Shown piece after piece: positions 1-64,000 of a DNA stretch of 64,000 nt. Positions within the stretch are counted from its first letter, which is position 1, and each line of letters opens with the position of its first letter. Source of the DNA: Salibacterium aidingense DSM 18341 (GTDB lineage Bacteria > Bacillota > Bacilli > Bacillales > Marinococcaceae). The position numbers and the translations under genes were made by a program. The stretch covers positions 1 to 64,000 of the forward strand of contig NZ_AUCI01000010.1 in assembly GCF_000429685.1 (NCBI RefSeq), written 5' to 3'. The notes beneath the pieces were generated by a model. It worked only from the letters and a program-made list of their open reading frames with translations, was not told the DNA's origin and did no database searches.

Positions 1-326
1 AGGCGCATGACAAGATTTTTCGCTATATTGAACTGATTTACAACCGCAAGCGTATCCACAGTACCCTGAACTATTTGACCCCGGTGCAGTATTATAAACA
101 GCAGGTTCTGCGGAGTCGAGCGCCCGTAGAAACCTCCTAATGCAGGCAGGAGAGTACTTTTTTCCTTAACCACCGCTCTAGATGATAGAGCGGATGGGTC
201 AAGCGGTTTGAGCTTGACGCTTCCGCGGCATCATCTATCCTGACAGGTGGGAAAAAACCTGCGTCCGTTCCGTTTTATAACGGACAAATCATAAAAAAGG
301 GTGTCTACTTTCTTGACATAGATCCA
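1..326 (+). mobile_element. Right end of an IS3-family insertion sequence
   Basis: The window opens inside an insertion sequence. The first 140 bases encode the end of an IS3-type transposase. A non-coding tail of about 160 bases then leads to a probable terminal inverted repeat at about 302-326 that ends in CCA. IS3-family elements typically end in CA, and the right flank at 325-339 resumes a palindromic repeat that also occurs at 43058-43077, which fixes the element boundary. The tail holds a small hairpin with CCGCTCT/AGAGCGG arms near 174-194. The left end and first reading frame lie outside the window, so completeness and target duplication cannot be judged. Confidence 0.75.
3..140 (+). 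CDS. IS3-family transposase OrfB, C-terminal end (partial)
   Basis: An open frame enters from the left edge and stops with TAA at 138-140. It encodes 45 residues, including YIELIYNRKRIHSTLNYL followed by TPVQYY. This is the characteristic end of the DDE integrase core of IS3-family transposases, where the last catalytic Glu lies a little upstream of the YN.KR.HS..NY signature. Only the C-terminus is present here, so activity cannot be assessed. The protein would catalyse cut-and-circularise transposition of its own element. Confidence 0.8.
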   Translation, partial: AHDKIFRYIELIYNRKRIHSTLNYLTPVQYYKQQVLRSRAPVETS

Positions 327-446
327 TTTGTTCCGTTATTTATCTTTTTCCACCTCAAAGAAGTGATCTAGAGCCCGGATAGCGGAACAAATGTCCGAAA
401 AACCCGCCACTGGCCTCGAATTATGCCATTTAGCGGAATTAATGGC
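325..446. repeat. Nested palindromic dispersed repeat, copy 1 (IS-truncated)
   Basis: The arm CATTTGTTCCGTTAT at 325-339 pairs with ATAGCGGAACAAATG at 379-393 with a single G-T wobble. A third arm, GCCATTTAGCGGAATTAATGG, begins at 425. The block from about 391 to 446 aligns with 43131-43185 (shared GTCCGAAAAA, GGCC, ATT.TGCCATTTA.CGGAA, ATG.CC), so the two are diverged copies of one repeat. The expected outer GGA of the left arm is replaced by the IS end, so the IS inserted into or next to that arm. It lies downstream of ytkP, which is read toward it. Confidence 0.7.
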
Positions 447-498
447 CGCAAATAAGGCGCTGTCGGCAGAACAGGATTCTGGGAAAACGACATATTTC

Positions 499-1440
499 TT
501 AAGTATCGTCGTTCCTTTGAAAGAGGTCGGTGGAAAGATAACGTTCCCCGGTATCACAGGCGATAACGACGACGGTTTGGTCCGGTTTCATGGTTTTAGC
601 CGTTTCCATGCCGGCAAAACAGGCCGCGCCAGAGGATGGTCCGACGAGTATCCCTTCTTCCCGCGCCAGTCCTCTGGCAGCATGATAGGCATCTTCATCT
701 GATATTTTGTAAATGTGACTGTAAATATCCTGATTGAGTACTGGAGGAATAAAACCAGGGCTGGTTCCGACCAGTTTGTGGGGCCCCGGGTTTCCTCCGG
801 ATAAAACTGGGGACCCGAAAGGTTCGACGACGTGGATCGTTACTTCCGGGTAATATGTTCTTAAAGCTTCTCCGGTACCGGTAATAGTACCGCCTGTGCC
901 GGAGGCTGCCACAAACGCGCCGAGTGGTTTTCCGAGCTCGTCCATTGCTTCTTTTATTTCTTCGGCTGTGCCTGTCCGGTGGGCATCCGGATTGTCTTCA
1001 TTTTCAAACTGCATTGGCATAAAACTGCGGGGGATTTCTTCGACTAATTCGTGGGCTCTTTCGATGGCTCCCGGCATTTTTTTAGAACCGGGGGTTAATT
1101 CGACTTCTGCTCCATAGGCCTTCAGTAAATTGATTCGTTCCTGAGACATAGTATCAGGCATGACGAGAATGGAACGGTAGCCTCTTGCCGAAGCATTCAT
1201 GGCGAGTCCAATTCCTGTATTTCCAGAAGTTGGTTCGATGATGACAGAGTCCTCTTTCAGAAGACCTTTTTTCTCTGCCTGGACGATCATATTTTTTGCA
1301 GCTCGATCCTTGACGCTGCCACTGGGATTTTGAAATTCAAGTTTTAGATACACTTGAGCACCCCCAGCTTCGGGAAGCCGGTTCAGTTTCACAAGCGGCG
1401 TATCGCCCACAAGATCCGACATATTATTTACAACTCGCAT
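499..1440 (-). CDS. ytkP: Cysteine synthase-like PLP enzyme (YtkP)
   Basis: A 313-residue fold-type II PLP enzyme of the O-acetylserine sulfhydrylase family, which normally makes cysteine from O-acetylserine and sulfide in the cytoplasm. The PLP lysine is K44 in SGSVKDRAA, the substrate loop TSGNTG is at 71-76 and the phosphate-binding GTGGT is at 181-185, all intact. Length is normal. An AAGGAAG ribosome binding site precedes the ATG. It is divergent from thpR (ytlP), the same pairing as ytkP-ytlP in B. subtilis, which favours the YtkP assignment over the main CysK. Substrate specificity (cysteine synthase, cystathionine beta-synthase or other) is inferred only from family. Confidence 0.8.
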   Translation of the reverse strand: MRVVNNMSDLVGDTPLVKLNRLPEAGGAQVYLKLEFQNPSGSVKDRAAKNMIVQAEKKGLLKEDSVIIEPTSGNTGIGLAMNASARGYRSILVMPDTMSQERINLLKAYGAEVELTPGSKKMPGAIERAHELVEEIPRSFMPMQFENEDNPDAHRTGTAEEIKEAMDELGKPLGAFVAASGTGGTITGTGEALRTYYPEVTIHVVEPFGSPVLSGGNPGPHKLVGTSPGFIPPVLNQDIYSHIYKISDEDAYHAARGLAREEGILVGPSSGAACFAGMETAKTMKPDQTVVVIACDTGERYLSTDLFQRNDDT

Positions 1441-1615
1441 AGGTTTGACACTTCCTTTTTAAACATCGCCCTTGTAAAATTCATCTTAACATATCCATCC
1501 TCCTTCCTCCTATCCGTAAACAGGGTAAGACTAAAGGAAAGGCTGTATTTAGCCAAAGTTCGATGGTTTCGATATAATGAAGGCAGGACATGCTCCGCAG
1601 ACAAGGAGGAATAAG

Positions 1616-2182
1616 ATGGATTTTCATTACTTTCTGGCTCTGCCTGTCCCGGCGGAGGCCGGAGAAACCATAGCTCAATGGACGCAGAAAGCGAAATCTT
1701 CTCTGTCTTTTAAAAAATGGGTGCATAAAAACGATTATCATATTACCCTATTTTTTTTGGGGGCCGCGTCTCAGGAAGCAGTAGACGGTGTATCTCATGC
1801 GATACGAAGACAAAGCAGGGAATTTCCGCGTTTTTCACTCAAGGCGGGGAAAACTGGATTTTTTGGGAGGCCGGAAGCCCCGAAAATCTTGTGGGCCGGG
1901 GTGGAAGGTCCCCAAGTATTACAACAATTACAAAGAAGAGTCTCTGAAGCGTGCGGTTCTTTTGGTTTTTCTAAAGAAACCCGGCCGTATCATCCGCATA
2001 TTACCATTGCCCGAAAATGGCAGGGAAATGATTCCTTTCCATCCCGAATAGAAACGGTACCTCCCTTGAAATCGATGAAGTGGACGGTGGAAGAGGTCGT
2101 CTTGTACCGGACCCATTGGCATACAGAACCTAAATATGAAGCAGTGGAAAAATTCCCATTAGCTGACGATATAGGAAAATAA
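1616..2182 (+). CDS. thpR: RNA 2',3'-cyclic phosphodiesterase ThpR (YtlP)
   Basis: A 188-residue 2H-phosphoesterase. The two catalytic HxT motifs are visible: HIT at 42-44 in YHITLFF and HIT at 128-130 in YHPHITIARKW. Family members hydrolyse 2',3'-cyclic phosphates on RNA ends and were first described as 2'-5' RNA ligases. I chose the ATG at 1616 because AAGGAGGA lies just upstream and the protein then begins FHYFLALP, as the family does; a longer frame from 1577 would start inside the promoter. A TATAAT at 1573-1578 supports a local promoter. It is divergent from ytkP. Confidence 0.88.
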   Translation: MDFHYFLALPVPAEAGETIAQWTQKAKSSLSFKKWVHKNDYHITLFFLGAASQEAVDGVSHAIRRQSREFPRFSLKAGKTGFFGRPEAPKILWAGVEGPQVLQQLQRRVSEACGSFGFSKETRPYHPHITIARKWQGNDSFPSRIETVPPLKSMKWTVEEVVLYRTHWHTEPKYEAVEKFPLADDIGK

Positions 2183-2221
2183 GCAGGCAGGCTAATGGCG
2201 TTTACTGGATAGAGGAGAAGC

Positions 2222-2590
2222 ATGATGGACGGCATTCGAATGATAGTACACATTGGCATTCTTTATTTATTTTACTACGCAGGTGTGTGGATTCAGGAAA
2301 CATTAAATACAGTGATACCCGGAAGTATTATAGGGATGCTCCTGTTATTGTTGTTTTTTTATGCAAAACTGGTAAAGCCGGCCTTGATTGAAAAAGGAGC
2401 AAATCTATTGCTCTCCCATATGCCTTTATTATTTCTCCCCGTCACCGCGGGAGTGATGGCACACTTTTCATTATTTGCCGGCAAAGGGCTGATCTTGGCC
2501 GTAATAGCTTATATCAGCACGCTGATTGTAATGCTGACGGCCGGATGGACGGCTCAGTGGCTGGTAAGAAGGAGGGAGTCTGATGGATGA
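2222..2590 (+). CDS. CidA/LrgA-family small membrane protein
   Basis: A 122-residue protein with four predicted membrane helices and the family signature IPGSIIGMLLL (about 32-42). CidA/LrgA proteins are holin-like. In Bacillus related pairs act in pyruvate uptake (PftAB) or in control of murein hydrolases and programmed lysis, and sequence alone does not say which. Start: ATG 2222 or ATG 2225 behind AGGAG at 2213-2217; the second has the better spacing. Its end overlaps the start of the CidB/LrgB gene by 8 bases, so the two are translated as a coupled pair. No LytR/LytS regulator is next to it. Confidence 0.85.
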   Translation: MMDGIRMIVHIGILYLFYYAGVWIQETLNTVIPGSIIGMLLLLLFFYAKLVKPALIEKGANLLLSHMPLLFLPVTAGVMAHFSLFAGKGLILAVIAYISTLIVMLTAGWTAQWLVRRRESDG

Positions 2591-3272
2591 GTGGGGAATT
2601 GCTCTTCCTGCGATCATAGGAACGGTCGCTGTTTATTATGGCAGCCGGGTTTTATACAAGCGGTTCCCTTTTCCGTTTCTCCTCCCCATTGTTACCGGTA
2701 CTGCCGTAATCGTGTTGTTTTTAGCGGCGGCCGGCATATCTTATCCTGCGTACATGATTGGGGGAAAATGGATTGAACATTTGCTTGGACCGGCAGTAGT
2801 GGCACTCGCCATCCCCTTATATAAACAAAGAGAAGTTTTGAAAATGTATGCTGTTCCTGTAATGGGTGGGGTAACCGCTGGAGCGGCGGCCGGCATTCTC
2901 TCCGGATATTTCCCGGCAAAATGGGCTGGCATCGAGGAGAATCTTATCGCGGCAGTTCTCCCCAAATCTGTAACAACTCCTGTTGCCATGGAGGTCTCTG
3001 CTTCTACCGGCGGGGCACCGGCCCTGGCCGCTGTGTTTGTGATGGTCGCCGGAATCGGCGGTGTCGTGTCCGCTGCCGCGTTTTTTAAATGGTGCGGCAT
3101 TCGGCATGAATTAGCGAGAGGCATCGCTTTAGGAAGTGCTTCTCATGCCATAGGAACCGCGAAGGCTCTGGAGAATGGGGAACGAGAAGGAACAGCAAGT
3201 TCGGTTGCAATGACGTTAAGTGCCGTTTTGATTTCTGTCCTTATCCCTTCGCTGGCATTTATTTTGTTTTAA
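2583..3272 (+). CDS. CidB/LrgB-family membrane protein
   Basis: A 229-residue polytopic protein with about six to seven hydrophobic segments, matching the LrgB/CidB/YohK family in length and in motifs such as LLPIVTGTAVIV, LGPAVVALAIPLY, LPKSVTTPVAMEV and GSASHAIGTAKA. It is the partner of the preceding CidA/LrgA-type protein, with overlapping genes. The pair is thought to form a membrane complex for pyruvate or other metabolite transport, or for murein hydrolase control. The GGAGG Shine-Dalgarno lies inside the upstream gene (about 2572-2576). Function within the family cannot be resolved here. Confidence 0.87.
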   Translation: MDEWGIALPAIIGTVAVYYGSRVLYKRFPFPFLLPIVTGTAVIVLFLAAAGISYPAYMIGGKWIEHLLGPAVVALAIPLYKQREVLKMYAVPVMGGVTAGAAAGILSGYFPAKWAGIEENLIAAVLPKSVTTPVAMEVSASTGGAPALAAVFVMVAGIGGVVSAAAFFKWCGIRHELARGIALGSASHAIGTAKALENGEREGTASSVAMTLSAVLISVLIPSLAFILF

Positions 3273-3290
3273 TATAGAGGAGGCAGCAGT

Positions 3291-4229
3291 GTGGCTCATT
3301 TAATAAAACTAGAGGATTACACATCCCGATACCAACAGGATATCCAGCGTTATCTCAGCCAATTTTCCCGGTTGAAAAAGGAACGCTGGGAAAACATGAA
3401 ACGGGACTGGATCAAGGCAAACCGAAAAATGGATGAAACGGCGGAAGAAACCTTGGATGATTGGCTGGAAGAAAGGGAGAACGGGATTATTCACGCTGCG
3501 GTAAACCGCTTGAAAAACTTTTCGGGGAGACAGCGCTGGAACGAAAAAACGATGGAAATTGAAATGGAAGACGAGCTGATGTTTTATGAGGGAAAAACGC
3601 TGGATGAAGTAAAAGAATTATTTTTTGAAGATTTATTTTCAGCTCAGCTGCGGTGGGCAAGTGCCTCTATGTTGGAAGAATCCAGAATGGACCCAAAATA
3701 TAAATACGATCAGACGCTGCGTTTTCTCGTTCGTCAGCTGCCGGACAATTATATGATTATGTATTACCCGGTATTTTCCGTAGGCAAAGCACCTCTTGAA
3801 ATGGATATTATCATTCTTGCTCCTACGGAAGTCTATTGTTTGACGATGTTGACAGGAGAGACCAACAGCGTATTTGAAACATCCTCCGGCCGTTACTGGA
3901 ACGAATACGTTCATCAAAGCAGAAATCGGAGAGTCAATCCCGTTCTTTCCTTAAACCGCATGAGCAGTGTCATTAATTCCTTATTCAAAGAACACTCTTC
4001 GTCACTCGATGTCCGCCGGGTGGTGTGGGCTCCTTCTTCTATTATTGATCACCGGGCGGCAGGTATGAAAGCCGAGATGGTAGATAAAAGAAACCATCAG
4101 GAGTGGTTCGATAAAAGAAAGAAGAATCCATCTCCCGTGAAAAAAAATCAGCTTTATGCAGCGGAACTATTTCTGCAGCAAACACAGACTACCTCTTTTC
4201 GACGCAGAGATTTTATGGAAGAAGAGTAA
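3291..4229 (+). CDS. NERD-like domain protein of unknown function
   Basis: A 312-residue soluble protein starting at GTG 3291 behind GAGGAGG at 3277-3283. The first 115 residues are highly charged and helical. The middle part (about 150-215) looks like a nuclease-related NERD domain: MYYPVFSVGKAPLEMDIIILAP followed by YCLTMLTGE. The Asp of the core is present (EMDIII), but the downstream Glu-x-Lys expected of an active nuclease is not evident (CLTMLTG), so it may be inactive. No membrane segment is seen. It follows the CidB/LrgB-type gene by 18 bases and may share its transcript. I know no characterised role for it. Confidence 0.6.
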   Translation: MAHLIKLEDYTSRYQQDIQRYLSQFSRLKKERWENMKRDWIKANRKMDETAEETLDDWLEERENGIIHAAVNRLKNFSGRQRWNEKTMEIEMEDELMFYEGKTLDEVKELFFEDLFSAQLRWASASMLEESRMDPKYKYDQTLRFLVRQLPDNYMIMYYPVFSVGKAPLEMDIIILAPTEVYCLTMLTGETNSVFETSSGRYWNEYVHQSRNRRVNPVLSLNRMSSVINSLFKEHSSSLDVRRVVWAPSSIIDHRAAGMKAEMVDKRNHQEWFDKRKKNPSPVKKNQLYAAELFLQQTQTTSFRRRDFMEEE

Positions 4230-4404
4230 ATGGGGAGAAGGAAGACTTCTAGTTTTGGCCGGGCTCCCTCTCTATCTTTTTTGGAAAGCGAGCTTAGAAT
4301 AAAAAATCCAAATCATAGGACGTATAGCTGTACGTCCGTGATTCGGATTATGCATGGAGCAGCTTCCGGCCCTTTGTTCAATCGCCAGCAAGGGATTAGA
4401 ATCA

Positions 4405-5277
4405 TTAATTGAAGACAAGTGTTTTATTTTCGTGCACTAAAACTTTATCATTAATGTGCCAATCCACTGCTCGTGCCAGGGCAATTTTTTCAACATTGCG
4501 CCCGGCAATTTTTAATTGTTCTGCGGAGTACCGGTGATTGACACGGAGTACTTCCTGTTCAATAATCGGCCCTTCATCGAGATCATCTGTAATGTAGTGA
4601 GCGGTAGCACCGATAAGCTTTACGCCGCGGTCAAACGCTTTCTTATAAGGGTTGGCTCCGATAAAGGCAGGCAGAAAGGAATGATGGATATTAATGACTT
4701 TGTGCCGGTACGCTTGTACAAAATCACCAGAAAGAATCTGCATGTACCGGGCCAATACGATAAAGTCTATACCGTAATTCTGCAGGATCTCTTTTTGTTT
4801 TTGTTCTGCTTCAGGTTTGGTGTCTTTTGTGACCGGGACATGGTAAAAAGGTATCCCATAACTTTCGACAATATCCCGAAGGTGGTCGTGATTGCTTAAC
4901 ACAACAGGAATATCGACCTCGAGCTCGCCGGAACGCCATCTCCATAACAGTTCAAGCAGACAGTGATCTTCTTTGGATACAAAAACGGCCATTTTTTTCA
5001 TTTTTCTTTCCTGCTCAAGACGCCAGCTCATCTGAAAATCATCTGCTATCCTTGAGAAATCATTGCAGATATATTCATATCTTTCCTCGAAGGCGGGGAG
5101 GTTGAATTCAATTCTCATAAAAAACATCCCGCCTTCCGGATCGGTGCTGTATTGATCGGATTGGACAATATTTGCCTGCTGGTCGCGTAAATACTGCGAT
5201 ACGGCAGCTACGATACCAGGCTGATCGGGACAGGAAATGAGCAGCCGGGCCCGGTTTGATAGGTTTGTTTGATGCAT
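4405..5277 (-). CDS. purU: Formyltetrahydrofolate deformylase PurU
   Basis: A 290-residue enzyme that hydrolyses 10-formyltetrahydrofolate to formate and tetrahydrofolate, supplying formate for purine synthesis and balancing one-carbon pools. An N-terminal ACT domain (about 10-85, starting LLISCPDQPGIVAAV) precedes a formyltransferase domain (about 95-285). Catalytic residues are present: N196 and H198 in VINIHHSFLPAF, and D234 in DDLDEGPII. I chose the ATG at 5277 because GGAGGAAA lies just upstream on that strand; the frame is open for 25 further codons but that part does not resemble the family. It is convergent with the NERD-like gene. Confidence 0.93.
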   Translation of the reverse strand: MHQTNLSNRARLLISCPDQPGIVAAVSQYLRDQQANIVQSDQYSTDPEGGMFFMRIEFNLPAFEERYEYICNDFSRIADDFQMSWRLEQERKMKKMAVFVSKEDHCLLELLWRWRSGELEVDIPVVLSNHDHLRDIVESYGIPFYHVPVTKDTKPEAEQKQKEILQNYGIDFIVLARYMQILSGDFVQAYRHKVINIHHSFLPAFIGANPYKKAFDRGVKLIGATAHYITDDLDEGPIIEQEVLRVNHRYSAEQLKIAGRNVEKIALARAVDWHINDKVLVHENKTLVFN

Positions 5278-5593
5278 GAGATGTTTCCTCCAATGACAAA
5301 TCATAGATAACGTATTTACTATATCACTCCTTGGATGGAAAAAAAAGAACAACCTTTAGGAAATCGGCGGAGAGACGCTTAACTCCGGCCGCGAGGGAAC
5401 AGAGGTTAGCGTTGACGATGAAATAGTATCTTTGATAGTATTAAAATCGATTCACTCTTTTACGAGACGTATTCCATTCTAACATTAATACAGCGGATGG
5501 CATGGATGGAGCATTTGTCTGCTAATCCGCAGTTAACGCTGCAGAAAATAGAACGCAAGCTTCTGCTGTGCGCTATGGTTGAAAGATTAAACT
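5278..5593. other. Intergenic region between purU and ytmP, no gene recognised
   Basis: This 316-base gap between divergent purU and ytmP contains the purU ribosome binding site at its left edge. A frame reaching about 5634 from near 5424 would encode roughly 70 residues, with an internal ATG giving MAWMEHLSANPQLTLQKIE. It has no ribosome binding site I trust and does not clearly match YtzH, the small protein that neighbours ytmP in B. subtilis. No repeat, tRNA or riboswitch was recognised. Confidence 0.4.
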
Positions 5594-6397
5594 GTGAAAT
5601 CGAGGGTGAAGGTATTGGAACTTTTAGGAAATGAATGGACGGTTGAACCTGCAGGAGGAACTACCGGTGAAGCGTATATTGCCTGGGCAGGAGAGCAAAA
5701 GCTGTTCTTAAAGCGCAACTCTTCCCCTTTTTTAGCAGTACTTTCTGCCGAAGGAATAGTTCCGAAATTACTCTGGACTAAACGTCTGGAAAACGGGGAT
5801 GTTATTACAGCGCAGCGGTGGGTGCAAGGCCGGGAGCTGCGCTCATCGGATATGAACCGCCCGGATGTTGCCGGCCTGCTTAGTAAAATACATGCTTCAA
5901 GCGAATTGCTTGATATGTTTAAACGAATAGGAAATGAACCGCTGACCCCGTCTATCATTATCGAAAATCTGAGAAGACAGCTGGTGGAAGCAGGAGCCTC
6001 CTATTCGCTGTTTCAGGAGGCGATCCATTATTTATTGGCAGAGTATCCTGAAATGAGCTCTACCCACATGGTTGTCTGTCATTGTGATATTAATCATAAT
6101 AACTGGATGATTAATTCGGACAATGAACTTTATTTAATTGATTGGGATGGGGCGACAGTGGCCGATCCCGCGTTTGATCTGGGACTTTTATTATATGAAT
6201 ACATACCCGCTGAAGAATGGGAGTTATGGTTACGCCATTACGGGCTTCCTCTTACCAGTAATTTAAAGAAACGAATGCACTGGTACGTTATTTCGCATGC
6301 ATTGGATCATGCCCTTTATTATAAACGAAAGGAAAAGAAATACGAGGCCGCCTTATGGACCGATTACCTGCGCCAGTTATTATACGGCCGGATCTAG
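5594..6397 (+). CDS. ytmP: Choline/aminoglycoside kinase-like phosphotransferase YtmP
   Basis: A protein of about 260-267 residues with the kinase-like fold of choline and aminoglycoside phosphotransferases. The catalytic loop HCDINHNNW and the metal-binding segment LIDWDGATVADPAFDLG are intact, so it should bind ATP and phosphorylate a small molecule; the substrate is unknown. The start is uncertain: GTG 5594, GTG 5606 or TTG 5615 are in frame, the last with GAGGG at 5602-5606 at good spacing. It lies upstream of trmB, as in B. subtilis, and is followed by a terminator at 6419-6440. Confidence 0.83.
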   Translation: MKSRVKVLELLGNEWTVEPAGGTTGEAYIAWAGEQKLFLKRNSSPFLAVLSAEGIVPKLLWTKRLENGDVITAQRWVQGRELRSSDMNRPDVAGLLSKIHASSELLDMFKRIGNEPLTPSIIIENLRRQLVEAGASYSLFQEAIHYLLAEYPEMSSTHMVVCHCDINHNNWMINSDNELYLIDWDGATVADPAFDLGLLLYEYIPAEEWELWLRHYGLPLTSNLKKRMHWYVISHALDHALYYKRKEKKYEAALWTDYLRQLLYGRI

Positions 6398-6416
6398 AAA
6401 ACTGTAAAATGTAAAC

Positions 6417-6441
6417 GGCCCGGCGTCAGCCGGGTCTTATT
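6417..6441 (+). terminator. Terminator after ytmP
   Basis: The six-base GC stem CCCGGC/GCCGGG (6419-6424 with 6429-6434) encloses a GTCA loop and is followed by TCTTATTT. It lies 20 bases after the ytmP stop codon and separates ytmP from trmB. Confidence 0.6.
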
Positions 6442-6469
6442 TCAGTATATAGGAAAGCATAAATCTTGG

Positions 6470-6740
6470 GCGTTTTCGAGATCCAGCGCCCAGCCGCTCG
6501 GAGGCCCGCACGAGGGCCAGCAGGATGCAGGTCAGTTCGGTGCTGCCTCAGGACGAGGCGGTTTTAACCGACCCTCCTTTTACCTATACCTATGACGTTG
6601 TCACAGGACGTGACGCATGAAGTTGCCTCCATAAGAATCTTCTACGAAGACCACGAACGTCCTGTGGGAAACGGCGGTACTAGCACCCCTGTGCGTCGCA
6701 GAACCTGTCGCGGCTTCTGAGGGCGCTTGCGCTTTTCTTA
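6470..6740 (+). repeat. Structured intergenic repeat with AGGA-loop hairpins, copy R1
   Basis: The 363-base gap between ytmP and trmB is filled by a structured repeat. Its edges form a partial inverted repeat: AGCGCCC near 6485-6491 and GGGCGCT near 6720-6726, followed by TGCGCTTTTCTTA. Inside are hairpin I (6517-6531, CCaGC/GCaGG, loop AGGAT), GTCAG, an outer stem TCGGT (6537-6541) with ACCGA (6567-6571), and hairpin III (6545-6559, GCCTC/GAGGC, loop AGGAC) with the linker GGTTTTA. A further hairpin, GTCAC-AGGAC-GTGAC, lies at 6600-6614. The same plan recurs at 59161-59319. No protein-coding potential was seen. Confidence 0.7.
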
Positions 6741-6760
6741 TACATACAGGAGGAATGGCA

Positions 6761-7426
6761 GTGAGACTTCGCCGCAAACCATGGGCTAAGGAATGGATAG
6801 AGAAACATCCGGAATTTGTTATATCGAGTCCTTCTCAAATGGCTTCCCGCTGGGAAGAGATGTTTGGGAATAACAATCCGATTTATGTAGAAGTAGGGAC
6901 AGGCAAAGGAAAATTTATTGATAATATGAGTCGTGCATATCCTGATATTAATTTTATTGGTATTGAGAAGTTTGAGAGTGTGCTGGTCACGGGATTACAG
7001 CGGCTTCTCCAGGACCGGCAGAGTAATGTTCGCTTTATCCATGGAGATGTCATTCAATTGCTTGATTACTTTCAGTACGGGGAGGTGGACCGTTTATTTA
7101 TTAATTTTACAGACCCCTGGCCAAAAACAAGACATGAAAAACGAAGACTGACCTACAAGACGTATTTGTCCCTTTATGAGAAAGTATTAAGCGAAGAAGC
7201 AGAGATTCATATGAAGACGGACAATCAAGGATTGTTTGAATACTCGATAGAAAGTATGTCGAGATATGGAATGATGTTGAAAAATATATCGCTGAACCTT
7301 CATCAAAGCAAGAGGGAAGAAAATATTATGACAGAATATGAAGAGAAATTTGCACAAAAGGGACAACCGATTTTTCGCCTGGAGGCTTTATTCCCATCTA
7401 ATGATACACACTCGGGAGATGGTTAA
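6761..7426 (+). CDS. trmB: tRNA (guanine-N7)-methyltransferase TrmB
   Basis: A 221-residue SAM-dependent methyltransferase that makes 7-methylguanosine at position 46 of tRNAs. The SAM-binding motif EVGTGKGKF (about 44-52) and the family signature NFTDPWPKTRHEKRRLT are present, and the C-terminal TEYEEKF element is conserved. I chose GTG 6761 (MRLRRKPWA): AGGAGG at 6748-6753 sits 7 bases upstream, whereas the ATG at 6755 is only one base from it. The gene stands directly after the R1 repeat and is followed by ytnP. Confidence 0.93.
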   Translation: MRLRRKPWAKEWIEKHPEFVISSPSQMASRWEEMFGNNNPIYVEVGTGKGKFIDNMSRAYPDINFIGIEKFESVLVTGLQRLLQDRQSNVRFIHGDVIQLLDYFQYGEVDRLFINFTDPWPKTRHEKRRLTYKTYLSLYEKVLSEEAEIHMKTDNQGLFEYSIESMSRYGMMLKNISLNLHQSKREENIMTEYEEKFAQKGQPIFRLEALFPSNDTHSGDG

Positions 7427-7450
7427 CCTGAAAGGAAGGGGGATTTGCGG

Positions 7451-8293
7451 ATGGAACAATTAACGATAGGGGATTATACCCTCACCTGGCTGCGTGGAGG
7501 GGTAACACATCTAGATGGCGGAGCCATGTTTGGAGTAGTTCCGAAACCGCTTTGGTCAAAAAAATACCCGGTAAATGAAAAGAATCAGATTGAACTCCGC
7601 AGTGATCCGATTCTTATCCAGGGCCATGGTAAAACGATGCTAATGGAAGCAGGTCTCGGAAATGATAGATTCACCGAGAAGCAAAAGCGTAATTTTGGTA
7701 TTACGGAAGAATCATTGGTGGAAGAAGATCTTCAAAAGCTGGGATTGACAACAGCGGATATTGATGAAGTGCTTATGACCCACATGCATTATGATCATGC
7801 TGCAGGGCTGGTGAAATGGAAAGACGGCAGAGAGGTGCCGGCTTTTGAAAATGCTGTCATCTACACCTCGGCGCTGGAATGGGAAGAAATGAAAAACCCG
7901 AACATCCGGTCCGCCAGCACGTATTGGAAGCAGAATTGGAAGCCTGTAGAGCATAAAGTAAAAACGTTTGAAGAAGAACGCTCTCCTGCACCGGGCATTG
8001 TGCAGCGGAAAACAGGCGGCCACAGCAAGGGTATGAGCATCATCATGATTGAGCAGGGAGAAGATATGGTTATTCATATGGCAGATAATATGGGGACACA
8101 TGCCCATCAAAAAGTTTTATGGGTGATGGCTTATGATGATTACCCCATGGATTCTATAGCCATGAAACAGACGTATATGGACCTTGGCTATAACAATGAA
8201 GCATGGTATACATTTTATCATGATTATAAATACCGTGCTGTTCAATTTACTTCAAACGGAACGATACAAAATCAAGTGCTCCGCCAGGCATAG
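7451..8293 (+). CDS. ytnP: Metallo-beta-lactamase-fold lactonase YtnP
   Basis: A 280-residue metallo-beta-lactamase-fold hydrolase closely resembling B. subtilis YtnP, reported as a lactonase that degrades signalling lactones. The zinc motif HMHYDHAAG (HxHxDH) is intact, with further ligand candidates in TGGHSKG and HMADNMGTHAH. The N-terminal block GGAMFGVVPKPLWSKKYPVNEKNQI is typical. I chose ATG 7451 (MEQLTIGDYTLTW) over the in-frame TTG at 7445 because it matches the family start and the purine-rich AAGGAAGGGGG is well placed. Cytoplasmic location is inferred from the absence of a signal peptide. Confidence 0.9.
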   Translation: MEQLTIGDYTLTWLRGGVTHLDGGAMFGVVPKPLWSKKYPVNEKNQIELRSDPILIQGHGKTMLMEAGLGNDRFTEKQKRNFGITEESLVEEDLQKLGLTTADIDEVLMTHMHYDHAAGLVKWKDGREVPAFENAVIYTSALEWEEMKNPNIRSASTYWKQNWKPVEHKVKTFEEERSPAPGIVQRKTGGHSKGMSIIMIEQGEDMVIHMADNMGTHAHQKVLWVMAYDDYPMDSIAMKQTYMDLGYNNEAWYTFYHDYKYRAVQFTSNGTIQNQVLRQA

Positions 8294-8320
8294 GGAGCCG
8301 GGCAGTATAAAGGAAGGAAC

Positions 8321-8356
8321 GAGGGGACGTCCTGATGGGATTGTCCTCTTTTTTTG
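8321..8356 (+). terminator. Terminator after ytnP
   Basis: GAGGgGAC (8321-8328) pairs with GTCCTC (8343-8348) with one bulge and is followed by eight T residues. It separates ytnP from the fructose operon. Confidence 0.55.
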
Positions 8357-8361
8357 ACTGG

Positions 8362-8428
8362 ATTCAATCAAAAATATAATTAAATTTGAATGTTATTGAT
8401 TGATTTTGATTGAATATGAGTATATACT
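8362..8428 (+). promoter_or_regulatory. fruR promoter with probable FruR operator
   Basis: ATTCAATCAAAA at 8362-8373 is the exact reverse complement of TTTTGATTGAAT at 8404-8415. The right half overlaps a near-consensus promoter: -35 TTGATT (8400-8405), 17-base spacer, -10 TATACT (8423-8428). An inverted pair 30 bases apart across the -35 is a typical placement for a DeoR-type repressor; that FruR binds it is inferred. Confidence 0.65.
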
Positions 8429-8443
8429 AGAACAAGAAACTTG

Positions 8444-8456
8444 GGTAAGCGTTTCC
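8444..8456 (+). promoter_or_regulatory. cre-like site downstream of the fruR promoter
   Basis: GGTAAGCGTTTCC fits the core of the CcpA catabolite-responsive element (TGWAANCGNTNWCA) with mismatches at its edges. It lies about 16 bases past the -10 and before the ribosome binding site, where bound CcpA could block elongation. The ccpA gene is in this window. Confidence 0.5.
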
Positions 8457-8482
8457 TTATTAATAGTCAGGGAGGCAGGAAT

Positions 8483-9238
8483 ATGCTTCACGCTGAAAGA
8501 AAAGAAACCATTTTAAATGTTTTGCAGGCACAGGATATTGCATCCATTCAGGAGTTGGTTCTTGTAACAGGTGCATCAGAGTCAACCGTAAGACGGGACT
8601 TAACCGAACTTGAATCTGAAAATTATGTTAAACGCTTACATGGAGGGGCTTCTCTTTCAAAACGTAAACTGGAAGAACCGTCCATTGCAGAAAAAGAAAG
8701 CTTGAATCAGGAAGAAAAAAAAGCCATTGCTCAATGGGCTGCTTCCCAAATTAACAGGAGAGATTGCTTGTTCATCGATGCAGGTACGACGACCATTGAA
8801 ATGATTCCGTTTCTGATTGAAAAAGAGGCGGTAGTCGTGACAAATGGCATTCCTCATGTGCCTCTTCTTTTGGAACACGGCATTCAGACGTATGTGACCG
8901 GAGGAAAAGCCAAATCCGGCACCTCTGCATTGACTGGGGAAAAAGCGGCAGAATCTCTGCGCGGGTTCCGTTTTGATGCCTGTTTTCTTGGAATAAATGG
9001 GATAGATGAGGAGAACGGGTTGACTACCCCGGACCCGGAAGAGGCTTATGTCAAAAAAACAGCAATAGCTTTGTCGTCGAGACGGTGGGTCCTTGCCGAT
9101 CATTCCAAAACAGGAGAAGTTTCCTTTTCCTATGTGGAATCGGTCGAACAGGCTGGTATTATCACTTCAGAGAAAATAGACAGGGAGCATCTTGAGAAGT
9201 TGAGACAACGAACAGAAGTAAAGGTAGTGAAAACATGA
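8483..9238 (+). CDS. fruR: DeoR-family fructose operon repressor FruR
   Basis: A 251-residue regulator. The N-terminal winged helix-turn-helix (about 5-58) contains the DeoR signature ESTVRRDLTELE, and the C-terminal DeoR sensor domain includes LFIDAGTTTIEM and TGEKAAESL. It should repress the operon until fructose 1-phosphate appears, as for related FruR proteins. I chose ATG 8483 because AGGGAGG lies at 8469-8475 and the product then begins MLHAERKETIL. It is first in a fruR-fruK-fruA operon and its stop overlaps the fruK start (ATGA). An inverted repeat over the promoter is the likely target. Confidence 0.9.
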   Translation: MLHAERKETILNVLQAQDIASIQELVLVTGASESTVRRDLTELESENYVKRLHGGASLSKRKLEEPSIAEKESLNQEEKKAIAQWAASQINRRDCLFIDAGTTTIEMIPFLIEKEAVVVTNGIPHVPLLLEHGIQTYVTGGKAKSGTSALTGEKAAESLRGFRFDACFLGINGIDEENGLTTPDPEEAYVKKTAIALSSRRWVLADHSKTGEVSFSYVESVEQAGIITSEKIDREHLEKLRQRTEVKVVKT

Positions 9239-10173
9239 TTTATACATTAACACTCAATCCGGCATTGGATTATGTCGTGGACGTTCCAGGGTTTCAGGAA
9301 GGCACGGTAAATCGTTCAAAAGAAGATATCAAATACCCGGGCGGCAAAGGGATTAATGTTTCCCGTGTCCTGCATCGGCTTGGTTGTTCCAGTACCGCTC
9401 TGGGATTCGCCGGTGGATTTACCGGCGATTATATAGAGCAGATTTTAAAACAAGAGAAAATAAACACAGATTTTGTTTCTGTCGAGGGAGACACGAGAAT
9501 CAATGTCAAAATCAGAGGGGAGGAGGAAACCGAAGTGAATGGGGTTTCTCCGCATATTTCGGAGAAAAATTGTTCCGCATTGGCTGCGAAATTAGAGAAA
9601 CTGCAGACAGGAGATCAGTTAGTCCTTGCCGGCAGTCTCCCATCCGCTTTATCAGACGATTTCTATCAAACCTTGATGGCCGGCATGAATGAAAAAAACG
9701 TCCGCTTATATCTTGATACAAGCGGGGCACCCTTAAAAGCTGCGCTGCAAACACAGCCGTATTTCACTAAGCCAAACCACAAGGAATTAGGGGAGTTATA
9801 TGAAACATCGATTTCTTCCGTTCAGGAAGCTGTTTACTATGGCAAGAGATTGATGGAGGACTACAAAGTCCAACATGTGGTCATTTCTATGGCTGGGGAT
9901 GGGGCTGTTTATTTGCATGCAGGTGGAGCTTATCAGGCGCTTCCTCCCCGGCGGAAGGCGGTCAATTCCGTTGGAGCAGGGGATTCCCTGGTAGCCGGAT
10001 TTATTGCAGGAGAGCAGCAGTTTCACAGACCGGAAGAAGTTTTAGCCTTTGCAGTGGGAGCCGGAAGTGCTACCGCTTTTTCTGAAACATTTTGTACAAA
10101 AGAAGAAGTAGAACAGATGCAGAGAGAGGTAGCTATTAAAATACTCGAAGAACAAAGCCAAGGGGAATGTTAA
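9235..10173 (+). CDS. fruK: 1-phosphofructokinase FruK
   Basis: A 312-residue PfkB-family sugar kinase that phosphorylates fructose 1-phosphate to fructose 1,6-bisphosphate with ATP, linking the FruA transporter to glycolysis. The substrate motif PGGKGIN is at 35-41 and the catalytic GAGDS at 247-251, with D250 as the general base. It starts at an ATG overlapping the fruR stop and ends 17 bases before fruA. Assignment to 1-phosphofructokinase rather than tagatose 6-phosphate kinase rests mainly on the fruR and fruA neighbours. Confidence 0.93.
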   Translation: MIYTLTLNPALDYVVDVPGFQEGTVNRSKEDIKYPGGKGINVSRVLHRLGCSSTALGFAGGFTGDYIEQILKQEKINTDFVSVEGDTRINVKIRGEEETEVNGVSPHISEKNCSALAAKLEKLQTGDQLVLAGSLPSALSDDFYQTLMAGMNEKNVRLYLDTSGAPLKAALQTQPYFTKPNHKELGELYETSISSVQEAVYYGKRLMEDYKVQHVVISMAGDGAVYLHAGGAYQALPPRRKAVNSVGAGDSLVAGFIAGEQQFHRPEEVLAFAVGAGSATAFSETFCTKEEVEQMQREVAIKILEEQSQGEC

Positions 10174-10190
10174 AAAGGGGTGAAATCAAT

Positions 10191-12089
10191 ATGAAAATTA
10201 CAGAACTGCTGAAAACAGACACAATGATGTTGGATTTGCAGGCAAATTCTAAAGATGGCGTAATCGACGAGCTGGTTCATCAATTAGACAAAGCCGGCCG
10301 ATTGTCGGATCCTGCTTCTTTTAAAGAAGCCATTCATGCCAGAGAACAGGAAAGTTCCACCGGTATTGGGGAAGGAATCGCCATTCCCCACGCCAAAACA
10401 GATGCGGTGAAAACACCGGCCATTGCATTTGGACGTTCTCAGGAAGGAACGGATTATGACTCGCTGGACGGCCAGCCGGCCCATCTGTTTTTTATGATTG
10501 CCGCGAGTGAAGGAGCCAATCAGGATCATTTGCAGACGTTATCGAGACTATCCACTCTTTTAATGGATGAAAGTTTTCGGTCGGATTTATTGGAGGCTTC
10601 TTCGGAGGAAGAGATTTTACAGCTTGTCGATCAAAAGGAAATAGAGAAGCTGGGGGCAGAAGAGGATAATAAAACGGAAACCAATGGGAGCGCTGCCCCG
10701 CCGTCTTCTACTCCGCAAATTCTTGCCGTGACAGGCTGTCCGACAGGGATTGCCCACACTTTTATGGCCGCAGATGCTTTGAAGGAGCAGGCCAAAGAAA
10801 AAGGGATTTCTATCAAAGTAGAAACGAATGGCTCGGAAGGAATCGGCAACCCGTTGACAAGAGAAGAAATAGCGGAGGCAGACGGCATTATTATAGCTTC
10901 GGACACGAAGGTGGAGATGGACCGGTTTGATGGGAAGCCGGTATTGATCAAAGGTGTGACCGATGGTATGAGGCGCCCGAAGGAACTCATCGAGCAGATA
11001 ACAAACAAGGAGGTTCCTGTCTATCATGCTGCCGGTGAAAATAAGGAGGAAAATGCGGGGGATAGTAAGGGCCGGACTGGTTTTTACAAGCACCTGATGA
11101 ATGGTGTTTCCAATATGCTGCCGTTTGTCGTCGGCGGCGGGGTGTTGATTGCTGTTTCCTTCTTTTTCGGCATTAATTCAGCAGATCCAGAACATGAAAG
11201 TTATAATCAGTTCGCAGCTGCGTTGAATTCTATCGGCGCAGAACACGCTTTTCAATTAATGGTAGCCGTACTTGCCGGTTTTATAGCGATGAGTATTGCC
11301 GACCGTCCTGGTTTCGCTCCCGGCATGATCGGAGGTTTCATGGCTACAACAGGAGGTGCTGGTTTTCTCGGCGGCCTGATTGCAGGTTTTCTTGCCGGTT
11401 ACGTCGCTAATCTTATGAAAAAAGCACTGTCCGGTATGCCGAAAGTCCTGGATGGCATTAAAACGATACTCTTTTACCCTGTATTCAATATCTTTATCGT
11501 TGGTTTGCTTATGGCCTTTGTCATCAATCCTCCGGTCAGTCAATTTAATACCATACTCGAAAATTGGCTGAACGGGATGGGAACCGGTAATATTGTTATA
11601 CTCGGACTTATTCTAGGCGGGATGATGGCCGTGGATATGGGCGGCCCGGTAAATAAAGCAGCTTTTACGTTTGGTATTGCAATGATTGATGCGGGGAACT
11701 TTGCGCCGCATGCTGCCATTATGGCAGGCGGGATGGTGCCGCCGCTCGGTCTTGCCCTGGCAACAAACCTATTTAAAAATAAATTCACCAAGGAAGAACG
11801 AGATGCCGGGTTAACGAATTACTTTATGGGAGCCTTTTTTATCACGGAAGGGGCGATTCCATTTGCAGCAGTGGACCCAGGGCGAGTGATTCCTTCTATC
11901 ATTGCCGGTTCCGCCACGGCCGGAGCATTTGCCATGCTGTTCGGCGCAGGTCTGCCTGCTCCGCACGGTGGAATCTTTGTCTTCCTGACCATTCAGGGAA
12001 CAAACCCATTATTTTATGCAGTGGCAGTATTGATCGGCATGATCGTCACCGCCCTGCTTGTTGGAATTCTGAAAAAGCCGGTAAAATAA
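10191..12089 (+). CDS. fruA: Fructose-specific PTS transporter FruA (EIIABC)
   Basis: A 632-residue phosphotransferase permease that imports fructose as fructose 1-phosphate. The order is EIIA (about 1-145, active H67 in GIAIPHAKTD), EIIB (about 175-275, phospho-cysteine C183 in VTGCPTGIAHT) and EIIC (about 300-630, some nine membrane segments, with GGPVNKAAFTFG). The IIA-IIB linker is acidic and Ser/Pro-rich. I chose ATG 10191 because AAGGGGTG is suitably placed and the protein then begins MKITELL, as FruA does; the frame is open for eight further codons. A strong terminator follows. Confidence 0.94.
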   Translation: MKITELLKTDTMMLDLQANSKDGVIDELVHQLDKAGRLSDPASFKEAIHAREQESSTGIGEGIAIPHAKTDAVKTPAIAFGRSQEGTDYDSLDGQPAHLFFMIAASEGANQDHLQTLSRLSTLLMDESFRSDLLEASSEEEILQLVDQKEIEKLGAEEDNKTETNGSAAPPSSTPQILAVTGCPTGIAHTFMAADALKEQAKEKGISIKVETNGSEGIGNPLTREEIAEADGIIIASDTKVEMDRFDGKPVLIKGVTDGMRRPKELIEQITNKEVPVYHAAGENKEENAGDSKGRTGFYKHLMNGVSNMLPFVVGGGVLIAVSFFFGINSADPEHESYNQFAAALNSIGAEHAFQLMVAVLAGFIAMSIADRPGFAPGMIGGFMATTGGAGFLGGLIAGFLAGYVANLMKKALSGMPKVLDGIKTILFYPVFNIFIVGLLMAFVINPPVSQFNTILENWLNGMGTGNIVILGLILGGMMAVDMGGPVNKAAFTFGIAMIDAGNFAPHAAIMAGGMVPPLGLALATNLFKNKFTKEERDAGLTNYFMGAFFITEGAIPFAAVDPGRVIPSIIAGSATAGAFAMLFGAGLPAPHGGIFVFLTIQGTNPLFYAVAVLIGMIVTALLVGILKKPVK

Positions 12090-12096
12090 CAGGAAA

Positions 12097-12129
12097 GGAG
12101 CTGGTATCTGGTACCAGCTCCTTTTTTTT
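12097..12129 (+). terminator. Terminator of the fruRKA operon
   Basis: The ten-base perfect stem GGAGCTGGTA/TACCAGCTCC (12097-12106 with 12112-12121) is followed by eight T residues, a textbook intrinsic terminator eight bases after fruA. Confidence 0.9.
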
Positions 12130-12235
12130 ATACATGCCGTTCTTCTATTTTTCCTGATAGGCTGTGCCCTTAAACCATTCTACATTTCTTCGAAAGCCCG
12201 GGCGGCCCGTGAAAAGCTGCGGAGGCCTAAATCTA

Positions 12236-12541
12236 TTAAGAAGTAAGCTCTAGGATAGTACCGGTTTTGGCATCGACAATAAAGTCCATTTGTGTGGTCT
12301 CGCCTTCTTTGGTACTGGAAATTCCGCCGCGGTATACCTTGTATTCAAGGTCATCTTTTTTGTAATCCTCGGCGGTCATGTGAATCCATGACCCGTTGAC
12401 AGGTATATGATCTTGAATGTTTTCTTTCACTGTTTTTAGTGCTTTTTCCGGAGAAATGTGTTCACTTCCGGTATATTCTTTGAGTGCATATCCTGCTAAA
12501 AATCCAACACCAGCTCCAATAAGAATATCTCTTACTTTCAT
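12236..12541 (-). CDS. Small PepSY-like protein, YtzB type
   Basis: A 101-residue protein starting MKVRDILIGAGVGFLAGYALKEY, a short hydrophobic N-terminus (about 5-21) that may anchor it in the membrane or act as a signal. The rest (about 30-100) resembles a PepSY domain, ending DFIVDAKTGTILELTS, where the DxxTG-I turn is typical. Such domains are thought to modulate proteases or bind at the cell surface. B. subtilis has a small gene, ytzB, next to ytoP, so this is probably its counterpart, here divergent from ytoP. A GGCAGGGTT stretch precedes the ATG as a modest ribosome binding site. Confidence 0.65.
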   Translation of the reverse strand: MKVRDILIGAGVGFLAGYALKEYTGSEHISPEKALKTVKENIQDHIPVNGSWIHMTAEDYKKDDLEYKVYRGGISSTKEGETTQMDFIVDAKTGTILELTS

Positions 12542-12684
12542 ATTAACCCTGCCTTTCCTATGTCATTTGTTACAAGTATAGCCTAAAATAAGCTGGATTC
12601 CAAACGCAAATCTGTTTTGTGGTGGAAAAAAATAAACGCTTTCGGTAAAATATGAGAGAGGAAGGTCCCCGAAAGGAGTATATC

Positions 12685-13758
12685 ATGAACGAAGAGACAA
12701 AGCAGATGTTTCAGGTTTTAACGGAACTTCCGGGTGCTCCCGGTTTTGAAACGCAAGTGAGATCGTACGTGAGAGAGCAATTAAACAAATACAGCGATGA
12801 TATAATCCAAGATAAACTGGGAAGTGTGTTCGGGATAAAATATGGGTCTGAGAACGGCCCGAAAGTAATGGCAGCAGGCCATATGGATGAAGTCGGTTTT
12901 ATGGTAAAGCATATTAACAAAAAAGGCATGATTCAGTTTGAAACCCTGGGAGGCTGGTGGAGCCAGGTCCTGTTGGCCCAGAGAGTACAGATTATCACAG
13001 AAAATGGCCCAGTTCCCGGTGTGATAGGCTCAATTCCACCACATTTACTGGAAGAGTCTCAGCGGCAAAAACCAATGCCGTTAAAAAAGATGTACATAGA
13101 TATTGGGGCGGATGATAAAGAGGATGCAGAAAATATCGGGATTCAGCCGGGCCAGCCAATTCTGCCGATTTGTCCTTTCACTCCGATGGCCAACGAGAAA
13201 AAAATTATGGCAAAAGCGTGGGATAACCGATACGGGGTTGGTCTGTCGATTGAGCTGTTGAAAGAAATGCAGGATAAGAACCATCCTAATACGGTATATT
13301 CTGGGGCGACGGTTCAGGAAGAAGTTGGATTGCGCGGAGCGGCCACAGCATCTTCCATGATCAAGCCAGATATATTCTATGCAATGGATGCTAGCCCTGC
13401 TAACGACGCAGCAGGCGGCAGTGATGCTTTCGGCCGTCTTGGCAAAGGTGCTCTGCTCCGCATTTTTGACCAAACCATGGTAACCCACCGCGGTATGCGT
13501 GAATTTGTACTCGATACAGCAGAGTCTCATGATATTCCCTATCAGTACTTTGTTTCTCAGGGCGGCACGGATGCAGGCAGGGTGCATCTATCGAATGAAG
13601 GGGTGCCCTCTGCCGTTATCGGTGTCTGCTCCAGATACATTCATACAGCGGCCTCAATTCTTCATGTGGATGATTATGATGCCGCAAAAGAACTGCTCGT
13701 AAAATTAGTCGAGAAAACGGACAATAACGCAGTCGAGCAAATTCGCAAAGAGGTCTGA
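12685..13758 (+). CDS. ytoP: M42-family glutamyl aminopeptidase YtoP
   Basis: A 357-residue di-metal aminopeptidase of peptidase family M42, normally a large cytoplasmic tetrahedral complex that trims peptides. Metal and catalytic residues are visible: H66 and D68 in [11 protein letters not shown]180 in KAWDNRYG, E212 and E213 in [10 protein letters not shown]235 in YAMDASP, and a late His in YIHTAAS. Starting at ATG 12685 behind AAAGGAG fits the family ([10 protein letters not shown]); 11 further open codons upstream look non-coding. It is followed within five bases by the DUF84 NTPase gene, probably in one transcript. Confidence 0.9.
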
Positions 13759-13762
13759 ACAA

Positions 13763-14275
13763 ATGAGTAACGTTTGCGGTGTCGGATCGGGCAATAAGGC
13801 AAAAATACAGGCGGTTTCTGCTGTCTTTTCCGATAAAGGGTATCGTATTTATGGATACGAAGTAGACAGTGCCGTGTCGGCGCAGCCTTTTTCCGAGGAA
13901 GAAACAAAAGCCGGGGCTGAAACCCGGGCCCAAGCTGTAGTAAAAAAAGAGGCGGATATAGGGATCGGTCTTGAAGGTGGAGTAACCGAAATGGAAGACG
14001 GTCTGTATTTGTGCAATTGGGGAGCTCTGGCTGATACGCAGGGGAACATTTTTACAGCAGCAGGTGCAAAAATCAGACTCCCGGAAGAAATTGCAGAAGG
14101 ACTGCGTGCAGGCAAAGAATTGAAGACAGTTATGGATCTCTATACAGACCGGCACGATGTCAGCCAGAACGAAGGGGCCGTTGGCATTTTCACAGATGGC
14201 ATCATTTCCAGAGCCGATATGTTCACCCATACGGTTCAGCTGTTATATGGTCAATGGCGTTTTTATACCACGTAA
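13763..14275 (+). CDS. Inosine/xanthosine triphosphatase-like protein (DUF84)
   Basis: A 170-residue protein of the YjjX/DUF84 family. It begins VGSGNKAKIQAV, the nucleotide-binding start of the ITPase fold, and carries GAETRAQ and GIGLEGGV. Relatives hydrolyse non-canonical ITP and XTP to keep them out of nucleic acids. It starts four bases after ytoP with AGAGG about ten bases upstream, so co-translation is likely. The catalytic role is inferred from family only. An imperfect hairpin with a T-run follows. Confidence 0.82.
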   Translation: MSNVCGVGSGNKAKIQAVSAVFSDKGYRIYGYEVDSAVSAQPFSEEETKAGAETRAQAVVKKEADIGIGLEGGVTEMEDGLYLCNWGALADTQGNIFTAAGAKIRLPEEIAEGLRAGKELKTVMDLYTDRHDVSQNEGAVGIFTDGIISRADMFTHTVQLLYGQWRFYTT

Positions 14276-14282
14276 GCAGAAA

Positions 14283-14318
14283 AAGGGGCCTCCTTGCAAT
14301 GGAGGAGAGCCCTCTTTT
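14283..14318 (+). terminator. Possible terminator between the DUF84 gene and ytoQ
   Basis: GGGCCTCC pairs imperfectly with GGAGGAGAGCCC and is followed by TCTTTT, between two convergent genes. Confidence 0.4.
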
Positions 14319-14414
14319 GCTCTGCAGGACTGAAATATCCTGAATTCCTGGTGTGTTGGAAATCCTGTTTCCTGCCAAGGGAGGCCCGAAGGACAATCTT
14401 CTGGCAGAGGTATT

Positions 14415-14860
14415 CTAATCTGTTTCAAAAACATAGGACAATGCCTGTATGGCCTGTTCTTTTGTTTCTACTACTACATTTGCTTTGTTCACGAGTTCTT
14501 TTGTAGGATGGTGAAGGTCTGCCGGACGTATGAGGATAAGTGGTTTTCCCATGGCGGCTGCGGCCCCCGCATCCATGGCTGTATTCCATTGTTTATATTT
14601 TTCTCCAAACAAGGCAATCACGACATCAGCCTTCTGCATAAGAATTTCGGTCCGCAAATTATTGAAACTGGAAGCTGCTTCATCTTTTAATACGGCGTCA
14701 TATTGTTTGCCGAGTATCTCTTCGCCGATATTGTCAGAACGGCTATGATTTTCCATCGGTCCAAAAAAGTAAAGCGGAAGCTGCTCTTCATCTGCTAGTT
14801 GACGCAGTTCCTCTCTCCAATATCGTGAATCTGTCCTGCTAAGTATACATTCAACTCCAT
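14415..14860 (-). pseudogene. ytoQ: ytoQ with a single-base frameshift
   Basis: The start is clear: AAAGGAGG, nine bases, then ATG at 14860 encoding MELNVYLAGQIHD, as in B. subtilis YtoQ. Near 14816-14824 the frame breaks, and the rest of the family sequence (YWREELRQLADEEQ, FFGPMENHSRSDNIGEEILG, DVVIALFGEKYKQWNTAMDAG) continues in another frame to 14415. The span is 446 bases; adding one base gives exactly 149 codons (148 residues), the normal YtoQ length. So one base is missing, by true mutation or sequencing error. YtoQ is a nucleoside deoxyribosyltransferase-like protein of unknown role. Confidence 0.85.
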
Positions 14861-15021
14861 TACAATCGTCCTCCTTTATTTCTTGTTTTTCCGAAGAAAC
14901 GTATATGTAAACATCGCAAAAGGCTTTTACTCTCTTGTCAACGAACGCTGGGAAAGGGTAAGATAGAAACAAGTGAAAAAAATCACATGACAAAAAGTAT
15001 AAACTGGAGCGGGGGAGAGAT

Positions 15022-16032
15022 ATGAAGGACTTTTTTTTACGTAAGGGTGTAAACTTATCTGTAAAGACATATGCGGTAACAGCCTTAAGCTTTATGGCCC
15101 TGGGTTTGTTTGCGTCTTTAATCATAGGTTTGATTATCCGCACAATTGGAGAACAGCTAAGCTTTTCGTTTTTGACGGACATGGGGCAGCTGGCTATGGA
15201 TTTGATGGGGCCGGCGATTGGAGCTGCTGTGGCCTATGGACTGAAGGCGCCGCCGCTTGTTATGTTCTCGGCTGTTATTACAGGAGCAGCCGGAGCTGAA
15301 CTAGGAGGTCCGGCCGGCGCGTTTTTGGCAGCTTTATTATCTGTAGAAATTGGAAAACTAGTTTCGAAGGAAACCAGGCTTGATATTATCATTACTCCAT
15401 TTGTAACGATTGCAGCGGGCTATGTGGTGGCTTACTTTCTTGGGCCGATCATTGATACAGGCATGATAGGTATTGGGGATACGGTCATGTGGGCGACCGA
15501 ACAACAGCCGTTTATTATGGGAATGATCGTAGCTGTGTTGATGGGGCTGGCCTTGACAGCTCCGATTTCCAGTGCAGCCATTGCCATTATGATTGAGTTG
15601 GAAGGAATTGCCGCAGGTGCTGCAACAGTAGGCTGTGCCGCACAAATGGTTGGATTTGCCGTAAGCAGCTACCGGGAAAACGGAGTGTCGGGATTGGCAG
15701 CCCTGGGGATCGGCACGTCTATGCTGCAGGTGCCTAACATTGTAAGAAAGCCTGTTATTCTACTGCCCCCGACCATTGCAGGAGCTGTTTTTGCTCCGCT
15801 GGCAACGATGGTGTTTTTAATGGAGAATAACCCTTCTGGTGCCGGAATGGGAACAAGCGGATTAGTAGGACAAGTGATGACTTTCTCTGTAATGGGGTTT
15901 CATCTAAATATATTATTCATTATGCTGGTTATCCATATTATCGGTCCAGCTCTTGTAAGTCTTGGTTTATCCGAGTGGATGAGAAAGAAACAATGGATTA
16001 AACCAGGAGACATGAAAATTGATCAAGGATAA
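15022..16032 (+). CDS. PTS IIC-like membrane protein (PTS_EIIC_2 family)
   Basis: A 336-residue integral membrane protein with about nine to ten hydrophobic segments and conserved stretches such as GAAGAELGGPAGAFLAALLSVEIGKLV and FVTIAAGYVVAYFLGP, matching the PTS EIIC type 2 family found in Firmicutes. No EIIA or EIIB domain is fused or adjacent, so whether it transports a sugar or serves another role is unknown. ATG 15022 follows GGGGGAGAG. It lies between ytoQ and the chemoreceptor. The C-terminus (RKKQWIKPGDMKIDQG) is cytoplasmic-type. Confidence 0.72.
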   Translation: MKDFFLRKGVNLSVKTYAVTALSFMALGLFASLIIGLIIRTIGEQLSFSFLTDMGQLAMDLMGPAIGAAVAYGLKAPPLVMFSAVITGAAGAELGGPAGAFLAALLSVEIGKLVSKETRLDIIITPFVTIAAGYVVAYFLGPIIDTGMIGIGDTVMWATEQQPFIMGMIVAVLMGLALTAPISSAAIAIMIELEGIAAGAATVGCAAQMVGFAVSSYRENGVSGLAALGIGTSMLQVPNIVRKPVILLPPTIAGAVFAPLATMVFLMENNPSGAGMGTSGLVGQVMTFSVMGFHLNILFIMLVIHIIGPALVSLGLSEWMRKKQWIKPGDMKIDQG

Positions 16033-16119
16033 TACCGTCCTAAAAAGAGACCGGGACAAAAGATAAGAGGAATGGTAAAAACCTGCACGTTTCGTATTCT
16101 AAATAAACTGTATTTACGA

Positions 16120-16325
16120 AGCACAGTCAAAATATGAAGACTCGAGTGGGAGCTGGACGTACTCGATCCCTGCAGGATGCGGGTCAGATCGGCGCCTGTT
16201 AGCGGAGAGCCGTGCCTATGGCAAAGAAGACACTTTGAGAACGACTGTAGGGAGTGAGAGGGGATCTCGCGCTTGTGCCCTGGGGTGAAGGCGAAGTATT
16301 TTGACGAAACATGAATAGCAGGGCG
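16120..16325 (+). repeat. Degenerate copy R2 of the AGGA-loop repeat and its flanks
   Basis: The 365-base gap between the PTS IIC-like gene and the chemoreceptor contains CCCtGC-AGGAT-GCGGG (16168-16183, one bulged T) and then GTCAGATCGGCG (16183-16194), identical to the corresponding segment of copy R3b at 59277-59288. The following hairpin III and the closing arm are not recognisable, so this is a decayed or truncated copy. The rest of the gap has no gene I can support. Confidence 0.55.
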
Positions 16326-16326
16326 C

Positions 16327-16366
16327 AAAAAATTCCGAACGATTTCTAGAAATCGTTCGGAATTTT
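16327..16366. terminator. Bidirectional terminator with TTCCGAACGA stem
   Basis: AAATTCCGAACGATTT, a CTAG loop and AAATCGTTCGGAATTT form a perfect 16-base stem with A-runs and T-runs on both sides, serving the gene pair from either side. The same stem core recurs after motS (33638-33671). Confidence 0.85.
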
Positions 16367-16397
16367 ATCTTACCATAGTATTGACCCAGACCCTTTG

Positions 16398-17726
16398 TCA
16401 CGCTGTTTTAGCAGAATCGTCGACTGAATCGTCGGGGAGGATTTCTGTGTCCATTTCTTCTATGCTGGTATCTGCTTCAATAGTCTTTCCTTGGAATTGT
16501 TCCCTCAGCTGCTCTATCGAGGTGCGGATATTTTCCGCATAGGAAAGCTGCCCCTCAATAGCAGTGCTGACCTTTACAAGCATTTCATTTATATGTTCTA
16601 CATTGGCTGTTTCTGATTCCATCGTCTCAGAGATTTCACTGCCGGATTCTTTTGCAGTTTTCACTGCTTGATTAATCTCTTCAAGTACAGAAGTATTGGA
16701 ACCTAATGTGGTGGTAATGGAATCAAATCGTTCTGTCATTCGCTCCATCTGGTCTGCACTTTTTAAAATTTGATCCGACTGACCATTCGTGTTTTGCACC
16801 GATTTGTTCACTTTTTCAATAATTCCTTCCACCCGTTCCGTTACACGGCTTGTGGCATCCACAGAGCGTTCGGCCAGTTTACGTACTTCTTCTGCTACGA
16901 CTGCAAATCCTTTTCCGTGTTCGCCTGCCCTGGCTGCTTCAATCGAAGCATTTAAGGCAAGCAGATTGGTCTGTTCAGAAATGTCATTTATAATAGAGAC
17001 GACTTCTCTAATTTTTTCAGCATCTTCCGTTAAAGCATGAATTCGATCTTTCGTTTCTTCGGCCTGGTTGGTCAGGGTCCTGATGGTGCTGCCAATGCTG
17101 GTGACATCTTCTTTTCCTTCATTCGTTTCCTTTTCTATATCCTGAAAGGAATGGGATACTTGATCCAAACGGCGGGATATTTGTTCCATTCGTTCCCGCA
17201 TCGTTTCTGTTATGCTGGTGGTTTCTTCATAGGTCGCAAGTTGTTCAGATGTCCGTCCGGTAATGCGGTCAGAAGTTTCATTAACCTGGCCGATATTTTG
17301 CGTCAGATGATCCACCTGCTCTGCGATTTCGAAACTTCTTGCTTCGACACTTTCCAGCTGCTCATTCTGCTGCTGGTGATAGCTTTTTATATTATCAAAC
17401 AGTGTATTCAAGCGGTGTCCAAGTTGAGCCATTTCATCCCTGCCTTTTATATTGACAAAGGCCTCGCTGTCTCCCTCTTCAAATCGGTTCATTGCCTGAA
17501 TGATCCGCCGCACCGGCCGCAGCACAAAATAGTGCAGAAGCAGGGCAAGAAGAATAGTTCCAGTGATAATATTTATGAAATTATTCAGCCACACCCCCAT
17601 TACCCCCAAATTAATAGAAGCAGAGTCAATAGCTTCCATAATGAAATTGGAAATCGTACTGTTTAATAAAAGTACAATGATAATGGAAACAACAAATCGA
17701 AACGTTAATCTTTTATAAAACGACAT
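16398..17726 (-). CDS. Methyl-accepting chemotaxis protein without an extracellular sensor
   Basis: A 442-residue chemoreceptor. Two membrane helices (about 11-30 and 51-70) flank only about 20 residues, so there is no room for the usual extracytoplasmic ligand-binding domain. A HAMP domain follows (about 68-120), then a long coiled coil with the conserved signalling tip [44 protein letters not shown] that contacts CheW and CheA. It should signal to the flagellar motor, sensing from the membrane or cytoplasm. The acidic C-terminus lacks a receptor-docking pentapeptide. A GAGGTAG ribosome binding site precedes the ATG. It stands where ytpP is found in B. subtilis. Confidence 0.88.
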
Positions 17727-17949
17727 GGTTCTACCTCATTTCCTAATAAGTCTTTTGTATTGAGCATAAAGTTTTATTCAAGAAAAGGCAACGTATAAAA
17801 CCTGAAAAATATTACTTTTTCCCTAAAATGGGTAATTCCTATTGATTTATGAATTCATTTCTTCCGTGTTAAACTAAATGAAGTAGATGAACGTGACTTC
17901 CATGTGAGGTGGAAATGCCAGTAACCCAAGCGATGAAGGAGAGATTCTC

Positions 17950-18747
17950 ATGGATATTCAGGAATTCCGCGAAAAGCTGGAGAAAAAGCTTGAACAAGAT
18001 AACAGGGCCTTTGTATTTGATGAAGAAAAAAGCTCTCTGCGAGTGGAGCATACAGGTTTAAACAAAGGATTAGATTTGGATCTTAATAAACTTCTTGCCA
18101 AGAACGAAAAAAATCATGAAAAAGCCCTCGAAGAAGCAGCGATGTTCATCAATTCTTCCCTCGAGGCTATGGAACGCAATATTGTGCTGGGGGGGAAGGA
18201 GAAAAATATTTTCCCGGTATTGAGGTCAACCTCTTTTCCAACAGAAACTAAAGATGGAAAAACATTACTGTTTTCGGAGCATACGGCTGAAACCAGAATC
18301 TATTACGCTCTTGATCTAGGGGATGCCTATACCATGCTGGAAAAAGAAACAGCTGAAAAAGAAGGGTTTACCCAAGAACAGATTAAGGAACTTGCTCTGT
18401 TTAATGTCCGGCAGCTTTCTACGTCCTATAAGTCAGATGAAGTGGCAGGGAACACTTTTTATTTTATTAATTCTAATGATGGGTATGATGCAAGCCGGTT
18501 GTTAAATGAACCATTTATAGAGGAGCTGAGCAGTAACGTTGAGGGAGATACGGCCATTGCCGTTCCGCATCAGGATGTTTTAATTGTAGCGGATATACGG
18601 AATGATGCAGGGTATGATGTACTGGGGCAGATGGCATTTCGGTTTTTTAATAACGGAAGAATTCCCATTACAGCGCTGCCATTTTTGTATGAAAACGGAG
18701 AATTGGAACCTATTTTTATCCTTGCACGGAAAAAACCCCAGAAATAA
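17950..18747 (+). CDS. ytpQ: DUF1444 protein YtpQ
   Basis: A 265-residue soluble protein of the DUF1444 family, equal in length to B. subtilis YtpQ and in the same place, just before ytpR. Recognisable stretches include VLRSTSFPTETKDGK, FNVRQLSTSYKSDEVAGNTFYF and NDGYDASRLL. No catalytic motif is known to me and no function is established. AAGGAGAG at 17935-17942 precedes ATG 17950. The gap to ytpR is 63 bases and contains a TACAAT hexamer, so ytpR may also have its own promoter. Confidence 0.85.
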   Translation: MDIQEFREKLEKKLEQDNRAFVFDEEKSSLRVEHTGLNKGLDLDLNKLLAKNEKNHEKALEEAAMFINSSLEAMERNIVLGGKEKNIFPVLRSTSFPTETKDGKTLLFSEHTAETRIYYALDLGDAYTMLEKETAEKEGFTQEQIKELALFNVRQLSTSYKSDEVAGNTFYFINSNDGYDASRLLNEPFIEELSSNVEGDTAIAVPHQDVLIVADIRNDAGYDVLGQMAFRFFNNGRIPITALPFLYENGELEPIFILARKKPQK

Positions 18748-18810
18748 CAGCGAAAACCAGGGAAATGTGCTACAATAGCCGGGAATTGAACGATGAAGGA
18801 GTATGGAGCT

Positions 18811-19428
18811 ATGAACATTTTTTATAACAGGAAGGGCATGGGGGACACACTGCTTGTTTCCCTGAAGGAAATTAGCAGGCAAAAGCGCAGTGTAGAAAGA
18901 AAAGGAGATGTGGCCCGTCTTTATCATACGGACAGTGGAGAGACAGCAGGATTCCATATTTTTCGTGCTTCCTCTTATGGAGAGGTGGGACAGACAGGGA
19001 TGGCTGCTTTTACCAGCAGCATAAGAAATCTAATTACTACCGCGCTGAAGCAAAACGGGTGGAACATAGAGGTGGAGTTCCCTGCATCCCCCTCCTTTGT
19101 AGTAGGGTTTGTGAAAGAACGTAAAAACCATCCGGATGCTGATAAACTAAGTGTCTGCCAGGTCGATACTGGTGAAGAAACCCTGCAGATTGTCTGCGGA
19201 GCTGCAAACGTAGACAAGGGCCAAAAAGTTGTAGTGGCAAAACCCGGAGCTTTTATGCCCTCTGGAATGAAAATAAAAAAGTCTAAATTACGAGGAGTTT
19301 CTTCCAACGGAATGATATGTTCTGCGAAGGAGCTGGTGTTAGACGAAGCTCCAAAGGAGAAAGGAATACTCATACTGGATGATTCCTATGTCACCGGGCA
19401 GGATTTTTTGGCACAGTTCCACCAATAA
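18811..19428 (+). CDS. ytpR: tRNA-binding domain protein YtpR
   Basis: A 205-residue protein. Residues 1-90 form the YtpR-specific N-terminal domain ([16 protein letters not shown] start), and about 95-200 form an EMAP/Phe-tRNA synthetase beta-type OB-fold tRNA-binding domain with [23 protein letters not shown] and [11 protein letters not shown]. Such domains bind structured RNA; the physiological ligand of YtpR is unknown. I chose ATG 18811 because AAGGAG lies about nine bases upstream, rather than the ATG at 18793. A terminator follows at 19456-19488. Confidence 0.88.
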
Positions 19429-19455
19429 AACATCTAAGAATTTTGGACGAAGTTG

Positions 19456-19488
19456 AAAAAACCACTGGCGGGGACTAGTGGTTTTTTT
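19456..19488 (+). terminator. Terminator after ytpR
   Basis: AAAAACCACT and AGTGGTTTTTTT pair around a ten-base loop, ending in a seven-T run. Confidence 0.75.
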
Positions 19489-19548
19489 CTCGCTCCTTTA
19501 CAATGAAAGAAGAATGAATATACGTTAGGATTAAAAGGGGATGGTACG

Positions 19549-21807
19549 ATGGCCGGTTCCTTTCAACGGATAAAACAAAAAATGCAGCAGTTCTTTTTTG
19601 GCGGACAGGAAGGTCAAGACAGCGATGTTTCCGCTCGCTATGCAAGGGATCCAGTGTCTAAAAAGGACAGACAGCTGCCTAAACAATCAGAGTCCAATAT
19701 AAAAATCGTTCATCATTACCCAAAAAGTGAAACAACACAAAGACCGTTAAATAATCTACAGCACAAGAAAGCTTTTGAAGAAGAAAAAACCACCCCAGAT
19801 TTTCAGAAAGAAAAATCGGGTAAGGAACAAAAACAGGCAATAGATGACACACAGGCAAAAGAACGACATTATTTCCAGGGAAATGATTTTTCCCCGGAGG
19901 ATATTCCTTCGCCAGTCTTCGGGTTTGAACGCGTGCCTCTCCATTCAAATTTTTTGAAGAAAAACAATCATACGGTTCTTCCAGTTCCCGAAGAAACAGC
20001 TCCAGAGGATCTAAAGGTGGTCGATCTCCCTCCTGTTGAAGGAAAGGAGGAAGCCGCTTCCGCAGCAGAAGAAGCAGAGGAAACCATAACCGCCTATGGA
20101 GAGCAGATAACAGAGCGTTCGGGGTTCTTCGAGGAGGAAGAAGAAGCGAAGGACGACAATCCGCCGCAAAAGAATAAAAACGATGAAAGAGAGAATGTCT
20201 TGAACGAGAGGTTATCAAGGCAGGAACGCCGCCGGAAAAAACGGGAAGAACGTTCCCGTCACGGCAATAACCCAGGTGGAGAAACAGAGAAGCACACTTC
20301 AAAAGTTCCTTTTAACGTTTTAATGTATTCTGATGGACAGGGAAGCTCTTCCAAACCGGAAAAAGAGCGGGCGGCTTCCAGCCAGAAAAAAGATTATCAT
20401 TTCCCTTCTATTCAATTATTAAGCCTGCCCCCAAAAACGGTGGAACAGGATGCAGATGAACTGTCCTTTCAAAAAGAACAACTGGAAAATACACTGCAGG
20501 ATTTCCATGTTGATGCCAAAGTCGTTGATGTAACAAAAGGGCCTTCGGTCACGAGGTATGAGGTCCAGCCGGCGGCTGGTGTAAAAGTCAATAAGATTAC
20601 AAATTTGACAGATGATATGAAGCTTGCTCTGGCTGCCAAAGACTTACGGATGGAAGCTCCAATTCCGGGTAAAAATGCGATAGGTATCGAAGTTCCAAAT
20701 ACAGAGAGTAAACCTGTCTTTTTGCGGGAAATTTTACGACGTGATGTTTTTTTGCGTAAAGCTTCTCCATTAACGGTAGCAATGGGCCTTGATATTTCCG
20801 GAACCCCTATCGTGGCGGATCTCCAGGATATGCCTCATGGATTGATTGCCGGGGCAACCGGCTCAGGGAAAAGCGTCTGTATTAATTCGATATTGCTCAG
20901 TCTGTTGTATAAAGCTGATCCTGAGGAAGTGAAATTGATGCTGATTGACCCTAAAATGGTGGAACTTGCTTCTTACAAAGACGTTCCGCACCTGGTCACA
21001 CCAGTCATCAATGATGCCAAGGAAGCTACGGCCGGATTAAAATGGGCAGTAACCGAAATGAACCACCGCTATGAAAAATTAGCGGCAGAGGGTGTTCGGG
21101 ATATTGCGAAATATAACGAAAACATGGAAAAGCAGAACAAAGCTGAACACAAAATGCCCTATATTGTAATCGTTATTGATGAATTAGCAGATTTAATGAT
21201 GGTGTCTCCTCAGGATGTGGAGGATGCCGTCTGTCGAATCGCTCAAAAAGCGAGAGCTTGCGGCATTCATCTATTACTTGCTACGCAGCGGCCGTCGGTT
21301 GACGTTATCACCGGATTGATTAAAGCCAATATCCCAAGCCGGACGGCCTTTGCCGTCTCTTCCCAGGCAGATTCCCGCACAATTCTTGATATGGGCGGAG
21401 CTGAGAGACTGATTGGCAAAGGTGATATGCTTTTCCATCAAAACGGCTCACCAAAGCCGGTCCGGGTACAGGGGACATTTGTCACAGATGAAGAAATTGA
21501 TGCGGTTACTGCCTTTGTAAAAAAACAGAAATCGCCGGATTATCTGTTCCAGCGTGAAGAACTTGCCAGAAAGGCTGAACAGCAGGAAAGCGGAGACGAA
21601 CTGTTTACGGAAGCCTGTCAATTTGTTTCCGAACAAAACGGGGCCTCTTCATCGTTACTGCAGCGTCGTTTTTCCATCGGCTACAACCGGGCTGCCAAGC
21701 TGATTGATATGATGGAGGAGCGCGGAATCATATCGGAAGCGCGGGGTAGTAAGCCGCGCCAGATTTTATTAACCCGCCAGGAAATTGAAGAACGCATTCA
21801 CGCATAA
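19549..21807 (+). CDS. sftA: Soluble DNA translocase SftA
   Basis: A 752-residue FtsK/SpoIIIE-family ATPase. Residues 1-290 are a charged, low-complexity linker with no membrane helices, as in B. subtilis SftA (YtpS/YtpT), which clears DNA from the closing septum. The motor domain (about 300-680) has Walker A GATGSGKS at 435-442 and Walker B IVIVIDELADLM at about 540-551. A winged-helix gamma domain (about 690-750) should read KOPS-type sequences. ATG 19549 follows AAGGGGATG. Its position beside ytpR and near murC matches B. subtilis. Confidence 0.93.
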   Translation: MAGSFQRIKQKMQQFFFGGQEGQDSDVSARYARDPVSKKDRQLPKQSESNIKIVHHYPKSETTQRPLNNLQHKKAFEEEKTTPDFQKEKSGKEQKQAIDDTQAKERHYFQGNDFSPEDIPSPVFGFERVPLHSNFLKKNNHTVLPVPEETAPEDLKVVDLPPVEGKEEAASAAEEAEETITAYGEQITERSGFFEEEEEAKDDNPPQKNKNDERENVLNERLSRQERRRKKREERSRHGNNPGGETEKHTSKVPFNVLMYSDGQGSSSKPEKERAASSQKKDYHFPSIQLLSLPPKTVEQDADELSFQKEQLENTLQDFHVDAKVVDVTKGPSVTRYEVQPAAGVKVNKITNLTDDMKLALAAKDLRMEAPIPGKNAIGIEVPNTESKPVFLREILRRDVFLRKASPLTVAMGLDISGTPIVADLQDMPHGLIAGATGSGKSVCINSILLSLLYKADPEEVKLMLIDPKMVELASYKDVPHLVTPVINDAKEATAGLKWAVTEMNHRYEKLAAEGVRDIAKYNENMEKQNKAEHKMPYIVIVIDELADLMMVSPQDVEDAVCRIAQKARACGIHLLLATQRPSVDVITGLIKANIPSRTAFAVSSQADSRTILDMGGAERLIGKGDMLFHQNGSPKPVRVQGTFVTDEEIDAVTAFVKKQKSPDYLFQREELARKAEQQESGDELFTEACQFVSEQNGASSSLLQRRFSIGYNRAAKLIDMMEERGIISEARGSKPRQILLTRQEIEERIHA

Positions 21808-21991
21808 TATGAAGGAAAAGAAGCCAAATGGCTTGTCTTTCGCTTTAAGGTTATATAATATAGAGAGTGTCACGAAACGATAGCATGACCACAGCCTGAA
21901 GACGATCTAAATCAATCTGTCCAACCGCAGCAATGAATGAACCAGAGGCTGAATTTACACGTAAGCAGACTTCTTAAAAGGAGGATCTCTT

Positions 21992-22180
21992 ATGGAACAG
22001 ATTCAGCTGGACGTATTGTTAGAATTCTTATATCCGCAAGCGCTGGGGTTGCTGAAAAAAGAAGAAAAATCGGTACCCATTGTTTTTCAGGACGGCCTGC
22101 GTGATGTGGATGAAGCAGATGTACAAGAGATTATCGAGGCTGTCATCATGGAACGGGGACAGGACTCCATGGTTCATTAA
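21992..22180 (+). CDS. Small acidic protein of unknown function
   Basis: A 62-residue acidic protein with a strong ribosome binding site (AAAAGGAGGATC) before ATG 21992. It begins MEQIQLDVLLEFLYPQALGLLKKEEK and shows no membrane segment, cysteine motif or known domain. A TATAAT at 21854-21859 about 130 bases upstream may drive it. The clear initiation signal and the structured terminator that follows support a real gene, but I do not recognise the family. Confidence 0.55.
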   Translation: MEQIQLDVLLEFLYPQALGLLKKEEKSVPIVFQDGLRDVDEADVQEIIEAVIMERGQDSMVH

Positions 22181-22226
22181 TGAGCTGGGAGGAACATTAA
22201 GCAGAAGCGAGGTAGCTTTCAGGAAG

Positions 22227-22312
22227 GCTGTTTCAAAAGGTATAAGGCGTGCCCTGGACCGGCTGTGCCGGCTGTAATAGTCGCGTTTTCCCTTTGAAAC
22301 AGCTTTTTCTTA
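22227..22312 (+). terminator. Long structured terminator with an internal hairpin
   Basis: GCTGTTTCAAAAGG (22227-22240) pairs with CCCTTTGAAACAGC (22290-22303) and is followed by TTTTTCTTA. A smaller CCGGC-TGT-GCCGG hairpin sits in the loop. It ends the transcript of the small protein at 21992. Confidence 0.65.
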
Positions 22313-22433
22313 CATGAAGAAGAAAGCGGAACCGGCATAGGAAAAATTCGGCAATCGTCATAACAGCAGGCGAAACAGCCGGGTTTTTCTAATATAAAAT
22401 GCAATACTCACAGCAAAAACAAGGAGCAGACAT

Positions 22434-23528
22434 ATGAAAGAAATCGAATTAAAAATGCAGGGCGATATTAAACGGTTGACAAACGAAACATTTAAATTTG
22501 ATGAACGGGTGGGAGAAGGATGGTTTTCGGCGGTTTACTTTCTAAAGACAAGAGAGATAGCGGAAAAGTATAAATCTGATGAAATTGTTACGATGCAGTT
22601 TTTCCAGAAAAAGCACAGTGTGTTATGCGGAACGGATGAAGTCATTGCGCTAGTAAAGACATTTGCGAAAAATCCGGAAGAGTTAGAAATCTATTCGCTG
22701 GAAGACGGAGATAAGATAGAACCGTATGAAACGGTCTTGACCATACAAGGACCTTATCAGAATTTTGGCCATCTGGAAGGACTGATTGATGGGATTTTTG
22801 CGCGCCGCACATCCGTGGCTACGAATGTATATAATGTGGTTAAAGCGGCGAGGAAGTCAGGGGCCCAAAAACCAGTGATTTTCATGGGGGACCGTGATGA
22901 TCATTTTACACAACAGGCTGGAGATGGATATTCGGCATATATTGGAGGTTCGAAGGCCCAGGCTACCCATGCCATGAGTGAATGGTGGGGAAAAAAAGGA
23001 ATGGGGACGATGCCCCATGCTTTAATCCAATTATTTGAAGGCGACATTGTAGAAGCGTCCCGGGCTTATAAGGAGACATACCCGGATGATGAATTGATGG
23101 CGCTTGTGGATTACAATAATGACGTCATTACCGATTCATTAAAACTGGCCCGTGAATTTGGAGAGGACTTAAAGGGAGTGCGGGTCGACACCTCAAACAA
23201 TATGGTGGATCAGTATTTCTGCCGGCACCCGGAAGTAATGGGCGCTTTTGACCCGCGCGGGGTAAATCCCGAACTCCTGTTTGCGTTACGAAACGCTTTG
23301 GATGAAGAAGGGCACCATCACGTAAAAATTGTAGCAAGCGGCGGGTTTACCGCGGAAAAAATTCACCAATATGAAGATATGAACGTACCCATTGATTTAT
23401 ATGGAGTAGGGAGCAGTCTTCTGAATATTCATATTGGGTTTACAGGGGATAATGTAAAATTAAATGAGAAGGACGAAGCTAAAGCCGGACGCGTCTACCG
23501 GCCCAACCCGCGTTTGGAAAAAGTGTAG
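22434..23528 (+). CDS. pncB: Nicotinate phosphoribosyltransferase
   Basis: A 364-residue enzyme that joins nicotinate and PRPP to form nicotinate mononucleotide in the NAD salvage pathway. It is of the shorter type found in many bacteria and archaea. Visible features are TNVYNVVKAARKSG, the FMGDRDDHFTQQAGDG loop, RVDTSNNMVDQYF, and the phosphate-binding IVASGGFT and GVGSSL near the end. ATG 22434 follows AAGGAG. B. subtilis pncB is not in this neighbourhood, so this is a local difference. The next gene, an unknown protein, follows within 26 bases. Confidence 0.88.
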   Translation: MKEIELKMQGDIKRLTNETFKFDERVGEGWFSAVYFLKTREIAEKYKSDEIVTMQFFQKKHSVLCGTDEVIALVKTFAKNPEELEIYSLEDGDKIEPYETVLTIQGPYQNFGHLEGLIDGIFARRTSVATNVYNVVKAARKSGAQKPVIFMGDRDDHFTQQAGDGYSAYIGGSKAQATHAMSEWWGKKGMGTMPHALIQLFEGDIVEASRAYKETYPDDELMALVDYNNDVITDSLKLAREFGEDLKGVRVDTSNNMVDQYFCRHPEVMGAFDPRGVNPELLFALRNALDEEGHHHVKIVASGGFTAEKIHQYEDMNVPIDLYGVGSSLLNIHIGFTGDNVKLNEKDEAKAGRVYRPNPRLEKV

Positions 23529-23554
23529 CAGGAAAAGGAAAGGGGTCTTGGCAT

Positions 23555-24220
23555 ATGCTCTCCAATGTGCCGGATTTTGAACAATATAGAGAACAAAAGC
23601 AAAAACAAGCAGATCAAGATCTTTCTGAACTGCTGAAGGAATATTCAAGTTGGTTGAAGCGGAATACTAACTTAAGAGAAAAGGTCCGGGCCAAGCACAT
23701 GTATGCGGAACAGGCAGGACAGCAGGTGGAAGATCTGGAAATGTCTCCCTGGAAAAGTTATTTTGAAGATTGGTTTGCGTTTGATTATGTCACCATTATC
23801 GGAAGCCGTTTGTTTGATTTATTTATAAAAGAAGAGGCGGCAAATTTAGCGCCCGCAAAAGTACAGCTTGGGGGATTTGTCTTAACGGCTGCCCTGGAAC
23901 CTTTTCAGATACTTCATAGAAGAACACGCTCCGTACTTGCCACTCCGTTGTGGAGAAAAGAAGAAAAACGCCTGTCCCCGTTATCGGAAGACGGATGTAT
24001 AGATGATACGGCTTCTGTCATTTTGGTGCGTTCCGTTCATTGCGGGTTTGAACACCGGGTCATCAGCCCTGTTGTGCCTCTGGTGCTGCCGGAAGAAAAC
24101 AATATTATTGAAGAATGGAAGGTACGCTCCGAGGAAAAAGAAGAAGAAAATCAGCGGCTCCGGTTTATGAAGGAACATGGTGCAAGCTGGATGGCGTATG
24201 CAAAAGCAGGTTCTTCCTAG
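23555..24220 (+). CDS. Protein of unknown function downstream of pncB
   Basis: A 221-residue soluble protein that I do not recognise. The N-terminal 60 residues are charged and probably helical. The centre has a better-conserved look: MSPWKSYFEDWFAFDYVTI and IGSRLFDLFIKE. The C-terminus is Glu-rich (EEKEEENQRLRF) and probably coiled. There are no membrane segments or metal-binding clusters. ATG 23555 follows AAAGGGG, 26 bases after pncB, so it is likely co-transcribed with it and may relate to NAD metabolism, though nothing in the sequence shows that. Confidence 0.55.
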   Translation: MLSNVPDFEQYREQKQKQADQDLSELLKEYSSWLKRNTNLREKVRAKHMYAEQAGQQVEDLEMSPWKSYFEDWFAFDYVTIIGSRLFDLFIKEEAANLAPAKVQLGGFVLTAALEPFQILHRRTRSVLATPLWRKEEKRLSPLSEDGCIDDTASVILVRSVHCGFEHRVISPVVPLVLPEENNIIEEWKVRSEEKEEENQRLRFMKEHGASWMAYAKAGSS

Positions 24221-24247
24221 TTTTTATCTGCCATATTTTTTCTTTTA

Positions 24248-24276
24248 TTGGAGCATACATCCGTTTCTGATATAAT
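24248..24276 (+). promoter_or_regulatory. murC promoter
   Basis: A -35 TTGGAG (24248-24253), 17-base spacer and perfect -10 TATAAT (24271-24276) lie about 110 bases upstream of the murC start, a good SigA-type promoter. Confidence 0.65.
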
Positions 24277-24385
24277 TATGTCGGTATCACTTGATCATAA
24301 CTAACCTAGAGGGAAACGTCCAAGTTTTTCCGGCCCGGTTCAGCATAAAGAGGCGGGCAGTAGGATAAGATGGAGGGCCATAACT

Positions 24386-25684
24386 ATGACGACCTATCAT
24401 TTTATAGGCATCAAAGGATCGGGAATGAGCGCGTTAGCGCAAGTTCTATATGATATGAAATACAACGTACAGGGATCGGATGTGGAAAAACAGTTTTTCA
24501 CTCAATACCCGCTTGAAAAAAAGGGAATCCCCATCCTTCCTTTTCAAAAGGAAAATATAACTGAAAATCAGACTGTCATTGCTTCTCCTGCCTATGGGGA
24601 AAGCAATCCGGAGGTGAAAGAGGCAGCAGAGCGTGGTATTCCGTTATACCGTTACCCTTTGTTCCTGGGAGAATTTCTGCAGCAGTTCACGTCTATTGCT
24701 GTCACAGGCTCTCATGGAAAAACCTCTACAACCGGCCTGCTTGCTCATGTAATAGGAGCTCATCAACCAACTTCTTATTTGATTGGAGATGGTTCGGGCA
24801 AAGGAGAAGAAGACAGTAATTTTTTTGTTTTTGAGGCGTGCGAATACAGACGGCATTTTCTTCATTATGAACCGGATTATGCGATTATGACCAACATTGA
24901 TTTTGACCATCCGGATTATTTTGAAGATGTGGATGACGTGATCCGTGCTTTTGAAGAAATGGCACGAAATGTAAAAAAAGGGATCGTAGCGTGTGGGGAC
25001 GATGAATATCTACAGACACTGAATGCCCCTGTCCCGATTGTTTATTATGGAATCGAAGGAAAATACGATTTTAATGCGGAAAATATTCAAACAGATGAAC
25101 AGGGAACGACATTTGATGTCAAAATCCGCGGGGACCGTTACGGTACCTTTACCATTCCCGGGTATGGAAAACATAACGTGTTAAACGCGTTAGGGGTTAT
25201 TGCGCTGTGTCATTATGAAGAAGTGCCGGCGGAAGTTATAAAAAATCAACTTGCTTCGTTTCCAGGAGTGAAGCGGAGGTTTACGGAAAAAGAAGCAGGC
25301 ACCCAGATTCTGATCGATGATTATGCTCATCATCCAACGGAAATTAAAGCCACCATAGAAGCGGCACGGCAGAAGTATTCCGAAAGAGAAATAGTAGCGG
25401 TGTTTCAACCGCACACCTTTTCTAGAACCAAGGCATTTCTGGACGATTTTGCAGAAAGTTTAAAGCAGGCCGACCAGGTGTACTTGTGTGATATTTTTGG
25501 ATCAGCAAGGGAATCGGACGGTGTCTTATCGATTGAAGATCTTCAAGAAAAAATTCCGGGAGCAAAAATTATTACCGAGGATCAAGTCAACTATCTGAGT
25601 GAACATGAACACAGCATATTGCTGTTTATGGGAGCAGGGGACATACAAAAATTTCAACAGGCATATGAAAAACAGCTGGTATAA
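24386..25684 (+). CDS. murC: UDP-N-acetylmuramate-L-alanine ligase MurC
   Basis: A 432-residue Mur ligase that adds L-alanine to UDP-N-acetylmuramate with ATP, the first step in building the peptidoglycan stem peptide. The N-terminal Rossmann motif [11 protein letters not shown] (about 8-18), the ATP P-loop [10 protein letters not shown] (K112), the central-domain [10 protein letters not shown] and the C-terminal [10 protein letters not shown] are intact. GGAGG at 24371-24375 precedes the ATG. It has its own promoter and a terminator and stands between sftA/pncB and ytxGH, close to the B. subtilis order. Confidence 0.95.
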
Positions 25685-25691
25685 CGAAACT

Positions 25692-25724
25692 AGGGAGCTG
25701 TATCAAGGATAGCTCCCTCTTTAC
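25692..25724 (+). terminator. Terminator after murC
   Basis: An eight-base perfect stem AGGGAGCT/AGCTCCCT (25692-25699 with 25711-25718) is followed by CTTTA, directly after murC. Confidence 0.75.
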
Positions 25725-25903
25725 TATAAAAGCGGAATATTCGTTCATCCCCGCTTAAACTGCTGCATTTTATTTCAAAAAAAGGGATCTGCGTCCTTTC
25801 TGTCGAAATACTGAATAAGCCTGTTAAGAAAACTGGGATGCGATGTATGTTTCATGTCTCCGCTTTCGTGGTAAACTTTAGTTAAGGGAGGTGTAATCGT
25901 TCA

Positions 25904-26359
25904 ATGGAACTAGTGTACATAAGTGCGATCATCGTCGCGCTTTCTATTGCAGTATTAGTCATTTACGTTATTAAAACATTAAAAGCGGCAGCAGGGACCA
26001 TGGAGAGAGTGTCCACCACGCTGGAACGGATGGAAAAACAAGTGGAGGGCATTACGACTGAATCCGAACAACTGATTCAAAAAACAAACGTAATAGCCGA
26101 AGATGTACAACATAAAACCGAGTCATTGAACGGTTTATTTGCGTCTCTAAAAAATGTAGGAGACTCTTTGGAGAATGTAAATCATTCTTTTAAGGATATG
26201 TCGGATTCCATCAGCCGCCATTCGAAACAGCAGTCAGAGCAGGTGGCTCAGGCTGTGCAGTGGGGCAACGCCGCTATTGACCTGTATGGCAGGTGGCAGG
26301 ACCGGAAAAGAAAAAAAGACATGAACCAGAATGAAAATTCATATTCGACAGGAGGATGA
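25904..26359 (+). CDS. ytxG: DUF948 membrane-anchored protein YtxG
   Basis: A 151-residue protein with one N-terminal membrane helix (about 4-27) and a long coiled-coil-like region typical of DUF948. It matches B. subtilis YtxG in type and position, directly before ytxH. In B. subtilis the ytxGH genes respond to general stress; I could not assign a SigB or SigH promoter here with confidence. ATG 25904 follows AGGGAGGTG at a long spacing. The gap to ytxH is six bases, so they form an operon. Confidence 0.83.
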   Translation: MELVYISAIIVALSIAVLVIYVIKTLKAAAGTMERVSTTLERMEKQVEGITTESEQLIQKTNVIAEDVQHKTESLNGLFASLKNVGDSLENVNHSFKDMSDSISRHSKQQSEQVAQAVQWGNAAIDLYGRWQDRKRKKDMNQNENSYSTGG

Positions 26360-26365
26360 TGTTTT

Positions 26366-26800
26366 ATGTCAGAAATGAACACGAAAGATTTTATTATTGG
26401 TACATTAATCGGTGGTATTGTAGGAGCCTGCTCTGCTCTGTTAATGGCTCCTAAGACCGGAAGAGAATTAAGAAGCGACCTTTCGGAAGGGGCACATTCC
26501 GCGAAGGAGAGAACCAATGAATTTACAAGCGGGGCCTATGAAAAGGGGTCGGAATGGGCAAGTTATGCGAAAGAGAAATCTTCGGAAATAGCAAAAAATG
26601 TTTCCGATCAGTCCTCCCACTTATATGACCGGGTCAAAGGTGCAGCCTCTTCAGGGGAAGGCAATGAGGAAAAGACGGCAGATGAACTCGCAGAGGAACT
26701 CTCTGAAGATCTGGAGGCGGACCAGGAAGCGGCAGACGATGTTAAGGAAGATGTCAGAGAACTCCACGCCTCTACAAAAGAAGAAGCAGACAAAACATAA
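26366..26800 (+). CDS. ytxH: YtxH-family stress protein
   Basis: A 144-residue YtxH/GvpP-like protein. The glycine-rich hydrophobic start (FIIGTLIGGIVGACSALLMAPKTGRELR) is the family hallmark and may lie in the membrane. The remainder is charged, with alternating heptad-like repeats, and becomes strongly acidic at the end (AEELSEDLEADQEAADDVKEDV). AGGAGG precedes ATG 26366. It is the last gene of the ytxGH operon, with a strong terminator after it. ytxJ, the third B. subtilis gene of the set, is not found downstream. Confidence 0.83.
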   Translation: MSEMNTKDFIIGTLIGGIVGACSALLMAPKTGRELRSDLSEGAHSAKERTNEFTSGAYEKGSEWASYAKEKSSEIAKNVSDQSSHLYDRVKGAASSGEGNEEKTADELAEELSEDLEADQEAADDVKEDVRELHASTKEEADKT

Positions 26801-26808
26801 AAAGAAAG

Positions 26809-26848
26809 AAACGCTTCGCCTGATTTAATTTGGCGAAGCGTTTTTTTA
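26809..26848 (+). terminator. Terminator of ytxGH
   Basis: The 12-base perfect stem AAACGCTTCGCC/GGCGAAGCGTTT (26809-26820 with 26832-26843) continues into a run of T residues. Confidence 0.9.
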
Positions 26849-27045
26849 CGGAAGATTTTCCACCTTGAAATATAATATAATGAAGGCCATTTTTCCGATC
26901 AAAGTGTCTGTAATAGACGTATGAAAGACACTTGAAGGGGAAAAGGGGGAATAAATGGATGAAAATGAAATATTAAGGACAAAATGAAAAGCTTTAGGTC
27001 ACAAAATGGTTTCTTTCCTCCTCTATCGGACACTTTCAAGCTGAG
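26849..27045. other. Intergenic stretch with promoter-like and hairpin sequences, no recognised gene
   Basis: On the plus strand there are overlapping TATAAT hexamers (26871-26881), an AAGTGTCT...AGACACTT hairpin (about 26899-26934), a very strong purine run GAAGGGGAAAAGGGGG and ATG 26955, yet the frame stops after ten codons (MDENEILRTK). It lies downstream of the FtsA-like gene, which is read toward it. It may be a decayed gene, where ytxJ might be expected, or a small RNA; I cannot tell. Confidence 0.4.
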
Positions 27046-29226
27046 TTAACCACCCTTTTTTTGATTTTGTTTTGAAATCAACTGAAGTTCAATATGATCT
27101 CCTCCATTGAGGTCTTCTGTAAAGGAGGCGGGGCTCCCATTTTTAGTAAGTTTCCATTTTTTATGGACGGCTCCTTGAAGCTCTACCGTTACATAAGAAA
27201 ATACATCTTGAAGAATAAAACCCGGGGCCTCTGATGTCTTTTCTGTCGTCACGTGATCCTGATGGTTTACGGTGTCGTCCAGCTCCGCATCTTCTCCGTT
27301 AATTTTGATATGAAGTATTTGTTTTTCCATGTCTACGGTCTGTTGATTAAACCACACCTGCTGTCTGATGGCAGGCTCCATCTCTTCCTGTTCGAGAAGC
27401 TCCCGGACAGTCACATCCTTTTCTCTGGAGGAACGGATATCAATACGGTCCCCCGAAACCACCTGCTGCTCCATTTTCCCCGGTCTGCCGTTAATGAGAA
27501 AAGAGCTCTCCGCTGCTGAAAGGGAGACGAGGCGATTATTTACATAATAACTATTGGCCCCGGTCACATCAGGCGTTTCCCAATTCATTGCTTCCCATAC
27601 CTCACCGGCCGTTTCAGGGAGACGACATGTAAGAGTGTCTCTGTCTTTGAGAGGAGTATCAGGAGGCATCTGTTTTCCATTTACATAACACAAAGCCGGG
27701 ATCGTGTATTCTTCTCTATTAATGGTCAATTGCAATTCGGGAGGTTCATCCAGCAAGTCCTGAAAACTGGCAGATGCTTTCGCTCCGTCTTCCCCTTTTT
27801 CAATCGTAATGTGATCTTCCGGGGAAATTGACTTCTCTAAAGAGGCCTCCTTATTATTCAATAAAATAGAAGGGGCTTCTCCTCTTGTGCCAGGGATGGT
27901 AACAACTCGGTTGTTCAAGGTAACTACAATGGCCTCTCCAGGTCTGCCGTACAGTTTTGGGATAGATAAGCCGGAAGCCAGTACTGCGTCGCCGATGGTT
28001 AAGTTTTTGACATCAAATAAACGGAGAGATTTTTCATTCACATAAACAGGTATATATTCGACAGGGTGTTCTTTTGCAGCAATTGCTATACCCACGGGGG
28101 TCACAAGTTCAGGGCCCGGCTGGATACCCTCGTAGGAAAGGTGTTTGATGGCGTCAATATCCCTGACCGCTACCCTGTTTTCAGGAAGTCCCAGTGATTC
28201 ACTCAACTGTTTTGCGATTTCCGGGGTCATGCTTCCCCCGCCAACAAGCATAACCGCCTTTGGAGCTTTTCGATTTAACGTTATGATTTCGGAGCTGATT
28301 TCTGCGGCTAACTGTTGAACCACCGGACGTATTGGCTCAAGTACTTGTTCCGGAGGATACTCCGCTTCCATTCCAAGGATATCCGTGATAGATATTTGTT
28401 TATGCTGGGAGAGGTCCCGTTTGACGCGCTCGGCATCCGGAAAGTCAAGCAAAAACTCATCACTTAATGCTTCGGTTACCTCGTCTCCGGCGATCGGAAC
28501 CATTCCATACGCTGTGACTGTTCCAAGTTCGGTAATGGCAATGTCCGATGTTCCGGCTCCAATGTCCACCAGGGCCACGTTTAACCGGCGCATGGAGGGC
28601 GGAATTAATACATTAATAGCAGCAATAGGTTCAAGGGTTAATGCCTCCAGTTCCAAGTCCACCCGCTGCAGGGCGCTTAACAAAGACTCGACAACTACTT
28701 TCGGAAGAAACGTTGCGATCACATCTACGGAAGCACTCCGGCCGGCCTGATCAATCAGGCTTCCCATTTCTTCTCCATCAAGATAATAGGCGACAACGGA
28801 ATATCCGACACAATGATAACGAATGCTTTTATCAGAATCCTCTTCCGTTTCAAACGCCAGTTTGTGCTGGGCTTTTTGTACAGCCCCTAGTTCAAGCGGG
28901 GGGATATCCTCTGGAAAAACAGAAGGCTGGGAGGAAATATCAATTTCCATGGCAGCACGCTGGGTCTTTAAGGAACGGCCGGCTGCTGCGACACATACTT
29001 TATGGAGGGGCCCGTGCCGTTCTTCGAGTACATCTTTGGTTTCCTTAATGACATCGGCTACGGCTGCAATATTGTGTATCTGCCCGTCCATCATGGAACG
29101 TTCCTTGTGTTCCCTCGATTCCACGTCAACCAGATCGTATGTATCGCCCTTCTGTTTTAAAATCAACCCTGTGACAGAACGGGTGCCAATGTCCAACGCA
29201 TACATAATTTCCCCATTATTACTCAT
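27046..29226 (-). CDS. Long FtsA-like actin-fold ATPase
   Basis: A 726-residue protein. The first 400 residues resemble FtsA/PilM actin-like ATPases: MYALDIGTRSVTGLIL phosphate loop, SHS2-like insert, VDIGAGTSDIAI (phosphate 2) and VMLVGGGSMTPEIAKQLS (adenosine loop). It is not FtsA itself: it is far longer and lacks a C-terminal amphipathic membrane helix. Residues about 410-726 form several small repeated units with segments such as LTIGDAVLASG, INREEYTIPA and VNNRLVSLSAAESSF. I chose ATG 29226, ten bases after GAGGTG. A Pilus-assembly or division-related role is plausible but unproven. Confidence 0.7.
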   Translation of the reverse strand: MSNNGEIMYALDIGTRSVTGLILKQKGDTYDLVDVESREHKERSMMDGQIHNIAAVADVIKETKDVLEERHGPLHKVCVAAAGRSLKTQRAAMEIDISSQPSVFPEDIPPLELGAVQKAQHKLAFETEEDSDKSIRYHCVGYSVVAYYLDGEEMGSLIDQAGRSASVDVIATFLPKVVVESLLSALQRVDLELEALTLEPIAAINVLIPPSMRRLNVALVDIGAGTSDIAITELGTVTAYGMVPIAGDEVTEALSDEFLLDFPDAERVKRDLSQHKQISITDILGMEAEYPPEQVLEPIRPVVQQLAAEISSEIITLNRKAPKAVMLVGGGSMTPEIAKQLSESLGLPENRVAVRDIDAIKHLSYEGIQPGPELVTPVGIAIAAKEHPVEYIPVYVNEKSLRLFDVKNLTIGDAVLASGLSIPKLYGRPGEAIVVTLNNRVVTIPGTRGEAPSILLNNKEASLEKSISPEDHITIEKGEDGAKASASFQDLLDEPPELQLTINREEYTIPALCYVNGKQMPPDTPLKDRDTLTCRLPETAGEVWEAMNWETPDVTGANSYYVNNRLVSLSAAESSFLINGRPGKMEQQVVSGDRIDIRSSREKDVTVRELLEQEEMEPAIRQQVWFNQQTVDMEKQILHIKINGEDAELDDTVNHQDHVTTEKTSEAPGFILQDVFSYVTVELQGAVHKKWKLTKNGSPASFTEDLNGGDHIELQLISKQNQKKGG

Positions 29227-29339
29227 AATTTTCATACACCTCAAAAAATAATCTTGAAATATTTTTCTTATAAAAAACCGGCTTTAAAGCAAAAAATACT
29301 TTAACACTTAAAAGCGTTTAATTAATAAAGAAAAAGGGG

Positions 29340-29368
29340 CTGACAATTTGTTTAACTTCTTATATAAT
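29340..29368 (+). promoter_or_regulatory. aroA promoter
   Basis: A -35 CTGACA (29340-29345), 17-base spacer and perfect -10 TATAAT (29363-29368) lie 70 bases upstream of aroA. Confidence 0.7.
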
Positions 29369-29439
29369 AGTCCTTAATCATTAAAAAATGTAACACATAT
29401 CAAGAGAAAAGGGAAATTTAGTGAAGGAGTGGGGAAGAG

Positions 29440-30516
29440 ATGAGTAATGAAGAACTGGAAGCGCTCAGGGAGCAATTGGATGAGGTCAACATGCAATTGC
29501 TGGAGCTTATAAATAAAAGGGCAAGTCTTGTCCAGGATATCGGGCAGGTGAAAAGCAGAGCTGGGCAGAAAAGGTTTGATCCGGTCCGTGAGCGGAAGAT
29601 GCTTGATATGATCACAGAAAATAATGAAGGACCGTTTGAAACAAGCACACTGCAGCATTTGTTCAAGCAGATTTTTCAGGCCAGCCTTGAGCTTCAGGAA
29701 GATGACAACCGTAAAGCTCTCCTTGTCTCAAGAAAAAAGAAGCCGGAAGATACAGTTGTCGATTTAAAAGGGGAAAAGGTTGGAGACGGCCGGCAGCGTT
29801 TAATTATGGGACCATGCTCTGTCGAAAGTTACGAGCAGGTCTATGAAGTTGCTTCTGCGATGAAAGAACAGGGATTAACCCTGCTCCGGGGCGGCGCTTT
29901 TAAACCGCGGACTTCTCCGTATGACTTTCAGGGACTTGGAAAAGAGGGTCTTGAGATTTTAAAACGTGTAGCGGATGAATTGGATATGACAGTAATCAGC
30001 GAGGTTATGAATCCCCAGGACGTAGCAATGGCTACAGAATATGTAGACGTTATTCAGGTCGGAGCCAGAAATATGCAGAACTTTGATTTATTGAAAGAGG
30101 TAGGTTCTCATAAGACTCCTGTTCTGTTAAAACGGGGACTTTCCGCTACCATTGATGAATTTATGAAAGCAGCAGAATACGTGCTCGCTAATGGAAATAA
30201 TGATTTGATGCTCTGTGAACGAGGGATCCGCACGTACGAAAAAGCAACCAGGAATACACTGGACATTTCGGCTGTCCCTATTCTTAAGAAAGAAACCCAT
30301 CTGCCGGTGTTTATCGATGTCACTCACTCCACCGGCCGCCGCGATCTGCTTGAACCCACTGCGAAAGCGGCTCTGGCGATTGGAGCGGACGGAGTAATGG
30401 CTGAAGTCCATCCGGATCCGGCAGTCGCTCTCTCCGATTCGGCCCAGCAGATGGATATCCCGCAGTTTAACGCATTTGTGCAAAATCTCCGGGATGCCGG
30501 CCTGTATAAATTATAA
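29440..30516 (+). CDS. aroA: Chorismate mutase-DAHP synthase AroA
   Basis: A 358-residue bifunctional enzyme. An AroQ-type chorismate mutase (about 1-90, [22 protein letters not shown]) is fused to a type I-beta DAHP synthase (about 105-355), which condenses phosphoenolpyruvate and erythrose 4-phosphate at the entry to aromatic amino acid synthesis. Visible motifs are [35 protein letters not shown] and [12 protein letters not shown]. This fusion gives feedback control by chorismate or prephenate in Bacillus. AAGGAGTGGGG precedes ATG 29440. It lies just before ccpA, as in B. subtilis. Confidence 0.95.
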
Positions 30517-30615
30517 TATGAGGATGGACGGAAGAAAGAGAGGCGCTATCGGCTTTCTCCTTTACAATCGGCGTTAAAGTTAAAAGATTAGAAGAACTGG
30601 CCATACCTCTTGTCA

Positions 30616-30648
30616 GGACCAGCTGCAAATGCAGCTGGTCCAATTTTT
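30616..30648 (+). terminator. Terminator between aroA and ccpA
   Basis: The 11-base perfect stem GGACCAGCTGC/GCAGCTGGTCC (30616-30626 with 30631-30641) with an AAAT loop is followed by AATTTTT. Confidence 0.85.
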
Positions 30649-30946
30649 AGAAGCAGAAAGTATAGATTGTTGCCGCTTATTTTAATTGGATTTATACGCT
30701 GACCTAATTCGGACGCGCTGCCCGGGAAAATGCTGCAGCTAGAAAAAGAATCCAGGTTAAGCACTATTAATAAGGACGAATTTCCCACGGACTTTCATGG
30801 AAATTCACCGATTTTTGTATAAAAGAGTGTAAAATTTGGCGACTATACCGATATAACTAGGGAAAGGAATTGCGGAACCTCCTTCAGTTATAATATGATT
30901 ACAGTACGTATGAAAAGAATGAAAGGAAAAAAGAGGAGGCGTTCCA

Positions 30947-31948
30947 GTGAATACAACAATTTACGATGTGGCACGAGAAGCAGGAGTTTCGATGGCTACC
31001 GTCTCACGTGTAGTGAATGGAAATCCCAATGTCAAACCGGCAACACGGAAAAAAGTGTTAGATGCCATAGAAGGTTTGGGATACCGTCCTAACGCTGTAG
31101 CACGGGGACTTGCCAGTAAAAAAACGACAACGGTTGGAGTTATTATCCCCGATATCTCGAGCATTTTCTTTGCAGAACTTGCCCGGGGAATTGAAGATAT
31201 CGCTACGATGTACAAGTATAATATTATTTTATGTAACTCGGACCAAAACAAAGAAAAAGAAATTCATTTAATCAATACCATGCTGGAAAAACAGGTAGAT
31301 GGAATCTTATTTATGGGCGGAGAAATTACAGAAGAGCATGCCGAAACGTTCAAGCGCTCTTCCGTACCGATTGTACTGGCGGCTACGCTTGATGAAAACA
31401 GGGAAATGCCTTCGGTCAACATCGATTACCAGCAGGCAGCATTTGATGCTGTTTCAGAGCTGATTAACTCCGGTGTCCAGCGGGTTGGCATGGTTACCGG
31501 TCCTCTGGAAGATCCGGTTAATGGGTATCAAAAATTCAGTGGATATAAAAAAGCCTGTGAAGAATTGGGACACGGATTTGACGAAAATCTTGTAGCTGTT
31601 GGAGATTATACGTATGATGCCGGACTGGAGGCAGCCCAAAAATTAATGGGACTGGACAAGGCACCTACGGCTATTTTTGCCGCTACAGATGAAATGGCTC
31701 TGGGTGTCATCCACGGACTGCAGGATACCGGCGTGAAAGTGCCGGAAGATGTGCAGGTTGTCGGTTTTGATAACACACGCCTGGCGCAGATGGTACGTCC
31801 CACCCTTACAACGGTGGTTCAGCCCATGTATGATATAGGGGCAGTATCGATGCGCTTGTTGACCAAATATATGAATAAGGAAGACGTGGAAGATGAAGTT
31901 GTCGTTCTGCCGCACTTGATGGAATACCGGAATTCCACCTCGTTTTAA
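30947..31948 (+). CDS. ccpA: Catabolite control protein CcpA
   Basis: A 333-residue LacI-family global regulator. Its N-terminal helix-turn-helix [22 protein letters not shown] (about 4-25) and hinge helix [13 protein letters not shown] are typical, followed by the periplasmic-binding-protein-like core. CcpA with HPr-Ser-P binds cre sites to repress or activate carbon genes. The start is GTG 30947 behind GAGGAGG at 30933-30939. In this window cre-like sequences lie at fruR and acsA. aroA lies before it and motPS after it, as in B. subtilis. Confidence 0.95.
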
Positions 31949-32020
31949 CGGCCAACTGCCTGCTTGTGCCCGCATGGTATTCGCTTAAAAATATAAATAT
32001 AGGGAGTCAGGGAGAGTTAT

Positions 32021-32830
32021 ATGAAGAAATTTGATATATTGACGCCTATTGGAATAGTAGTTGGAATCGGGACACTGCTATTTGCGGTTTTTACAAATGC
32101 GGGCTTGAATTCTGTGATATTTTTCATCCAAATTGCTGCCTTGTCAATTGTACTCGGCGGGGTGATTGCAGCACTGTTGATCGGTTTTTCTTCACAGGAC
32201 TTGAAATTGCTGCCTTCGGTTACCCGGGAAGCATTCCGTCATAAAGACAATGACCTTAATTATCTGATTGATACATTCTCCAACCTTTCTACGAAAGCCC
32301 GCAGGGAAGGCCTGCTGGCGTTGGAGGCAGGGTTGGATGAGGTAGATGATCCTTTCATCAAAAAAGGGGTCATGCTTGCTGTGGACGGTATCGAACCGGA
32401 TATTATTAAGGATATTATGATGGCCGAAGTAGTGGCGATGGAAGAACGCCATAAAAAAGGGCGCCGTTTGTTCGAAAAAGCAGGAGAATACGCCCCGGCC
32501 TGGGGAATGGTTGGAACACTGGTCGGGCTTGTTTTAATGCTTCAGGACTTGGAAGACCCGGCGACCCTGGGTCCGAATATGGCGTTGGCTCTTATTACAA
32601 CACTATATGGTACGGTACTGGCTAATATGCTGTTTCTGCCGATAGCGAGCAAACTGGAACAGAAAACCGAGGATGAAGTCTTCGTCAAACAGATTATCAT
32701 CGAAGGAGTTATCGGTGTTCAATCTGGGCAGAACCCTAAGATCCTTGAAGAAAAACTAAGTGCCTTTGTGAAAGAAAACGGCAAAGAAAATGAAATGGAG
32801 GAACAGGAGGAGCTGGCAAATGAAGCGTAG
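32021..32830 (+). CDS. motP: Sodium-type flagellar stator subunit MotP
   Basis: A 269-residue MotA-family protein with four membrane helices: two near the N-terminus (about 8-27 and 33-54) and two around 160-210 (YAPAWGMVGTLVGLVLML and TTLYGTVLANMLFLPIA). The charged cytoplasmic loop between them should touch the rotor. Together with MotS it forms a stator; in Bacillus MotPS is the sodium-driven type, distinct from proton-driven MotAB. Its location after ccpA matches B. subtilis motPS. The C-terminus is acidic, and the end overlaps motS by 11 bases. Confidence 0.92.
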   Translation: MKKFDILTPIGIVVGIGTLLFAVFTNAGLNSVIFFIQIAALSIVLGGVIAALLIGFSSQDLKLLPSVTREAFRHKDNDLNYLIDTFSNLSTKARREGLLALEAGLDEVDDPFIKKGVMLAVDGIEPDIIKDIMMAEVVAMEERHKKGRRLFEKAGEYAPAWGMVGTLVGLVLMLQDLEDPATLGPNMALALITTLYGTVLANMLFLPIASKLEQKTEDEVFVKQIIIEGVIGVQSGQNPKILEEKLSAFVKENGKENEMEEQEELANEA

Positions 32831-33596
32831 AAAAAAAGAACCTGAAAAAGGTTCGCCGAGATGGATGACTACGTTTTCTGACATGATCCTGCTCATTCTT
32901 GTTTTTTTCGTTATGCTGTTTTCCATGTCTGTCATTGATGCTAAAAAGTTTGAAGCGATTGCTGATTCGTTCGAAAACAGGCAGATTTTAGAAAGACTGC
33001 CCGCCCTGATGGAATTGGAAGGAGCCAATCAAAGCTTCGATCAAAATCAGGATGACAAGGAAGACGTGGCCGAAGCGGATATGGAAGAAGAACAGTCAGC
33101 TGCAGATATGGAGCTGGATCAATTACTTAGAGAAGTTCAGGAATACCTGGAAGAAAATAATTTGAATGATTATATCTCGGCAACGCGGGACGACCGCGGT
33201 GTAGTATTAGTACTGCAGGAGCAGTTGTTGTTTGAAACGGCGGAAGCGGAAATTTTATCGGAAGCAGAACCCTTTCTGGATAAAGTGGGAACCCTGCTCC
33301 AGTCTCTGCCGAATTTAGTGAAAGTAGAAGGTCATACGGATGACCGGCCGATTTCTACTTTCCGATATCCTTCCAACTGGGAATTATCTTCTGCCAGAGC
33401 CAGCAGTGTGATTCGATACTTAACCAGCAGTTATTCTTTGGAGCCGGACCGATTTCTGGCTACCGGATATGGAGAAACTCAGCCGATCGCTCCTAATGAT
33501 ACAGAAGAACATTTACGTGAAAATAGAAGAGTAGTTATAGTCATTTCTGATCCAGAATTTGAACAAGAACTGACAGAAGCGGCGGGAGATCTTTAA
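32820..33596 (+). CDS. motS: Sodium-type flagellar stator subunit MotS
   Basis: A 258-residue MotB-family protein. One membrane helix (about 19-38) carries the ion-binding D21 in TTFSDMILLILVFFVML; V28, seven residues later, matches the residue seen in sodium-type MotS rather than MotB proteins. A strongly acidic linker (about 62-100) leads to an OmpA-like peptidoglycan-binding domain (about 120-250, VKVEGHTDDRP, NWELSSARA, ENRRVVI). I chose ATG 32820 behind AGGAGGAG; the frame is open further upstream inside motP. A strong terminator closes the operon. Confidence 0.92.
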   Translation: MKRRKKEPEKGSPRWMTTFSDMILLILVFFVMLFSMSVIDAKKFEAIADSFENRQILERLPALMELEGANQSFDQNQDDKEDVAEADMEEEQSAADMELDQLLREVQEYLEENNLNDYISATRDDRGVVLVLQEQLLFETAEAEILSEAEPFLDKVGTLLQSLPNLVKVEGHTDDRPISTFRYPSNWELSSARASSVIRYLTSSYSLEPDRFLATGYGETQPIAPNDTEEHLRENRRVVIVISDPEFEQELTEAAGDL

Positions 33597-33631
33597 AAAA
33601 CGGAGAGTCTGGGAGAAAATCCTTCTAAGAT

Positions 33632-33678
33632 AAAAAAGTTCCGAACGATACGGAGAAGAGTCGTTCGGAACTTTTTTA
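33632..33678. terminator. Terminator after motS, TTCCGAACGA type
   Basis: AAAAAAGTTCCGAACGA (33632-33648) pairs with TCGTTCGGAACTTTTTT (33661-33677) around a 12-base loop. It is related in stem sequence to the terminator at 16327-16366. Confidence 0.88.
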
Positions 33679-33819
33679 TCTTTGTCAAAACATTTCGCTT
33701 TTCTGCGGTACGGCTTGAATAAAGGAGGACCGGGCCGGAGAGCTGCTTCTTTAACATGGAACTCGACAAATATTTGTTGTTTGCCAGTATTGTGTTTGTC
33801 CCGGTGTTAGGTAAGGGAG

Positions 33820-33852
33820 AAAACAGCGGCGGCTTAACATTTGGCAGCCGCC
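33820..33852 (-). terminator. Terminator after acuC
   Basis: Read on the minus strand, GGCGGCT and AGCCGCC (33846-33852 with 33828-33834) pair, followed by GCTGTTTT, ten bases past the acuC stop. Confidence 0.65.
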
Positions 33853-33861
33853 GGATTTTAT

Positions 33862-35025
33862 TTATTTTTTTTCATTCCGAATATGGAATAAGGCTTTGTT
33901 CAGCGTCTTATGGTTTTTATCGGTTATTTCTGAGCGGCGCGGAATGGGAGGATACATATCGCTGGGATCGGACCAATCCTCCGGAAGCTGGACGGGGGAT
34001 CTGGCCTGCCAGCTGTGGTGCCAGCTTGAGGGCAGCGGCTGATTCAGCAGGTGAGTCTGCCCGGTCATTTCCAGCCATATCATCGCCCATGCTCTAGGAA
34101 CGACCCGCCACATATCATATCCCCCTCCTCCGACCGCAATCCATCTTCCGCTGCAATAGTCATGAGAAAGCTGATGGGCGATCTTGGGGATTTCCCGGTA
34201 CGCCCGGATAGAATTGGATAAATGAGTGAGCGGGTCATAATAATGAGCATCCGCTCCGTTCTGGGTAACAACAACATCCGGTTTAAAGAATTCCATCATT
34301 TCTTTAAAGGCATTTTCATAGACTTCCAGGAAGGAAGCATCTTCCGTAAACGCATCGATGGGAAGATTGATTGAAAATCCATATCCATGTCCGCTCCCTT
34401 TTTCATGAACATCTCCTGTCCCGGGAAATAAATAACGTCCTGTTTCATGGATGGAAAGTGTACATACATCCGGATCATCATAGAAAGCCCATTGAACCCC
34501 GTCGCCATGGTGAGCATCGGTATCCACGTACAGGACCCTGGCTCCGTAATGGCGTCTGATGTATTCTATCGCAATGGAACTGTCGTTATAAATGCAGAAT
34601 CCGGAAGCCTTCCCGCGGAACCCATGATGTAACCCGCCGCCAAGGTTTAATGCATGCTCGCTTTTTCCTTCCATTACAAGATCTACAGCCGTTAACGTCC
34701 CTCCGACCAGCAATGCCGCTGCTTCGTGCATATTGGAGAAGACTGGAGTGTCATCGGTTCCTAGCCCGTAGTTATTGGCAATGCCACGGCTGAGACGCCC
34801 TTCTCCGGCAGCCTTTACAGCGTCAATATAAGGTTTGTCATGGATCAGCCCGATTTCTTCATCCGTGGCCATTCGTGGGGACTGAACGTGTTTGTCATCT
34901 ATCGCTCCCATCTTCTGCAGCAGATCATAAGTCAGTTTTAAACGTAAATGATTAAATGGATGATCGTCACTGAATTTATAGGATAACTGGTCTTCCGAGT
35001 ATACAAATGCGGCCTGCTGCTTCAT
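33862..35025 (-). CDS. acuC: Acetoin utilization deacetylase AcuC
   Basis: A 387-residue class I-type lysine deacetylase that removes the acetyl group from acetyl-CoA synthetase and so reactivates it. Zinc and catalytic residues are visible: the HH pair in GGGLHHGFRG, YVDTDAHHGDGVQWAF with the metal ligands Asp and His, a second Asp in TQNGADAHYYDPL, and the GGGGYDMWRV tyrosine loop. I chose ATG 35025, which overlaps the acuB stop as ATGA. It is the last gene of acuABC and faces away from acsA, its target's gene. Confidence 0.93.
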   Translation of the reverse strand: MKQQAAFVYSEDQLSYKFSDDHPFNHLRLKLTYDLLQKMGAIDDKHVQSPRMATDEEIGLIHDKPYIDAVKAAGEGRLSRGIANNYGLGTDDTPVFSNMHEAAALLVGGTLTAVDLVMEGKSEHALNLGGGLHHGFRGKASGFCIYNDSSIAIEYIRRHYGARVLYVDTDAHHGDGVQWAFYDDPDVCTLSIHETGRYLFPGTGDVHEKGSGHGYGFSINLPIDAFTEDASFLEVYENAFKEMMEFFKPDVVVTQNGADAHYYDPLTHLSNSIRAYREIPKIAHQLSHDYCSGRWIAVGGGGYDMWRVVPRAWAMIWLEMTGQTHLLNQPLPSSWHHSWQARSPVQLPEDWSDPSDMYPPIPRRSEITDKNHKTLNKALFHIRNEKK

Positions 35026-35669
35026 TCGTTTCCCCCCGGCAGCCGCGGCCACTTCGTTTTATATCCGGCAGCCTCGATTTTTTGAATAACACGGCGGGGA
35101 TCCATGGTTTGTACGCGGAAAGTGAGGTATTTGGATTCTGAATTATTCCCGGGGTAGACCAATACACTCGTGATATTGATCTGTTCCTCTTGAAAAATGG
35201 AGGAGATAAAAGCAAGCTCTCCAGGGACATTGGAGACCTTAATTTCAATCCGTGAAGATGGCTGATGCGCTCCAGTCAGTCGTACCAGGTTATGAAGAAT
35301 CTTTGTTTCGGTGACGATGCCGGCAAGTTTATCGTTATCTTCTGCGACAGGCAGCGCACTGATATCATTTTCATATAATACAACTGCTGCTTCTTCCACA
35401 AAATCCAGCCTGTTGGCAGTGATAACAGGCGATGTCATGATTCTGGACACGGGATTTTGCAAATCTTCTTTCTGTTCACCGGCGTGGAAAATAGAGGGAG
35501 CAGCATCCCGGATATCCCGGTCGGAAACAATGCCAATAATACGATCTTTCTCATCAGTGACAGGAAGGTGTCTGATTTTATGCTGATGAATCAGGTTCAT
35601 TGCGTTTTCAATAGAAGCCTCGGCTTTTATATGGATAGGTGTTGTATTCATAATTTCTTCTACTAGCAT
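35022..35669 (-). CDS. acuB: CBS-ACT domain protein AcuB
   Basis: A 215-residue protein. Two CBS motifs (about 1-60 and 75-130; LVEEIMNTTPIHIKAEASI, VSRIMTSPVITANRLDF) form an adenosine-ligand-binding pair, followed by an ACT domain (about 140-205, IEIKVSNVPGELAFISSIF). Its role in the Acu system is not settled; it may sense an adenylate or amino acid and modulate AcuA or AcuC. It lies between acuA (20-base gap) and acuC (overlapping stop and start), so the three form one operon. Confidence 0.92.
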   Translation of the reverse strand: MLVEEIMNTTPIHIKAEASIENAMNLIHQHKIRHLPVTDEKDRIIGIVSDRDIRDAAPSIFHAGEQKEDLQNPVSRIMTSPVITANRLDFVEEAAVVLYENDISALPVAEDNDKLAGIVTETKILHNLVRLTGAHQPSSRIEIKVSNVPGELAFISSIFQEEQINITSVLVYPGNNSESKYLTFRVQTMDPRRVIQKIEAAGYKTKWPRLPGGNE

Positions 35670-35689
35670 GAAAAATCCCCCCTTTTTCT

Positions 35690-36322
35690 TTAATACATAA
35701 AACGATTGGAAAACCGAATATTGTCAAACTGCTGGACTGCATCATCACTTACACGGCTGCCGATACGTACCATTAAGCAGTTGGCCGGGTGGGAACAGAT
35801 TTCCGGATCATCGGTTGCCATCCATTTCAAGCCGCCGGCATTCATCATTTTCTCCATTACTTTTCTGTAGTCCCATATCGATAAATGACTTCCTTTTAAA
35901 TCCCAGTGCCAGTAATATTCTGTCGTAATAATAATATAATCTTCCATAGCATCATCGAGCATGGAGAATTCCAGCAGCCGGGTGCCGATTTTCGCTCCGC
36001 GGTATTCATCTGCTATTTCAATCGCTCCAAGTTCGAGCAGGGTGTCCATATTCGCCTCTGACCAGCGTTCCAGCGGGTCTGGGTAAACAAAGGTCACATA
36101 ACCGACGATGGTTTCCTCGTCAATCACAGCGTTGATCCGCCCTTCCGGCAGATCTGCAATACCGATTAATGCTTTCTTTTGTTCTTCCGGTTTGCGAAAG
36201 GAGACAAGCCCTTCATGAAAATCATAGCTGTGAATTTTTGTTCCGGAAACAGGGCCTTCCATAAGCAGCGTATGACCCTGTACCTCAATCTCTCTTGAAT
36301 AATACGTTTTCTTATGGATCAT
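35690..36322 (-). CDS. acuA: Protein acetyltransferase AcuA
   Basis: A 210-residue GNAT-family acetyltransferase. The acetyl-CoA-binding motif is in EIADEYRGAKIGTRLLEFSM. It acetylates acetyl-CoA synthetase on the lysine of its SGK motif (here K549 of AcsA), switching the enzyme off; AcuC reverses this. AAGGTGG precedes the ATG. It is the first gene of acuABC, divergent from acsA across 262 bases. A TATAAT on the minus strand at 36364-36369 may be its -10, but no convincing -35 is seen. Confidence 0.93.
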   Translation of the reverse strand: MIHKKTYYSREIEVQGHTLLMEGPVSGTKIHSYDFHEGLVSFRKPEEQKKALIGIADLPEGRINAVIDEETIVGYVTFVYPDPLERWSEANMDTLLELGAIEIADEYRGAKIGTRLLEFSMLDDAMEDYIIITTEYYWHWDLKGSHLSIWDYRKVMEKMMNAGGLKWMATDDPEICSHPANCLMVRIGSRVSDDAVQQFDNIRFSNRFMY

Positions 36323-36512
36323 TCAAGTACCACCTTTGTTTTCACTCGTTATTGTTACAGCCTATTATACATCATGAGAAAAACGGCTGGGAGAATGAAA
36401 ATAAATTTAATAGATTAACTGAATTTTACAAAATAAGCAGTTTAAAATGAAATGACAGTGGAATATAAAAAGAAGCAAGAGGAAAAGGAGTGTGATTAAT
36501 CTGTAAATTAAA

Positions 36513-36541
36513 TTGAAGTAACAGTATGAATATATTATAAT
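36513..36541 (+). promoter_or_regulatory. acsA promoter
   Basis: A -35 TTGAAG (36513-36518), 17-base spacer and perfect -10 TATAAT (36536-36541) lie 44 bases upstream of the acsA start codon. Confidence 0.75.
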
Positions 36542-36584
36542 GTGTATTAGAACACAAATACATAGGAAGAGAGGAAGATGATAT

Positions 36585-38303
36585 ATGAAAGTGCAAACGC
36601 TTCCATCTGTTGAAGGCAATTATAACTTAAAAGATTACGAAAAAACAGTGCAGAACTTTGATTGGAGCGAGGTTGAAAAGGAATTCAGCTGGCATGAAAC
36701 CGGAAAAGTAAATCTGGCCCATGAAGCAATTGACCGTTTTGCCGATTCGGAAGACAAGAAAAACCAGGTTGCGTTATATTACAGTGATGCAAACAGGGAT
36801 GAACAGTATACATTTGAAGAAATGAAAAAATGGACCAATAAAGCAGCGAATGTAATGAGGGATGCAGGTATCCAAAAAGGAGACCGTGTTTTTATTTTTA
36901 TGCCGCGCTCCCCGGAACTGTATTTTGCTGCGCTGGGTGCGATAAAAATTGGAGCCATTGTCGGTCCATTGTTTGAAGCGTTCATGGAAGGCGCGGTCCG
37001 CGACCGTCTGGAAGACAGTGAAGCCAAATCTATCGTAACGACGCCGACTCTCCTTGAAAGAGTGCCAGTAGACGATCTTCCCCACCTCGATACCGTATTT
37101 CTACTGGGGGACGATGTAAAGGAAGAAGGACCGCACTATGACTTTAAAACACGCCTCGAAAACGCAAGTGAGGATTTTGAAGTGGAATGGGTGGACCGCG
37201 AAGACGGCCTGATTCTTCACTATACATCCGGATCGACCGGAAAACCGAAAGGTGTTCTTCACGTCCACAACGCTATGATTCAGCACTATCAAACAGCCAA
37301 ATGGGTGCTGGATCTGAAAGAAGGCGATGTGTATTGGTGCACCGCCGACCCAGGCTGGGTGACAGGAACCTCCTATGGGATCTTCGGCCCCTGGCTGACC
37401 GGAACGACCAATGTGGTCCGCGGCGGACGTTTCAGTCCGGAAGATTGGTATGCTACCTTGGAGCGTTATAAAGTAACCGTATGGTACAGTGCCCCCACCG
37501 CCTTTCGTATGTTAATGAGCGCGGGCGATGAAATTGTAAAAAAATATGATTTATCCCATCTGCGTCATATCCTGAGTGTCGGAGAACCATTAAATCCTGA
37601 AGTAGTGATGTGGGGAGAAAAAGTCTTTAATCTCCGCATTCATGATACATGGTGGATGACGGAAACGGGCGCTATGATGATCTGTAACTACCCTGATATG
37701 ATGATTAAAGCGGGATCCATGGGCAGACCGATTCCTGGTGTAAAGGCAGCTATTGTAGATGACCAGGGAAACGAACTTCCTCCAAACAGGATGGGTAATC
37801 TGGCAATCGCAAAGGGATGGCCTTCGATGATGAGATCTATCTGGAACCGTCCGGAAAAATATAACAGCTATTTTGAGCTGAACGACTGGTATGTATCCGG
37901 GGATTCAGCCTATATGGACGAAGACGGATATTTCTGGTTCCAGGGCAGGATTGATGATGTCATCATGACAGCTGGAGAACGCGTCGGTCCATTTGAAGTG
38001 GAAAGCAAGCTGCTTGAGCATCCATCCGTAGCAGAAGCTGGTGTGATAGGCAAACCGGATCCGGTCCGCGGAGAAATCATAAAAGCATTTGTGGCATTAC
38101 TGGAAGGCGAAGAAGCAACGGAAGAATTAAAAGAAGATATTCAAACCTTTGTAAAAAAAGGCCTTTCCGCTCATGCTGCGCCGCGTGAACTGGAATTCCG
38201 CGATAAACTGCCGAAAACACGAAGCGGTAAGATTATGCGCCGAGTGCTGAAAGCATGGGAGCTTGACTTGCCGACTGGGGATCTTTCCACCATGGATGAC
38301 TAA
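36585..38303 (+). CDS. acsA: Acetyl-CoA synthetase AcsA
   Basis: A 572-residue AMP-forming acetyl-CoA synthetase that activates acetate. The AMP-binding loop YTSGSTGKPKG is at 213-223, with WWMTETG and YVSGDSAYMDEDGYFWFQGRIDD further on. K549 in RSGKIMRRVLKAW is the lysine that AcuA acetylates, and it matches the position reported in B. subtilis. AGAGGAAG precedes ATG 36585. A cre-like sequence spans codons 3-7, consistent with catabolite repression. Divergent acuABC supplies its control system. Confidence 0.96.
   Translation: MKVQTLPSVEGNYNLKDYEKTVQNFDWSEVEKEFSWHETGKVNLAHEAIDRFADSEDKKNQVALYYSDANRDEQYTFEEMKKWTNKAANVMRDAGIQKGDRVFIFMPRSPELYFAALGAIKIGAIVGPLFEAFMEGAVRDRLEDSEAKSIVTTPTLLERVPVDDLPHLDTVFLLGDDVKEEGPHYDFKTRLENASEDFEVEWVDREDGLILHYTSGSTGKPKGVLHVHNAMIQHYQTAKWVLDLKEGDVYWCTADPGWVTGTSYGIFGPWLTGTTNVVRGGRFSPEDWYATLERYKVTVWYSAPTAFRMLMSAGDEIVKKYDLSHLRHILSVGEPLNPEVVMWGEKVFNLRIHDTWWMTETGAMMICNYPDMMIKAGSMGRPIPGVKAAIVDDQGNELPPNRMGNLAIAKGWPSMMRSIWNRPEKYNSYFELNDWYVSGDSAYMDEDGYFWFQGRIDDVIMTAGERVGPFEVESKLLEHPSVAEAGVIGKPDPVRGEIIKAFVALLEGEEATEELKEDIQTFVKKGLSAHAAPRELEFRDKLPKTRSGKIMRRVLKAWELDLPTGDLSTMDD
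36592..36605 (+). promoter_or_regulatory. cre-like site at the start of acsA
   Basis: TGCAAACGCTTCCA matches 12 of 14 positions of the CcpA consensus TGWAANCGNTNWCA and lies inside codons 3-7 of acsA, about 50 bases past the -10. B. subtilis acsA is under CcpA control. Confidence 0.55.
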
Positions 38304-38319
38304 AATAGACGGAATAAAA

Positions 38320-38345
38320 AACGCCGCTGATTAATCAGCGGCGTT
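38320..38345. terminator. Shared terminator between acsA and the penicillin-binding protein gene
   Basis: AACGCCGCTGA, a TTAA loop and TCAGCGGCGTT form a perfect 11-base stem with flanking A and T runs. It overlaps the last codons and stop of the convergent penicillin-binding protein gene. Confidence 0.85.
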
Positions 38346-41327
38346 TTCGTTGTTTTCGTTATCCCCGTTGTTCTCCTCATTGCTGTCATCTGTGTCTTCT
38401 TCCGTATCGTTATTGTCTCCCCCGCTCCCGGAAGAATCGTTTCCACCATTGTCGCTGCCGTTCTCATTATCACCGGAAGAATCATACTCGTTTGAACTGT
38501 CTCCGGAAGGATCTGTTCCCTCATTTTCCGAATTATTATCGTCAGCATCTGAAGAGCCGGAGCTTCCGGAATTATCATTCCCACTCTCATCGTCACTTCC
38601 CGAGGAGTCGTTTGTCTCTTCATTGTCTTCTAAATCAGAGGAATCTCTGTCTGTGGAGGCAGACTGACTGGATTCCCTTCCTACAGAATCTACTGCTGTC
38701 ACAAAATACGAACCTGCTCCAACAGAAAAAGAGGTGGAAGTGTTTTCCCGCACACTTCCCATCAGTGTGCCGTCACTGCGGTAAATGCGGTATCCCACAA
38801 TGTCATTGTCCCGGTGCTGCGACCATGTCACAGACCCGCCGCTGTACGAAACATCCGAAACAGGGGAAGGGGCGCGTCCATTATTAGGTGCTTCCCGTTC
38901 AGGGACGACATCTTTCCATTCATCCGGGAGATATTCTCCGACTTCCTCCACATCGAAATACTCTTCATTAATAGATATTCCATTTTCCGTAAATTCAGAA
39001 GGCGTGGAACTGTATGCCTGATAACGAGTACCGCTGATGGTCACATACGGTTCTGCGTTTAAACTATTGTCTGTTTCGGTAGGAACGTACTTTTCATTAA
39101 AGTAATCTGTTGTGGTAAAACCGGCATCCCGGCATTGCGAACTTGGAAGCTTTCCTGAAATGCCGCAGATTGTCTGCCGCACGATTCCATTCGGCTGTTG
39201 AAACCTATCTTCAAGCCCAAATACTGAATCATCGGAGTCTTCTTCTGCATCTGCTTCATAAGCTGCGTTCATCATGTCCGCCCATATTTGCTGGGTTCTT
39301 GCTCCGTAACTCAAACCTTTATAGTAGTTTGTGATTTCCTGCGGCGTATCGTAGCCAATCCAGGTGCCAAAGGTTACATTGGGGTTGAAACCGACAAACC
39401 AGGAATCATACGTGTCGTTGGTTGTCCCCGTTTTACCTGCCCAATCCCCGCCGAAATTCATCATTCCTGGAAGGGCGCTTGCGGTGCCCCCTGCTCCGAG
39501 GACGTCACGCAGGATATCCACAGTAAGAAATGTCGTCTGCGGGGAAAAGACTTCATTGCTTTCAGATTCATGTTCATAAACAGTTTCCCCGTCTTTCGTT
39601 TCAATTCGCTCCACCATATATGAATCATGATACTCCCCGTTGTTCCCGAACGTGGAAAAAGCATTCGTATTCTGTTCTACAGTGGTGCCATAGGTCAATC
39701 CTCCAATAGCTGCGGAAGGAAAAGGTTCATTGGGACCAAGATTGGTGAATCCCATATCCAGAAGGGCCTGTCTCGACACATCCCGGTCTATTTTTTCAAA
39801 TGTCCGTACGGCGGGAGAGTTTCTGGATTCCTTTAATCCATCCCGTACACTGACGAATCCCTTATAGCTGTTTCCATAGTTGGTGTATTCTGTGCCATCA
39901 CTGTTTTTATATTCTCCCGGCACGTCGGGAAGTACCGTTCCTGGCTGTACAACTCCCTGTTCCATTGCCGGACCGTAAGCGAGCAGCGGCTTCATGGTAG
40001 ATCCGTTCTGCCGGTAAGCCTGGGTAGCATGGTTTAAGTTTTCCTGTTCGAAGTCCCGGCCGCCGACAAAGCTTAAAATGGCCCCGTTCTGATTATCGAT
40101 CATCATCGCACCAACCTGTTCCTGTTCCACCCCTTCTTCTCCTTCTCTGTCCGGACCGTACCATTCAGAATTGGCGGCTGCGTTCTGCATGGCGTCATAT
40201 ATGTTCTTTTTTATTGTGATATGAACATTATATCCCCCGAGAGCGAGCTCATTATCTGCCTGCGTTTTGTATTGATCAAGCGTTTCCTGGCGTTCCCCCT
40301 CTTCCATATCTTCCAGGTTGACTCCGGCTTTCTCCATGAGATCCTCCCGGATAATTCTCTCAGCCCGCCGCTGTACTTCATAGGTTAGGTAGGGATAATC
40401 TTCCACCACACTTCCCTGCGGTTCAGCAAGATTCGCTTCCACATCATAATCAAGTGCTGTCTGGTATTCTTCTTCGGTGATAAAATTATTTTCTTTCATA
40501 TTTTGTAGGACAAGTTCCATCCGGTTTAAACCGGCTTCAAAATCTTCCTTCACGTCCCCGCCCTGGGCAAAAGGAGTATAGGCATAAGGGTTTTTGGGAA
40601 GCCCTGCAATAAAAGCAGCCTGGGCCGGGTTTAATTCGGAAACGTCTACGCCGAAAATTCCTTCCGCCGCGGACTGCGCTCCGGCAATATTTCGTCCGTC
40701 CGCATTCCGTCCGAATGGTACAATGTTTAAGTACGCTTCCAAAATAGATTCTTTATCAAAGTAATTTTCCATTCGCATAGCCAGTGCAATTTCTTTTGCT
40801 TTTCTTTCAAAGGAAACTTCATTGGTTAAAATCTGGTTTTTCACAATCTGCTGGGTCAAGGTGCTGCCGCCTGTCTGGGTGCTTGCGTTGGAAAGTTCCT
40901 GATAGGTGGCGCGGAACAAAGCTTTAGGAACAATTCCTTCATGTTCAAAAAAGTACTCGTCTTCAGTGGAAATGACTGCATTTATCAAATGCTCGGACAT
41001 GTCATCGAGAGAACGTTCTTTGCGCTCGAGACGGGCTGGGATCTCTCCTAAAAATTCACCGTCGCTAAAATAAATACCGCTGATTTCTTCATAATTGTAA
41101 ATCTGGTCTTCGAATTCTTCCTGGCTGTAAGCTTCCTGGTCTTCTACAAGAGACAGGAAATATCCGGCCCCGGCAGCACCTGCAAAAAGGCCAAGGGAGA
41201 TAAACAAAACAAAAGAGATAAGCAATAAGTTCCAAAACACGTGCGATGTAATATTTAACCCCTTGATGACCGGTTTATTTTTGAAAGAATCAAAAGCTTG
41301 ATTTAGTTTTTCAAAAAAGTTTTTCAT
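38331..41327 (-). CDS. Class A penicillin-binding protein with a fibronectin-like domain and acidic tail
   Basis: A 998-residue bifunctional peptidoglycan synthase. A membrane helix (about 31-58) precedes a glycosyltransferase 51 domain (about 75-260, catalytic E122 in VISTEDEYFF and GGSTLTQQIVKN). The transpeptidase domain (about 400-690) has active S443 in STMK, SRN at 501-503 and KTGTT at 632-636. A fibronectin type III-like module (about 850-905, SVTWSQHRDNDIVGYRIYR) is followed by about 90 residues almost entirely of Asp, Glu, Ser, Asn and Gly. Such tails suit high-salt surfaces. It lies between acsA and tyrS, in its own transcript. Confidence 0.9.
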   Translation of the reverse strand: MKNFFEKLNQAFDSFKNKPVIKGLNITSHVFWNLLLISFVLFISLGLFAGAAGAGYFLSLVEDQEAYSQEEFEDQIYNYEEISGIYFSDGEFLGEIPARLERKERSLDDMSEHLINAVISTEDEYFFEHEGIVPKALFRATYQELSNASTQTGGSTLTQQIVKNQILTNEVSFERKAKEIALAMRMENYFDKESILEAYLNIVPFGRNADGRNIAGAQSAAEGIFGVDVSELNPAQAAFIAGLPKNPYAYTPFAQGGDVKEDFEAGLNRMELVLQNMKENNFITEEEYQTALDYDVEANLAEPQGSVVEDYPYLTYEVQRRAERIIREDLMEKAGVNLEDMEEGERQETLDQYKTQADNELALGGYNVHITIKKNIYDAMQNAAANSEWYGPDREGEEGVEQEQVGAMMIDNQNGAILSFVGGRDFEQENLNHATQAYRQNGSTMKPLLAYGPAMEQGVVQPGTVLPDVPGEYKNSDGTEYTNYGNSYKGFVSVRDGLKESRNSPAVRTFEKIDRDVSRQALLDMGFTNLGPNEPFPSAAIGGLTYGTTVEQNTNAFSTFGNNGEYHDSYMVERIETKDGETVYEHESESNEVFSPQTTFLTVDILRDVLGAGGTASALPGMMNFGGDWAGKTGTTNDTYDSWFVGFNPNVTFGTWIGYDTPQEITNYYKGLSYGARTQQIWADMMNAAYEADAEEDSDDSVFGLEDRFQQPNGIVRQTICGISGKLPSSQCRDAGFTTTDYFNEKYVPTETDNSLNAEPYVTISGTRYQAYSSTPSEFTENGISINEEYFDVEEVGEYLPDEWKDVVPEREAPNNGRAPSPVSDVSYSGGSVTWSQHRDNDIVGYRIYRSDGTLMGSVRENTSTSFSVGAGSYFVTAVDSVGRESSQSASTDRDSSDLEDNEETNDSSGSDDESGNDNSGSSGSSDADDNNSENEGTDPSGDSSNEYDSSGDNENGSDNGGNDSSGSGGDNNDTEEDTDDSNEENNGDNENNENAAD

Positions 41328-41412
41328 GGATAATTCCTCCTAAACATCAACGACATTATAGCATAACCTGCCAGCGCTTCCTATGGATTTTGCAGATTTT
41401 TATCAAGCCTCG

Positions 41413-41693
41413 TTGACAGAGTGAAAACAGGTATGGTAAAAGATATATAGTCTCTAATATTATAAGGAAGCATCGAAAGCTTGAAGTAACTTGCATTCTC
41501 CCTGTCTTCAGAGAACCGGTGGCTGCTGGAAACCGGTACAAAGAATGAAGCGAACTACGTGCTGGAGCTTTTTCTGCATTAAACAGCGGAAACGGAATTC
41601 CCGTTATAGAAACCGAGTGGAAAGTGTGTACTTTCAACAAGGGTGGTACCGCGATGAATCATCGTCCCTTCCAGTAAATGGAAGGGATTTTTT
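41413..41693 (+). promoter_or_regulatory. Tyrosine T-box riboswitch and promoter of tyrS
   Basis: The T-box sequence AAGGGTGGTACCGCG (41639-41653) is unmistakable. Upstream, the stem I region carries a UAC tyrosine specifier in GCGAACTACGTG (41556-41558). The terminator TCCCTTCC/GGAAGGGA (41665-41687) ends in TTTTTT. A promoter with TTGACA (41413-41418) and TAAAAG (41437-41442) precedes the leader. Uncharged tRNA-Tyr should favour the antiterminator and raise tyrS expression. Confidence 0.93.
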
Positions 41694-41720
41694 AATTCTA
41701 TAAAAAAGGAGTAAGCACAA

Positions 41721-42998
41721 ATGGATATTTTACAGGACTTAAAGAACAGAGAGCTGGTCAATCAGGTTACCGATGAGAAGGGGCTGCAGCATCTGCTCCA
41801 GAATAAACAGGTCACTCTTTACTGCGGGTTTGATCCTACCGGAGATAGTCTGCATGTCGGACATTTATTAACGATTATCACTTTACGCCGTTTTCAGCTT
41901 GCCGGTCATAAACCCCTTGCCCTTGTTGGCGGGGCCACAGGGCTGATTGGAGATCCAAGCGGAAAAAAAGCAGAACGCACGTTAAATGAAGAAGACGTGG
42001 TGAAGATGTACACAAACCGGATCAAAGCCCAGCTTCAGAAATACCTTGATTTTGAAGGCGGTAAAAAAGCAGAGGTGGTCAATAATTATGACTGGCTCGG
42101 GAATATGTCGGTCACGTCCTTTTTAAGAGATGTCGGAAAACATTTTAGTTTAAATTACATGTTGTCCAAAGAATCGGTGGATTCCCGTATTCAATCCGGA
42201 ATATCTTTCACCGAATTCAGCTACCAGATTTTGCAGTCTTTTGACTTTCGCCATCTCTACGAAGAAAAAAATTGTCAGCTTCAGATCGGGGGAAGTGACC
42301 AGTGGGGCAATATCACGGCCGGTCTTGAACTCATCCGCCGGATGAAAGGAGGGGAAGAAGGAGAGCAGCCCCAAGCGTACGGTTTCACGATTCCTCTCGT
42401 AACGAAGGCAGACGGGGAGAAATTTGGTAAATCAGAAGGGGGAGCGATTTGGCTTGATCCAGAAAAAACTTCCCCATACGAATTTTATCAGTTTCTTATT
42501 AATACAGATGACCGGGATGTTATCAAATTCATTAAGTTTTTCACGTTTCTTACAGAAGAGGAAATTATATCTTTGAAAGAAGAAGTGGAAAAGCGCCCGG
42601 AAGAACGCAAGGCGCAGCGCCGGCTTGCGGAAGAGGTGACGGCGTTTGTCCACGGAGAAGAAGCGTTAAAACAGGCCCGGAATATAACAGAGGCCTTGTT
42701 TGGCAGCGGAGGAGATATAAAACAACTGACAGCAGAAGAAGTCCAGCAGGGCTTCAAGGATGTCCCGACCCATGTCGTGGAAGAAAAAGAGATCGGACTT
42801 ATTGACTTGTTGGTGCAGTCCGGCATTGCGTCATCCAAAAGACAGGCCCGGGAGGATATTTCCAACGGAGCGGTCTACATCAACGGCGACCGCTGTCAGG
42901 AGTTAGATAAAGTGATCGGAGACCCAGATAAAATTGACAATGCCTTTACCGTCCTCCGACGCGGCAAGAAAAAATATTTCCTCATTCAATATGCTTAA
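41721..42998 (+). CDS. tyrS: Tyrosyl-tRNA synthetase TyrS
   Basis: A 425-residue class I aminoacyl-tRNA synthetase that charges tRNA-Tyr. The HIGH-type motif is HVGH at 45-48, the KMSKS-type motif is KFGKS at 234-238, and the tyrosine pocket includes YCGFDPTGDSLH and GGSDQWGN. A C-terminal S4 RNA-binding domain (about 355-420, ASSKRQAREDISNGAVYING) helps hold the tRNA. It is the long TyrS1 type with an upstream tyrosine T-box. AAAAAGGAG precedes ATG 41721. A palindromic repeat begins 11 bases after its stop. Confidence 0.96.
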   Translation: MDILQDLKNRELVNQVTDEKGLQHLLQNKQVTLYCGFDPTGDSLHVGHLLTIITLRRFQLAGHKPLALVGGATGLIGDPSGKKAERTLNEEDVVKMYTNRIKAQLQKYLDFEGGKKAEVVNNYDWLGNMSVTSFLRDVGKHFSLNYMLSKESVDSRIQSGISFTEFSYQILQSFDFRHLYEEKNCQLQIGGSDQWGNITAGLELIRRMKGGEEGEQPQAYGFTIPLVTKADGEKFGKSEGGAIWLDPEKTSPYEFYQFLINTDDRDVIKFIKFFTFLTEEEIISLKEEVEKRPEERKAQRRLAEEVTAFVHGEEALKQARNITEALFGSGGDIKQLTAEEVQQGFKDVPTHVVEEKEIGLIDLLVQSGIASSKRQAREDISNGAVYINGDRCQELDKVIGDPDKIDNAFTVLRRGKKKYFLIQYA

Positions 42999-43008
42999 CT
43001 CAGCAGGA

Positions 43009-43186
43009 GGACATTTATTCCGCTACTTCTTCCATTTTTCGCATTTGGAGGGGAGGATCGGACATATATTCCGTTATCTCCCTTTTTCAGCGTAAAAAAG
43101 GCCGTCCAGGATCCAAATAGCGGAATATATGTCCGAAAAAGCTGCTCCAGGCCCCTCATTCTGCCATTTAACGGAACAGATGTCCC
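43009..43186. repeat. Nested palindromic dispersed repeat, copy 2 (complete)
   Basis: Four related arms are arranged as two nested inverted pairs. The inner pair is TCGGACATATATTCCGTTAT (43058-43077) with ATAGCGGAATATATGTCCGA (43117-43136), complementary over 20 bases with one G-T wobble. The outer pair is GGACATTTATTCCGCTA (43009-43025) with TTTAACGGAACAGATGTCC (43167-43185), partly complementary. The right half aligns with 391-446. The element ends where a ktrB-like fragment begins. No reading frame inside it is convincing. Confidence 0.75.
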
Positions 43187-43189
43187 AAG

Positions 43190-43491
43190 GTATTCTTCGT
43201 TCTTATATCGTATCGGATGTCTCCGTGGTTCTCACTGGTAGTGCGGTGATTATTTTAACAGCTACAGAACCATTCCCTTTAACTTCTATTATTTTTGAAG
43301 TTTCTTCAGCATTTAGTACAACGGGCTTATCGATGGGAATAACGGCAGATCTGAGCACTCTTGGAAAGGTCGTAATAATGATGTTGATGTTCATCGGCCG
43401 GATTGGGATTTTTTCCTTTTTATTTATTATGCGAGGGAAAGTTAAAGGGGATACTTACCATTATCCTAAAGAGCGGGTTATCATTGGTTAA
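43190..43491 (+). pseudogene. Remnant of a KtrB/TrkH-type potassium transporter (C-terminal end)
   Basis: About 100 codons encode the last part of a KtrB/KtrD-type potassium channel: FEVSSAFSTTGLSMGITADLSTLGK, two membrane segments including MMLMFIGRIGIFSFLFIM, and the characteristic ending YHYPKERVIIG followed by TAA. A full protein has about 450 residues with four pore repeats; only the last pore and helix remain. An open frame begins upstream at ATG 43129, but that part lies inside the palindromic repeat and is not ktrB. No ribosome binding site fits. It is a broken relic. Confidence 0.8.
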
Positions 43492-43633
43492 CTGTGGACG
43501 CTAGTACAATGGATATAATCTTGTTATAAAATGAGAGAGGCAGAGCGGGGGGTGAATGCTGGTGTCTGCTCTCTTCGACTTTGCAATAATGGTTGAATGA
43601 AAACACAGATGGAGTATTGATATAGAATAAGAA

Positions 43634-43662
43634 AAGCAGGGGTCATCTGACAGCCCCTGCTT
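43634..43662. terminator. Terminator between the ktrB remnant and a small basic protein gene
   Basis: AAGCAGGGG (43634-43642) pairs with CCCCTGCTT (43654-43662), with A and T runs suitable for both directions. It overlaps the stop codon of the small minus-strand gene. Confidence 0.75.
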
Positions 43663-43813
43663 ATTTAAACAATTTCTTTAATCCTTTACCAGTGATTTTA
43701 CCGGCTGCGCGTCTTCCAATTCGTTTACCCGCCGTACCTTTTTTGGCAGCGTTGATATCTCCCAGGATCCGGCTGATTTTATACAGAGCACTTCTTATTT
43801 TACTAATGTTCAT
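43661..43813 (-). CDS. Small basic protein (50 residues) of unknown function
   Basis: GAGGAGAGG followed by ATG at 43813 begins a 50-residue frame: MNISKIRSALYKISRILG, then DINAAKKGTAGKRIGRRAAG and KITGKGLKKLFK. It is strongly basic (Lys/Arg-rich) with no acidic cluster or membrane segment, so it could bind nucleic acid. Similar short Lys/Arg-rich proteins with a GKR..RR.AGK..GK pattern occur in Bacillaceae, from memory; none has a role I know. It lies downstream of rpsD on the same strand, but after the rpsD terminator. Confidence 0.6.
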   Translation of the reverse strand: MNISKIRSALYKISRILGDINAAKKGTAGKRIGRRAAGKITGKGLKKLFK

Positions 43814-43887
43814 ACAACCCTCTCCTCATTATTAAATGATAACAGCCTGCCTACACAAAATATAGTATTAAAAATTTTCCCTTAAAC

Positions 43888-43930
43888 ATAAAAAACCCTA
43901 GAAACCTTGATAAAAAGGCTTTCTAGGGTT
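43888..43930 (-). terminator. Terminator of rpsD
   Basis: Read on the minus strand, AACCCTAGAAA pairs with TTTCTAGGGTT (43920-43930 with 43894-43904), with an additional inner AGCC/GGTT-type pairing, and is followed by a T-run. Confidence 0.85.
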
Positions 43931-43960
43931 AAGTCTACTATCGTTTATTATCCGGTGTCG

Positions 43961-44563
43961 TTATCTGGAATAGAACTCAACGATGAGCGCTTCTGTGATT
44001 TCAGAAGGAAGCTCGGAACGTTCCGGATAGCGGCTGTACACGCCTTCTTTTTTATCTTCATCAAATGTCAGATATTCCGGCACAAAACTATTGGCTTCCA
44101 GCGCGTCGTTTACCAAAGATAAATTTTGGGATTTTTCGCGCAGCCCAATAGTCTGTCCGGGCTTCAGACGGTACGAAGGGACGTCGACACGGCCGCCGTC
44201 TACTGTGACATGACCGTGGGTAACAAGCTGGCGTGCAGCTTTACGCGTACGGGCGAGACCGAGACGATAGACAATGTTATCAAGGCGGGATTCCAGCAGG
44301 ATCAAGAAGTTTTCCCCGTGAACCCCTGGAAGGTTTCCAGCCTGTTTAAACGTGCGGAGGAACTGCTTTTCATTCAGTCCGTACATGTAACGGAGCTTTT
44401 GCTTTTCCTGAAGCTGTTCCCCGTATTCCGACAGCTTTCTGCGCTGGGTCGGGCCATGTTCACCCGGAGGATACGGGCGCTTTTCTAATTCTTTACCTGT
44501 TCCGCTGAGGGAAACACCAAAGCGGCGGGATTTTTTCCAAGTAGGTCCTGTATAACGTGCCAT
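43961..44563 (-). CDS. rpsD: 30S ribosomal protein S4
   Basis: A 200-residue primary 16S rRNA-binding protein that starts assembly of the 30S body and, in B. subtilis, represses its own mRNA. It begins [19 protein letters not shown] and contains the S4 RNA-binding domain (about 91-155, [34 protein letters not shown]). It has no N-terminal zinc-binding cysteines, so it is the cysteine-free form. AAAGGAGG precedes the ATG. It is monocistronic, with its own promoter, structured leader and terminator. Confidence 0.97.
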
Positions 44564-44806
44564 ACAAGAACGCCTCCTTTTATTTATAAAAGTATTGGAA
44601 AAAGAGAACCATCGACAATCTCTTGACATGCTCATTTTGTTTTCATGTATCTTCGCCCCGACAGCTAGGGGGTACACAATACACCTTGCATTAATCTGTC
44701 AGCCGCGAATGCAAGGAACAAAATGACAAGGGTGCACATACCAAGTTTGCCCGGGCTGTCTTTTAACACAAAAGCCATTATACTATTTTTCTTTTTGTAA
44801 AGTCAA
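44564..44806 (-). promoter_or_regulatory. rpsD promoter and S4 autoregulatory leader with a pseudoknot
   Basis: On the minus strand, TTGACT (44801-44806) and TATAAT (44777-44782), 18 bases apart, form a promoter. The leader then shows a nine-base stem (44717-44725 with 44633-44641), a nine-base inner hairpin CCTTGCATT/AATGCAAGG (44708-44716 with 44684-44692), and GCTGTC/GACAGC (44755-44760 with 44660-44665), whose pairing crosses the first stem. That is a pseudoknot, as known for the S4 leader of B. subtilis. Confidence 0.8.
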
Positions 44807-45000
44807 CATACTGAAATGAATATTAAACTTATTAAGATTATTTCATTCATTTCAAAAAAATACAGGAAATGTTTTTCAAAATAAGTTATAATCTCTATAT
44901 AGAAAATGGTCACAGGTAGAAAGAATCACGTTTTTGGAAAATAAGTGAGTCAGGAATTGGGACGAATAATCGCATAAAACGTGTATCGGTGGTGTGAGGT

Positions 45001-46752
45001 ATGGAAAACAATAACTTATCATCAGAAGAATCAGCCCAATACCGAAAGATGTGGAAGGATGTTCTGTGCAGGGAAGATGTGCAGGAATTACTTGCTCCCT
45101 GCACTTTTTTCCTGAAAAGAGATAACGGAGAAGTCATTTCTACCTATACAGAAGGAACAATGCCTTCCCTTCGTGACCTTGAAAGGTATAAAGAGGAATC
45201 GCTGTTTGCTGAAGAAGAGAAGGGATTCACAGTGAAAGACAGATTGTGGAAAGCAGGAGCTGTTTTTCAGACAGAGACAAGCGCGGGTTCCGTCTTTCAA
45301 GGGTTTTTAACAGCACTTGTGCCATCTTTGAAAAAATGGATGATGAAAATAGAACATAAAGAAGAATCCAGTGAAGATAAACGTTATGAGTTAATGATTC
45401 AAGTAACAAAAAAATTTCACTCGTCTATGAAAGCTGATGCTGTATTAAAGGAGATCGTAAAATCCCTTGAATTTATATACCCTTCCAGCCGTATTGCCCT
45501 TCATCTTGCTCAAGATTGGAAAGTGCATACAGATCTGGCTCATATTGATTGTTCTTTTGGTTTTCAGGGGATGAATGAAAAAATGAAACAAACTTATTTA
45601 CTGGGCCAGATCCAAATGGAAGATACGGAAAATTTCAATGTTTCTGTCCTTTATATTCCGCTTCTCGGAAAACAAGGGGTCTACGGGGTATTAAGCATGG
45701 AAGCACCGAAGACGCTCGTAAATAATGAAAAAGAGAGAGATTACATGAAGATGCTGGCTGATACAGGGGGAAATGCACTTGAGAATGCAGAGCTGTACCA
45801 ACAATCCAGAACCTTGATAAAAGATTTACAGCTTATTAATGAGACGTCTCATATTTTGAATTCCAGACTGAAAATTGAAGAAACGGTGGAGAGTATGGAA
45901 ACACAGATTGAGAAATTCATACCAGAAAGCCGCCAGGGTTATATTCTTACCGATGAAATCCGCAATCTTCGTGTTTTAAAGGATGACTATTTTAAGGAAC
46001 CGGAGCGGCTGGAAATGATATTTCACGTGATGGACCGTTTCGAACACAACCAGGAAGCGGTGTTCATTGGAGATCTGGAGAGGGAATCCATGTATGATGT
46101 GGAAGGGTACCGGTCTATGATGGCAGTTCCGATGATACAAAGCAATGAACTAAAAGGGGCCGTCCTCGTGTTAGGAGAGATAGACAATGCGTTTACGTTT
46201 CACCAATTTAAAATTCTTCAGTCGCTGGTGCATCATTCCACGCTGGCATTTATTAATGCCACCCTTCATGAAAAGCTTGAAAACCTTGTCATCACGGATC
46301 ATTTAACAAAACTTCATTCGAGGCATTTCCTGGACCAAAGAGTTGGAGAATCGATCCGAACCGACATACAGGGGACCTTTCTGCTGTTTGACATTGATAA
46401 TTTCAAAGAAATAAACGACAGTTATGGGCATCAGACCGGAGACAGCATTATCGTTCAGGTTGGGCGGATTATTGAAGAAAATATTCGTACTGGAGATGTG
46501 GCGGCAAGATGGGGAGGAGAAGAGCTTGCTGTTTACCTGCCCTGTGCTTCGGCCCCTGCCGGGAGAAAGGTGGCAGACCGGATTGTAAGGCACGTTGAAA
46601 AAGCTTCCAACCCCGCCGTGACCATCTCCTGTGGCGCAGCAACATGGACACGTGAGGAGGAAATGACGCTGGATGAATTGTTTTTAAGGGCGGATCAGGC
46701 CCTGTACCGGGCAAAACGAAGCGGAAAAAACCAGGTTGTATATGAGATATAA
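45001..46752 (+). CDS. dgcP: GAF-GGDEF diguanylate cyclase (DgcP/YtrP-like)
   Basis: A 583-residue protein with an N-terminal region of unknown fold (about 1-120), two GAF-like sensor domains (about 130-270 and 290-420) and a C-terminal GGDEF domain (about 425-583). The active-site loop reads RWGGEELAVYLP, with GGEEL at 505-509; Glu in the third place is tolerated, and the last residue is Leu instead of Phe. It should make cyclic di-GMP, which restrains motility. B. subtilis ytrP (dgcP) occupies the same position next to rpsD and ytsP. No membrane segments are seen. Confidence 0.88.
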   Translation: MENNNLSSEESAQYRKMWKDVLCREDVQELLAPCTFFLKRDNGEVISTYTEGTMPSLRDLERYKEESLFAEEEKGFTVKDRLWKAGAVFQTETSAGSVFQGFLTALVPSLKKWMMKIEHKEESSEDKRYELMIQVTKKFHSSMKADAVLKEIVKSLEFIYPSSRIALHLAQDWKVHTDLAHIDCSFGFQGMNEKMKQTYLLGQIQMEDTENFNVSVLYIPLLGKQGVYGVLSMEAPKTLVNNEKERDYMKMLADTGGNALENAELYQQSRTLIKDLQLINETSHILNSRLKIEETVESMETQIEKFIPESRQGYILTDEIRNLRVLKDDYFKEPERLEMIFHVMDRFEHNQEAVFIGDLERESMYDVEGYRSMMAVPMIQSNELKGAVLVLGEIDNAFTFHQFKILQSLVHHSTLAFINATLHEKLENLVITDHLTKLHSRHFLDQRVGESIRTDIQGTFLLFDIDNFKEINDSYGHQTGDSIIVQVGRIIEENIRTGDVAARWGGEELAVYLPCASAPAGRKVADRIVRHVEKASNPAVTISCGAATWTREEEMTLDELFLRADQALYRAKRSGKNQVVYEI

Positions 46753-46754
46753 AA

Positions 46755-46797
46755 ACCACCGCCTCGATTTATTACAGAAGGAGGCGGCGGGCTGTTT
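46755..46797. terminator. Terminator between dgcP and ytsP
   Basis: CCGCCTC (46759-46765) pairs with GAGGCGG (46781-46787), between two convergent genes, with a TTTT run at 46795-46798 on the plus strand. Confidence 0.6.
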
Positions 46798-47282
46798 TAG
46801 ATATATTCCACTAAGATACGTGTGAACTTTTCTAAATGTTCCTGTTCTCCGGCAGTAAACCGTTCTGTGACAGGACTGTCAATATCCAGCACTCCTATCA
46901 GTTTATTTTCTTTCAAAAGCGGTACTACGATTTCAGAACGGGAAGCGGCGTCACAGGCAATGTGTCCCGGAAATTGGGTCACATCTTCTACTCTTACCGT
47001 TTTTTTCTCTCTGGCACTTGTACCACACACTCCTTTTCCCAACGGAATCCGGATACAAGCCGGCAAACCCTGAAAAGGAGCGAGCACAAGCTCGTTTTCC
47101 TGCGGCTGATATAAATAAAAACCCACCCAGTTCACATTTTCCAAAAACTGAAATAAGAGAGCGGAGGCGTTGGCAAGATTGGCTGTTTGATCTGTTTCTC
47201 CCTCCAAAAGGGAAATCAGTTGTTTATTCAACGTCTCGTATGCTTCGTTCCATGTCCCATTATAGGAGACCGGTTCAAACAT
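46797..47282 (-). CDS. ytsP: Free methionine-(R)-sulfoxide reductase, GAF type (YtsP)
   Basis: A 161-residue single-GAF-domain enzyme of the fRMsr (MsrC) family that reduces free methionine-R-sulfoxide in the cytoplasm. The three catalytic and resolving cysteines are present: C76 (GLPACIRI), C86 (GKGVCGTSA) and C110 (HIACDAASRSEIVVP). WVGFYLY near residue 52 is also typical. A GGAAGGAGAA stretch precedes the ATG. It is convergent with dgcP and divergent from refZ, the same set as in B. subtilis. Confidence 0.92.
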   Translation of the reverse strand: MFEPVSYNGTWNEAYETLNKQLISLLEGETDQTANLANASALLFQFLENVNWVGFYLYQPQENELVLAPFQGLPACIRIPLGKGVCGTSAREKKTVRVEDVTQFPGHIACDAASRSEIVVPLLKENKLIGVLDIDSPVTERFTAGEQEHLEKFTRILVEYI

Positions 47283-47479
47283 GAGAATTCTCCTTCCTTG
47301 CAGTATCTTATCTGTAAAAAGTATAGCACAGCAGAAGAACCACCGTCTTTCATAGAGAAGTAAAGAAAGGCTTGGCGAAGAACGGTTGAAAATGTCGAGA
47401 ACTTTTTAAAGGAAAACAGGCGGGACAGAAGGAAGTATACCATACAGCAGTATTGCACTAAAAAAGGAGGGGGATTGCG

Positions 47480-48133
47480 ATGGATCCGGAAAACACCAGA
47501 GGCAGAATATTGGAAGCAGCGGCTGTCTTGTTTACCAACAAAGGGTTTCACGGGACCTCCGTGCGTGAAATTGCTAAGAAAACAGGCGTGAACCTATCGC
47601 TTATATCCTACTATTTTGGCGGCAAACAGGGGCTGCTTGAAGCCCTAATGGTAAACTTTCTGGAAGGTTATATAAAAAACCTGGAAGAAGCAGTGAAAAA
47701 TCCGCGCCATAATTCGTTTGAAGTATTAATGGAAATGGCGGAGAAAAGCCTGTTTTATATGCAGAAATATCATTTGAGAGCACGTTTTGTCCTTCGTGAA
47801 ATGACCCTGGATTCTACGTTTGTGCGTGAAATTACCACTACTTATCTCATGAAGGAAAAACATCTGTATGCTATGGTGTTAAAAAAAGGAATGCAGGAGG
47901 GGGTTTTTATACCTGTAACAATTCATTGGACCATTATGCATTTTCGGGCCATGGTACAAATGCCTTTTTTACATCACCAATATGTGCGGGAAGTCTTTCA
48001 CATGCAGCCGCAGCAGGCTCCGTTTGTCACTCTTTATCTTAAAGAAATACGAAGCTGGGTGTTAAAAGCAGTCGTTAACCGTGATTATTTGGAACGGGAA
48101 AAACCCCATCGGTTTTTTTCCCAAAGTCTTTAG
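47480..48133 (+). CDS. refZ: TetR-family regulator of FtsZ, RefZ
   Basis: A 217-residue TetR-type DNA-binding protein. The helix-turn-helix is at about 10-55 (ILEAAAVLFTNKGFHGTSVREIAKKTG, followed by SLISYYFGGKQGLLEAL). In B. subtilis RefZ (YttP) binds motifs near the chromosome ends and inhibits FtsZ assembly, helping to place the sporulation septum. Position between ytsP and hisJ matches. AAGGAGGGG precedes ATG 47480. Its stop overlaps that of the convergent hisJ. I could not find a convincing RefZ-binding motif nearby. Confidence 0.9.
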   Translation: MDPENTRGRILEAAAVLFTNKGFHGTSVREIAKKTGVNLSLISYYFGGKQGLLEALMVNFLEGYIKNLEEAVKNPRHNSFEVLMEMAEKSLFYMQKYHLRARFVLREMTLDSTFVREITTTYLMKEKHLYAMVLKKGMQEGVFIPVTIHWTIMHFRAMVQMPFLHHQYVREVFHMQPQQAPFVTLYLKEIRSWVLKAVVNRDYLEREKPHRFFSQSL

Positions 48134-48927
48134 AAAGAAATCATTTCCTCAAGCCCCTGCATCATATCTTTGGCTTGATGTGCATCCGAACCATATATGA
48201 GGGGGATGCCTCTTTTTTTTGCTTCCCATGCAATGGAGTTGTCCGGGTATGGTTCCCTGCACATAGGCTTAGCTGTTCCGGCGCCATTGTAATCAAGCGT
48301 CATTTCTTCTTCATGCACTGCTTCCAGCAAGGGGCCGATATGTTTTTGGATCTCCATCTCTGGAAAACGCTGCTGAAATTTTTTTATCAAGGTGATGTGT
48401 CCCAGGCGGCGGGGCTTAAAATCACCGAGATCGCTCCGTATGGAAAGCAGGAGGGTGTGATAATACAACTGCGCTGTTTTTTCAGCAGAGCCTGTTTTCT
48501 CAATAAGAGAGGCGAAACTATCCAGACTGTAATCCAGGCATGTATATGTCGTATCAGTGCGAAGAAAATGGACAGATAGAATACTGTCGTCGAGGCGGGG
48601 CCCTGTCTCGTCCAGAAGCTTCTTTGTCTCCCTTTCAAACCCCTCGATAAAATCAATTTCCAACCCTGCTAAAATAGTAATATCTTTTTTATACTCTTTT
48701 TTTAAATCTTCAATTGTATAAAAGTAACGGTCCAGTAACTCCTGAGACATGGCACTATCCCTGCCGGGGACAGGATCTTCAAAATTTCCGGGAAGGGGAG
48801 CGTGCTCCGTGAAAGTAATGGAATGCAGGCCTTCGGAAACAGCACGTTCGATATAAGAGTGAAAAGAGTCGGAGGAACCGTGAGGGCAGAAAGGAGTATG
48901 AATGTGACCGTCTCTTTTTATTGACAT
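48130..48927 (-). CDS. hisJ: Histidinol-phosphatase HisJ (PHP family)
   Basis: A 265-residue metallophosphatase that removes phosphate from histidinol phosphate in histidine synthesis. PHP-family metal ligands are visible: HIHTPFCPHG at the N-terminus, ITFTEHAP (E-H), GLEIDFI, the SVHF segment and the closing YGSDAHQ. GGAGGAGATATT precedes the ATG. It is convergent with refZ, sharing a few bases at the stop codons, and divergent from ezrA. The gene lies apart from other his genes, as in B. subtilis. Confidence 0.93.
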   Translation of the reverse strand: MSIKRDGHIHTPFCPHGSSDSFHSYIERAVSEGLHSITFTEHAPLPGNFEDPVPGRDSAMSQELLDRYFYTIEDLKKEYKKDITILAGLEIDFIEGFERETKKLLDETGPRLDDSILSVHFLRTDTTYTCLDYSLDSFASLIEKTGSAEKTAQLYYHTLLLSIRSDLGDFKPRRLGHITLIKKFQQRFPEMEIQKHIGPLLEAVHEEEMTLDYNGAGTAKPMCREPYPDNSIAWEAKKRGIPLIYGSDAHQAKDMMQGLEEMISF

Positions 48928-49136
48928 AATATCTCCTCCATCAGCATATCATTATAAAATTTTGTAATTTTATTTATACTTCTTCCACATGAGAAGTATT
49001 TCCATGTTATCATAAAGGTATCTTTTTATATAACATACCAATGAATAAAAGAAAAAATAAGCAAATATAGAAGGAAAATATCGAAAATTGCCGAAATAGG
49101 ATAATATAGTGCGGAAGAAAACTGGAGTGAAGACTC

Positions 49137-50816
49137 ATGGTATACTATGTGATTATAACGTTAGCATTTCTTATTGCCATTTTTATTATTTATGGAGCTG
49201 TTTCCCGCCGGCATATATATAAAAACGTGGACCGGCTGGAGCAATGGAAAACAGAAATCGCAAATCAGCCGGTGGCCGATGAGATTGCAAAGGTCAAAGG
49301 GTTGACGATGTCGGGAGAAACAGAAGAGAAGTTTGAAGAATGGCGCAGAGAATGGGATGAAATTCTCGGTGTCCATCTTCCTGATATAGAAGAAGCGCTG
49401 TTTGATATAGAAGAGTGGGCAAACAAATACAGATTTAAAAAAGCGAAAACGCATATTGAAGGAGTAGACAATCAGCTCGGGGAAATGGAAAGTCATATTC
49501 AAACCATTTTCAAAGAAGTTGAACAGCTTATACATAGTGAAGAAGAAAACCGCTCAGGAATTTCCGAAACACAGGAAAGGTTTGAAAATCTGCGCCGTTA
49601 TTTATCGCAAAATTGGCTGTCGCTGGGGGACACGGCACCTGTTCTGGAGCGCCGCCTGAAAGAATGTGAAACTTTATTTTCCAGTTTTCATGAGGAACGG
49701 GAAGCCGGAAATTACAGCCGGGCTAATCAGATACTGAATGAACTGAATACGGGCATGAGCCGGGAAGAAGAATTCATGCGTACCATCCCTGCTGTCCTTG
49801 TCGATATTCAATCAGATCTGCCTGCTGAATGTGCTGAACTGGAAAAGGGGATAGAGGAAATGGAGGAGGCGGGGTATGTTCTCGCCCATTATGATTTTCT
49901 TACGCAAATCCAACAGGTAAGAGAGGAATTCCCGGATTTGCAAAAAGCGGCAGTTAATCTTGAGGTGGAATGGGCACAGGAACGCCTTCAACAAATCCGT
50001 TCGTTTTTGGAAGATACCTATAAAACGCTGGAGAAAGAAGTGGAGGCCCGCCGTTTTGTGGAAGAGAACGTGCACGAAACAAGACAGGAACTGAGCCGTC
50101 TTGAAGAACAGGTAAATTCCCTTGCCCGGGAACGGGAAAAGGTGGAAGTGAGCTACCGTATCCCGGGAGAAGAACAGCAGCGGCAGGCCGAGGTGGAAAA
50201 AAATATGCAGACAGCTCTTCAGGAATGGCGGGTTTTTCAGGACGTGCAGGAAAATAAGAAACAATCTTTTACAGGTTTGAAAAAGTCACTGGACCATATA
50301 AAAAAAGAAATGGGCAGTTTGGAGCAGAATATCCGCCGTTCAAAAGAGAAACTTTATACCCTCCGCAAGGATGAATTAAAAGCTCTGGACACATTACGAT
50401 CCCTGCGGCGGCAATTATTGCAGGACCGCATGACACTGGAACGCTCTTTTCTTCCAAAAGTGCCATCTTCTCTGTTAAATGAAATTGATGCAGCGGAAGA
50501 ACGCCTGGAAGCTGCGTCTTCTATATTGGGAGAAGTACCGGTTGAACTCGGCAGGGTAAATGCCTCCGTGGAAGACGCTGAACATTATGTCAATCGGGTG
50601 CATCAACAGTTGAATGCAACGGTGGAACAAGCCAAACTGGCTGAACGGGCTATTCAATACGGTAATAAATATAGGAGCCAATCCAGTTCCATAGATGATT
50701 CGTTGAAGGAAGCAGAAGGATATTTTCGAAAAGGCTACTATGATGAGGCAGTGAATACTGCGGTTCAGACCCTGGAACAAAAAGAACCAAATGCTTTGAA
50801 AAAGCTGGAAATCTAG
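49137..50816 (+). CDS. ezrA: Septation ring formation regulator EzrA
   Basis: A 559-residue protein, close to the 562 of B. subtilis. One N-terminal membrane helix (about 3-20) is followed by a long cytoplasmic array of spectrin-like triple-helix repeats. It limits FtsZ ring number and links division to cell-wall synthesis. The conserved C-terminal patch is present (IQYGNKYRSQSSSI, then EAEGYFRKGYYDEAV). A GGAGTG site precedes ATG 49137. It is divergent from hisJ, and its stop codon forms the first bases of a long palindrome. Confidence 0.94.
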   Translation: MVYYVIITLAFLIAIFIIYGAVSRRHIYKNVDRLEQWKTEIANQPVADEIAKVKGLTMSGETEEKFEEWRREWDEILGVHLPDIEEALFDIEEWANKYRFKKAKTHIEGVDNQLGEMESHIQTIFKEVEQLIHSEEENRSGISETQERFENLRRYLSQNWLSLGDTAPVLERRLKECETLFSSFHEEREAGNYSRANQILNELNTGMSREEEFMRTIPAVLVDIQSDLPAECAELEKGIEEMEEAGYVLAHYDFLTQIQQVREEFPDLQKAAVNLEVEWAQERLQQIRSFLEDTYKTLEKEVEARRFVEENVHETRQELSRLEEQVNSLAREREKVEVSYRIPGEEQQRQAEVEKNMQTALQEWRVFQDVQENKKQSFTGLKKSLDHIKKEMGSLEQNIRRSKEKLYTLRKDELKALDTLRSLRRQLLQDRMTLERSFLPKVPSSLLNEIDAAEERLEAASSILGEVPVELGRVNASVEDAEHYVNRVHQQLNATVEQAKLAERAIQYGNKYRSQSSSIDDSLKEAEGYFRKGYYDEAVNTAVQTLEQKEPNALKKLEI

Positions 50817-50852
50817 ACAATAAAGGACTAAAGTTCTAGTTCTTTATTGTCT
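50815..50852. repeat. 16-base near-perfect palindrome at the end of ezrA
   Basis: AGACAATAAAGGACTA (50815-50830) pairs with TAGTTCTTTATTGTCT (50837-50852) around AAGTTC, with one G-T wobble. It begins within the ezrA stop codon. The stem is AT-rich and followed by AATTATG, not a clear T-run, so it may be a weak terminator, an mRNA 3' protector or a protein-binding site. Confidence 0.65.
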
Positions 50853-50934
50853 AATTATGTCGATGACCTACCAAAGTCCTTTTTTCGTTTTTGCTGCAAT
50901 GATATAATAGTCGTGCGCGAAAGGAGGGCGGAAT

Positions 50935-51378
50935 ATGAAGCCGATCTATATGACAGGAATGGTGGTTCTCATCTGCTTTACTATTTTAGGAGCAGCGGCC
51001 ACGGTGCTTCTTTATAATGATTCCGAAGAAGCTGACAATAAGGAAGAGAAAACAACCGAAGAACTGGCTGCCGACCTTGATGAGGCTCTCGGTGTTACTC
51101 CGCCCGGCGAAAATGAGGATAATACAGCGGAACAGAAGCTTGCTGCTAAAACGGAGGAACCTGCGGAGGAAAAGTCCTTAGAGGCAGAACAGAATGTCGA
51201 AGAAGACGGATCACAGGAGCATCCGGCTGAGCAGGCTTCCCTGCCGGAGATGTCTTCGCTGCAGGAGAATGAGGCAGAGAATGCTGCGAGGAATGCAGAA
51301 GAATCAAATGCAATCTCACTGGGACCGGCGGAGGAAAGTGTTCCTGTCGATGAATTACTGGAACTTATTAATGAATAG
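50935..51378 (+). CDS. Membrane-anchored acidic protein of unknown function
   Basis: A 147-residue protein with a single N-terminal membrane helix (about 5-27, MTGMVVLICFTILGAAATVLLY) and an outward, disordered and very acidic remainder rich in Glu, Ala, Asp, Asn and Gln. It ends VPVDELLELINE. AAAGGAGGG precedes ATG 50935, and TATAAT at 50903-50908 may be its promoter -10. It lies alone between ezrA and nifZ, with a terminator after it. I do not recognise the family; composition resembles surface proteins of salt-tolerant Bacillaceae. Confidence 0.6.
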   Translation: MKPIYMTGMVVLICFTILGAAATVLLYNDSEEADNKEEKTTEELAADLDEALGVTPPGENEDNTAEQKLAAKTEEPAEEKSLEAEQNVEEDGSQEHPAEQASLPEMSSLQENEAENAARNAEESNAISLGPAEESVPVDELLELINE

Positions 51379-51392
51379 CGGTATTTAAAAAA

Positions 51393-51420
51393 AGGCTGTC
51401 CAAAAAGGGCAGTCTTTTCT
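51393..51420 (+). terminator. Terminator before nifZ
   Basis: AGGCTGTCC (51393-51401) pairs with GGGCAGTCT (51407-51415), with wobbles, followed by TTTCT. Confidence 0.65.
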
Positions 51421-51528
51421 AATAGGAATTTTCTTCAGATAATGAAATGTGTTAATATAAGAAGTTGCATTCGTGTGAAATAAAAATCCAGTAGCGTTAA
51501 AATAAAAAACAGTAAAGGGGCGGCACCA

Positions 51529-52674
51529 ATGGTTTATTTAGACAACAGTGCGACTACTAAACCGTGGCCGGAAGTACTGGATGCTTATTATAAGGCAGCC
51601 TCCGATTATTTTGGCAACCCTTCCTCTCTTCACCATCCAGGGGTGGAAGCAGAAACATTATTGAATAAGGGCAGATCCGCAGTGGCCGGGCTGCTTCGCG
51701 TTCGGCCGGAGGAAATAGTTTTTACATCCGGAGGAACGGAAAGTAATAATCTTGCCATAAAAGGGATTGCTTTCAAGCACCAGGAGAGAGGAAAACATTT
51801 AATTACGTCTGCTGTAGAGCACCCCTCCGTCAAGGAAGCATTCATGGACCTGGAAGAGTTTGGATTCGAGGTCACTTATCTGGAGGCAGACCGAGAAGGG
51901 CGTATTTCTCCGGAAAACGTAGTCAAAGCGGTCCGGGAAGACACCATTCTTGTGTCTCTCATCCATGTGAATAACGAACTGGGAACGATTAACCCCATAG
52001 AAGAAACGGCTCGGCAGCTCAAACAATTCCCTAAGCTTTTTTTTCATACGGACCACGTTCAGGGAGCCGCTCACGTTCCTCTTGATCTGTCCGACGTAGA
52101 TTTATGTTCGATTTCTGCTCACAAGTTTCACGGCTTAAAAGGCACCGGGGCCTTGTTCAAAAAAAATGGTGTTTTTTTATCATCTCTTTTTCACGGGGGA
52201 GAGCAGGAGAATGCTTTTCGTGCCGGCACGGAAAATGTGCCGGGCATTACCGCTATGGCAAAAGCCTTCCGCCTTTCTGAAGAAAAACGGCAGGATGAAA
52301 ATGACCGCCTGCAGTCGCTGAAAATACATCTAATCAGAGAATTACAAACAATGGAAGAAGCTGAGGTAAACACCCCGATAACGGGTTCTGCCCCCCATAT
52401 TGTGAATGTGTCCTTCCCTGGCGTGAAGCCCGAGGTTCTTGTGCAGGAATTGACAAGACAGGACATTCATGTATCCACCAAATCGGCCTGTTCCTCCAAA
52501 CTGGAGGAACCAAGCGCCGTGATTAAAGCTGCTGGATTGGGAGAAGAACGGGCTTGGAGTGCGCTGCGGATTAGTTTTTCTTATGAAACGGCCGAGGCGG
52601 AGATTGAAGCGGCGGTCACTGCTTTGCAGCGTATCGTTCCGGAAATGAAGAAGGTAATGGGAGAGAAAAAATAA
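51529..52674 (+). CDS. nifZ: Cysteine desulfurase NifZ, partner of ThiI
   Basis: A 381-residue PLP enzyme of the NifS/IscS class that takes sulfur from cysteine as a persulfide. PLP binds K199 in SISAHKFHG; the substrate-site His is in SAVEHPSV; the mobile persulfide C321 is in STKSACSSK. In Bacillus the copy next to thiI (nifZ) passes sulfur to ThiI for 4-thiouridine in tRNA, which fits here: its stop overlaps the thiI start by one base (TAATG). GGGGCGG precedes ATG 51529. Confidence 0.93.
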
Positions 52675-53882
52675 TGCGATATGATCATATTTTAGTTCGG
52701 TATGGTGAACTTGCTTTAAAAGGAAAAAACAGAGCCCAATTTGAAAAAAAACTGGAACAGAATATAAGGTTCGCTGTAAGTGGAGCCCCTAACTGTAAGG
52801 TAAAACGAACATTTGGGCGAATTATGATTGAATTGCACGGGGAACCTCCGACCACTGTCATGGAGCCCTTGCGGCATGTATTTGGTATTTCCTCTTTCAG
52901 TTTAGCAATGAAAGCAGCCAACAAAGAAGAAGAAATAAAGGAAACAGCTCTTCAGGCTTTCTTGCAGCAGAGTGGAGCGAAAAAGACCTTTAAAGTCAAT
53001 GCCCGCAGATCCTATAAACCCTTTCCTATTTCTTCCCAGGAAATGAATCAGCGGATCGGGGGATACGTGCTCAAAAATACAGACAATGTCACGGTGGATG
53101 TCCACCATCCAGATATTGAAATTAATGTGGAAATACGGGAGCAGGGAACCTTTATTACATGCGGCCGGATCGAAGGCGCCGGCGGACTTCCCGTGGGAAC
53201 CGCAGGGAAGGTTATGCTGATGCTGTCTGGTGGAATTGACAGCCCGGTGGCTGGCTATCTGGCTCTGAAAAGAGGAGCGGAACTGGAGGCCGTTCACTTT
53301 CACAGCCCTCCTTATACGAATGAGAGGGCCAGAAAAAAAGTGGAGGATTTAACCAGTGTACTAACGGCATTCGGCGGTCCCGTGACGCTGCATGTGGTTC
53401 CTTTTACTGAGCTTCAGAAAGCAATTCATGCTAATATCCCTTCCAATTATGCCATGACCATCATGCGGCGGATGATGCTGCGGATTACCGAAAGAATTGC
53501 CGAAAAAAGAGGGATTAAAGCATTAGCAAACGGGGAAAGTTTGGGACAGGTAGCATCTCAGACCCTGGAGAGCATGCACACCATCAATGAGGTAACCAAC
53601 ATGCCGATTTTGAGACCGCTCGTTACGATGGATAAGCAGGAAGTTATTGATATTTCCGATAAAATCGGAACATATCCGATTTCGATTCTTCCTTATGAAG
53701 ACTGCTGTACGATATTTCTTCCTTCAGATTCCGTAACGAAGCCACGCCGGGATAAAGCAGCCCGGTTTGAACAGGCCTTTGATTTTGAACCATATATGGA
53801 GGAGGCTGTTGAAAATACAGAGATGATGACATTTGGCAGAGAGACAAAGCAATCGGAACAGCACATGGACGATTTGCTGTAA
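52674..53882 (+). CDS. thiI: tRNA 4-thiouridine synthetase ThiI
   Basis: A 402-residue enzyme that adenylates U8 of tRNA and replaces oxygen with sulfur. It has an N-terminal ferredoxin-like region, a THUMP domain (about 60-165) and a PP-loop ATPase domain with SGGIDSP at 185-191. It lacks the C-terminal rhodanese domain of E. coli ThiI, as is usual in Firmicutes; the paired NifZ supplies the persulfide. [12 protein letters not shown], with its two cysteines, is the family's conserved stretch. A strong terminator follows. Confidence 0.95.
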
Positions 53883-53887
53883 CACCG

Positions 53888-53925
53888 CTGCCCCTCTTCT
53901 GTATGAAGAGAGGGGCAGTTTTTCT
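53888..53925 (+). terminator. Terminator of nifZ-thiI
   Basis: CTGCCCCTCTT (53888-53898) pairs with AAGAGAGGGGCAG (53906-53918), with a two-base bulge, followed by TTTTTCTT. Confidence 0.85.
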
Positions 53926-53989
53926 TAAGCTGAATTTGAAACGATTTCTGATTTTTATCGTAACTAGAAAGAAAAGCGGAGGGAAAGCC

Positions 53990-55585
53990 ATGGGAAAACT
54001 ATGGTTTAACGGCAATATTTACACCATGGAAAAAGAAGACGCCAAAACAGATGCGGTGTATACGGAAGATGGATGGATCAAAGCAGTTGGGAACCGTATA
54101 GAAATCCAGCACAGATTTAACCCTGAGGAAAAAATTGATTTACAGGGAGCTTCGATGTATCCGGGATTTACAGACAGTCATCTGCATATGATTGGACTCG
54201 GGGAGACGCTGACCAGTCTCGATCTTTCAGCCTGTACCTCAGCGGAAGAAATGAAGGAAAGTCTTCAGGAAAAATCACATTTTCTTGAAAAAGGGAAATG
54301 GCTGACAGGAGAAGGATGGAATGAGAATAATTTTTCCGACCGAAAAATATTTCACCGTCTGGAACTTGATGAGATTGCTCCGGAGCAGCCTGTTCTGCTA
54401 ACCAGAATCTGCCGGCATGCTGCATTAGCCAATTCTTTGGCCCTGCAGTACGCCGGTATTACAAAAGACACTCCTGATCCGGAAGGCGGTATTATTGTTC
54501 GAGATAATGAAGGAGAACCTACAGGATATCTTCTTGACCAGGCAGCGGATTTAGTGAAACATGTAATGCCGCCAGTCCGTGATGAAGACTTGCGGAAAGC
54601 TCTTGAAACTGCTGTGCAATCTATGATTCAGCTCGGATTAACGGGCGGTCATACGGAAGATTTGAATTATTATGGTGGGTTCCTCCGAACGTTTCGTGTA
54701 TTTGAGGATACCATAACAAAACAAGGGCGGACATTCCGGACCAATCTGCTTGTGCACCATGAAGTGCTGGAAAATATGCGGGAAGAAGGTTATGAATACG
54801 GCCCGGTCGATGACTCCCTTTCCTTCGGTGCTGTGAAGATATTTGCCGATGGCGCTCTTGGCGGGAGAACTGCCTTACTGCGCGATCCTTATAATGACGC
54901 TCCGGAGACGTCCGGGGTGGCGATTCATTCCAAAAAAGGGATGGAAAAAATAGTAATATCTGCCCGGAAAGAGCAAATGCCGGTAGCGGTCCATGTAATT
55001 GGAGACCGGGCGTTGGAGTATACAGTGGATGTGCTCGAGGAGCATCCTCCGCCGGAAGGAAAACGGGACAGATTGATCCATGCTCAAGTGACGCCTCCGG
55101 ACTTAATTGAACGATTGCAGCAGATGGAGGCCGTGTTTGATCTTCAGCCGCGTTTTGTTCTCTCGGATTTTCCCTGGGTGGAAGAAAGGCTGGGACAAAA
55201 ACGCCTTACCAGCTCCTTTGCCTGGAAAACTCTTTTGGACGCTGGATTAAACTGTGCTGGAAGCTCTGACGCCCCGATTGAGCCGGTGGATCCGCTGCAG
55301 GGCATCCATGCTGCGATTGCCCGCCGGAAACCTAATGAGGACCACCAAGGATTTCTTCCTGAACAAAAATTAACACGTTTTGAGGCAGTTTCCCTCTATA
55401 CGACGGGAAGCGCGGCAGCGACCGGGCAGGAAAACGAATTAGGAAAAATAGCGCCGGGGTTTCGGGCGGATTTTACCATACTGGAAGAAGATATTTTCCA
55501 CATCCCCGTGGACGATATAGTAAACGCGACAGTAAAAGGTACTGTGATTAATGAAACTTTTCAGTACAGCTCGATTAAAACATAG
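53990..55585 (+). CDS. ytcJ: Amidohydrolase family 3 protein (YtcJ-like)
   Basis: A 531-residue metal-dependent amidohydrolase. The N-terminal beta-sandwich begins KLWFNGNIYTMEKE; the barrel has the metal motif PGFTDSHLHM (HxH), a later H-rich segment AVHVIGDRALE, LIHAQVTPPD and the final metal Asp in GSSDAPIEPVDPL. Substrates of YtcJ-type proteins are largely unknown; N-acyl or amide compounds are likely. I chose ATG 53990 because GGAGGG lies six bases upstream; a longer frame begins inside the thiI terminator. It stands between thiI and sppA, near where ytcJ is found in B. subtilis. Confidence 0.82.
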   Translation: MGKLWFNGNIYTMEKEDAKTDAVYTEDGWIKAVGNRIEIQHRFNPEEKIDLQGASMYPGFTDSHLHMIGLGETLTSLDLSACTSAEEMKESLQEKSHFLEKGKWLTGEGWNENNFSDRKIFHRLELDEIAPEQPVLLTRICRHAALANSLALQYAGITKDTPDPEGGIIVRDNEGEPTGYLLDQAADLVKHVMPPVRDEDLRKALETAVQSMIQLGLTGGHTEDLNYYGGFLRTFRVFEDTITKQGRTFRTNLLVHHEVLENMREEGYEYGPVDDSLSFGAVKIFADGALGGRTALLRDPYNDAPETSGVAIHSKKGMEKIVISARKEQMPVAVHVIGDRALEYTVDVLEEHPPPEGKRDRLIHAQVTPPDLIERLQQMEAVFDLQPRFVLSDFPWVEERLGQKRLTSSFAWKTLLDAGLNCAGSSDAPIEPVDPLQGIHAAIARRKPNEDHQGFLPEQKLTRFEAVSLYTTGSAAATGQENELGKIAPGFRADFTILEEDIFHIPVDDIVNATVKGTVINETFQYSSIKT

Positions 55586-55599
55586 AGGAGGGCATTATT

Positions 55600-56601
55600 T
55601 TGAATGCAAAAAGATGGATTGCACTAGGAGTGGCAGCACTATTATTTGTCGTTTCGATCGGTTTCCAATTTGCCGGATCGCTGGCTACGGCAAATATGGA
55701 GAACATGTTTGCCGGCAGTGAAAACGGCATCCAGGAACGGGTTATCGAAGACGGGGGAGGAGATGGAAAAATTGCGGTCATTGAGCTCCAGGGGACTATT
55801 CAGGACACAGGAGAAACCCCGGGCATTATGAACAGTGGTACTTATAATCACCGGCAGTTCCTTCGCACGTTAAAAAGCGCAGGGGAGAACCCATCGGTGG
55901 ATGGCATTATCCTGCAGGTGAACACACCTGGAGGGGGTGTCGTGGAAAGCGCAGAGATTCATGACAGAATTGTAGATGTTCAGGAACAAAGCAACAAACC
56001 GGTTTATATTTCAATGGGTAATACTGCCGCTTCCGGTGGATACTACATCTCTGCTCCGGCTGACAAAATAGTCGCACATCCGGCCACTGTTACTGGTTCC
56101 ATCGGTGTTATCATGCAAAGCATCAATTATTCCGATTTGGCGGAAGACATCGGGGTGGAGTTTCAGACCATCAAAAGTGGAGAATTCAAGGATATTATGT
56201 CTGGAAACCGTGACATGACGGAAAACGAACAAGAAATATTACAGACACTCGTGGATGATTTCTATCAGGACTTTGTTTCCGTGATTGCAAATGGCAGGGA
56301 TATGTCTGAAGAAGAAGTACGGGACATCGGAGACGGCCGTGTTTATTCCGGAGAACAGGCACAGGAACTTGGTCTGGTGGATGAACTGGGGACATTGGAT
56401 GATACTATTGCTTCCATGGCAGAAGACGAAGGGATGAACAATCCTGCTGTGGTTCGTTATCAGTCTGATGCCTTTAATTTCAATCAATTTTTGGGTACTT
56501 CTGCGCGGAGTCTCCTTGTCGATGATGCTGATCTTCTTGGCATCAAGGATATTCTGATGGACTCCAATACACCGCGGGCCATGTACTTATACACAGAGTA
56601 G
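55600..56601 (+). CDS. sppA: Signal peptide peptidase SppA
   Basis: A 333-residue membrane-anchored serine protease that degrades leftover signal peptides and, in B. subtilis, is linked to resistance to lantibiotics. One helix (about 6-24) anchors it, with the protease outside. The Ser/Lys dyad is S145 (GNTAASGGYYIS) and K197 (SGEFKDI). The start is TTG 55600 behind GAGGAGGG; the product begins MNAKRWIAL, the same as in B. subtilis as I remember it, and no in-frame ATG lies nearby. It is followed 12 bases later by yteJ. Confidence 0.94.
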   Translation: MNAKRWIALGVAALLFVVSIGFQFAGSLATANMENMFAGSENGIQERVIEDGGGDGKIAVIELQGTIQDTGETPGIMNSGTYNHRQFLRTLKSAGENPSVDGIILQVNTPGGGVVESAEIHDRIVDVQEQSNKPVYISMGNTAASGGYYISAPADKIVAHPATVTGSIGVIMQSINYSDLAEDIGVEFQTIKSGEFKDIMSGNRDMTENEQEILQTLVDDFYQDFVSVIANGRDMSEEEVRDIGDGRVYSGEQAQELGLVDELGTLDDTIASMAEDEGMNNPAVVRYQSDAFNFNQFLGTSARSLLVDDADLLGIKDILMDSNTPRAMYLYTE

Positions 56602-56613
56602 GGGGTGCGCTGG

Positions 56614-57141
56614 ATGGATATGGATTCAAATAATGAGAAGAACGAGAGGAACGAGCTGGAGGATCGAAACGACGAAGAGACGATGGGGAAGGAGACGGAA
56701 CAGAAGGATTCGCCTGTCTTTCATTATGCAGGGTTTTGGTTAAGGTTCTGGGCCTATCTGTTAGATCTTGTGGTGGTATTTAGTTTGAACGGTGTTGTAT
56801 TAAGCCCGTTATTGTTCTCCGGAAGCGGGACTGTGACGATATTAAGCTTTTTCACTATGCAGGGAATACTAAGTGCTGTGACCGCCTATTTGTATTTTTT
56901 ATTTATGACAAAATGGCGGGGCCAGACCCTTGGAAAGATGGTGTTCGGGTTGAAGGTAATCCGTAAAGATACCCTTCCGCTGCGCTGGTCGGATCTTGTA
57001 TTCAGAGAGGTCGTCGGACGCTTTATGTACCGCAGTCTTGTCCTCACCAATATCATGTATATTGTTGTTGGCTTTACCGACCAAAAGCAGGGAATCCATG
57101 ATGCTATTGCAGACACCCGTGTTATTCATGGGGAAAAATGA
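56614..57141 (+). CDS. yteJ: RDD-family membrane protein YteJ
   Basis: A 175-residue protein with about 30 charged N-terminal residues and then an RDD domain with three membrane segments (about 50-70, 75-95 and a later one). The RDD signature is in FWLRFWAYLLDLVVVF, with KWRGQTLGKMVFGLKVI and QKQGIHDAIADTRVI. In B. subtilis sppA-yteJ form an operon, and YteJ (SppI) is reported to inhibit SppA. I chose ATG 56614, seven bases after GGGGGTG; GTG 56605 and ATG 56620 are also in frame. Confidence 0.87.
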   Translation: MDMDSNNEKNERNELEDRNDEETMGKETEQKDSPVFHYAGFWLRFWAYLLDLVVVFSLNGVVLSPLLFSGSGTVTILSFFTMQGILSAVTAYLYFLFMTKWRGQTLGKMVFGLKVIRKDTLPLRWSDLVFREVVGRFMYRSLVLTNIMYIVVGFTDQKQGIHDAIADTRVIHGEK

Positions 57142-57247
57142 TGAAAGAATCTGGATTAATGCAAGCGGCAGCCTGACGAATAACAAATCACGAACGATTC
57201 ATATAAATCGTTGATGGAAAAAGGTACCTCAAAAGGAAGCGAGTATC

Positions 57248-57283
57248 AAAAAGCGTCTGGTCTATGAACCGGCGCTTTTTTTG
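57248..57283 (+). terminator. Terminator after yteJ
   Basis: AAAAAGCG and CGCTTTTT pair, with an inner GGT/ACC pair, and continue into seven T residues. Confidence 0.7.
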
Positions 57284-57311
57284 ATTAAAAAAGGAAAGTT
57301 TTGGTTATACT
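57281..57311 (+). promoter_or_regulatory. Possible ytfI promoter
   Basis: TTGATT (57281-57286) and TATACT (57306-57311) are 19 bases apart, directly after the yteJ terminator and 35 bases before ytfI. Confidence 0.45.
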
Positions 57312-57345
57312 GGAGAGGAACCTAAATAAAGGCGGCATTGGGTAT

Positions 57346-58026
57346 ATGGAATGGATGGCAGGAGCAGCAGCTGTATTCGTATTATTATTGATACTAGCAG
57401 GTATAACTCCCGTGAGTGTGACCCTGCATGTACTGTATCAAAAAAAGCAGCAGGATATCAGGGTAAAGATTACCATGTGGCATGTTTTTTACAAAACCAT
57501 CCACCTGCCTATGATTGCTTTGGAAGAAGAAACCGGTTCTATCGTAATGAAAGAAGAAACCAAATCAACACCTGGAAAATCAGAAGAAAAAGATATTAAA
57601 GAAACCCCGGAAGAAATGAAAAGCCAGATGGAATCGTTTCGTTTATGGCTGAGTCATGTTAATGAATTACGCCCGCTTCTTTTTTCTTTTTTAAATAAAT
57701 GGAAAATAAAAAAACTATGCTGGAGAAGCAGGTTTGGCACGGGAGATGCAGCATGGACCGGTTTTCTTTCTGGTTCCTGCTGGACCGTCAAACATATGGC
57801 CGTTGGTCTATTATCTGCCGTATGCAGACTGAAATGTACCCCGGAAGTCGAAATTTCTCCGGATTTTCAGAATCAGCGCTTTGAAGCAGAGTTTTTATGT
57901 ATGGTGACCGTACGTCTCGGGCATGCTATCATTACCGGCATTCGTGTCCTCAAACATTTAAAAGGAAACGTATTTGCGCTGTGGCAGAAAGCAAAAGCGG
58001 AAACGAGAAGGGAGGAAGCATCCTGA
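57346..58026 (+). CDS. ytfI: DUF2953 protein YtfI
   Basis: A 226-residue protein with an N-terminal membrane helix (about 5-22), a charged linker (about 60-100) and a cysteine-containing C-terminal part (LCWRSRFGTGDAAWTGFLSG, LKCTPEVEISPDFQNQRFEAEF) typical of DUF2953. B. subtilis ytfI precedes ytfJ in a sporulation-related unit; its own function is not established to my knowledge. I chose ATG 57346 behind AAGGCGG; the open frame upstream overlaps the promoter. Its stop overlaps the ytfJ start (TGATG). Confidence 0.8.
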   Translation: MEWMAGAAAVFVLLLILAGITPVSVTLHVLYQKKQQDIRVKITMWHVFYKTIHLPMIALEEETGSIVMKEETKSTPGKSEEKDIKETPEEMKSQMESFRLWLSHVNELRPLLFSFLNKWKIKKLCWRSRFGTGDAAWTGFLSGSCWTVKHMAVGLLSAVCRLKCTPEVEISPDFQNQRFEAEFLCMVTVRLGHAIITGIRVLKHLKGNVFALWQKAKAETRREEAS

Positions 58027-58445
58027 TGACAGATCATCCAATCCAGGGCTTGATGCGGACGGCAATGGAAAATTTAAAGGAAATGGTGGATGTGAACACC
58101 ATTGTCGGAGATCCTGTAGAAACTCCGGATGGCAGTGTTATTATACCAGTTACGAAAGTTGGGTTTGGATTTGCTGCAGGCGGCAGTGAATTCTTTGGAA
58201 AAGAACGTTCGGAAACTGCTTTGGAGCACCCTTTTGGCGGAGGCAGCGGTGGTGGAGTTTCCATTACACCGATCGCCTTTCTTGTAGTAGGGACAAAAGG
58301 GATCAAAATGGTACACCTGGACGAAAATACACACTTGTATGAGAAACTCCTGGAGTTCACCCCCCAGGTTGTGGAAAAAATACAAGATATGTTGAAGGGA
58401 ACCCAGACAGATCAAAACAATCAAACGGAAGATCCTCCGTTTTAA
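58026..58445 (+). CDS. ytfJ: GerW-family sporulation protein YtfJ
   Basis: A 139-residue GerW/YtfJ-family protein. The signature VGDPVETPDGSVIIPVTKVGFGFAAGG and the glycine-rich FGGGSGGGVSITPIAFLVV are intact. In B. subtilis it is expressed in the forespore and is needed for normal germination with L-alanine. ATG 58026 overlaps the ytfI stop and is preceded by GGGAGG inside ytfI. Its presence indicates a spore former. A strong terminator follows. Confidence 0.9.
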   Translation: MTDHPIQGLMRTAMENLKEMVDVNTIVGDPVETPDGSVIIPVTKVGFGFAAGGSEFFGKERSETALEHPFGGGSGGGVSITPIAFLVVGTKGIKMVHLDENTHLYEKLLEFTPQVVEKIQDMLKGTQTDQNNQTEDPPF

Positions 58446-58452
58446 TTTATGG

Positions 58453-58484
58453 CCCGGGGAAAACATTCTTCTCCCGGGTTTTTA
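58453..58484 (+). terminator. Terminator of ytfIJ
   Basis: CCCGGGGA pairs with TCTCCCGGG (58453-58478), followed by TTTTTAT. Confidence 0.8.
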
Positions 58485-58510
58485 TATGGAAGGGGAAGCT
58501 TCCGCCATAA

Positions 58511-58539
58511 TTGATAAATTTTCTCAAAAGGCGTACGAT
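58511..58539 (+). promoter_or_regulatory. tpx promoter
   Basis: TTGATA (58511-58516), 17-base spacer and TACGAT (58534-58539) lie 38 bases upstream of the tpx start. Confidence 0.65.
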
Positions 58540-58576
58540 AGAGTTGTACATAACGTTTAAAGGAGGAGAAGCTATT

Positions 58577-59077
58577 ATGGCGGAAGTAACGTTTAAAGGA
58601 ACTCCCATGACCTTGAGAGGCAGTGAAGTAAAACTGGGAGAAAAAGCGCCGGACTTTACGGTGCTTGCTAACGATTTATCGGAAGTAACGCTGGAAGATA
58701 CGAAAGGAAAGGTTCGTTTAATCAGTGTCGTTCCCTCTGTTGATACCGGGGTGTGTGATCAGCAGACCCGGCGTTTTAACGAAGAAGCAGCCGTACTGGA
58801 TGGCGTGGAAGTCCTGACGATCAGCTGTGATCTCCCGTTTGCACAGAAAAGATGGTGTGCCGCTGCCGGGGTCGACAACCTCCAGATGCTCTCGGACCAC
58901 CGTGACCTTTCTTTCGGAGAGAATTACGGAGTAGCGATAGAGGAGCTGCGATTGCTCGCACGTTCCATTTTTGTGATCAACAGTGATGGAGAGGTCACTT
59001 ACACGGAATATGTTCCCGAAGCAACCAATCATCCTGATTACGATGCAGCTATTGAAGCGGCAAAAGCTGCGGAATAA
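58577..59077 (+). CDS. tpx: Thiol peroxidase Tpx
   Basis: A 166-residue atypical two-cysteine peroxiredoxin that reduces hydrogen and alkyl peroxides with thioredoxin. The peroxidatic C60 is in [14 protein letters not shown], and the resolving C94 in KRWCAAAG, matching positions 61 and 95 of E. coli Tpx. An additional Cys, C84, lies in ISCDLPFAQ, also usual. I chose ATG 58577 behind AGGAGGAG; upstream open codons overlap the promoter. It has its own promoter and terminator. Confidence 0.96.
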
Positions 59078-59088
59078 AAAGTACAGGA

Positions 59089-59118
59089 GGGGGCTGTATC
59101 AAAAGGTACAGCCCCCTT
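59089..59118 (+). terminator. Terminator of tpx
   Basis: The ten-base perfect stem GGGGGCTGTA/TACAGCCCCC (59089-59098 with 59106-59115) is followed by TTT. Its CTGTATCAAAAGG loop side resembles terminators at 22227, 25692 and 51393. Confidence 0.8.
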
Positions 59119-59400
59119 TCCTGTGATAACCGAGGCAGAAGTGGAAGGCGGCGGCTCCGGGCCAACAGGATGTTGGTCATGCAGGCGTTGCCACATGATG
59201 TGGCGGTTTTAGCCTGTTTCCTTTTCAAGCAGCAGCCGAAGATCCCATCAAACGGTGTTTGGGCCCGCAGGAAGCGGGTCAGATCGGCGTTGGCACAGGA
59301 CGTGCCGAACTTAGCTGATCTTCCTCCATTGATGTAGCTGAGGCGCTGCCCGCGGCAAGCGTCCGCCTGCAGCGGAGGCCTCAGCATGTAACGCACATTT
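59119..59400 (+). repeat. Structured repeat with AGGA-loop hairpins, copies R3a and R3b in tandem
   Basis: Unit R3a: hairpin I 59161-59175 (CCAAC/GTTGG, loop AGGAT), outer stem CAGGC (59181-59185) with GCCTG (59211-59215), enclosing hairpin III 59189-59203 (GCCAC/GTGGC, loop ATGAT). Unit R3b: hairpin I 59263-59277 (CCCGC/GCGGG, loop AGGAA), outer stem GATCGGC (59281-59287) with GCTGATC (59313-59319), enclosing hairpin III 59291-59305 (GGCAC/GTGCC, loop AGGAC). The stems differ in sequence but keep pairing. It fills the gap between tpx and ytxK; no coding frame is supported. Confidence 0.75.
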
Positions 59401-59492
59401 GGTTCAGCTTCTTTCCATTGACGGAATGTTTTTTCCGTTTGAGAATTTCTGCTATACTTTCGAAAGAACAGAACGAGAAAGGGCGATGTGTC

Positions 59493-60485
59493 GTGGAACC
59501 AGTTACAGAAGTGGAAAAACTGCACACGTTAATCGATGATATGGCATCTTCTATTCAGCAGCATACGGATGTAACCTATCTCGAAGCGTTGGCAGAAGCG
59601 GGAGAAAATGTGTTTCAGCATCGAATTGTTCAAACACTTCCCGACGAAGAGAACAAACGACTGGCAAAGAAGCTGGATGAAGAACTTCCGGAGGAAATGA
59701 AAAAAGAAGAGATCCGCAAGGCCTTTCAGCTTGCTGTTATTAAAGGGATGAAAGAAGCGGTCCAGCCGCATCATGCCATGACGCCGGATGCTGTAGCTAT
59801 GTTTATGGGATATCTTGTGGAGAAACTAACATCAAAAAGAGAATCGCTTGCGCTGCTCGATCCAGCTGCAGGAACAGCTAACTTATTAAGTGCTGTGTTA
59901 AACCAGATGTCAAAAGAAACAGCAGCGTACGGGGCGGAAGTGGATGAAACCCTTCTTAAAATCGCCTATGTATTGTCTAACCTGCAGGAGCACGATGTAG
60001 AGCTGTTTCATCAGGACAGCATAGAACAGCTTGCTTCCCCGGAAGTGGATGTCATTGTTTCTGATCTTCCTGTGGGGTATTATCCAAAAGAAGAGGTGGC
60101 AGAGGGGTTTCACCTGAAGTCCAAAGAAGGCCGTTCCTATGTCCACCACCTTTTGATAGAAAAATGCATGGCAAACGTAAAACCAGGCGGCTTTTTCATC
60201 CTGCTTATTCCTAACTTTATGTTTGAAAGCGAAGAAGCACCGGCCCTTCACACCTATATTAAAGAGGAAGCGGTCATTCTCGGATTGCTTCAGCTGCCGT
60301 CCTCCATGTTTAAAACAGAACAGGCAGGCAAGAGCATCTGGCTCCTTCAGAAGAAAGGACCGGAAGTGGTCCAGCCCGGCCAGGCTCTCCTTGCCGAACT
60401 TCCATCGTTTAACAATCAGGAAGCCCTGCTTGATATGATGAAACAAATGGATAAATGGTTTAAAGAAGAAGGATTCAGCAGCTGA
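59493..60485 (+). CDS. ytxK: Class I SAM-dependent methyltransferase YtxK
   Basis: A 330-residue protein resembling adenine-N6 DNA methyltransferases of restriction systems. An alpha-helical N-terminus (about 1-90) precedes the methyltransferase domain with the SAM loop LLDPAAGTANLLSAV and the catalytic-type motif VSDLPVGYYP, which differs from the usual NPPY/F, so DNA methylation is doubtful. The length matches B. subtilis YtxK (329), and it precedes ackA as there. I chose GTG 59493 behind AAAGGG; no in-frame ATG is near. No restriction or specificity subunit is adjacent. Confidence 0.87.
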   Translation: MEPVTEVEKLHTLIDDMASSIQQHTDVTYLEALAEAGENVFQHRIVQTLPDEENKRLAKKLDEELPEEMKKEEIRKAFQLAVIKGMKEAVQPHHAMTPDAVAMFMGYLVEKLTSKRESLALLDPAAGTANLLSAVLNQMSKETAAYGAEVDETLLKIAYVLSNLQEHDVELFHQDSIEQLASPEVDVIVSDLPVGYYPKEEVAEGFHLKSKEGRSYVHHLLIEKCMANVKPGGFFILLIPNFMFESEEAPALHTYIKEEAVILGLLQLPSSMFKTEQAGKSIWLLQKKGPEVVQPGQALLAELPSFNNQEALLDMMKQMDKWFKEEGFSS

Positions 60486-60761
60486 AGCAGCTCGAATTTT
60501 TCTTCTTTAGGGAAGGGGACCTAAAATGGAGGTCCTCTTTTTTGGTGTAAAGAAAAACAAGGCAGCTGTTTATTAAATAATCCGCCTCATCGGTACTTCT
60601 TTTTTTATAGCGCATACAAGTCTGAATTTCTTGAATGTATTGAATATCGTTGATCCCGCAGGGGTTTCTTGCATTTCGGAAAAGCTGGTGTTTAAATAGA
60701 TAAGGTGAAAAGGAGAAGATGGATTCGCCCAGGCGAAAATGTACGATAAAGGAGCGTTATC

Positions 60762-61949
60762 ATGGCAAAGATCATGGCAGTGAATGCGGGAAGTTCTTCT
60801 TTGAAATTCCAGCTGCTGCAAATGCCCGAAGAAAAACTGATAGCAAAGGGACAGGTGGAACGAATCGGACTGGACCGTCCGGAAATTACGATAGAGTCGG
60901 GGGAGGAAAAGCGGGAAGAACAGCTGTCTATTCCTGATCATGAGCAGGCTGTAAAAAAACTGCTCGATTGTCTCACCTATTATAATATTATTGCTTCCCT
61001 TCATGAAATAGATGGGATCGGCCACCGCGTCGTTCATGGAGGAGAAAAATTTGCAGATTCCGTCCTGATTACAGACGAAGTCATTCAGGCTGTTGAAGAT
61101 GTCAGTGAACTTGCTCCCCTTCATAACCCGGCGAATTTAACGGGCATCCGTGCATTTCGGGAACTTCTTCCGGATGTGCCGGCTGTGGCAGTGTTTGATA
61201 CAGCATTCCATCAAACGATGCCAGCAGAAAAATATTTATATAGTATACCTTATGATTATTACACACAGTTTGGGATACGGAAATACGGGTTCCACGGCAC
61301 CTCTCATAAATATGTCGGAGAACGGGCAGCGCAGCTGATGGAGAAGCCGCAGGAAGAACTGAAGCTGGTATCCTGCCATATCGGTAACGGAGTAAGTGTA
61401 ACGGCCATAGACGGGGGACGATCGGTAGATACATCGATGGGCTTTACGCCACTTGCCGGAGTGACGATGGGAACGCGTTCCGGGAATATTGATCCGGCGC
61501 TGATTCCCTATATCATGGAAAAAACAGGACAGACTGCGGAAGACGTCATTTCGATGTTAAACAAAAAAAGCGGTATTCTCGGATTAAGTGAGCACTCCAG
61601 TGACCTCCGCGATGTCGAAGAAAAAGCGGAAGCCGGAAGTGACAAGGCCCAGACAGCGTTAGACATTTATACGGTGCGTATTCACAAATATATTGGGACT
61701 TATGCTGCAAGTATGAACGGGTTGGATGGTGTGATATTTACAGCGGGTGTCGGTGAAAACAGTCAGATGGTAAGAGAAAAGGTGTGCAGGGGGCTGGAAT
61801 TTATGGGCCTTCACCTGGATCCCGGGAGAAATAACACCAGAGGCCGGGAAGCATTTATTAATAAGGACGGTGCCCCGGTAAAAATTCTTATCATCCCGAC
61901 GAATGAGGAAGTCATGATAGCCCGTGACACGATGCGCCTCGGGAAATAA
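60762..61949 (+). CDS. ackA: Acetate kinase AckA
   Basis: A 395-residue enzyme that converts acetyl phosphate and ADP to acetate and ATP, ending overflow metabolism of pyruvate. ASKHA-fold motifs are present: [13 protein letters not shown] at the N-terminus, [50 protein letters not shown] and [18 protein letters not shown] precedes ATG 60762. A possible promoter is TTGCAT (60669-60674) with TTAAAT (60692-60697), 17 bases apart. I found no convincing cre site, though ackA is CcpA-activated in B. subtilis. Confidence 0.96.
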
Positions 61950-62439
61950 TACTTCTTAAAAAGGCGTCCGGCCAGCCTTTATACAAGATGGAAGCGGGCG
62001 CTGGTGTGCTTTCAGTTAGCTCGCTTCAACATTATCTTCGATACTCCGGACAACCGCGGAAAATCAAACACCTCCGGAATAACGGTAACACTTTAGGCCA
62101 TTATTGAATATAAATGTATATTTCATGATCCCTCCATTTCTTTTTTAAACCATTCTCCATTTTATAGAACCAGTTTAAAACGTGAGAACAAAAGGGATAA
62201 AGAATGTTTATTCCGGCTGAAGAAGGATTGGATGGAAAAAGAAAGAAATAAATTTTTATGCTTTTTTATGAATAAGTATTGCAAAACCATCATTCTCTTG
62301 TTAAAGTATTATTAACAGCAGACAATGAATGCAGGCGTTATAGAAGTGAGGCAGGAAGCCTCTCCTATTTTTGCACGAAAATGTATAAAAATAATAACTT
62401 CAGTATTAATATTCACCTGAAGATGGAGGGTATAGAAAG
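61950..62439. other. Intergenic region between ackA and argG
   Basis: This 490-base gap has no supported gene. The left part (to about 62090) has GC-rich stretches without a clear hairpin and T-run. An AT-rich near-palindrome, TTGAATATAAATGTATATTTCATG, lies near 62104-62127. The right part holds the argG promoter, an ARG-box-like sequence and a leader of about 130 bases with a GAGGC-AGGAA-GCCTC hairpin (62348-62362) followed by TCCTATTTTT. Confidence 0.5.
62268..62307 (+). promoter_or_regulatory. argG promoter with ARG-box-like operator
   Basis: ATGAATAAGTATTGCA (62268-62283) resembles the ArgR/AhrC ARG box (TGAATWWWWATTCA, one extra G). It overlaps the -35 TTGCAA (62279-62284); the -10 TAAAGT (62302-62307) is 17 bases on. 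ArgR with arginine would block this promoter; this is inferred. Confidence 0.55.
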
Positions 62440-63645
62440 ATGGCAAACAAGAAAGTAGTATTGGCGTACTCCGGGGGATTAGATACATCTGTTGCCATTC
62501 AGTGGCTGTCAGACCAGGGATATGATGTCGTAGCGGTAGGACTTGACGTTGGGGAAGGCAAGGATCTGGAATTTGTGAAAGAAAAAGCGTTGCAGGTAGG
62601 AGCGGTGCAATCTTATACGGTTGATGCCAAGAAAGAATTTGCGGAGGAATTTGTACTGCCGGCGATGCAGGCCCATACATTGTATGAACAAAAATACCCG
62701 CTGGTTTCGGCTTTATCGAGACCGCTGATTTCTAAAAAACTTGTGGAAATTGCCGAGCAGACAAATGCAGATGCTGTGGCACACGGTTGCACCGGCAAAG
62801 GCAACGATCAGGTGAGATTTGAAGTATCGATCCAGGCTCTGAATCCCGAGCTTGAAGTGATGGCTCCGGTCAGAGAGTGGGGCTGGTCGAGAGATGAAGA
62901 AATTGAATATGCAAAAAGTCACGAGATCCCGATCCCAATTGATCTCGATAATCCATACTCGGTTGATCAGAACTTATGGGGAAGAAGTAATGAGTGTGGT
63001 GTCCTGGAAGATCCATGGGCAACTCCGCCGGAAGGTGCTTATGAATTGACTGCACCGCTTGAGAAAACACCGGATGAGCCGGATATGGTGGAAATTGAAT
63101 TTCTGCAGGGGAAACCGACAGCACTGAACGGGAAGGCCTATCAGCTGGATGATTTAATTCTGAAGTTGAACAGCATCGCAGGAAAGCACGGTGTCGGCAG
63201 AATCGATCATGTCGAAAACAGAATGGTTGGTATTAAATCAAGAGAAGTTTATGAATGCCCGGGGGCTATGACACTGATCAAAGCCCATAAGGAGTTGGAA
63301 GACCTTACCCTCCCGAAAGAAGTAGCTCATTTCAAACCAACGATTGAGAAAAAACTTTCCGAGGTTATTTATGACGGTCTGTGGTTTTCCCAGATTAGAA
63401 ACGGTCTGGAAGCTTTCTTGAAAGAAACACAGCAGAATGTGACCGGCCTGGTGAGAGTGAAGTTGTTTAAAGGCCACGCTATTGTAGAAGGCAGAAAATC
63501 TGATCTTTCTCTCTATAATGAGAAGCTTGCCACCTATACACCGGACGACGAATTCGATCACCAGTCTGCAGTTGGCTTTATCAATCTGTGGGGACTTCCT
63601 ACCAAAGTACACAGCATGGTCAACAAGAAAGGTGTTAACGTCTAA
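62440..63645 (+). CDS. argG: Argininosuccinate synthase ArgG
   Basis: A 401-residue enzyme that condenses citrulline and aspartate with ATP to argininosuccinate. The ATP PP-motif [13 protein letters not shown] (about 8-20) is intact, with [15 protein letters not shown], the [18 protein letters not shown] segment and the C-terminal synthetase region. GGAGGG precedes ATG 62440. Its stop shares one base with the argH start (TAATG), so the two are translationally coupled. It follows ackA, as in B. subtilis. Confidence 0.96.
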
Positions 63646-64000
63646 TGAAACTGTGGGGCGGAAGATTCACAAAAAGTGCAGAAGATTGGGTGGATGCCTT
63701 TGGGGCATCCATTCCTTTTGATAAAGAACTTGTGGAAGAAGATATTGAAGGCAGTCTGGCGCATGTTAAAATGCTGGCCGCCTGCGGGATCCTGACAGAA
63801 GAAGAGGCATCAACGATAAAAAATGGACTGGACATACTGCTTGAAAAAGCAAAGAATAATGAACTGGAATATTCCGTCCAAAATGAAGACATTCATTTAA
63901 ACCTGGAGAAATTGTTAACGGACGAAATCGGCCCGGCCGGCGGAAAGCTGCACACCGGACGGAGCCGGAACGATCAAATTGCTACGGATATGCATTTGTA
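63645..64000 (+). CDS. argH: Argininosuccinate lyase ArgH, N-terminal part
   Basis: The first 118 codons of argH, running off the right edge. [29 protein letters not shown] is the usual start, and [17 protein letters not shown] is the conserved substrate-binding stretch of the fumarase/aspartase superfamily. The enzyme splits argininosuccinate into arginine and fumarate, the last step of arginine synthesis. It overlaps the argG stop by one base. Confidence 0.96.

Follow-up and report, generated by a model that had tools for sequence, protein, structure and literature searches.

The window analysed here (the whole stretch of DNA, 64,000 nucleotides) carries a short structured repeat at two places. 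A doublet lies between a thiol-peroxidase-like and a YtxK-like gene, and a single copy, near 6.5 kb, lies between an APH-type kinase and a TrmB-like gene. The cores of the repeat are housed in recurring shells of types A, B and C; the doublet is of type C and the 6.5-kb copy of type B. The features at the two places are as follows.

5594..6397, + strand: APH/choline kinase-like gene preceding the B element
6417..6436, + strand: intrinsic terminator GGCCCGGCGTCAGCCGGGTC followed by TTATTT, shortly 5' of the B element
6451..6741, - strand: B-shell element (copy L025), approximate ends; tail at about 6451-6480, end TATAAGAAAAGCGCAAGCGCC (minus strand) near 6721-6741
6517..6583, - strand: RF01690 core (R1) within the B-shell element; cmscan 63.7 bits, E 2.3e-9
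6755..7426, + strand: Methyltransf_4 (TrmB-like) gene following the B element
58511..59077, + strand: Redoxin/AhpC-TSA protein gene (thiol peroxidase-like), upstream of the doublet
59088..59117, + strand: terminator-like hairpin directly ahead of the C element, scored on the minus strand only; T-tract on the + strand short
59134..59153, + strand: first block of the type C shell, GGCAGAAGTGGAAGGCGGCG, common to type C copies in the window genome and its congeners (G000-G003)
59162..59227, - strand: RF01690 core 2 (R3a); cmscan 67.3 bits, E 3.4e-10
59227..59245, + strand: middle block of the type C shell, AAGCAGCAGCCGAAGATCC, a common type C block separating the two core slots
59264..59330, - strand: RF01690 core 1 (R3b), AGGA-loop strand +; cmscan 74 bits, E 9e-12
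59337..59356, + strand: last block of the type C shell, GCTGAGGCGCTGCCCGCGGC, a common type C block
59418..60485, + strand: downstream YtxK-like ORF with an N6 methylase domain; true start probably near 59490

All three units were identified by cmscan (Rfam 15) as full-length, minus-strand matches to RF01690 (Bacillaceae-1, presumed sRNA), each above the gathering score of 35 bits. The original prediction had placed two tandem units at 59161-59319 and a third, of shared plan, at 6517. Inspection of the sequence finds the two where they were placed, and the third is the full-length match of 63.7 bits. The predicted edges were close, with Rfam setting them slightly outside (59162-59227, 59264-59330 and 6517-6583). 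The prediction knew of no named family and had set an Rfam match as its refuting outcome; the family exists, and it is RF01690. Relative to the Rfam consensus, the AGGA-loop plan is reverse-complemented, so that TCCT loops there correspond to AGGA loops here. On the + strand, the first unit of the doublet reads CCAAC-AGGAT-GTTGG (59162-59176), GTCA, and CAGGC..GCCTG enclosing GCCAC-ATGAT-GTGGC, so that this core (core 2) has ATGA instead of AGGA in one loop. The second reads CCCGC-AGGAA-GCGGG, GTCA, and GATCGGC..GCTGATC enclosing GGCAC-AGGAC-GTGCC. The unit at 6517 follows the plan of the doublet with one A.A mismatch in hairpin I. Elsewhere in the window, a T-box leader was found at 41464-41672 (123 bits).

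The stems of RF01690 change while their pairing is kept. In an alignment of 44 cores (two copies preceding 5S rRNA included), which consists mostly of high-scoring covariance model matches and is biased toward perfect pairing, 97.2% of 745 cells pair and 14 of the 17 pairs show two-sided changes. There are 171 compensatory cells compared with 51.1 in shuffles, the covariation score is 0.598 compared with 0.167, and one-sided changes, such as G-C to G-U, occur in 0 cells. Covariation with conserved pairing, as originally claimed, is very strong. Folding of single sequences is unremarkable on both strands (z -0.1 to -2.0), and the support for the structure is therefore comparative. A larger set of 89 core clusters, built from 248 nhmmer alignments of nearly full length, 167 of them distinct, contains 1365 Watson-Crick, 15 G.U, 36 A.C and 29 other cells on the Rfam strand, G.U amounting to about 1%. 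Seven tRNAs taken from these loci contain 9 G.U in 154, with A.C absent; this comparison is small and biased, and ARAGORN itself permits G.U.

This scarcity of G.U bears on the reading of RF01690 as a trans-acting sRNA in the Rfam orientation, the RUCCU loops of which would pair with Shine-Dalgarno sequences. Rfam classifies the family as an sRNA, the UCCU loops are constant, and five copies preceding 5S rRNA have the Rfam strand in the rRNA sense. However, G.U is not enriched on the Rfam strand as it is in the tRNAs, and the scans list no minus-strand promoter-like site reading into the cores of the window. The repeat also reaches 112 matches per genome and follows no orientation rule relative to genes. 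We regard an sRNA of this kind as highly improbable. One weak promoter-like site (9 of 12) lies on the + strand ahead of the 6.5-kb copy, upstream of the terminator.

A different RNA function would reside on the opposite strand, where a reverse-complement RNA with paired CAGGAYG hairpin loops, like CsrB, would sequester CsrA. An excerpt of PMC4333381 raises this hypothesis, pointing to a pair of CsrA-binding motifs on the reverse complement and to the uncertainty of the discoverers about the strand. Like CsrB/RsmZ-type sponges as they appear in that excerpt (PMC4333381), the AGGA strand of each core presents two hairpin loops with GGA. Almost all of the 89 clusters have C[AGGAY]G as loop 1 of this strand, and the excess of A.C over G.U lends weak support to the AGGA strand. 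The loops of this strand presumably match the CsrB repeat. In addition, 235 of the order's 249 genomes carry csrA, as do 23 of the 24 genomes of the family that have cores. Against a sponge, cores occur in 3 of the 14 csrA-negative genomes (2, 8 and 6 matches), and CsrA may therefore be dispensable for keeping them; the corresponding figure in csrA-positive genomes is 117/235 (Fisher p 0.053). One GGA position of loop 2 is altered in 25 of the 89 clusters. The A.C excess disappears without the two outermost P1 pairs, which hold 18 of the 36 A.C cells and leave 18 to 13. Unlike the known sponges, RF01690 is dispersed in many copies, and its direction relative to genes is inconstant. A sponge would also leave the empty sites, nesting, replication-linked orientation and spread described below unexplained. 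CsrA may bind the cores, but we consider it unlikely that sequestering CsrA accounts for the family.

RF01690 is abundant in the window genome (G000), with 62 matches at E <=0.001, 57 of them over the gathering score. The congeners G001, G002 and G003 have 28, 25 and 23 matches. Among 29 genomes of the family, 24 are positive, with 0-112 matches per genome, and five relatives hold 60-112 each. In the order, RF01690 was found in 120 of 249 genomes (19 candidates scored per genome). B. subtilis, used as control genome, has RF01690 cores as well, and an excerpt of PMC8208703 reports 8 structures in this species. Gene direction was tallied over 264 unique contexts (nhmmer score at least 35), from which 48 too close to a locus end were dropped. 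The copies were 62 anti, 49 co, 38 convergent, 24 divergent, 6 edge and 37 inside ORFs, the host ORFs being mostly short. Direction relative to genes is without bias overall (62 to 49), and convergent sites are enriched over divergent ones (38 to 24, compared with 61 to 77 in the background).

Five cores immediately precede 5S rRNA, four in G000 (L037, L042, L043 and L045) and one in G003 (L084). Their Rfam strand is in the rRNA sense, and 23S rRNA is visible upstream at L037 and L043. Between the two Salibacterium genomes, the stems of these cores differ yet pair. Gonzalez-Tortuero reportedly described, in 2022, an rRNA-linked class of this structure, the reverse complement of which is said to be expressed in B. 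subtilis. The constant loop bases and the five 5S-preceding copies could reflect an RNA role, and an RNA function of some copies is possible. Both the 5S-preceding copies and the enrichment at convergent sites would also suit old domesticated spacer hairpins (rRNA spacers or 3' UTR stabilisers) that are under selection and copied mainly through recombination. Such an origin is very unlikely in the face of recent spread to non-homologous places, seen as empty sites with 90-96% identical flanks and as one identical core at 20 unrelated sites.

Shell A reads cgctttccgcgggcacggctcg .., shell B reads aagaaaagcgcaagcgcc .. gg-ct-ggcgctg-agct, and shell C reads GGCAGAAGCGGAAGGCGGCG .. AAGCAGCAGCCGAAGATCC .. 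GCTGAGGCGCTGCCCGCGGC. Doublets are about 100 nt apart, and mosaics of shells and cores are present. Within shell C, the first slot holds, by nhmmer, a minus-oriented core at 9 loci of G000 and a plus-oriented core at 7 loci of G001 and 1 locus of G003. The plus-type core was also seen by eye at several loci lacking an nhmmer call there, including L028 of G000, so that the division of the two kinds of first-slot core between species is not a strict one. Both core slots of the C shell at L056 are empty, and at L066 the second one is. Cores are also nested. Five scanned B elements of 450-540 bp in genome G007 contain 3, 3, 3, 2 and 2 matches to RF01690, which lie in both orientations. Three of the five elements include a match of 124 nt instead of the usual 67, the core being split by another module. 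At L044 of the window genome (G000:C6:54144-54258), a core match of 115 nt instead of 67 has additional bases within the first hairpin loop. Inside the B element of the window, at 6590-6715, more divergent core-like hairpins can be seen by eye (CACAGGACGTG, CGTCCTG), which are absent from the matches listed at Rfam's gathering score.

Elements with an identical core occupy unrelated sites in G007. The same 67-mer core was present at all 20 fetched sites (of 26 listed at 76.3 bits), and column identity across these 20 loci is 0.97-0.98 over the 20 bases before the core, 0.54 over the next ten and 0.37-0.48 beyond, which defines a sharp left edge. Five elements were compared with the sister genome G005, where three are cleanly absent and a fourth nearly so. 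The L150 element (461 bp) lies between the stop codon of an aspartokinase-like gene (named by reading of the sequence) and its terminator; in G005 the element is absent and the flanks abut, with 96% and 94% identity. Four others were tested in two 20-kb stretches with flanks 90-93% identical to G005. L154 (453 bp) and L147 (473 bp, about 20 of them outside the recognised tail) are absent and their flanks meet, with target overlaps of 9 and 12 bases, respectively. At L155 the empty site is nearly clean, with 16 bp remaining in G005, and at L148 other sequence is present. At the L150 site, genome G006 also lacks the L150 element and carries other sequence of about 200 bp instead; this makes insertion in G007 the simpler interpretation. 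A plasmid search with a 541-bp L150 piece (partial element and flank) gave no match. The element had been taken for a functional or actively spreading structure of RNA or DNA; the 62 matches in its own genome, the 60-112 in five relatives and the empty sites of G005 bear out the spread.

B elements favour terminators. In G007 and in the window genome, the AGGA strand of the B shell begins 3' of the terminator hairpin and T-tract of its target. By a strict criterion (dG -7 or lower plus a T-rich tail), 25 of 48 distinct AGGA-strand 5' flanks in G007 have a terminator; the opposite end has one in 1 of 59 cases on either strand, and random 53-mers in 6 of 200. The remaining 23 of the 48 fail this criterion. 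In G000, 7 of 9 B ends have a terminator, among them the window copy, against 0 of 10, and in other genomes the count is 15 of 46 against 4 and 7 of 51. None of 13 type A elements had a terminator ahead. For type C, a terminator was scored at 21 of 32 loosely matched starts, mostly as a near-identical repeated hairpin sequence, and this terminator-like hairpin, which recurs at many C copies, may be part of the repeat. Owing to its short T-tract, the C copy of the window does not pass the strict test. The 5' flanks of the elements have T-rich ends and share no single fixed tetranucleotide.

Orientation relative to replication is a second regularity. The B left end has 235 matches in G007 (control pattern 0) and the right tail 196. 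Among the matches listed, on contigs with at least four, left ends share one strand per contig in 76 of 78 cases. The Rfam strand is opposite the G-rich strand in 80 of 85 G007 copies by contig-level skew, a tally over 42 stretches of 20 kb partly selected around known copies, and in 76 of 84 by local skew. This resampling supersedes an earlier count of 98/105 that relied mostly on one skew window per contig. The rule holds across contexts (convergent 28/29, divergent 15/15, lagging genes 10/13, leading genes 24/25, edge 3/3), and it exceeds the 70% of coding bases that are leading (p 6e-8, copies taken as independent). Leaving out contig C30, along which the skew sign flips, gives 70/74, and collapsing neighbours within 1 kb gives 60/64 (p 4e-6). 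In G005, 15 of the 16 listed copies follow the rule, with skew domains drawn from 20 samples; one additional copy, in the 917-937 kb stretch, is against it. In G000 the orientation is 20 opposite to 15 same for all types, which is not significant, and 4 to 3 for B. Replication-linked orientation is thus shown for the recently expanded G005/G007 lineage only. In these two genomes the AGGA strand is the G-rich, leading-sense strand, which is the template of lagging-strand synthesis, irrespective of the direction of flanking genes.

Such a rule counts against an ordinary MITE moved by a DDE transposase through double-stranded DNA intermediates. The short repeat, its paired ends, high copy number and empty sites would suit a MITE, and a TA or TAA target-site duplication is possible at two sites. 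But 80 of 85 G007 copies have one orientation relative to replication and one end lies behind terminators; moreover, a full terminal inverted repeat was not seen in the located ends, which are only loosely inverted. We consider a DDE-moved MITE quite unlikely.

The units of the window are probably palindromic RF01690 cores of miniature, non-autonomous mobile elements. Several observations favour a mobile element acting at the DNA level: G.U pairs are scarce, core orientation is exchanged within one shell, cores are nested, empty sites occur and, in one lineage, orientation is linked to replication. One may go a step further, at a rough probability of 0.45, and propose that the main role of RF01690 is that of a recognition core in a so far undescribed, gene-less class of mobile elements of Bacillaceae, and not that of an RNA gene. 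Folded single strands of these elements would enter the lagging-strand template right behind terminators, insert into one another, and swap core orientation within one shell; the enzyme that moves them in trans would not be a RAYT. Already under the first reading, replication would expose the lagging-strand template, in which the terminator hairpin could fold, and a trans-acting enzyme would then join the folded element 3' of the T-tract. Because a folded element would join a folded terminator in the exposed template, the hairpins would serve mainly as recognition structures in single-stranded DNA. The main candidates for the mobiliser would be a Y1/HUH transposase like that of IS608, or a reverse transcriptase that chooses its targets in the manner of group IIC introns.

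Neither a transposase nor a reverse transcriptase was found linked to the element. Clustering of 382 ORFs from 104 loci gave, among the listed clusters of three or more, one transposase-resembling family (L057 and L061 of G001, beside type C doublets), which we take, by resemblance, to be an IS1380-type transposase. A single Y1_Tnp gene was found in G000, of RAYT size (166 aa; G000:C1:378426-378761, L109). It was rejected as the partner in this genome, since a different repeat, gtgcctgtcaccacccg..ttgtcgaa, lies on either side of it and no RF01690 is nearby.

Several known systems share features with this proposal. REPIN/BIME elements, according to excerpts of PMC3116915 and PMC6006769, likewise have palindromic units, doublets, mosaic arrays, extragenic spread without a gene of their own and a likely single-strand substrate. 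They differ in that the RF01690 core consists of two hairpins with TCCT/AGGA loops, that the lone Y1 gene of G000 lies in other repeats, and that B. subtilis has cores and no Y1 match. Group IIC introns insert at intrinsic terminator motifs and use the replication fork (excerpt of PMC4424553), and the B shell is similarly inserted 3' of a terminator hairpin (25/48 against 1/59; G000 7/9). The elements of 450-540 bp are, in contrast, too small for a reverse transcriptase gene, and no group II ribozyme was detected by cmscan in the window or in L309, L310, L150 and L311 (44.6 kb, five elements), where only RF01690 was listed. IS608 and ISDra2 target the lagging-strand template (excerpt of PMC6006769). 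An orientation set by replication, as expected of an IS200/IS605-like element, is seen in G007 (80/85) and G005 (15/16 listed) and not in the window genome (20 to 15). The Rfam entry shares with our description the three full-length units of the window; it differs in treating RF01690 as an sRNA gene on the opposite strand, with a 67-nt core modelled without shells, nesting or mobility.

The Rfam family was already known; its reading as the core of a mobile element, the terminator targeting of the B shell and the lineage-bound orientation relative to replication are new. Titles and abstract beginnings of CC-licensed PMC papers gave no description of RF01690 as a mobile element or of its terminator targeting. 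If the proposal is correct, a catalogued "sRNA" of no assigned function would become the core of a mobile element, and strong covariation alone would not be proof of an RNA gene. Scarcity of G.U could then serve as a general sign by which, for "orphan" Rfam families, RNA genes are told apart from hairpins of mobile DNA. Should the replication and terminator rules hold, these elements would be a gene-less addition to the few users of single-stranded DNA hairpins, such as group IIC introns, IS200/IS605 and REPINs. Elements inserted just behind a terminator, or between it and the preceding stop codon, would alter the 3' untranslated regions of many genes simultaneously.

Some minor observations were made along the way. 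In the window genome, G000:C16:16674-20729 contains two csrA-like genes, one with an in-frame TAG, and a core lies between them at 19321-19388. In G007, a stretch of 1186 bp (L309:3316-4501), the flanks of which meet in G005, is possibly an insertion element. A different repeat, about 100 bp long, occupies L309:16236-16333 and has matches at no fewer than 30 places in G005.
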